From Eimeria necatrix (lineage: Eukaryota > Apicomplexa > Conoidasida > Eucoccidiorida > Eimeriidae): a stretch of 23,573 nucleotides of DNA. Of this stretch, positions 1 through 23,573 are shown in pieces. The DNA is taken from assembly GCF_000499385.1 (NCBI RefSeq), contig NW_013651676.1, positions 2,123 through 25,695 on the forward strand. Reading direction: 5' to 3'. A program made the position numbers and the translations under genes. Each line of letters begins with the position of its first letter. The first letter of the stretch is position 1. The notes below the pieces were generated by a model, which saw only the letters and a list, made by a program, of their open reading frames with translations, was not told the DNA's origin and made no database searches.

Positions 1-160
1 CCTGAAGTTCTGGTAAGCCATTCGCCACCTGGCGATTTGAGCCAAAAGGGCCTCGTCTGTGGCAAAGGGAGAATCTGCTGCGTAAGCAGCAAAAGGAGAA
101 AGCAAGTTTGCTGCTTCATTTCCGGAAATGCCTTCTGGCAAAGAAGTGTGGGGCCCCACA

Positions 161-195
<35 letters not shown>

Positions 196-646
196 CTCCG
201 CGACTTTGCGCAGCGCTGCACCCACTTCCCCCTTCGCCCCCTTCGCGTAGCCCAGCCGGTGCAGCTGGTAGTCCTGAACAGCCCCGCCGCAAGGGTTTAG
301 GGTTTAGGGTTTAGGGTTTAGGGTCCAGGGATCAGGGTTTAGGGTTCAGGGGCCAGGGCGTAGGGTTTAGGGTTTGGGGTTTCGGCTGCTGGGAGCTGCA
401 GGGGGGCCCCGAGAAGAGGCCAGCAGCAGCAGCGGGGCCGAAAAGGGCTTAGGGTTTAGGGCTTAGGGTTTAGGGCTTAGGGTTTAGGGTTTAGGGTTTA
501 GGGTTTGGGGTTTGGGTCTGAGGGTTTTTGCGGACTTTTCGAAAGCGGAGAATCGCGGGGTGGTCGAGGACTTCGAAAACGGGGCGGGCGAGGTGCAGCG
601 CCTCGTGGTCTGCAGCAGCAGCAGCTTCGCAGCCAGCAGCAGCCAT
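1..646 (-). CDS. N-terminal part of an unrecognised protein, two exons, runs off the left edge
   Basis: Proposed exon 1 is 646-536: the ATG at 646 lies in a good start context (CACCATGG) and opens MAAAGCEAAAAADHEALHL, continuing through ARPVFEVLDHPAILRFRK. Exon 2 is 273-1 and is open to the window edge: it starts DYQLHRLGYAKGAKGEVG, holds a run of about ten Gln, and continues with LPEGISGNEAANLLSPF and ALLAQIARWRMAYQNFR. The acceptor is GTTCAG|GAC at 274. The donor AAAA|GTCCGC at 535 is weak. Both borders are phase 0, so the exons join in frame. The 262-bp intron is mostly telomere-type repeat, read as CCCTAAA on the coding strand. I do not recognise the family. Exon 2 has a varied, non-repetitive amino-acid composition and is the best-supported part; the join is an inference. 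Confidence 0.55.
274..535 (-). repeat. Telomere-type (TTTAGGG)n block, proposed intron
   Basis: Perfect and degenerate TTTAGGG heptamers lie at about 295-380 and 445-512 on the plus strand. They are separated by a GC-rich stretch with a short CAG run. The block falls between two minus-strand exons of matching phase and probably forms an intron. Because the coding strand carries CCCTAAA, which contains neither GT nor AG, both splice sites lie in the flanking DNA. Confidence 0.8.
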
Positions 647-1867
647 GGTGCCAAGACAGGAGGAAAGCGGGGGAAAGCGCGGCCCTTTTGCTGCAGCCAA
701 AGGCCCAATTGGAGGGGAATATAATTCCAAAGAAAAGGCTTTTCAGCAGCTCCAAGTTGGTGGCTTTTGGTTGGCCTACGCGGCAAATGCAGAACTTGAA
801 CGAAAGCAGTCACGGAAAACATGAACTGCGGCGATCCGCAGCCGTTTCAGCTCCTGCGAAGCTCAAAAGGAGCTCCAATGAACGAAAAACAACAAACAAT
901 GCTATTTAAGTTTTCAAATTTCGAGAAAAGTCGCGGTCGAAGGCTGAAACTGCGGTGGTGGTCTCACTCGGTGCACACTTGGCAGAGGCTTCTGCTGAAA
1001 ACAGGAAATGCGCGGAAACTGCAGGCAAAGACAAGCTCGGGGTTTGCAAGGAAATAACAAAATTAATTTCAAGTTTGCAATTCGAAAAGATTCTTTCTTT
1101 GGTGACTTGCGCATTCTTCTTCCCTTCGCCGCTCTGTGCCGCTGGGCGACCGCCAGCAGACCAGCGGTGTCTGTAGCCTGACTGACAGACAACCCGCCGC
1201 TTCTTTTCAGCTTTTTCTTTCTTCTCTCTTCAAGCTTTTAATTTATTATTATTTTTAAGCGTTTTTAACTTGTAAGCGCCTCAAGAAGCAGCAGTTTCAG
1301 CTTTCGTTTGGCGCGCCTGCAGCGGCGCACGCGCACACTGTGCTGCCGTTCATGTTCGGCAGTTTTGGCTGTCCGCAGTCTATACACGCAAATTTTATTC
1401 ACTTTCTTCGTTTCCATTTATTCTTTAATGCTTTATTCTTTATTTTTATTTGCAGTTCTGCGCTGGGGCCCTTAGACTGTGGCCGCTGGCCGTCGAGCCC
1501 AAGACCGTGTCTGCGCTGCCGCGCCCGGCAGGGGGCGCAAAAATAGGAATTCTGCTGCTGCAGCAGCAAATGCGGGCTTGAAAGCTTTTTAATAAATTAA
1601 TTTTCAATTTGTTTTTAAGTCATTTCAGCAGCTGCTGCCGATCTTCTATTTCAGCAGCTGCGCTTGCCTGCAGCAGCGCCGAGCAGCAGCAGCAGCAGCA
1701 GCAGCACACACAGCCAGCGTGCACAGACAAAGCACGCGTAGTTAACAGAAAACTAGCAGCAAAAAGTAATTAAAATTGCATTTAAATAAAATTGAAATCA
1801 ATTTGTAATTCCAAAGATATCATTTCCCGGGAGAACCCCGAGCAGCGCCGCATCGGGCTCGTGGAAT
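647..1867. other. Gene-poor stretch upstream of the left gene
   Basis: I find no supportable coding region here. The sequence is of ordinary complexity with T-rich patches around 1210-1260 and 1390-1450 and AT-rich patches around 1590-1620 and 1760-1820. There are short CAG/CTG runs near 1552-1568 and 1682-1704. It would include the promoter and 5' region of the minus-strand gene starting at 646, but no specific promoter element can be recognised. Confidence 0.4.
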
Positions 1868-2062
1868 CCCTAAACCCTAAACCCTTGTCCTAAACCCTAG
1901 ACTCTAGCTCTAAACCCTAAATGCCAGTTCTAAACCCTAAACCCTAGCTCAACACCCTAAACTCTCGCTGCGAACCCTCAGTTCTAGCTCTACAGCGCAA
2001 ACCCTAACTACAGAAGTTAAACCCTCGCCGAAAACCCTAAACCCTAAACCCTAAACCCTAGC
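1868..2062. repeat. Degenerate AAACCCT telomere-type repeats
   Basis: AAACCCT units are interspersed with variant spacers such as TAGCTC and TAGTTC, so that many units are about 10-17 bp apart rather than 7. The last 35 bp return to clean heptamers. The pattern looks like an old, mutated array. No flanking exons could be matched to it. Confidence 0.8.
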
Positions 2063-2162
2063 TGCCTAGATCGAACACAACTCTAAAAACAGCCAACTCT
2101 ACTGTCCATCCGAGACTGCTGCTGGTGAAGCAACACTGCGGCGCTGCGGTTACGCGCAGCAG

Positions 2163-2319
2163 CAGCAGCTGCTGCTGCAGCAAGTTGCTGCTGCAGCAGC
2201 AACTTGGAGATTTGTGCTGCAGCAACACGCAACTGCAGCAGCAGCAGCAGCAGCTGCTGCTGCAGCAAGTTGCTGCTGCAGCAGCAACTTGGAGATTTGT
2301 GCTGCAGCAACACGCAACT

Positions 2320-2369
<50 letters not shown>

Positions 2370-2371
2370 GG
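2163..2371. repeat. 85-bp tandem duplication plus CAG tract
   Basis: Two near-identical 85-bp units are seen; the motif AACTTGGAGATTTGTG starts at 2201 and again at 2286. Each unit contains a perfect 26-bp palindrome made of a CTG arm and a CAG arm (2181-2206 and 2266-2291). A run of about 16 CAG follows at 2321-2368. A related segment (AACTTGGAGG) lies at 2529 inside the neighbouring minus-strand reading frame, so the unit may derive from that gene's last exon. Confidence 0.85.
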
Positions 2372-3038
2372 TTAAATGGAGAAGGAGCAGCTGAGGCCCA
2401 GGTTGCCCAGGCCCTCCACGCCGCGCACAAAGCCCTGCTGCCCCAAAACAGCAGCAGCAGCAGCAGCAGAGTCATCAGGGACACAAGTGAAGTTTAGCTG
2501 CAGCTTCCCGTGTCTTGCTGCAGCAGCAACTTGGAGGTTTGTGTCTGGGACTCTGTAGGCTGCGCCCAGGGAGAAGGGCCTGGGCTGCTGCTCCTGCTGC
2601 AGCTGCTGCTGCAGCTGCTGCAGCAGCCCCTGCTGCTGCTGCACCACCCGCAGCAGCGTCTCCGCCTGCTGCTGCTGCTCGCTGCGCTGCAGCCGCAAAC
2701 CCTTCAAGTGCTGCAGCAGCTGCTGCTGCAGCAGCTGCTGCAGCTCCCGGCAGCCCCACCGCTCTCGAACTTGGCCCGAAGGCACGCACTGCTGCAGCAG
2801 CCGCCCAAACTCTTTTGTTGCTGCTGCTGCTGCTGCTGCTAGCTGCTGCTCGGGGTCTGCTTCTTTCCTGCTGCGGCTCCCCTCGGGACTGTCTGCTGCA
2901 GCAGCAGCAGCAGACCCAGAAGCAAACGGCTGCAGCAGCAGCAAAATCTGCTGCTGCATTTGCTGCTGAAACAAACCCTTCGCCTCGCTGTCCACGTAGG
3001 CCTCTAGCTGGCCCTCTGCGCGCTGCAGCACTCCCTCA

Positions 3039-3076
<38 letters not shown>

Positions 3077-3375
3077 CCCTTTTACAATGTCCCTTAGCCT
3101 TTTCTTCGCTGCAGCAGCAACAGCAGCAGCAGCAAGCTCCGTTATGGGGAGGGCCTGCTGCTGGTCCTTTTTTCCAGCTGCTGCTGCTGCCATTAGTCCT
3201 TCCTGCGGCTGCTGCAGCGGTTGCTGCTGCTGCAGCTGCTGCAGCTGCTGCAGCAGCACGGCGTTCAGCTGCTGCCGCAGCCGCCCCAGCTGCTCAGCAG
3301 CAAGCGCAAGAGCTGATCCAACAGCTGCTTCCACGGGGTCTGGTGCTTTTGCTGCAGCGCTGCTGCTGCTGCTGC

Positions 3376-3419
<44 letters not shown>

Positions 3420-3539
3420 GCAGCCTTGCTGCTGCAGTCCTCTTCAGGGGCCCCAGGGGCCCCCCCCGCCTTCTTTTTGCTTCGCAGCAAATTTCGAAGG
3501 GCCCCCAAGGGCTCTGCAAACGCTAGGGGCAGAAGGCCC

Positions 3540-3576
<37 letters not shown>
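2372..3576 (-). CDS. Low-complexity Gln/Ala/Ser-rich protein, C-terminal part
   Basis: A minus-strand frame stays open from about 4078 to a TAA at 2374-2372. The supported part begins after a CAG tract near 3541 with RGLLPLAFAEPLGALRN. It then has a Ser-rich stretch, helix-like Gln/Ala-rich segments (e.g. KAPDPVEAAVGSALALAAEQ, ADEGVLQRAEGQLEAYVDSE), and ends with a different style of sequence: FSLGAAYRVPDTNLQVAAA, KLQLNFTCVPDD and GNLGLSCSFSI. The end has alternating hydrophobic residues like beta-strands, loosely recalling the last strands of porin-type barrels, but I would not assign a family. A plus-strand frame is also open across the region; I prefer the minus strand because its non-repeat parts look like protein. 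The 5' structure above 3577 is unresolved. Confidence 0.5.
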
Positions 3577-3578
<2 letters not shown>

Positions 3579-4093
3579 GCTGCACAGCTCGGGAGAACGC
3601 GGCTTTGGGGGCCCCACAGGGGGGCCCCCAAGTGCGTTGGGGGGCCCCCACGGGGCAGCAGCAGGGGGGCCCCCTGAGGTGCAGCAGCTAGCAGCAAGAT
3701 GCAGCAAAGAAAGAACAAAGTTGAGGCGGAGGGGCCCCCCTGGCAGCGCCGCTGGGGGCCCCTTGAAGCTCTCGGGCACTGCTGCTGCTGCTGCAGCAGC
3801 TGCTGCAGCAGCAACCTCTGCAGCAGCAACAGCATTTCTCTCGCCGCTGCAGCAGGGCGAGCTGTGGGGCGCAGCAGATGCAGACGCAGCGCAGCAGCAG
3901 CGCAGCAGCAGCGCAGCAGCAGCGCCAAGCACGGGCTGCAGCAGCAGCAGCAGCAGCAGCCCTGGCTGCAGCAGCAGCAGCACTGGATGCAGCAGCAGCA
4001 GCAGACAAAGAGAGAGGGGACTCGGGGGCCCCGTAAGACACACAAATAAGACGGGGGCCCCACAGGCGCTGCAGGCAAGCCGCTGACCCGAGT
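3577..4093. other. Unresolved CAG- and GGGGCCCC-rich DNA upstream of the low-complexity gene
   Basis: Several GGGGCCCC palindromes lie at 3607-3680 and 3735-3765, followed by mixed CAG/CTG runs to about 4005. Three minus-strand frames and one plus-strand frame are open, so this could be 5' exons of the gene ending at 2372, an intron, or both. One minus-strand frame reads VPESFKGPPAALPGGPLRL and LNFVLSLLHLAAS (about 3680-3785), which looks protein-like but is out of frame with the downstream exon. I could not choose a splice that joins them. Confidence 0.35.
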
Positions 4094-4290
4094 GTAAACC
4101 CTAAACCCTAAACCCTAAACCCTAAACCCTAAACCCTAGAGCCAGTTTTGTCTCTAGGTGAAAAGACAGAGACAAGTTTAGATGAGTCTCTCTGCCCAGC
4201 CGCGAGGCCATTGAGAGCCCAACGCCCCGGCCCTAAACCCTAAACCCTAAACCCTAGACCCCAAACCCTAATTCCTAAACCCTAAACCCT
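4094..4290. repeat. AAACCCT telomere-type repeats in two blocks
   Basis: A clean block of AAACCCT lies at 4094-4139 and a second, slightly degenerate block at about 4231-4290. The roughly 90 bp between them are unique and contain a short inverted repeat (GTCTCT at about 4150, AGAGAC at about 4168). No exon join could be shown here. Confidence 0.85.
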
Positions 4291-4535
4291 AGATTAGAGT
4301 ACTATTTTGAGAACACATTTGCTTCTTTGCTGCAGCACAGCAGCTCCAAACCACCAAGGCCTGTGGCTAGGGGCCCCCTAGGGCCCCCAATTTCAGGAAG
4401 CGAGAATTTTGTTTTATTTGTTTTATTTGTTTCAAAAGAATAAAAATAAAATATATTTAATCCCCCTTTTCTTAGAAACTTAAGGGGGGCCCCCAAGGCT
4501 GGCAGGGGCCCCCAATTCTGAAACCCTGCAGATCC

Positions 4536-4808
4536 TTGGGGGCCCCCATGGCGCTGAGGCCCCTGGCCAGTGGCCTCTTGGGGGCTGGGTTTGGGGCTGC
4601 AGCGCGAGAGGGTTTCCCTGCAGCAGCAGCAGCAGCTGCTGCTGCTGCTGCTGCTGCTGCTCCCGCTGCTGCTGCTGCTGCTGCTGCTGCTGCAGGGGCG
4701 CAGCCACTCGGCTGCTTGCCTAAGGGCCAAAATAGGGGCCTCAGCATCTGGAGCGCCTTGAAGTCCTGGGGCCCCACAAAGGCAGCTGAGAAGCCTTCAG
4801 CAGCTAAT

Positions 4809-4849
<41 letters not shown>

Positions 4850-4917
4850 TGCTGCAGCGTTCGGGGCGCAGCAAGCCCCCAGCCGTGTGCCTGACCCCGG
4901 AGCATCCGCAGGTGACG

Positions 4918-4969
<52 letters not shown>

Positions 4970-5319
4970 GGTTCCGTTTAATGTGATTCAATCAAGTTTT
5001 GCCCGAAAGGGGCCCCCAGGGGGCCCCCCGGGAGTGCTGCTGCAGTCCGCAGCAGCAGCAAAACCCCTCACGCCCCGCAAGCCCAGGGGCCCCTTCAAGG
5101 GGGGCCCCTACAAGGGGGGGCCCCCCGTGTGGCGTGCTGCTGCTGGCTGCTGGGAGCCGCTGTCTGCTGCTGCGCTGCAGCAGCAGCTGCATGCAATTTT
5201 TGCTGCTGCTCCAGTCCGAAGGCAAGAGAGAAGGCGCTGCAGCTTTATTCCTTTTGAGAGGGTCACTTACAAGCCCTTGGGGCCCCTGCTGACGCGTTTG
5301 TCCAAGTGCGAGCTGCTTC

Positions 5320-5364
<45 letters not shown>

Positions 5365-5515
5365 AGGCTGCTCCTGGGGCTGCAGCGGGGGGCCGCGCGC
5401 CGGCGGCAGCAGCGCAGCAGCAGCAGCAGGCTGGGGCTGCTGCTGCGGCGAAGCAGCAGCCGCAGCAGCAGCAGCAGCCGCAGCAGGCGCCCGCCGCTGC
5501 AGCAGCAGCAACGCA

Positions 5516-5562
<47 letters not shown>

Positions 5563-6432
5563 CGCTGCTGGCGCAGCTACTGGACTTCTACAGCACTGGG
5601 GGCTGGGACTGCCACTTGGGGGCCCCCCAAAGACTTCTTGCTGCTGGAGGGGTTAGGGTACTAAACCCTAGTAGGACCCGGGGGGCCCCCGAGGGGGCCC
5701 CCCCCGACATCACAAGGGACCAGTTCTTCTCCTTCGCAAAGGTTAGGGTTTAGGGTTTAGGGTTTAGGGTTTAGGGTTTAGGGTTTGGGGCGGGGGGCTC
5801 AGGGTTTGCGGGGGCAGGGTGGCGCGTCGACCCAGGGGGTAGGGTTTGGGCGAGGGTTTAGGGTTTGGAAGGGAAATAAGGGTTTGAGCGAGGGTTTAGG
5901 GTTTGGGCGAGGGTTTAGGGTTTCAAGGAGGGTTTAGGGTTTCAAGGAGGGTTTAGGGTTTGGAGGGAAGATTAGAGTGTGTTCGAGGGCTCAGGGCTTG
6001 CCCGAGGGTTTAGCGTTTGGAGAGTGTTCGAGGGTTTAGGGTTTGCTTGAGGGTTTAGGGTTTAGGGTTTAGGGTTTAGGGTTTAGGGTTTGGGGCGTTT
6101 TGGTGTCTCAGGGTTTTTATTCAAGTTTGCTGAAGGCCCAAATGCCTCGAGGAAGACCCCCTTTGGTGGCTAGTGGCAAGGGGGGCCGCGGGGGTCTTAG
6201 GGTTTAGGGTTTAGGGTTTAGGGTTTAGGGTTTAGGGTTTGGGGCTCACAACGAGGCCTCGCAGCCCCTAGGCAAGGGCCTAACTGCAATTTCGAGGTGA
6301 AGTGCTTCCGGACGCTCGAAGCCGTTAGGGTCTAGGGTTTAGGGTTTAGGGTTTAGGGTTTAGGGTTTAGGGTTTAGGGTTTGGCAGCACATGATGAACT
6401 TCAGGGCCTACGGTTTGGCCCTGCGTAGCTAG
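4536..6432 (+). CDS. Candidate protein with TTTAGGG introns, four exons, function unknown
   Basis: Exon a, 4536-5741, is one open frame with long Ala and Gln runs and protein-like stretches: LGCLPKGQNRGLSIWSALKS, EVPFNVIQSSFARKG, CSFIPFERVTYKPLGPLL, LLDFYSTGGWDCHLG and DITRDQFFSFAK. Its donor is AAG|GTTAGG. Exon b starts at 6112 after TCTCAG (GFYSSLLKAQMPRGRPPL); its end is uncertain, with phase-1 GT sites at 6173 and 6194. Exon c is 6265-6323 (PRQGPNCNFEVKCFRTLEA), again with donor GTTAGG. Exon d starts at 6388 after TTGGCAG (HMMNFRAYGLALRS) and stops at TAG 6430-6432. Phases match at each join (with a phase-1 end for exon b). The 4536 start is simply the first ATG and could be wrong. I recognise no family. 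Exon a could also be read on the minus strand, and the splice donors are poor by consensus. Confidence 0.45.
5742..6111 (+). repeat. Degenerate and clean TTTAGGG array, proposed intron
   Basis: The array starts with five or more clean TTTAGGG units, passes through about 250 bp of spaced variants (GAGGGTTTAGGGTTT with spacers such as CAAGGAG and GGGC), and returns to clean units at about 6055-6090. GT at 5742 and CTCAG at 6107-6111 border it and would join phase-0 exon ends. Confidence 0.75.
6173..6264 (+). repeat. TTTAGGG block between exons b and c
   Basis: Six to seven clean TTTAGGG units lie at 6198-6241, followed by GGGGCTCACAACGAGG and the acceptor CTCGCAG at 6264. The donor side is uncertain: GT at 6173 or 6194 would both give phase 1, which matches the two leading bases of exon c. 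Confidence 0.6.
6324..6387 (+). repeat. 64-bp intron made almost wholly of TTTAGGG
   Basis: The segment reads GTTAGGGTCTAGGG, then seven TTTAGGG units, then TTTGGCAG. Both GT and AG are supplied at the edges of the repeat. Its length is not a multiple of three and the repeat carries TAG in one frame, so the flanking frames are joined only if it is removed. It is the clearest short example of a telomere-repeat intron in the window. Confidence 0.6.
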
Positions 6433-6960
6433 CCAGCAGTCTGGCTAGCTAGTTAGACAGCTAGCTAGCTAGCTAGCTAGATAGCCAGCTAGACAGCTAA
6501 CTAGAAAGCTAGCTAGAAAGCTAGCTAGCCAACTATATGGTTAGTTGGCTAGCCAACTAGCCGTATCGCTAGCTAGCTGGCTAGCTAGCTAGCTAGATGT
6601 GAAGCACCTAGCTAGCTAGCTAGCTAGCTAGCTAGATATGAAGCACCACGCAGGTGAAGGACAGCTAAATAGATGGCTACGTGGCTCCTTACCCAGCTGG
6701 CTAGCTAGCTAGCTACCCCACTAGCAGCTAGCTAGGCAGCTAGCTGGCTAGCTGCCCTGCTAGCTGCCTAGCTAGCCAACTAGCTATCTACTAGCCGGCT
6801 AGCCAACTGCCCAGCGAGCCATCTAGCTAGTCAGCCAGCTAGCCAGTTACCAGCGAGCTATCTAGCTAGCCAGCTAGCTAGCAGCCAGCTAGCTTGCCAG
6901 CTAGCTAGCTAGCTACGAAGCTGCCGAGCTAGCCACATAACTACACAGCTAGCCAGTGCG
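6427..6960. repeat. CTAG tetranucleotide array
   Basis: About 530 bp consist largely of GCTA/CTAG units, with up to about seven perfect tandem copies and many one-base variants (CCAG, TTAG, ACAG). The unit is self-complementary, so any stretch can fold on itself. A 15-bp insert, TAGATGTGAAGCACC, recurs as TAGATATGAAGCACC about 42 bp later (from about 6594 and 6636). The array begins at the TAG stop of the candidate plus-strand gene. I see no coding sense in it. Confidence 0.95.
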
Positions 6961-6987
6961 TCGCCTGCGCAGGGGGGCCCCCGGGGT

Positions 6988-7026
6988 GGTGGTTTAGGGT
7001 TTAGGGTTTAGGGTTTAGGGTTTGGG
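6988..7026. repeat. Short clean TTTAGGG block
   Basis: Five TTTAGGG units follow a GGGGGCCCCCGGGG palindrome and end in TTTGGGCTGGCAG. A protein-like stretch follows from 7036 (LKDPFRSGEKAPKPQSLHA) but could not be joined in phase to any upstream exon, so it is not called as a gene. Confidence 0.85.
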
Positions 7027-7108
7027 CTGGCAGCTGAAGGACCCCTTTAGGTCCGGCGAGAAGGCGCCAAAGCCCCAAAGTTTGCATGCACGCTTTTGCA
7101 TGCATGCA

Positions 7109-7181
7109 GAGGGGCCCCCAGGGGGGCCCCCAGAGGGGCCCCCAGGGGGGCCCCCAGAGGGGCCCCCAGGGGGGCCCCCAA
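7109..7181. repeat. 24-bp tandem GGGGCCCC repeat, three copies
   Basis: A 24-bp unit (AGAGGGGCCCCCAGG plus GGGGCCCCC) is repeated three times head to tail. The array is open in several frames, giving Gly-Pro-rich or Ala-Pro-rich reading, but there is no independent evidence that it is translated. Confidence 0.85.
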
Positions 7182-7204
7182 TTCAAAAGGCGGCTGAAAG
7201 ATAA

Positions 7205-7988
7205 AAGAAAAGAAACCTAGGGGCCCCAAAAAAAGGGGGCTCCTACAAAGAGGGGGCCCCCAGGAAGAGAGGGGCCCCTAGGAATGGGGGGCCCCTTCAG
7301 GGGGGCCCCTAATCGGGGGGGCCCCCAGGGAGAAGGGGGCCCCTAGGCAGGGGGGGCCCCCAAGAAGAAGGGCCCCCATGGCAGGGGGGCCCCCGCATAT
7401 CAATGGAAAAAAAGCTGATGAGCAGCAGCAGCAGCAGATGCTGCAGCAAACGCATACCCATTAGTACCCTGAAACTTCACCCCCGGGGGCCCCCGGGGGG
7501 CCCCCGGGGGCCCCCGGGGGGCCCCCAGTACCCTTTCAGATGGCCGCAGATTCGCATGGGGCCCCCCGAGGGGCCCCTCTGACATAGGCCTCAGCAGAGG
7601 CCTCCGGGGGGCCCCCTTTGGTTCATATCGCTAAAGAGTACCCCTTTAGGGGGCCTCGAGGGGCCCCCCAAAACCCCTTTTCTTGCCTTATGGGGGCCCC
7701 CACGGGAAGCTTAAAGAACTCTTGGGGGCCCCCTTAGGGGGCCCTAGGGGGCCCCCGTAGAGGGCCCTAGGGGCCCCCCTTAGGGGCCCCCTAGGGCCCA
7801 TCTTTAGAAACCCTTGGGGCCCCTTAGGGGCCCCCAAAGAAACGACTTCAGGGGCCCCTCTGGGGCCATCCTTTGAAAGGCCTCTGTGGGGCCCCTTTTG
7901 GGGGCCCCTCTAAGGGGCCCCCAAGGGGGCCCCCCAAGTGGCCCTCTCTAGGGGGCCCCCCAAGGGGGCCCCCGGGAGGGGCCCCCCT
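7205..7988. repeat. Dispersed GGGGCCCC palindrome array
   Basis: The palindrome GGGGCCCC, often extended to GGGGGCCCCC, recurs roughly every 15-40 bp, with more than 25 occurrences separated by short, mostly unrelated A/T-containing spacers. The spacing is irregular, so this is not a simple tandem array. It lies immediately 3' of the HAD phosphatase stop codon and continues into that gene's last exon, where it is translated. Confidence 0.9.
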
Positions 7989-8099
7989 TTAGGGGGCCCC
8001 CTCATTGATGTTTGCATGCGCTGGCTCATCTTGGGCTGGCCATGCTCCGAAGAAAAGGGTATAAATTTCTTCCCAGCTATCGGTCTGAAATATTGTCTT

Positions 8100-8153
<54 letters not shown>

Positions 8154-8543
8154 CGGATAAGCCTCCTTCTTCCCACCCCACAGATAGCTACAGCTCTGGA
8201 GAGCAGCAGCCGCGGGGGCCCCCAGGGGGCCCCCCAGGGGGGCCCCTAGGGGGGCCCCCAGGGGGGCCCCCTGGGGGGCCCCCTGGTGTGCATGCAGGCA
8301 GTCCAGGAGGTGCCTCAGGGGGGAAACTTTGAGGGAACAGATTCGGAAAGTCTGAAGAGCAGCAGCAGCAGCAAAAGGTTATTAAGAATAAAGTTTTGTT
8401 TTAGAATCTTTTGGAGATTTAATTTATATTTTTAATTTGGAATTAAAAATATAATTCACCTTCAAAGAAGACACAGAACCAATCAAGATTGCTATGTCTG
8501 CATGCAGCAGCGCAGCAATGTCGCCGTCGCTGCACAAACGCCC

Positions 8544-8577
<34 letters not shown>

Positions 8578-8711
8578 CAGCAGCAAAACTCGAAGCAGCA
8601 GCAGCAGCGTAGTCAGCAGCAGCAGCAGCAGCACAGCCAGCAGCACGACCAGGCGCGCCAGCGGCAACAGAAACAGCGGCAGCAACAGCAAAAACGGAAA
8701 CAGGAGCAGCT

Positions 8712-8757
<46 letters not shown>

Positions 8758-8758
8758 G

Positions 8759-8792
<34 letters not shown>

Positions 8793-8903
8793 CGGGATTT
8801 ACGAGTCGCCGATAAAAACTGTGAGACCCCCAGGAGCAGCCGGCGCGCCAGAGGCATTGTTTCCGAAACCATTCTCAGCTGCAGCAGCAGCAACAACAGC
8901 ATT

Positions 8904-8945
<42 letters not shown>

Positions 8946-9382
8946 CCTGATTTCTGCTGCCCACTGCTGCCTCTTTTCAAGGGCCCGGCGTTTATCCGAA
9001 AAGGCAACAACACTGCGGATCAACTCGCCTGCCCACAGCAGCAAACCCCAAACCCCAAACCCCAAACCCTAAACCCTAAACCCTAAACCCTAAACCCTAA
9101 ACCCTAAACCCTGGAGCCTGTCTGCGCTCTTGGTGTTGCTGCTTCAAGCTGCTCAGTCCGTCAACCTCCGAGCCCCAAACCCTAAACCCTACGCCCTCAG
9201 CCTCGCCAAACCCTAAACCCTAAACCCTAAACCCTAAACCCTAAACCCTAAACCCTCACCGGTGGTGACCCCGTGTTCGTCCACCTCCAGCTCGTTGGCA
9301 TCCACAGACAGCAGCGGAGTGTCGAGAGGAAAGTGTTTTCCTTTTGCTGCCAAGGCAGCCAGCGTGCGCCCCGCAAAGTCCC

Positions 9383-9424
<42 letters not shown>

Positions 9425-9607
9425 GGGCGAGTGCTGCTGCGCCTGCAACAGCAGCAGCATTCACGCTGCTGCTGGGGTTTGGCAGCAGCTCTTGCCGCAG
9501 CACAAGACCCAGAAGCCGCCGCAGCGCCTGAGTCACCAGTCTGCTGCTCCAGGCCAAAGAAATGAAAGACACAGGAACTCCGGACTGCAGCAAACGCAGC
9601 AGCGTCT

Positions 9608-9652
<45 letters not shown>

Positions 9653-9770
9653 GCAGCAGGGGAGAAGTGTGTCGCGGAAGCAGCGGCGAAGGAAGCTGCG
9701 AAGTAGTGCCGCGGCAGCAAAAGATGCAGCTGCAGCAGCAGCAGCATGAAACCAGCAGCAGCAGCATGAA

Positions 9771-9813
<43 letters not shown>

Positions 9814-9821
9814 CTGGACAG

Positions 9822-9854
<33 letters not shown>

Positions 9855-10411
9855 AGTGACGCGCCAACGCAGAAAATAAATGGAAAAGAGAAAAACAGAA
9901 GAAGCAGCAAAACAGCAAAAACAAAAACAACAAATGGATTTCAAAAAATAAAAATCAAAAAAGAAAAAAAGAAAATACAGAAAAAGAAAATAAGGAAATG
10001 TAATAATGAATTAAAAGACTGAAATGGTATTTTAAAAATAAATTACAAACAAATAAAAAACAAATAATAAATGAATAATAAATAACAAACAAATAATAAA
10101 CAAATAATAAATGAATAATATATAAACAATAAATAAACAATAAATAATATATAAATAATAAATAAATAATAAATAAATAATAAATAAATAACAAATAAAT
10201 AATAAATAAACAATAAGTAAATAATCAATAAACAATAAATAAATAACAAACAAATAAATAATAAACACAAGAGAAACAGAAACAAATAAAAAAGATCTAA
10301 AAGGAAATAAAGAAAAAAATAAAACAACAGAAAACAAAGCAAAATAAACAAACAAAATAAAAACCAGATTAATTAAAATAAACAAACAAATAAAACAAAT
10401 AAGTGAATAAG

Positions 10412-10458
<47 letters not shown>

Positions 10459-12061
10459 AATTAAAATTAAATTAAATTAAATTAAATTAAAAATAAATTT
10501 ACCTCAAGTGCTGCTGGCCGTGGCGTTTGAGTTGGACTTTTGGGAGAGAAAACCAAATTGTCAATATCGCCTGAAATCAAATAAATAAATAAATAATTTA
10601 ATTTAATTTAATTAATTTAATTTAATTAATTTAATTTAATTTAATTAATTTAATTTAATTTAATTAATTTAATTTAATTTAATTAATTTAATTTAATTGA
10701 TTTAATTTAATTAATTTAATTAATTTAATTTAATTTAACGAATTTAATTTAATTCATTTAAGTTATTTAATTTAATTTAGTTTAATTGAATTTAGTTTAA
10801 TCTAATTTAATTAATTTAATTTAGTTGATTTGATTTGATTTGATTTAATTAATTTGATTTAATTAATTTGATTTAATTTGATTTAATTTAATTTGATTTG
10901 TAAAAAGGAACTGAAAAGAAGATTTGAGAAGTGAAGGGATTTAAAAGTGAAGACAAAAAAGAATTAAATTAAATTAAATTAAAACTAAAATTTAATTTAA
11001 TTTAATTTAATTTAATTTAATTTAATTTAAATTGAATGAATTAGAAAGAAATCGAAAGAAATTTTAAGAATTAAATAAATAAAAGAAACAAAACAACGAA
11101 GTATATAAAAAGAAAGAAGAAGAATTAAATAAACGAAAAGAATTAAATAAATAAAAAGAGTTAAACAAACAAAAAGAAACAAATAAAAAGAATTTAAAAA
11201 AATAAAGAATTAAATAAAATAAATAAAAAGAATCAAATAAATAAAAAGAGTTAAATACATAAAAAGAATCAAATAAACCAAAATAAACAAAACAATTAAA
11301 ATAAAATAAATAAAATAAATAAAATAAATAAAATAAATAAAATAAATAAATAAAATAAATAAATTAATTAATTAATTAATTTAATTAAATAAAATAAATA
11401 AATAAAATAATTCGCTGACTATTTCGAATTCCCTTGAGGAGTTTTTTGGTGTTTTGCGTCGAAGCCATTTGCTGCTCATAATTGTCTATTGCATGCAGCA
11501 GCCCGGCCACGCAGCCCCCGAAGTGCTGCTGCTGCTGCTGCTGCTGCAGCTGCTGCTGCTGCTGCTGCTGCTGCTGCGGCTGCTGCTGCTGCTGCTGGTT
11601 GGGATGCTGCTGCTGCTGCGCGTGCTGGTCGCGCTGCTGCTGCTGCTGGTTCTGGTCGTGCTGCTGCTCCTGCTGCTGCTGGTTCTGCTGCTGCTGGTGC
11701 TGCTGCTGCTGGTTGTGATTGTGCTGCTGCTGCTGCTGCTGCTGCTGTTGCTGCAGGAAGCGGTTTATGACAGCAGCATAGCCGGAGCTGTAAACGCGGA
11801 CAGCCTCTGCTGCTGTGGCGTCGAAGGATGCTGTTGCTGCTGCTGCTGCTGCAGCGGCGGCGTCGGGGTCCGTTTCTGCTGCTGCTGCAGTTGCTGCTGC
11901 TGCAGCACGCGCAGCAGCAAACAAAGCGTCCGTGCTGTCCCCACAAGGGACCTGGGGGGCCCCCGGGGGCCCCTCTGGCAGCTTTTTGTAAAGAATAGTT
12001 CCATCCACATCTACAGCCACCAGCAGCAGCTGCTGCCAGATCCCCTGGGGGCCTGACACGA

Positions 12062-12100
<39 letters not shown>

Positions 12101-12128
12101 GGCCCCACGCAGCCGCTGCAGCAGCCGG

Positions 12129-12159
<31 letters not shown>

Positions 12160-12578
12160 GCAGGCGGCGCTGCTGCAGACCCAGTCCCCATGGGCCCCTC
12201 TCCGGGTGCAGAGAAGCCGGGGAGAGCTGTCTGTACACCTGAAGGAGCTGGCTGTACACCTGAAGGAGCTGCCTGTACACCTGAAGGCGCTGCTGCTGCC
12301 TGTACACCCGAGGCAAAACCCCACACAGACAGACCTGCTGCTGCTGCTGCTGGGGGGCCCCCCAAAGAGTGTCTTTTTAAGTTGGGCTCATTGCCGGGGG
12401 CAGCAGCGGGAGGGCTGTAGGCGGCGGCTTGCTGCTGCTGCGGCACTGGAGCGCTGCTGCTGCTGCTGCTGCGGTTGCTGCTGCTGTCATGCTGAGCTTG
12501 CGTCGTAATTGCGCACTGCAGCAGCTGCATGCACACCAAGGCACACAGCAGCAGCAGCTGCTGCTGCTGCCGCGCCAT
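7989..12578 (-). CDS. HAD-superfamily phosphatase, TH2-like (thiamine phosphate phosphatase-like), six exons
   Basis: Exons on the minus strand: 12578-11420, 10570-10503, 9605-9260, 9028-8803, 8529-8460 and 8351-7989; phases 1, 0, 1, 2 and 0 match at all five joins, giving about 743 residues. ATG 12578 is the first after an in-frame TGA 24 bp upstream, and opens a signal-peptide-like MARQQQQLLLLCALVCMQLL. All four HAD motifs are present in order: DVDGT (D190, D192), FIS (S425), the FSDK lysine (K537) and IGDSDGD (599-603). HEAD-to-tail similarity to the HAD domain of plant TH2 is seen around YSSGYAAVINRFL, LLKGI, DANELEVDEHGVTTGELIR, LLHADIAILIGSVSSLK and the C-terminal SWEEIYTLFFGAW; that comparison is from memory. 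Plant TH2 also has a TenA domain, absent here. HAD membership is firm; thiamine phosphate as substrate is inferred. Long Gln and Ala runs are inserted between conserved blocks. Confidence 0.8.
8102..8152 (+). repeat. Perfect (CTG)17, translated as poly-Ala
   Basis: Seventeen perfect CTG copies on the plus strand are read on the minus strand as GCA, giving 16 alanines in the last exon of the HAD phosphatase. They lie between KKEAYPT and EKTIFQTDSWEE. The last exon is open from the acceptor at 8352 to the stop, so no splice is needed around the tract. Confidence 0.85.
8530..8802 (-). repeat. Intron 4 of the HAD gene: CAG/CTG tract
   Basis: The intron runs from GTAAAT at 8802 to TTTGTGCAG at 8530 on the minus strand. 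Almost all of it is CAG on the plus strand, with CAA, CGG and AAA interruptions. The donor overlaps the last codon of the IGDS motif; the next exon supplies the base completing Ser600 and then DGD, so the HAD catalytic loop is interrupted by this microsatellite. Confidence 0.8.
9029..9259 (-). repeat. Intron 3 of the HAD gene: telomere-type repeat
   Basis: On the minus strand the intron begins GTGAGGGTTTAGGG and ends TGCTGTGGGCAG. Between them are two long runs of TTTAGGG (plus-strand AAACCCT at 9180-9256 and about 9047-9112) with about 65 bp of other sequence in the middle. The split codon G|GC gives the Gly of VTTGELIR, which sits inside a conserved HAD segment, so the join is supported by family similarity as well as by phase. 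Confidence 0.85.
9606..10502 (-). repeat. Intron 2 of the HAD gene: A/T low complexity and CAG
   Basis: About 600 bp of (AAATAA)n-like sequence (9890-10500) follow about 280 bp of CAG/CTG-rich DNA. On the coding strand the intron starts GTAAAT, is strongly T-rich, and ends in a (CTG)nCAG acceptor at 9606. Open frames inside the CAG part are not supported as coding because they do not match the HAD frame. Confidence 0.75.
10571..11419 (-). repeat. Intron 1 of the HAD gene: (TTTAA)n/(AATTAAATT)n satellite
   Basis: The stretch is nearly pure A+T, with long runs of TTTAATTTAA at 10590-10900 and 10970-11030 and AAATAA-type runs at 11040-11410. The donor A|GTCAGC at 11419 is not a strong consensus; the acceptor GATTTCAG at 10571 is good. 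It joins phase 1 to phase 1 and completes a Ser codon. Confidence 0.75.
12231..12325 (-). repeat. 21-bp tandem repeat coding PSGVQ units in the HAD protein
   Basis: CTGTACACCTGAAGG starts at 12231, 12252 and 12273 (period 21), with a degenerate fourth copy at 12300 after a CTG insertion. On the minus strand this is read as SGVQ repeats separated by Ala/Pro in the N-terminal, non-catalytic region of the HAD phosphatase, between the signal-like segment and the first HAD motif. Confidence 0.85.
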
Positions 12579-13088
12579 CTCAGCGGCTGCGGCTCGTCAG
12601 CTGTGGGGCCCCGACGCCAAGCTTGCTGCTGCTGCTGCCTTCTGCTGCTTCTCCCCAAACCTTTTCAAAATAAAAAGCATTTAAGTCAAAATTTTGATCT
12701 TTGCAAAACAAAAAAGCGTCTGAAGGCCGCTGACGCTGCCCCCCGATCGTCCTTCGCTCGAGCCACCAGCCGCAGCAGCAGCAGCAGCAGCAGCACCAGC
12801 AGCAGCAGCAGCCGCAGCCGCAGCCGCAGCAGCAGCAGCAGCACGATCGGAGACTGCGAGAAAGACTTGGCCAGGGGGCTTGCCTCTTTTGCTGCAGCTG
12901 GCTAGGGGCCTCTTTGGAGTTTTTCGGGGTTTTACCCCTCGCCCAAGAATACCATTTAAAGACAATATCCAAAAAGATCCACTGAGGCCTTAATTTGCTG
13001 CTAGCAGCAGTTGACTCGGCCTCTGGAGACAAGCCCGAAGCAAGCAGGAAGCAAGCTGCTGCCCAGCTGCTCCGCCCCCCGCTGCTGC

Positions 13089-13146
<58 letters not shown>

Positions 13147-13276
13147 TCGCCCACAAAATCGACGCCTGAGCGGCTGCGAGCGTTCGCTGGGGCTGGGGCC
13201 TCAAAGGGCTCCCGCTGCAGCAGTGAGGTCCCCCTAGGCAGCAGAAAGAAGAGCGGGGGGGCCCCAAAGCTGCAGC

Positions 13277-13320
<44 letters not shown>

Positions 13321-13580
13321 CCCGCAGCAGGTATCTGGGCAGGCAGCAGGGACCTCTGCGCCTCCCGCTGGCAGCAGCGGCTGGAGCAAAGCAGCAGCAA
13401 AAGGGGGCTTCAAGTGCTGCACTGCCTGTCTGCTGCTTTGCTGCTGCCAAGCAGCCCCTGGGGCAGCCGGGGCCTTTTTTGCTGCTTCATCATCTGCGAA
13501 AAAGAGCTGCAGCACGAGCCCAGTCCCGTGTCTCTTGCTGCAGCAACTTTGAAAGAAGCTGCTGAATCTGCCACCTTTAA

Positions 13581-13657
13581 AGACACTTGAATAAGCAGCA
13601 CTTGAGCTGTAGAGACACTTGAATAAGCAGCACTTGAGCTGTAGAGACACTTGAATT
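13581..13657. repeat. 32-bp tandem repeat, 2.4 copies
   Basis: Units starting AGACACTTGAATAAGCAGCA occur at 13581 and 13613, and a third begins at 13645 but diverges after AGACACTTGAAT. The copies are nearly identical, suggesting recent origin. Confidence 0.9.
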
Positions 13658-13808
13658 GGCAGCAGCATGGGCTTAGCCTCGGCCTGGCGCTGCAGCTGCT
13701 TCGGCCTAAAAGGCCTTAATGCAACGAGCCTGTTTCCTCTCCCTGCTGCTGCAGCTGCTGCAGCTAGAAAGGGGGCTGCTGCTGCTGCAGCAAGGAGGGG
13801 GCGCCTGC

Positions 13809-13921
13809 TGCTGCAGCTAGAAAGGGGCCTCTGCTGCTGCAGCGAGTAGAGGGCCCCTGCTGCTGCAGCTAGAAAGGGGCCTCTGCTGCTGCGGCGAGTA
13901 GAGGGCCCCTGCTGCTGCAGC
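13809..13921. repeat. 52-bp tandem repeat, about two copies
   Basis: A unit containing GCAGCTAGAAAGGGGCCTCT, a CTG/CGG run and GCGAGTAGAGGGCCCCT is repeated with a period of 52 bp (GCAGCT at 13813 and 13865). A related but shorter form precedes it from about 13755. It is bounded by CTG runs. Confidence 0.85.
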
Positions 13922-14145
13922 TAGGACGTGTCCCCTGCAGCTGCCGGATGATTCAGTGGGGCCCTGAGGGGCCCTGCTGCTCCCATCTTCTGGCAAATTC
14001 GAGCGCAGCAGCAGCAGCTATCTTGCCTCTGTGGCACCCCAGCTCTTGCGAGCTGCTGCTGTGTGTGTCAGCTAGCTGCTGCTGCAGCAGTGGCAGTTTT
14101 GTGCTTCTCTTTTCGCTGATTTGAGCAGCCACCTGTTCTCCAGCC

Positions 14146-14182
14146 CTAAGCCCTAAACACTAAACCCTAAACCCTAAACTTT
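14146..14182. repeat. Short degenerate AAACCCT block
   Basis: Four to five AAACCCT-like units (CCCTAAGCCCTAAACACTAA and two clean units) mark the right end of the repeat-rich part. The next 6 kb contain no further telomere-type repeat. Confidence 0.85.
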
Positions 14183-17062
14183 TAACACTAGCTGGAACTA
14201 GGATTTGCAGGGAAATGAATCAGGCATGAATACTGGAATAAGAAGACAGGAAAATAGCCGCCAGTAGCCAACTAAAGTTCAGCTTTGGGTCCCCACAGTC
14301 AACTGGAGGCTCTTTACAGCTTCCACTGGAGGCCCCAAAGGGCCTTTTTCTCGTTGAACCCTGGGCTCTTTAGCATTTATTCGAAAATGGACTAAGTGCA
14401 AAGTCTAGAGCACTTACTATCTAGGGGGACATGCGGAAAAAAAACCTCTTTGAGGGTTTTGGGACCCCCACTGCGGGAGCTGCACTACAAAGGCCCTGTG
14501 CTGCAGCTCTGAGGCATCTTTTCCTTTTCTTCTAAAATGTATTTTCGAGGATCGGCCTCAAGTTAGCAATTCAGTTGACTCAGTAAGAGAACAAAATGGA
14601 CAGCGAGAGGGTTGGGCTGCCTGTGGAGCCCACAAGCTTCCTGGGGAAAGCTTAAAACAGCAATTTGCAGTGCAGCAGCCCCAAAAGAAAAAGGCAAAAG
14701 CCATTTTGGCTAGCTGCGGCTCTAAGAGCTGGCGGCTCCCGGCATCCCCGCTCCCGTAGTGAATAGGGAATAGAAGGAGAAGTCGCTCCCCTGCAAAGAA
14801 GCTTCTCTGCTGCTTCTCTTCGCTAATTCCTCAATCTCGTTTTGAGGGAACAAGAGCCAGCGGGGGACTGCAGCGCTTCTGGCTATTAGGGCTCCCAGTA
14901 CTCTACAGCGCGAGGGCCATTTCTTCTTCGCATGGGTCCCTTAGGTGCTTCTCTGTCCCTGGTTCTTAGCCACTACTGCCAAAGCCAAGCACAGTAGCCT
15001 GCGAGGCTAAGCTGCTGAAATATTTAGTTGATGAAAGACCGTGAGAGCTCTCCAAGCCCAAAGCCCTTCTTCCATGCCTCCAAATTGCCCCAATCTGCCC
15101 TGGAAAAAATTGGCTTCCCAAGACCTGAGGAGAAGATAAGTGCGTTCCCAATGTGAAATCGTATCTTGAGATTTCTGGGGCTAAACTGGCCAGAGCATAG
15201 CCGCCAAGATATGTAACAGCGCCCTTGGCGCTATTCTGTATTCTTACAGTTTTGGCCGCCAACTGGGGCTTGAGCTTAGAAGCACACAAAGAGCTCCCAC
15301 CATTTGCCCTAGCAGCTTCTGGGGCCCTTATAATGAGCCTAGCCCAGCCATAGTTGTAACGCGAGACACTACGGGGTCTTTATTATGGGCTAGATACTCC
15401 CAGCCGCAAATACCAGTTTTGGAGTTTAAAAAAATTGCTGACTCTGAATGCCACTCTTACACTGTTTCCCTTTTCGATACAAAGGTTCGTGCACATCTAA
15501 TAAGGTCAAAGACGCCCAAATAGACACTGCAAAGCAAAGCTCCCAATTCTCACTTTATTCGCTTCTACCCGAGGCTTTGGATGTCCCTCGGTAACCTGCA
15601 TGCTGTGGCGGTGGCACAGCTAGCCCCAATCTCTGGCCTTCCAACAAAACAGCCTGGGCTATTTACCCTGCAAGAGCCGGATTTTTCTAGCTACAAATTT
15701 TTTAACAATGTTTTATGTGAGGAATAATAAACGTCATCACGTTGTGGAGTTGTAGTGATGCCACATTGCAGTGCTACGCACTACACTGAGCGTCGCAAGC
15801 CGACCTCAATAATATCACAAACGCTTAACGAATCCTTCACATAACATGTGCAGGGACAAGCTCTTGTAGCCCCCAAAAGGCAAGAATAGTCACAAATGGC
15901 AGAGATAAGCAGCAGCAAGAAGATCCCACAGCAGCAGCAACAAGTGCATCGACAGCACTGTGGCTCGTCGTTAGACCCGTTGGCGAATCTCAAGAAGCAG
16001 CAGAAGGAATAAGCATTTTTAAATTCTAAAACAGACCCTTTAAGCAGTTCAAGCTCTCCGTTTCAAGAGCTAATCAACGGAAACCGGTATTGCTCTACAG
16101 CAAGAAATTCATACTGCACTCCAGGCGGCACGAACTAGCCCATGCATAGATATCCCAACTCTCCATATAGATACACATTCACCTATTTGCAGCCAGAACA
16201 ATACATTCGCCTTCAATGAAAAATAAATTTACAAGTGATGTTCTTTTATTATTCCGCAGTAGCTGCTGCTCCCATATGATATGCTTTTCACCGTCGAATG
16301 CCTGCCCCCCCGAAACCAGATGTCCTAACTTATCTCTGTAGAGGGCCTCAGGCCTAGTTTGTTACTTGTACCAGGTTAGTTTAGTTAATAAGGCTATATT
16401 AATATATATTAAGCATTTCAGCCTCTCGAGATTATTTCTGCGCGATTTCGTAGTGCTGAAAACTGCAAATGCCTTCTTGTTCCCCATGACTTCATGTGTT
16501 CTTTATGAAGTCTTCTCTCGCCTCCTTCTGACTTCTTATTTTACTAACTTCCCGTAGTTTCCCCACTTCGTCTCCAAGCTGGCCTTTATCACCATCGTGG
16601 CGAAAATAGAGTCCGTCAGCACAGCCTTGAGCAATGTCTGCTATGTGGGTTCCCAGCCGTGTTTTTTTCTGTTATTTGCATCTGCGAGATGTTGGCCACA
16701 GCTGCCTCCTGGTGGCCATTATAGGGTGCACTTCAGTTTTTAATTTGCCGATTTTGCAACTGCCAGACGTCCCTCATGTTACTCTTCTATCCTTGCGATC
16801 TTTCTTATTTAGGTTCACCCCTGCAAACGCTATTTGCAGCATTGGTAGCATCTTAGTCAACTTCCCATTCATGCAAGTTCTACCCTTTTTACTTCTTATC
16901 CAGGTCCATATTTGACCATTCTAATCTCCCCACTGCTGGCCTCTTCGCATGCAGCAAACTGCACGTCACACATGCGAGCACTTCCTCTCTCTGTCTTTGA
17001 GGGCCAGCAACTCCTTCCTAAAAGTGGAAATATTAGCTTCGCAGCAGCTCCTCGATAAGCCC

Positions 17063-17090
17063 TTTATATTTGGTCCTTTATATTTGGTCC
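17063..17090. repeat. 14-bp tandem duplication
   Basis: TTTATATTTGGTCC is present twice head to tail (17063-17076 and 17077-17090). It is a local duplication inside the repeat-poor segment. Confidence 0.9.
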
Positions 17091-17128
17091 TGCAGTGCCC
17101 TCTGGATTGTTTAGGGATGGGGCGGAGA

Positions 17129-17249
17129 TGTACAGCCGTTTCTTCTACCAACTTCTACATTCCTGTCCTCCTGCCTGTTGAAGGCCTCCTCTGGAGGGAG
17201 GAGAAGTGTAGCCGTTTCTTCCACCAACTTCTGCACTCCTGTCCTCCAG
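17129..17249. repeat. Diverged direct repeat of about 43 bp, period 76
   Basis: GCCGTTTCTTCTACCAACTT at 17135 recurs as GCCGTTTCTTCCACCAACTT at 17211, and both continue into CTRCAYTCCTGTCCTCC. The copies differ at several bases, so the duplication is old. Confidence 0.85.
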
Positions 17250-20200
17250 CGAGTCATTTCGAGTTAATGCTTTCCGAGGTTGTTTTGTTCTTAATTTTTG
17301 CTGGCTGTTTGCACTATATACAGTCGGAGGAGGCTTGCAGCCTCTCAGTTCCATGCTCAGCCAAACAACCGAATCCCAGAAAGATGTTATTAACAGCAAA
17401 GTTCCCACTAGAAGGTTCCTATTGACACTTCCACACCACACAGAGAGTTCCGTCAATGTGGGTTTAAGTTCATTTGCTCTCCATTAGCTGCTATGAAAAG
17501 TAGTACGTCTTCTGCAAAAGACGCATCCGCAGTGCTTGCTGCTAAACAGAACTAACAAAACTTCGTTGCGCCCCGCTACCAAGAATCCCTTCAAACTTAT
17601 CTTGTAGCTCCTCAAAAATGAGAACTAGTGTTATACCTACACTAAACAGAATCCCTTGTGTCAGGGACACCTTGTCTGTGACCAACTGCTCTCGCCGCCA
17701 CTCCGGGATGACCTCAGTTTCCTCAGCGTTAATACTATCGCTCACTGAATACCATCTTTTCACCAGAAGCAGGGTCCCTCAGACCCGCACTTTCACTAAA
17801 TCCATGCCTGTTCTCTGGGTGAAAGTCAGCTTCTTTAGCATCTATACACAACACAATCACGTGCAGCCTCTATTTGATAGACTTCACCTCGCGTTTGCTG
17901 TAGCAGCTTCTGCTTCCAGCTGCGGGACGCCTCGGTGGGAATTTATCTTCCCAAAAAAATAATTCTTTTGCCCAGAAGCCCTTTCTCCAAGTTTTTGCAA
18001 CTGCAAAGCTCCGTCCCCTTTAAATCTCAGGCTTGGCCACTAAACTCTGCTGCTGTGTCTTCCCTTCTGGAAGCCTATGCATGCACTTAGCATGCATTTC
18101 GCCTTTTTTTGCACTTTTATCGCTGCGCTGCAGCGCATTTTTCAACGCAAAAGGCCGCATATTCACACTGCAGCAAAACTGCTTCCTGGCTGGTACTGCT
18201 AAGTGGGGAAATCTTTGGCAAGATGTTCTTTGCCCTTACAATCAAAAGACATCGGGCCGAGTACCTCATGTCTCGAGATCCATTGCTCAATACCCTGGGG
18301 CTTTTTGCTTTTTAAAAATGTGTCTCTAGCTGAATTACTCCCTGGCCCAGATTAATATAAAGCCCTTTGTTTTTCTTCTGCCACATCTCTGTATGGGTGG
18401 CCCATGAGCCTCCCACACCGCAAGTTCCACCATTTCTCTCGAGTTTCTGAGAGAGATTGCAGCACCTTTAGTCAAAGCTTTTTATAGTTCGAGAGAAAAG
18501 CTGCCCACGAAAAATTCCAGCAGCTCTTCTGCAGACAAGTCTGCTCCTTGTGCTTCGATCTTCTCAAAGTTGAAGAAGTAGTCTTAGTAGTTTCCTCGCC
18601 AAGGACTAAGCGGCGATTTGACGGATTAATGCAACCCAATCTAATTTACAAAAACGTCGCGCCACATTACTTTTTAGATGCGGCTAGTTTATTAATTCTT
18701 TGCCCGTTTCTTCAAGAAATTTCCGGGAGTAATGCTTTACCACTACTCCTCTATTTCCCTAACAACGTTGCTCGGCTGCCAGTTGTGTAAACCTAGTCAC
18801 TACAAATTGCAGGAAACTCTGCATGCTGTCTTTTTTTCGTTCTTTATTGGCTTAAAGACTATTTTTGCATTTTTCCACATTTATTTGAGCCTTAAAGTCC
18901 CTTAGCTACCCCTTGCTTCAACCGAGCCTGATCCCAATTTTAATTCTACCGGGATGCCGGGCTGGAGCCCAGGTTTGGATTTTTGCCTTTTGAGGAACAG
19001 CTCCTGTGGAATTGTGTCCAAGTCTTGAATATCTGCGATAAGTAATGAAGGAATATTTGTTTTACGTCCTTCAATAAGTTCACATACACTGAACATACTG
19101 CGGAAGTCTGCGTCATGCTCGCCTATTGGTTTGTTTTTGCAGGTGTTTGACTAGTCATTTCCTGTCTTGTGCAAAAATATAGGTCGTTTTGCTCATTTGC
19201 GCTATGTGCTCTTCTGCGAGAGGTTTTTTAGGAGGACAGAATTATACAATAACAACGAGAACAGCCACTAAACTGCAGCGAGCTTGGCTCAGCTTAGTGC
19301 GTAAGCGGATATTCTAACTGTCAGCAAATATACACACTAAGCCATTTCCATCCAGAAGACTAAATTAGCTCTTAATGGGAAATATAACCCCTTAAAAATG
19401 TTCTGTTATTGCTCTGGAGTGGCTGTTGGTGCCACAATTTGCCTGAGTCATCGCCAGCTGCTCCGCTGACAGTGCCAGCCCCATTTCTTGGCCTTTCTGC
19501 AGTTCGGCTTGGGCTTATTCTGCTCTTGGAAGCCCTTGAAGCCCAATTTCTGTAGCTAATTCGTCGCTAATTAGGCTTTAAAACTGTAATACTAAGGGCT
19601 GCAAGTTTTTGAGGCTGCGTGAGCGCAGCATTGTAGAGCCACACGGAAGAGGCAAGCGGCGTCCGATTTCGCCAGCGGGAATGAAAGGGAACAATAAAGA
19701 GTCTTTGGGGCTTTGCTGCCCCGCGGAGATCAAAAAAAGTTTGCTTTTTTGTAGAGGAAGCGCAAAAGGGCGAAAAATAAATTTTGGGTGGAACGTCGCT
19801 GACCGTAGCGAAGTGTGTACGCGCGGGAGGGGCAAAGAGTGGCGAATGTTTGCGAAGAAATGGAATTGCGAACTTTGGCGCTGCTGCTGGTTGTGTTTGG
19901 AGACAAGTTTTCGGAAAAGTTCTGCCTAAATAGAAGAGCCTGTGAGGTTAGGCGGACAGCTGGGGAGGGGGCTGCAGGCCAGGGCCTCGGCCAGGAAGGC
20001 AAAAAGGCGAAAGGCAGCGAAAGTGGGAGTTGGCGAAAAACATTAGGGGGTTTGCTTAGTAGTTGAAGCTCTATCTGGGGCTTCGAAGGGCCTCAGGGAG
20101 GGCAGAAGGGCACTAAAAAATCTAAAAAGGGTTTATTCGGAAAGCAATTCGAACTAAGAATTTGAGTTTTGCAGACTAAGGGGAGAAACTGCAGTCTGGG

Positions 20201-21104
20201 AGGAATCTGCAGTGCCCCTGGACCTTTGAGGCCTCGCAGCCCGCCGCGGCAAAAGCCGCGGCTAGGCGCGCCGCCCAGTAATAGAAAGCGCCGTTTTATT
20301 TATTTGTTTTGCTGCAATCAAAGTCCCTTTCTTGAAGCTGAGACGAAGGGAATGAGCAGCAGCAAACAGGCAGGCAGCAGCAGCAGCTTCTCTAGGGCCT
20401 AGCACTTCATACACAGGCCGGCTACGCCCGCAGGCCCGCTAGCTCTTCCCCCTGCAGCCCCAGGCTCTCTGTGGGGGTCTAGGGCCCCCGCAGCCGCCAC
20501 AGGGGGGCCCCCCGACCAAACTAAGAGGCCCCTGGGGATTAAAAGGGGCCCTCGAGCCTTAAAAACAGCAGCAGAAGAGTCTTTGTGGCATTTTCTGGGG
20601 CCAAAACAATGTTCTTTTTCGCCTGAGAGGCAGGCGGGGGCCAGCGAGCCCGAGGGAGCCCCCGCTGGCCGCAGTCTTCGCTACTTTCGCAAAAGAAGAC
20701 TAATTGACATTAATTAATTTATTTATTTGAAAAAACTGCAGCAGCAGCAGCGGGGGGAGGCGCCCCCCCGCGCCCCAGGTAAACACCACCTCCGCCGGCC
20801 AGCTAGTTCCGCTGCAGGCGGCCTCTGCCCCGGCCGAAGGCAAGATTTAGTGTCTTTTTGTTTATGAAAAAACTTAAAATAAAATTTAAAAACTGATGCA
20901 ATAGAGGTACATCTCCTCCGAGGGCTCCGGGGGCCCCTGCTGGGGCGGGGGGTCGGCGGCGGGTGGCGAGTGGCTGGGGGGCAGGCGGCTCTTTCTCCCC
21001 CAAAACCGAGATTAAATTTATTGCTGAAGACCCCAGTTATTTATTTGAAAGATTTGAGTGCAAAAGGAAACAGGAAGTGGCTCCGAAAGCTGCGGACTGC
21101 TGCG

Positions 21105-21116
21105 GTGTACGTACAC
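21105..21116. promoter_or_regulatory. 12-bp palindrome GTGTACGTACAC, copy 1
   Basis: A perfect 12-bp palindrome that is not part of a simple repeat. The identical sequence, with matching G and T flanks, occurs 291 bp downstream. Both copies are in the region upstream of the NEK kinase, so a transcription-factor site is possible, for instance for an ApiAP2 protein; this is a guess from symmetry and location. Confidence 0.3.
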
Positions 21117-21395
21117 TGGACGACCGGGTGGTGGGTGTTTATGCTGCGATGCTGCTGAGCCCCCCTCCCCCTTTTCGCTCTTTGCTGCTGCTCTGTGTCC
21201 CTCCCTGCCTTTGCCTCTTCACCTGCTTTTTTGTCCCTTTGTTTCAACTGTTTAATTCGCTAGCGCCGCTGCAGCAGCAGCAGCAGCAGCAGCCGCAGCA
21301 ACACCCCGGCCTCTCCCGCCGCTGCAGCGCAGCACGGGCAGCCCCTACACTCCCTTCTTCGCCCCGCCCCTTAAATAAGAGCCCCGGCCCTCCAG

Positions 21396-21407
21396 GTGTA
21401 CGTACAC
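21396..21407. promoter_or_regulatory. 12-bp palindrome GTGTACGTACAC, copy 2
   Basis: Second perfect copy of the palindrome, about 390 bp upstream of the proposed kinase start at 21788 and just before CTGCAG-rich sequence. See copy 1 for interpretation. Confidence 0.3.
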
Positions 21408-21723
21408 TGCAGCCTGCTGCAGCAGCTGGCAGCAGCAAGTCGGGGGGGTTCTGGGGGTTGGGGGCAGCAGCCCTCTAGGGCCTGGGGCCGGCTGGAAGGT
21501 TTCTTTCGGAGTCCCTGCTGCTTTTGCTGCTGCTGCTGCTGCAGCTGCTGCAGCGGGACACACCCAGCAGCAGCCCTGCGAGCCGCAGCAGCGGCTGCCG
21601 CTACTCTCGCTGCAGCAGCAACTGCTGCAGCAGGTGTCTTCACCCTCCAGGGCGCTAGCCGCAGCTTCTGCTGCTGCAGCAGACAGCTGAACCTGCAGCT
21701 GTTCCTACAGAAGCCCCTTGGCT

Positions 21724-21759
<36 letters not shown>

Positions 21760-21787
21760 GCAGCAGCTGCAGCTGGCCACTGCAGCA

Positions 21788-21889
21788 ATGCAGCAGCAAA
21801 CTTTCCCTACAGTTGCCGTGGAGAGGCAGCATGAAGCCTCCCCGGTCTCCGACAAGGCCTCAGAGGCCCCAAAGTAAGGACTCTAACCT

Positions 21890-21936
<47 letters not shown>

Positions 21937-22139
21937 GTTGGGTGCCCGCAGCACAGCAAGTTCGAAGCTAACAAAGAGAGGCGGCAGCAGCAGCAAGCAG
22001 CGCAGCAGCAGCAGCAGCAGGACTTTGTTTGATAAGCAGCAGCAGCACATTCAGTAGCAGAAGCAGCCGCTGCAGCACGAGCAGCAGTGGAAGCAGCAGC
22101 TGAGTGAGAGTGCCGCCTCTGCATTTGCTGCTGCTGCTT

Positions 22140-22185
<46 letters not shown>

Positions 22186-22291
22186 AGGCTGGAGTGCATG
22201 GAGGACCCACGCATGGCTGAGTTTGAAGTGGTGAAGCCCCTTGGCCAGGGGCAGTACGGCAGAGTCTTCTTAGTGCGACACAAAGTGAGGC

Positions 22292-22363
<72 letters not shown>

Positions 22364-22375
22364 AATCTTCCGGCT

Positions 22376-22416
<41 letters not shown>

Positions 22417-22464
22417 GCCCCAGCTGGCCCGCGCGTGCTGCTTGACCTCCCCCGCCCCCACCAC

Positions 22465-22503
<39 letters not shown>

Positions 22504-22818
22504 AGGAGACGGGCGCGCTGCTGTGCTGGAAAGCAGTGAAGTACGGGGGGCTGCGCGCGCGGGAGAAGCAGCAGCTAGTTGCTGAAGTGAACATCATGCG
22601 GGGACTGCAGCACGAAAACATCGTGCAGTACTTCGAGCACTTCGTGCTGCGGCAGCAGCAGCAGCTTTTCATTTTGATGGAGTTCTGCGACGCCGGCGAT
22701 CTGCAGCAGCAAATCGAAAGGGCCCACAGGCACTTGGGGGGCATTCCCGAGGCCCGCGTGCTGCCCGTGCTGCTGCAGCTGCTGCGCGCGCTCGCCTACT
22801 GCCACGAGGGAGTCGGTA

Positions 22819-22884
<66 letters not shown>

Positions 22885-22920
22885 GCGCGCTCGCCTACTG
22901 CCACGAGGGAGTCGGTAAGC

Positions 22921-22953
<33 letters not shown>

Positions 22954-22989
22954 GCGCCCTCGCCTACTGCCACGAGGGAGTCGGTGAGC

Positions 22990-23034
<45 letters not shown>

Positions 23035-23160
23035 CAGCGGCTATATCTGTTTGCGGCTTGCTGCTGCAGGCCCTGGGAAAGTGCAGGTGCTGCACCGCGA
23101 CCTGAAGCCGTCGAACGTGTTCCTGAGCACGCGCAGCAGCAGCAGCAGCGCAGCAGCAGC

Positions 23161-23192
<32 letters not shown>

Positions 23193-23455
23193 TGGTGGTG
23201 AAGGTGGGGGACTTCGGCCTCTCCCGCCACCTCAGCCCCCACAGCTGCGCACACTCCTGTGTAGGTACACCCCACTACTGGAGCCCCGAGCTGCTGCGCG
23301 AAGGCCCCAAAAGCTACGGCAGCAAAACTGACCTCTGGAGTCTCGGCTGTTTGCTGTTCGAGATGGCCACGGGCCGGACTCCGTTTGCTGCAGCGCAGCA
23401 CCTCCACCAGCTGCGACAATGCGTCGCCAAAGGACCCAGCCTCCCGATTCCGGGG

Positions 23456-23490
<35 letters not shown>

Positions 23491-23573
23491 GGTGCTGTGG
23501 GTGGTCGTGGTTGTGCTGCTGCTGCTGCTGCTGCGGCGCTGCGGGGGGGGGTGGTGCTGCTGCTGCGCTGCTT
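21788..23573 (+). CDS. NEK-family serine/threonine protein kinase, 5' part, truncated by the window edge
   Basis: Exons: (21683 or ATG 21788)-21873, donor GTAAGG; 22188-22284, donor GTGAGG; 22506-22815, donor GTACG; 23070 to about 23454. Phases 2, 0 and 1 match. The N-terminal extension ends VERQHEASPVSDKASEAPK. Kinase motifs in order: glycine loop LGQGQYGRVFLV, the CWKAVKYGG lysine, EVNIMRGLQHENIVQYFEHF, hinge LMEFCDAGDL, ALAYCHEGVG, catalytic LHRDLKPSNVFL, DFGLSRHL, GTPHYWSPELL, and KTDLWSLGCLLFEMATGRTP. The pattern closely follows human NEK2 (WKELDYG, EVNLLRELKHPNIV, GTPYYMSPE), recalled from memory. All catalytic residues are present. A Ser5-Ala4-Gln-rich insert lies between NVFL and VVKVGDFG. 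After LPIPG near 23454 the sequence turns into CTG/GTG-rich DNA, probably an intron. NEKs act in cell division and cilium or flagellum control; the role here is unknown. Confidence 0.88.
21874..22187 (+). repeat. Kinase intron with CAG then CTG tracts
   Basis: The intron starts GTAAGGACTCTAACC, then has a CAG run (21888-21932), mixed sequence, and a run of about 15 CTG ending in CTGCAG at 22187. The change from CAG to CTG within one intron gives two self-complementary arms about 210 bp apart. Confidence 0.75.
22285..22505 (+). repeat. Kinase intron with three (CTG)n blocks
   Basis: From GTGAGG to CTGCAG there are three CTG blocks (about 22293-22361, 22378-22415 and 22467-22503), separated by short unique sequence. 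The splice joins the glycine-loop exon to the ATP-lysine exon in phase 0. Confidence 0.8.
22785..22985 (+). repeat. Three copies of the 3' end of kinase exon 3, each with a GT donor
   Basis: A 31-bp segment encoding RALAYCHEGVG occurs at 22785-22815, 22884-22914 and 22953-22983, separated by CTG runs. Copies 1 and 2 are identical in the coding part; copy 3 has one change (GCGCGC to GCGCCC). The following bases are GTACG, GTAAGC and GTGAGC. Copy offsets are 99 and 69 bp, both multiples of three, and the CTG runs between are open as poly-Leu, so all three donors would leave the downstream exon in frame. Confidence 0.9.

Follow-up and report, generated by a model that had tools for sequence, protein, structure and literature searches.

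A triplicated exon edge with three candidate splice donors, linked by CTG runs, in a NEK kinase gene of Eimeria necatrix

The end of the second exon of a NEK kinase gene of E. necatrix is present three times in the genome assembly, as a 31-bp stretch located at positions 22785–22815, 22884–22914 and 22953–22983, each copy leading into a GT donor and then a run of CTG. Positions are those of the window, the whole 23,573-nucleotide stretch of contig NW_013651676.1 that was analysed, and all features of the gene lie on its + strand. We consider it somewhat probable that CTG repeats drove the triplication of this exon-intron junction, with the first donor producing a kinase of ancestral length and probably serving as the main one, and with copies 2 and 3 residing within the intron as decoys.

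A kinase profile built from 150 kinases was aligned with GT-AG introns to both strands of 22 loci. Exon 1 (22198–22284, by spliced translation) opens with an ATG at 22198 or 22213 and ends at the donor GTGAGG. Intron 1 (22285–22505), which was recovered by the profile alignment, holds CTG runs of 22, 12 and 12 units and has CTGCAG at its 3' end. Exon 2 up to the first donor (22506–22815, likewise by spliced translation) encodes the kinase domain through LLQLLRALAYCHEGVG, and exon 3 (23070–23460, the 3' end being approximate) continues with HRDLKP, a Ser/Ala/Gln repeat and DFG onward. When joined, the three segments yield a kinase domain that is cut by the end of the 25,695-base contig, which is also the end of the window and lies in CTG-rich sequence 113 bp past modelled exon 3. 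An intron 2 spanning 22812–23086, proposed by an aligner that had no donor information, was rejected, because GTCGGT makes a poor donor and GVG-LNRVRIL is retained in the Cyclospora protein.

The assignment of the gene to the NEK kinases, made in an earlier note on this DNA, is well founded. The top solved-structure matches of the predicted kinase are to NEK2 (PDB 2jav and others, E 1.9e-50), the Pkinase domain scores 182.4 bits, and the top protein match is Cyclospora cayetanensis NIMA1 with 70% identity. Outside the NEK gene, the best place for NIMA1 in the E. necatrix genome is a kinase at 37%. Kinase protein searches that admitted lengths of about 144–913 amino acids returned no Eimeria-named match among the best 120 of 1296 and the best 120 of 140 matches, many of which are nameless; the viral contigs gave no match and the genome contigs two bacterial loci. 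The gene could in principle be non-functional, such that the copies would represent drift in a decaying kinase, and both its heavy repeat content and the truncation that places its 3' part beyond the contig would fit such a state. We regard this as very improbable, given that the HRDLKP and DFGLSR motifs are intact, the three exons lack a stop and the identity to the Cyclospora protein is high.

Within the triplication, exonic CTGCAGCTGCTG directly precedes copy 1, whereas pure CTG precedes copies 2 and 3. Copy 2 is identical to copy 1 over all 31 bp, and copy 3 differs from both at a single base, a GCG to GCC change that is synonymous for Ala. The intervening runs comprise (CTG)21 between copies 1 and 2 (22821–22883) and (CTG)10 between copies 2 and 3 (22923–22952), and a further run, (CTG)13, extends past copy 3 (22992–23030). 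Both the copy number with its coordinates and the spacing of 99 and 69 bp between the copies thus agree with what had been claimed for this region. A search of the 44.0-Mb assembly for the 31-mer, tolerating as many as 3 mismatches, found it three times, each time at the NEK locus, as compared to no match for a reversed control, which excludes chance. Differences between the copies fall at 3 of 8 sites in the donor flank but at 1 of 31 sites in the exon part (Fisher p = 0.022, on few sites).

Such an arrangement might also arise if a short-read assembly had strung together, via the CTG runs, a single copy, or alleles that differ in their donor flanks. The published E. necatrix Houghton assembly was generated on the Illumina HiSeq 2000 and comprises 55.0 Mb in 3707 contigs (PMC7564333); the smaller set analysed here (44.0 Mb, 1148 contigs) is presumably a filtered form of it. 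An open frame on another contig of this set has 100% identity to the Aurora kinase of E. necatrix. The contig itself stops in CTG-rich sequence, and the CTG/CAG runs in a 223-kb sample become fewer with length and reach 23 units at most, with four runs, a slight excess, at 22. This stop may mark an upper limit imposed by the length of reads or words, and the introns of the NEK gene hold runs of 21 and 22 units. Each copy, however, exhibits its own combination of bases, which a simple assembly duplication of one copy would not make, and these copy-specific bases argue for the existence of three distinct sequences. In addition, no further match to the 31-mer is found in the assembly, and neither the window nor 20 other 10-kb loci contain an N. 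An assembly artefact therefore appears unlikely, albeit a prospect to be taken seriously.

The three donor flanks were scored against a motif derived from E. necatrix introns that were shorter than 1500 bp and came from alignments with a score of at least 90. These amount to 43 introns, 39 of them distinct, because L006 and L016 represent the same locus and four introns are counted twice. The resulting motif is nAG/GTRAG-like (the slash marking the splice site), and its source introns score between -1.5 and 6.3. An earlier donor motif, self-trained with the profile-to-genome aligner, swelled to 561 introns and was dropped. Donor 1 (GTACGCTG, 22816–22823), the last three bases of which are the first CTG of the adjoining run, scores 3.15, donor 2 (GTAAGCCG, 22915–22922) scores 4.60 and donor 3 (GTGAGCCG, 22984–22991) scores 3.97, placing all three inside the range of the source introns. 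By this motif all three donors are plausible, and they share one common acceptor, TTGCTGCTGCAG (23058–23069). The donors of copies 2 and 3 are indeed nearer to the consensus than that of copy 1, as the earlier note stated, yet the margin is below 1.5 bits and donor 1 is an ordinary donor. Predicted RNA folding, which ignores proteins and co-transcriptional folding, leaves the 9-mer of donor 1 the most open, with mean unpaired values of 0.38, 0.32 and 0.12 for donors 1, 2 and 3, respectively.

Apart from the common acceptor, intron 2 contains only one CAG or TAG, which ends at 23037. The six AGs found from donor 1 through donor 3 are all GAG or AAG, and the absence of CAG and TAG from this interval indicates that the copies add donors rather than exons. 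Splicing from donor 2 would add 33 residues, including 21 consecutive Leu, and splicing from donor 3 would add 56 residues with Leu runs of 21 and 10; neither product contains a stop, and the in-frame arithmetic put forward previously holds for both. Retention of the whole of intron 2 would lead to a TGA within exon 3, read in the wrong frame. The length of intron 2 is 254 nt from donor 1 and 86 nt from donor 3, and only 1 of the 43 modelled introns falls below 86 nt.

The orthologue favours the shortest of these products. Cyclospora NIMA1 reads LLQLLSALAYCHEGVG-LNRVRILHRDLKP, with ALAYCHEGVG passing straight into LNRVRILHRDLKP, and so carries the exon edge once, at the length that donor 1 gives. 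The score of the local alignment to this one protein, the only close orthologue compared and a non-Eimeria one, is 967 for the donor-1 product, 926 for the donor-2 product and 903 for the donor-3 product. The spacer between CH and HRD is 11 residues long in the donor-1 product, as it is in Cyclospora, and would reach 44 or 67 residues with donors 2 or 3; across the aligned kinases it ranges from 3 to 27 residues (measurable in 147 of 150).

We suggest that the copies originated in a recent, local tandem triplication of the exon-intron junction driven by the CTG repeats. Slippage or unequal exchange between the run of CTG that opens intron 2 and a short stretch of CTGCTG within exon 2 would, in each of two events, have copied 39 bp (the 31-bp exon end together with the 8-bp donor flank) plus a variable number of CTG units. 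The spacing of the CTG tracts is 39 bp, reduced to 36 bp at copy 1 by a C-to-T difference that extends the run, and as a consequence every copy step from CTG to CTG is a multiple of 3. Such slippage would keep the frame automatically, and the in-frame spacing of the donors is therefore no sign of selection; the sole coincidence that would be required is that the two tracts are in phase, which has one chance in three. A breakpoint within shared CTG would account for the coding CTGCAGCTGCTG before copy 1 and the pure CTG before copies 2 and 3.

Following these events, the upstream-most donor would continue to produce the NEK kinase of ancestral length and is probably the main one in use, with copies 2 and 3 sitting within intron 2 as decoy donors. 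We infer the dominance of donor 1, and that the later donors go mostly unused, as we do the slippage itself. The single-copy, donor-1-length form in Cyclospora can be counted for the preference for donor 1. Against this preference, donor 1 has the lowest motif score, and the concentration of differences in the donor flanks, in tiny numbers, is not expected if copies 2 and 3 drift freely while donor 1 is constrained.

Introns that open with CTG look usual in E. necatrix. GTRAG stands just before a CTG run of at least 7 units at 133 places genome-wide, 2 of them at the NEK locus, as compared to 6 and 26 for two permuted motifs. GTRAG before a CAG run occurs 225 times, but in most of the matches listed the run itself supplies the AG of the donor, which makes a comparison of the two counts unsound, and we derive no strand rule. 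An acceptor would be formed where CAGG follows a CTG run, and this combination is found at 1837 places, a raw count on which no conclusion is based. In a listing of 100 of the 133 GTRAG-CTG sites, the NEK pair is the only one with both members on the same strand and less than 1.9 kb apart, so that these 100 sites give no sign of a genome-wide ladder built in just this way.

In the kinase models, the CTG-type runs are mainly intronic, numbering 14 in 13,280 intronic bases and 3 in 14,922 exonic bases, the three exonic runs all belonging to one model (L018) and being read as Ala. None of the CTG runs in these models, which are a small sample, is read as poly-Leu. CAG-type runs number 4 in introns and 4 in exons. 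These counts leave out the duplicate locus L006, models scoring below 90 (among those printed, L022, L025 and L029) and introns of 1500 bp or longer. Repeats described for Eimeria differ in composition from the NEK runs: those of the E. falciformis genome are of Ala, Gln or Ser and lie outside functional domains (PMC4287421), and an analysis of E. tenella reports amino-acid repeats of Ala, Ser and Gln (PMC9131526). In the kinase frame the NEK CTG runs would read Leu, rather than the Ala, Ser or Gln of the homopolymeric amino-acid repeats (HAAR) of Eimeria. We note that the Ser/Ala/Gln repeat of exon 3 (23133–23192) resides within the kinase domain, between NVFL and DFG, and has no counterpart in the Cyclospora orthologue, and thereby departs from the rule in PMC4287421 that repeats lie outside functional domains.

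The window contains further repeats. Tandem units with CTG/CAG runs occur within it (2156–2352 and 23470–23572) as well as, in 200 kb of other loci, at L012 and L018. Those at 2156–2352 (85 bp, 2.3 copies) and 13754–13924 (52 bp, 3.3 copies) are rich in CTG/CAG, and at 23457–23573, directly past exon 3, CTG repeats resume, with a 44-bp tandem unit of 2.5 copies at the contig end. Other arrays include a long, degenerate TAGC array (6426–6915), an AT-rich array of the TAATT type (10594–10899) and several arrays of AAACCCT/AGGGTTT spread over the first 14 kb. At another locus (L026, 4956–5111), a 75-bp exact repeat with a distance of 81 bp is located within a modelled kinase intron. The 44.0-Mb assembly contains 2413 copies of a perfect 14-bp palindrome, GGTGTACGTACACC (reversed control, 0), some of the listed copies being 20 or 26 bp apart. 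The 12-bp core of this palindrome is found exactly at 21105–21116 and 21396–21407, 0.8–1.1 kb upstream of NEK exon 1, and its 10-bp core 24 times in the 223-kb sample, 23 of these within L012, L018, L029 and the window. Neither the 12- nor the 10-base string gave a match together with Eimeria in the literature searched.

If donors 2 and/or 3 were used at meaningful rates, the gene would produce in-frame NEK variants in which poly-Leu and a repeated RALAYCHEGVG precede the catalytic loop. Their higher motif scores, the stop-free products, an exon part that is nearly unchanged in all three copies and the variable length of the spacer before HRD among related kinases, up to 27 residues, are all compatible with such use. 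In long-read (SMRT) cDNA of E. necatrix, moreover, alternative 5' splice sites outnumber every other class of event, both in sporozoites (812 of 2752) and in second-generation merozoites (959 of 3255; PMC8474931). Public PacBio cDNA of this species is deposited under PRJNA730346 and PRJNA753889. The resulting spacers would nevertheless exceed all those measured, and an unbroken row of 21 Leu would look like a membrane segment and probably disturb a soluble kinase. The Leu composition is also at odds with the repeats described for Eimeria in the two sources above, the retained frame follows from slippage, the Cyclospora orthologue has one copy, and the NEK pair is the only closely spaced one among the GTRAG-CTG sites listed. 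Taken together, we find meaningful use of the later donors distinctly improbable. The earlier note had left the choice between a generator of kinase isoforms and a set of decoy donors; the decoys are the more likely half. The generator found no support in the measurements; the frame is kept automatically, Cyclospora has the donor-1 form alone, and the Leu of the inserts would contrast with the Ala/Ser/Gln repeats. A wider idea, that CTG slippage acts as a donor ratchet in Eimeria wherever a donor is placed between in-phase CTG tracts of exon and intron, building frame-keeping ladders of competing donors and strain-variable kinase isoforms that would add to the alternative 5' share of E. necatrix, is a long shot.

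The preferred reading, a CTG-driven triplication with donor 1 in main use, is similar to, but distinct from, several known systems. Short tandem duplications across an exon-intron boundary that copy a splice signal are known (PMC4974935, PMC2891723), and intron gain by tandem duplication (PMC4974935) resembles the NEK case in this boundary-spanning copy. There, however, a new intron arose, whereas the NEK copies comprise the donor side only, are joined by CTG and result in extra donors; no CAG or TAG acceptor, and thus no new donor-acceptor pair, is present between them. Tandem GYNGYN donors likewise compete for one acceptor, and their alternative splicing is known to produce mostly subtle protein variants (PMC1779574), but they lie within one short motif, as opposed to the candidate NEK donors, which are 69–99 bp apart and carry copied exon sequence. 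The CAG amino-acid repeats of Eimeria (PMC4287421, PMC9131526) also consist of trinucleotide runs that reshape genes without a frameshift, as does the exon 3 repeat in the kinase domain itself. By contrast, the NEK runs are sense-strand CTG, fall within an intron if donor 1 is used and have an effect beyond the lengthening of a protein run, in that they multiply a splice junction. Compared with NEK2, its best solved-structure match, the E. necatrix kinase shares the kinase domain but has a repeat insert between NVFL and DFG and potential extra donors before HRD. A limited search of open-access literature, in itself weak evidence, found no description of a CTG-flanked, frame-keeping multiplication of a donor.

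The locus illustrates neatly how a splice junction could be copied by trinucleotide repeats with the frame left intact. If the extra donors are unused, it calls for caution with gene finders in CAG/CTG-rich genomes, where repeated exon edges present several equally good-looking donors. If they are used, the repeat load of Eimeria would be tied to isoform diversity.
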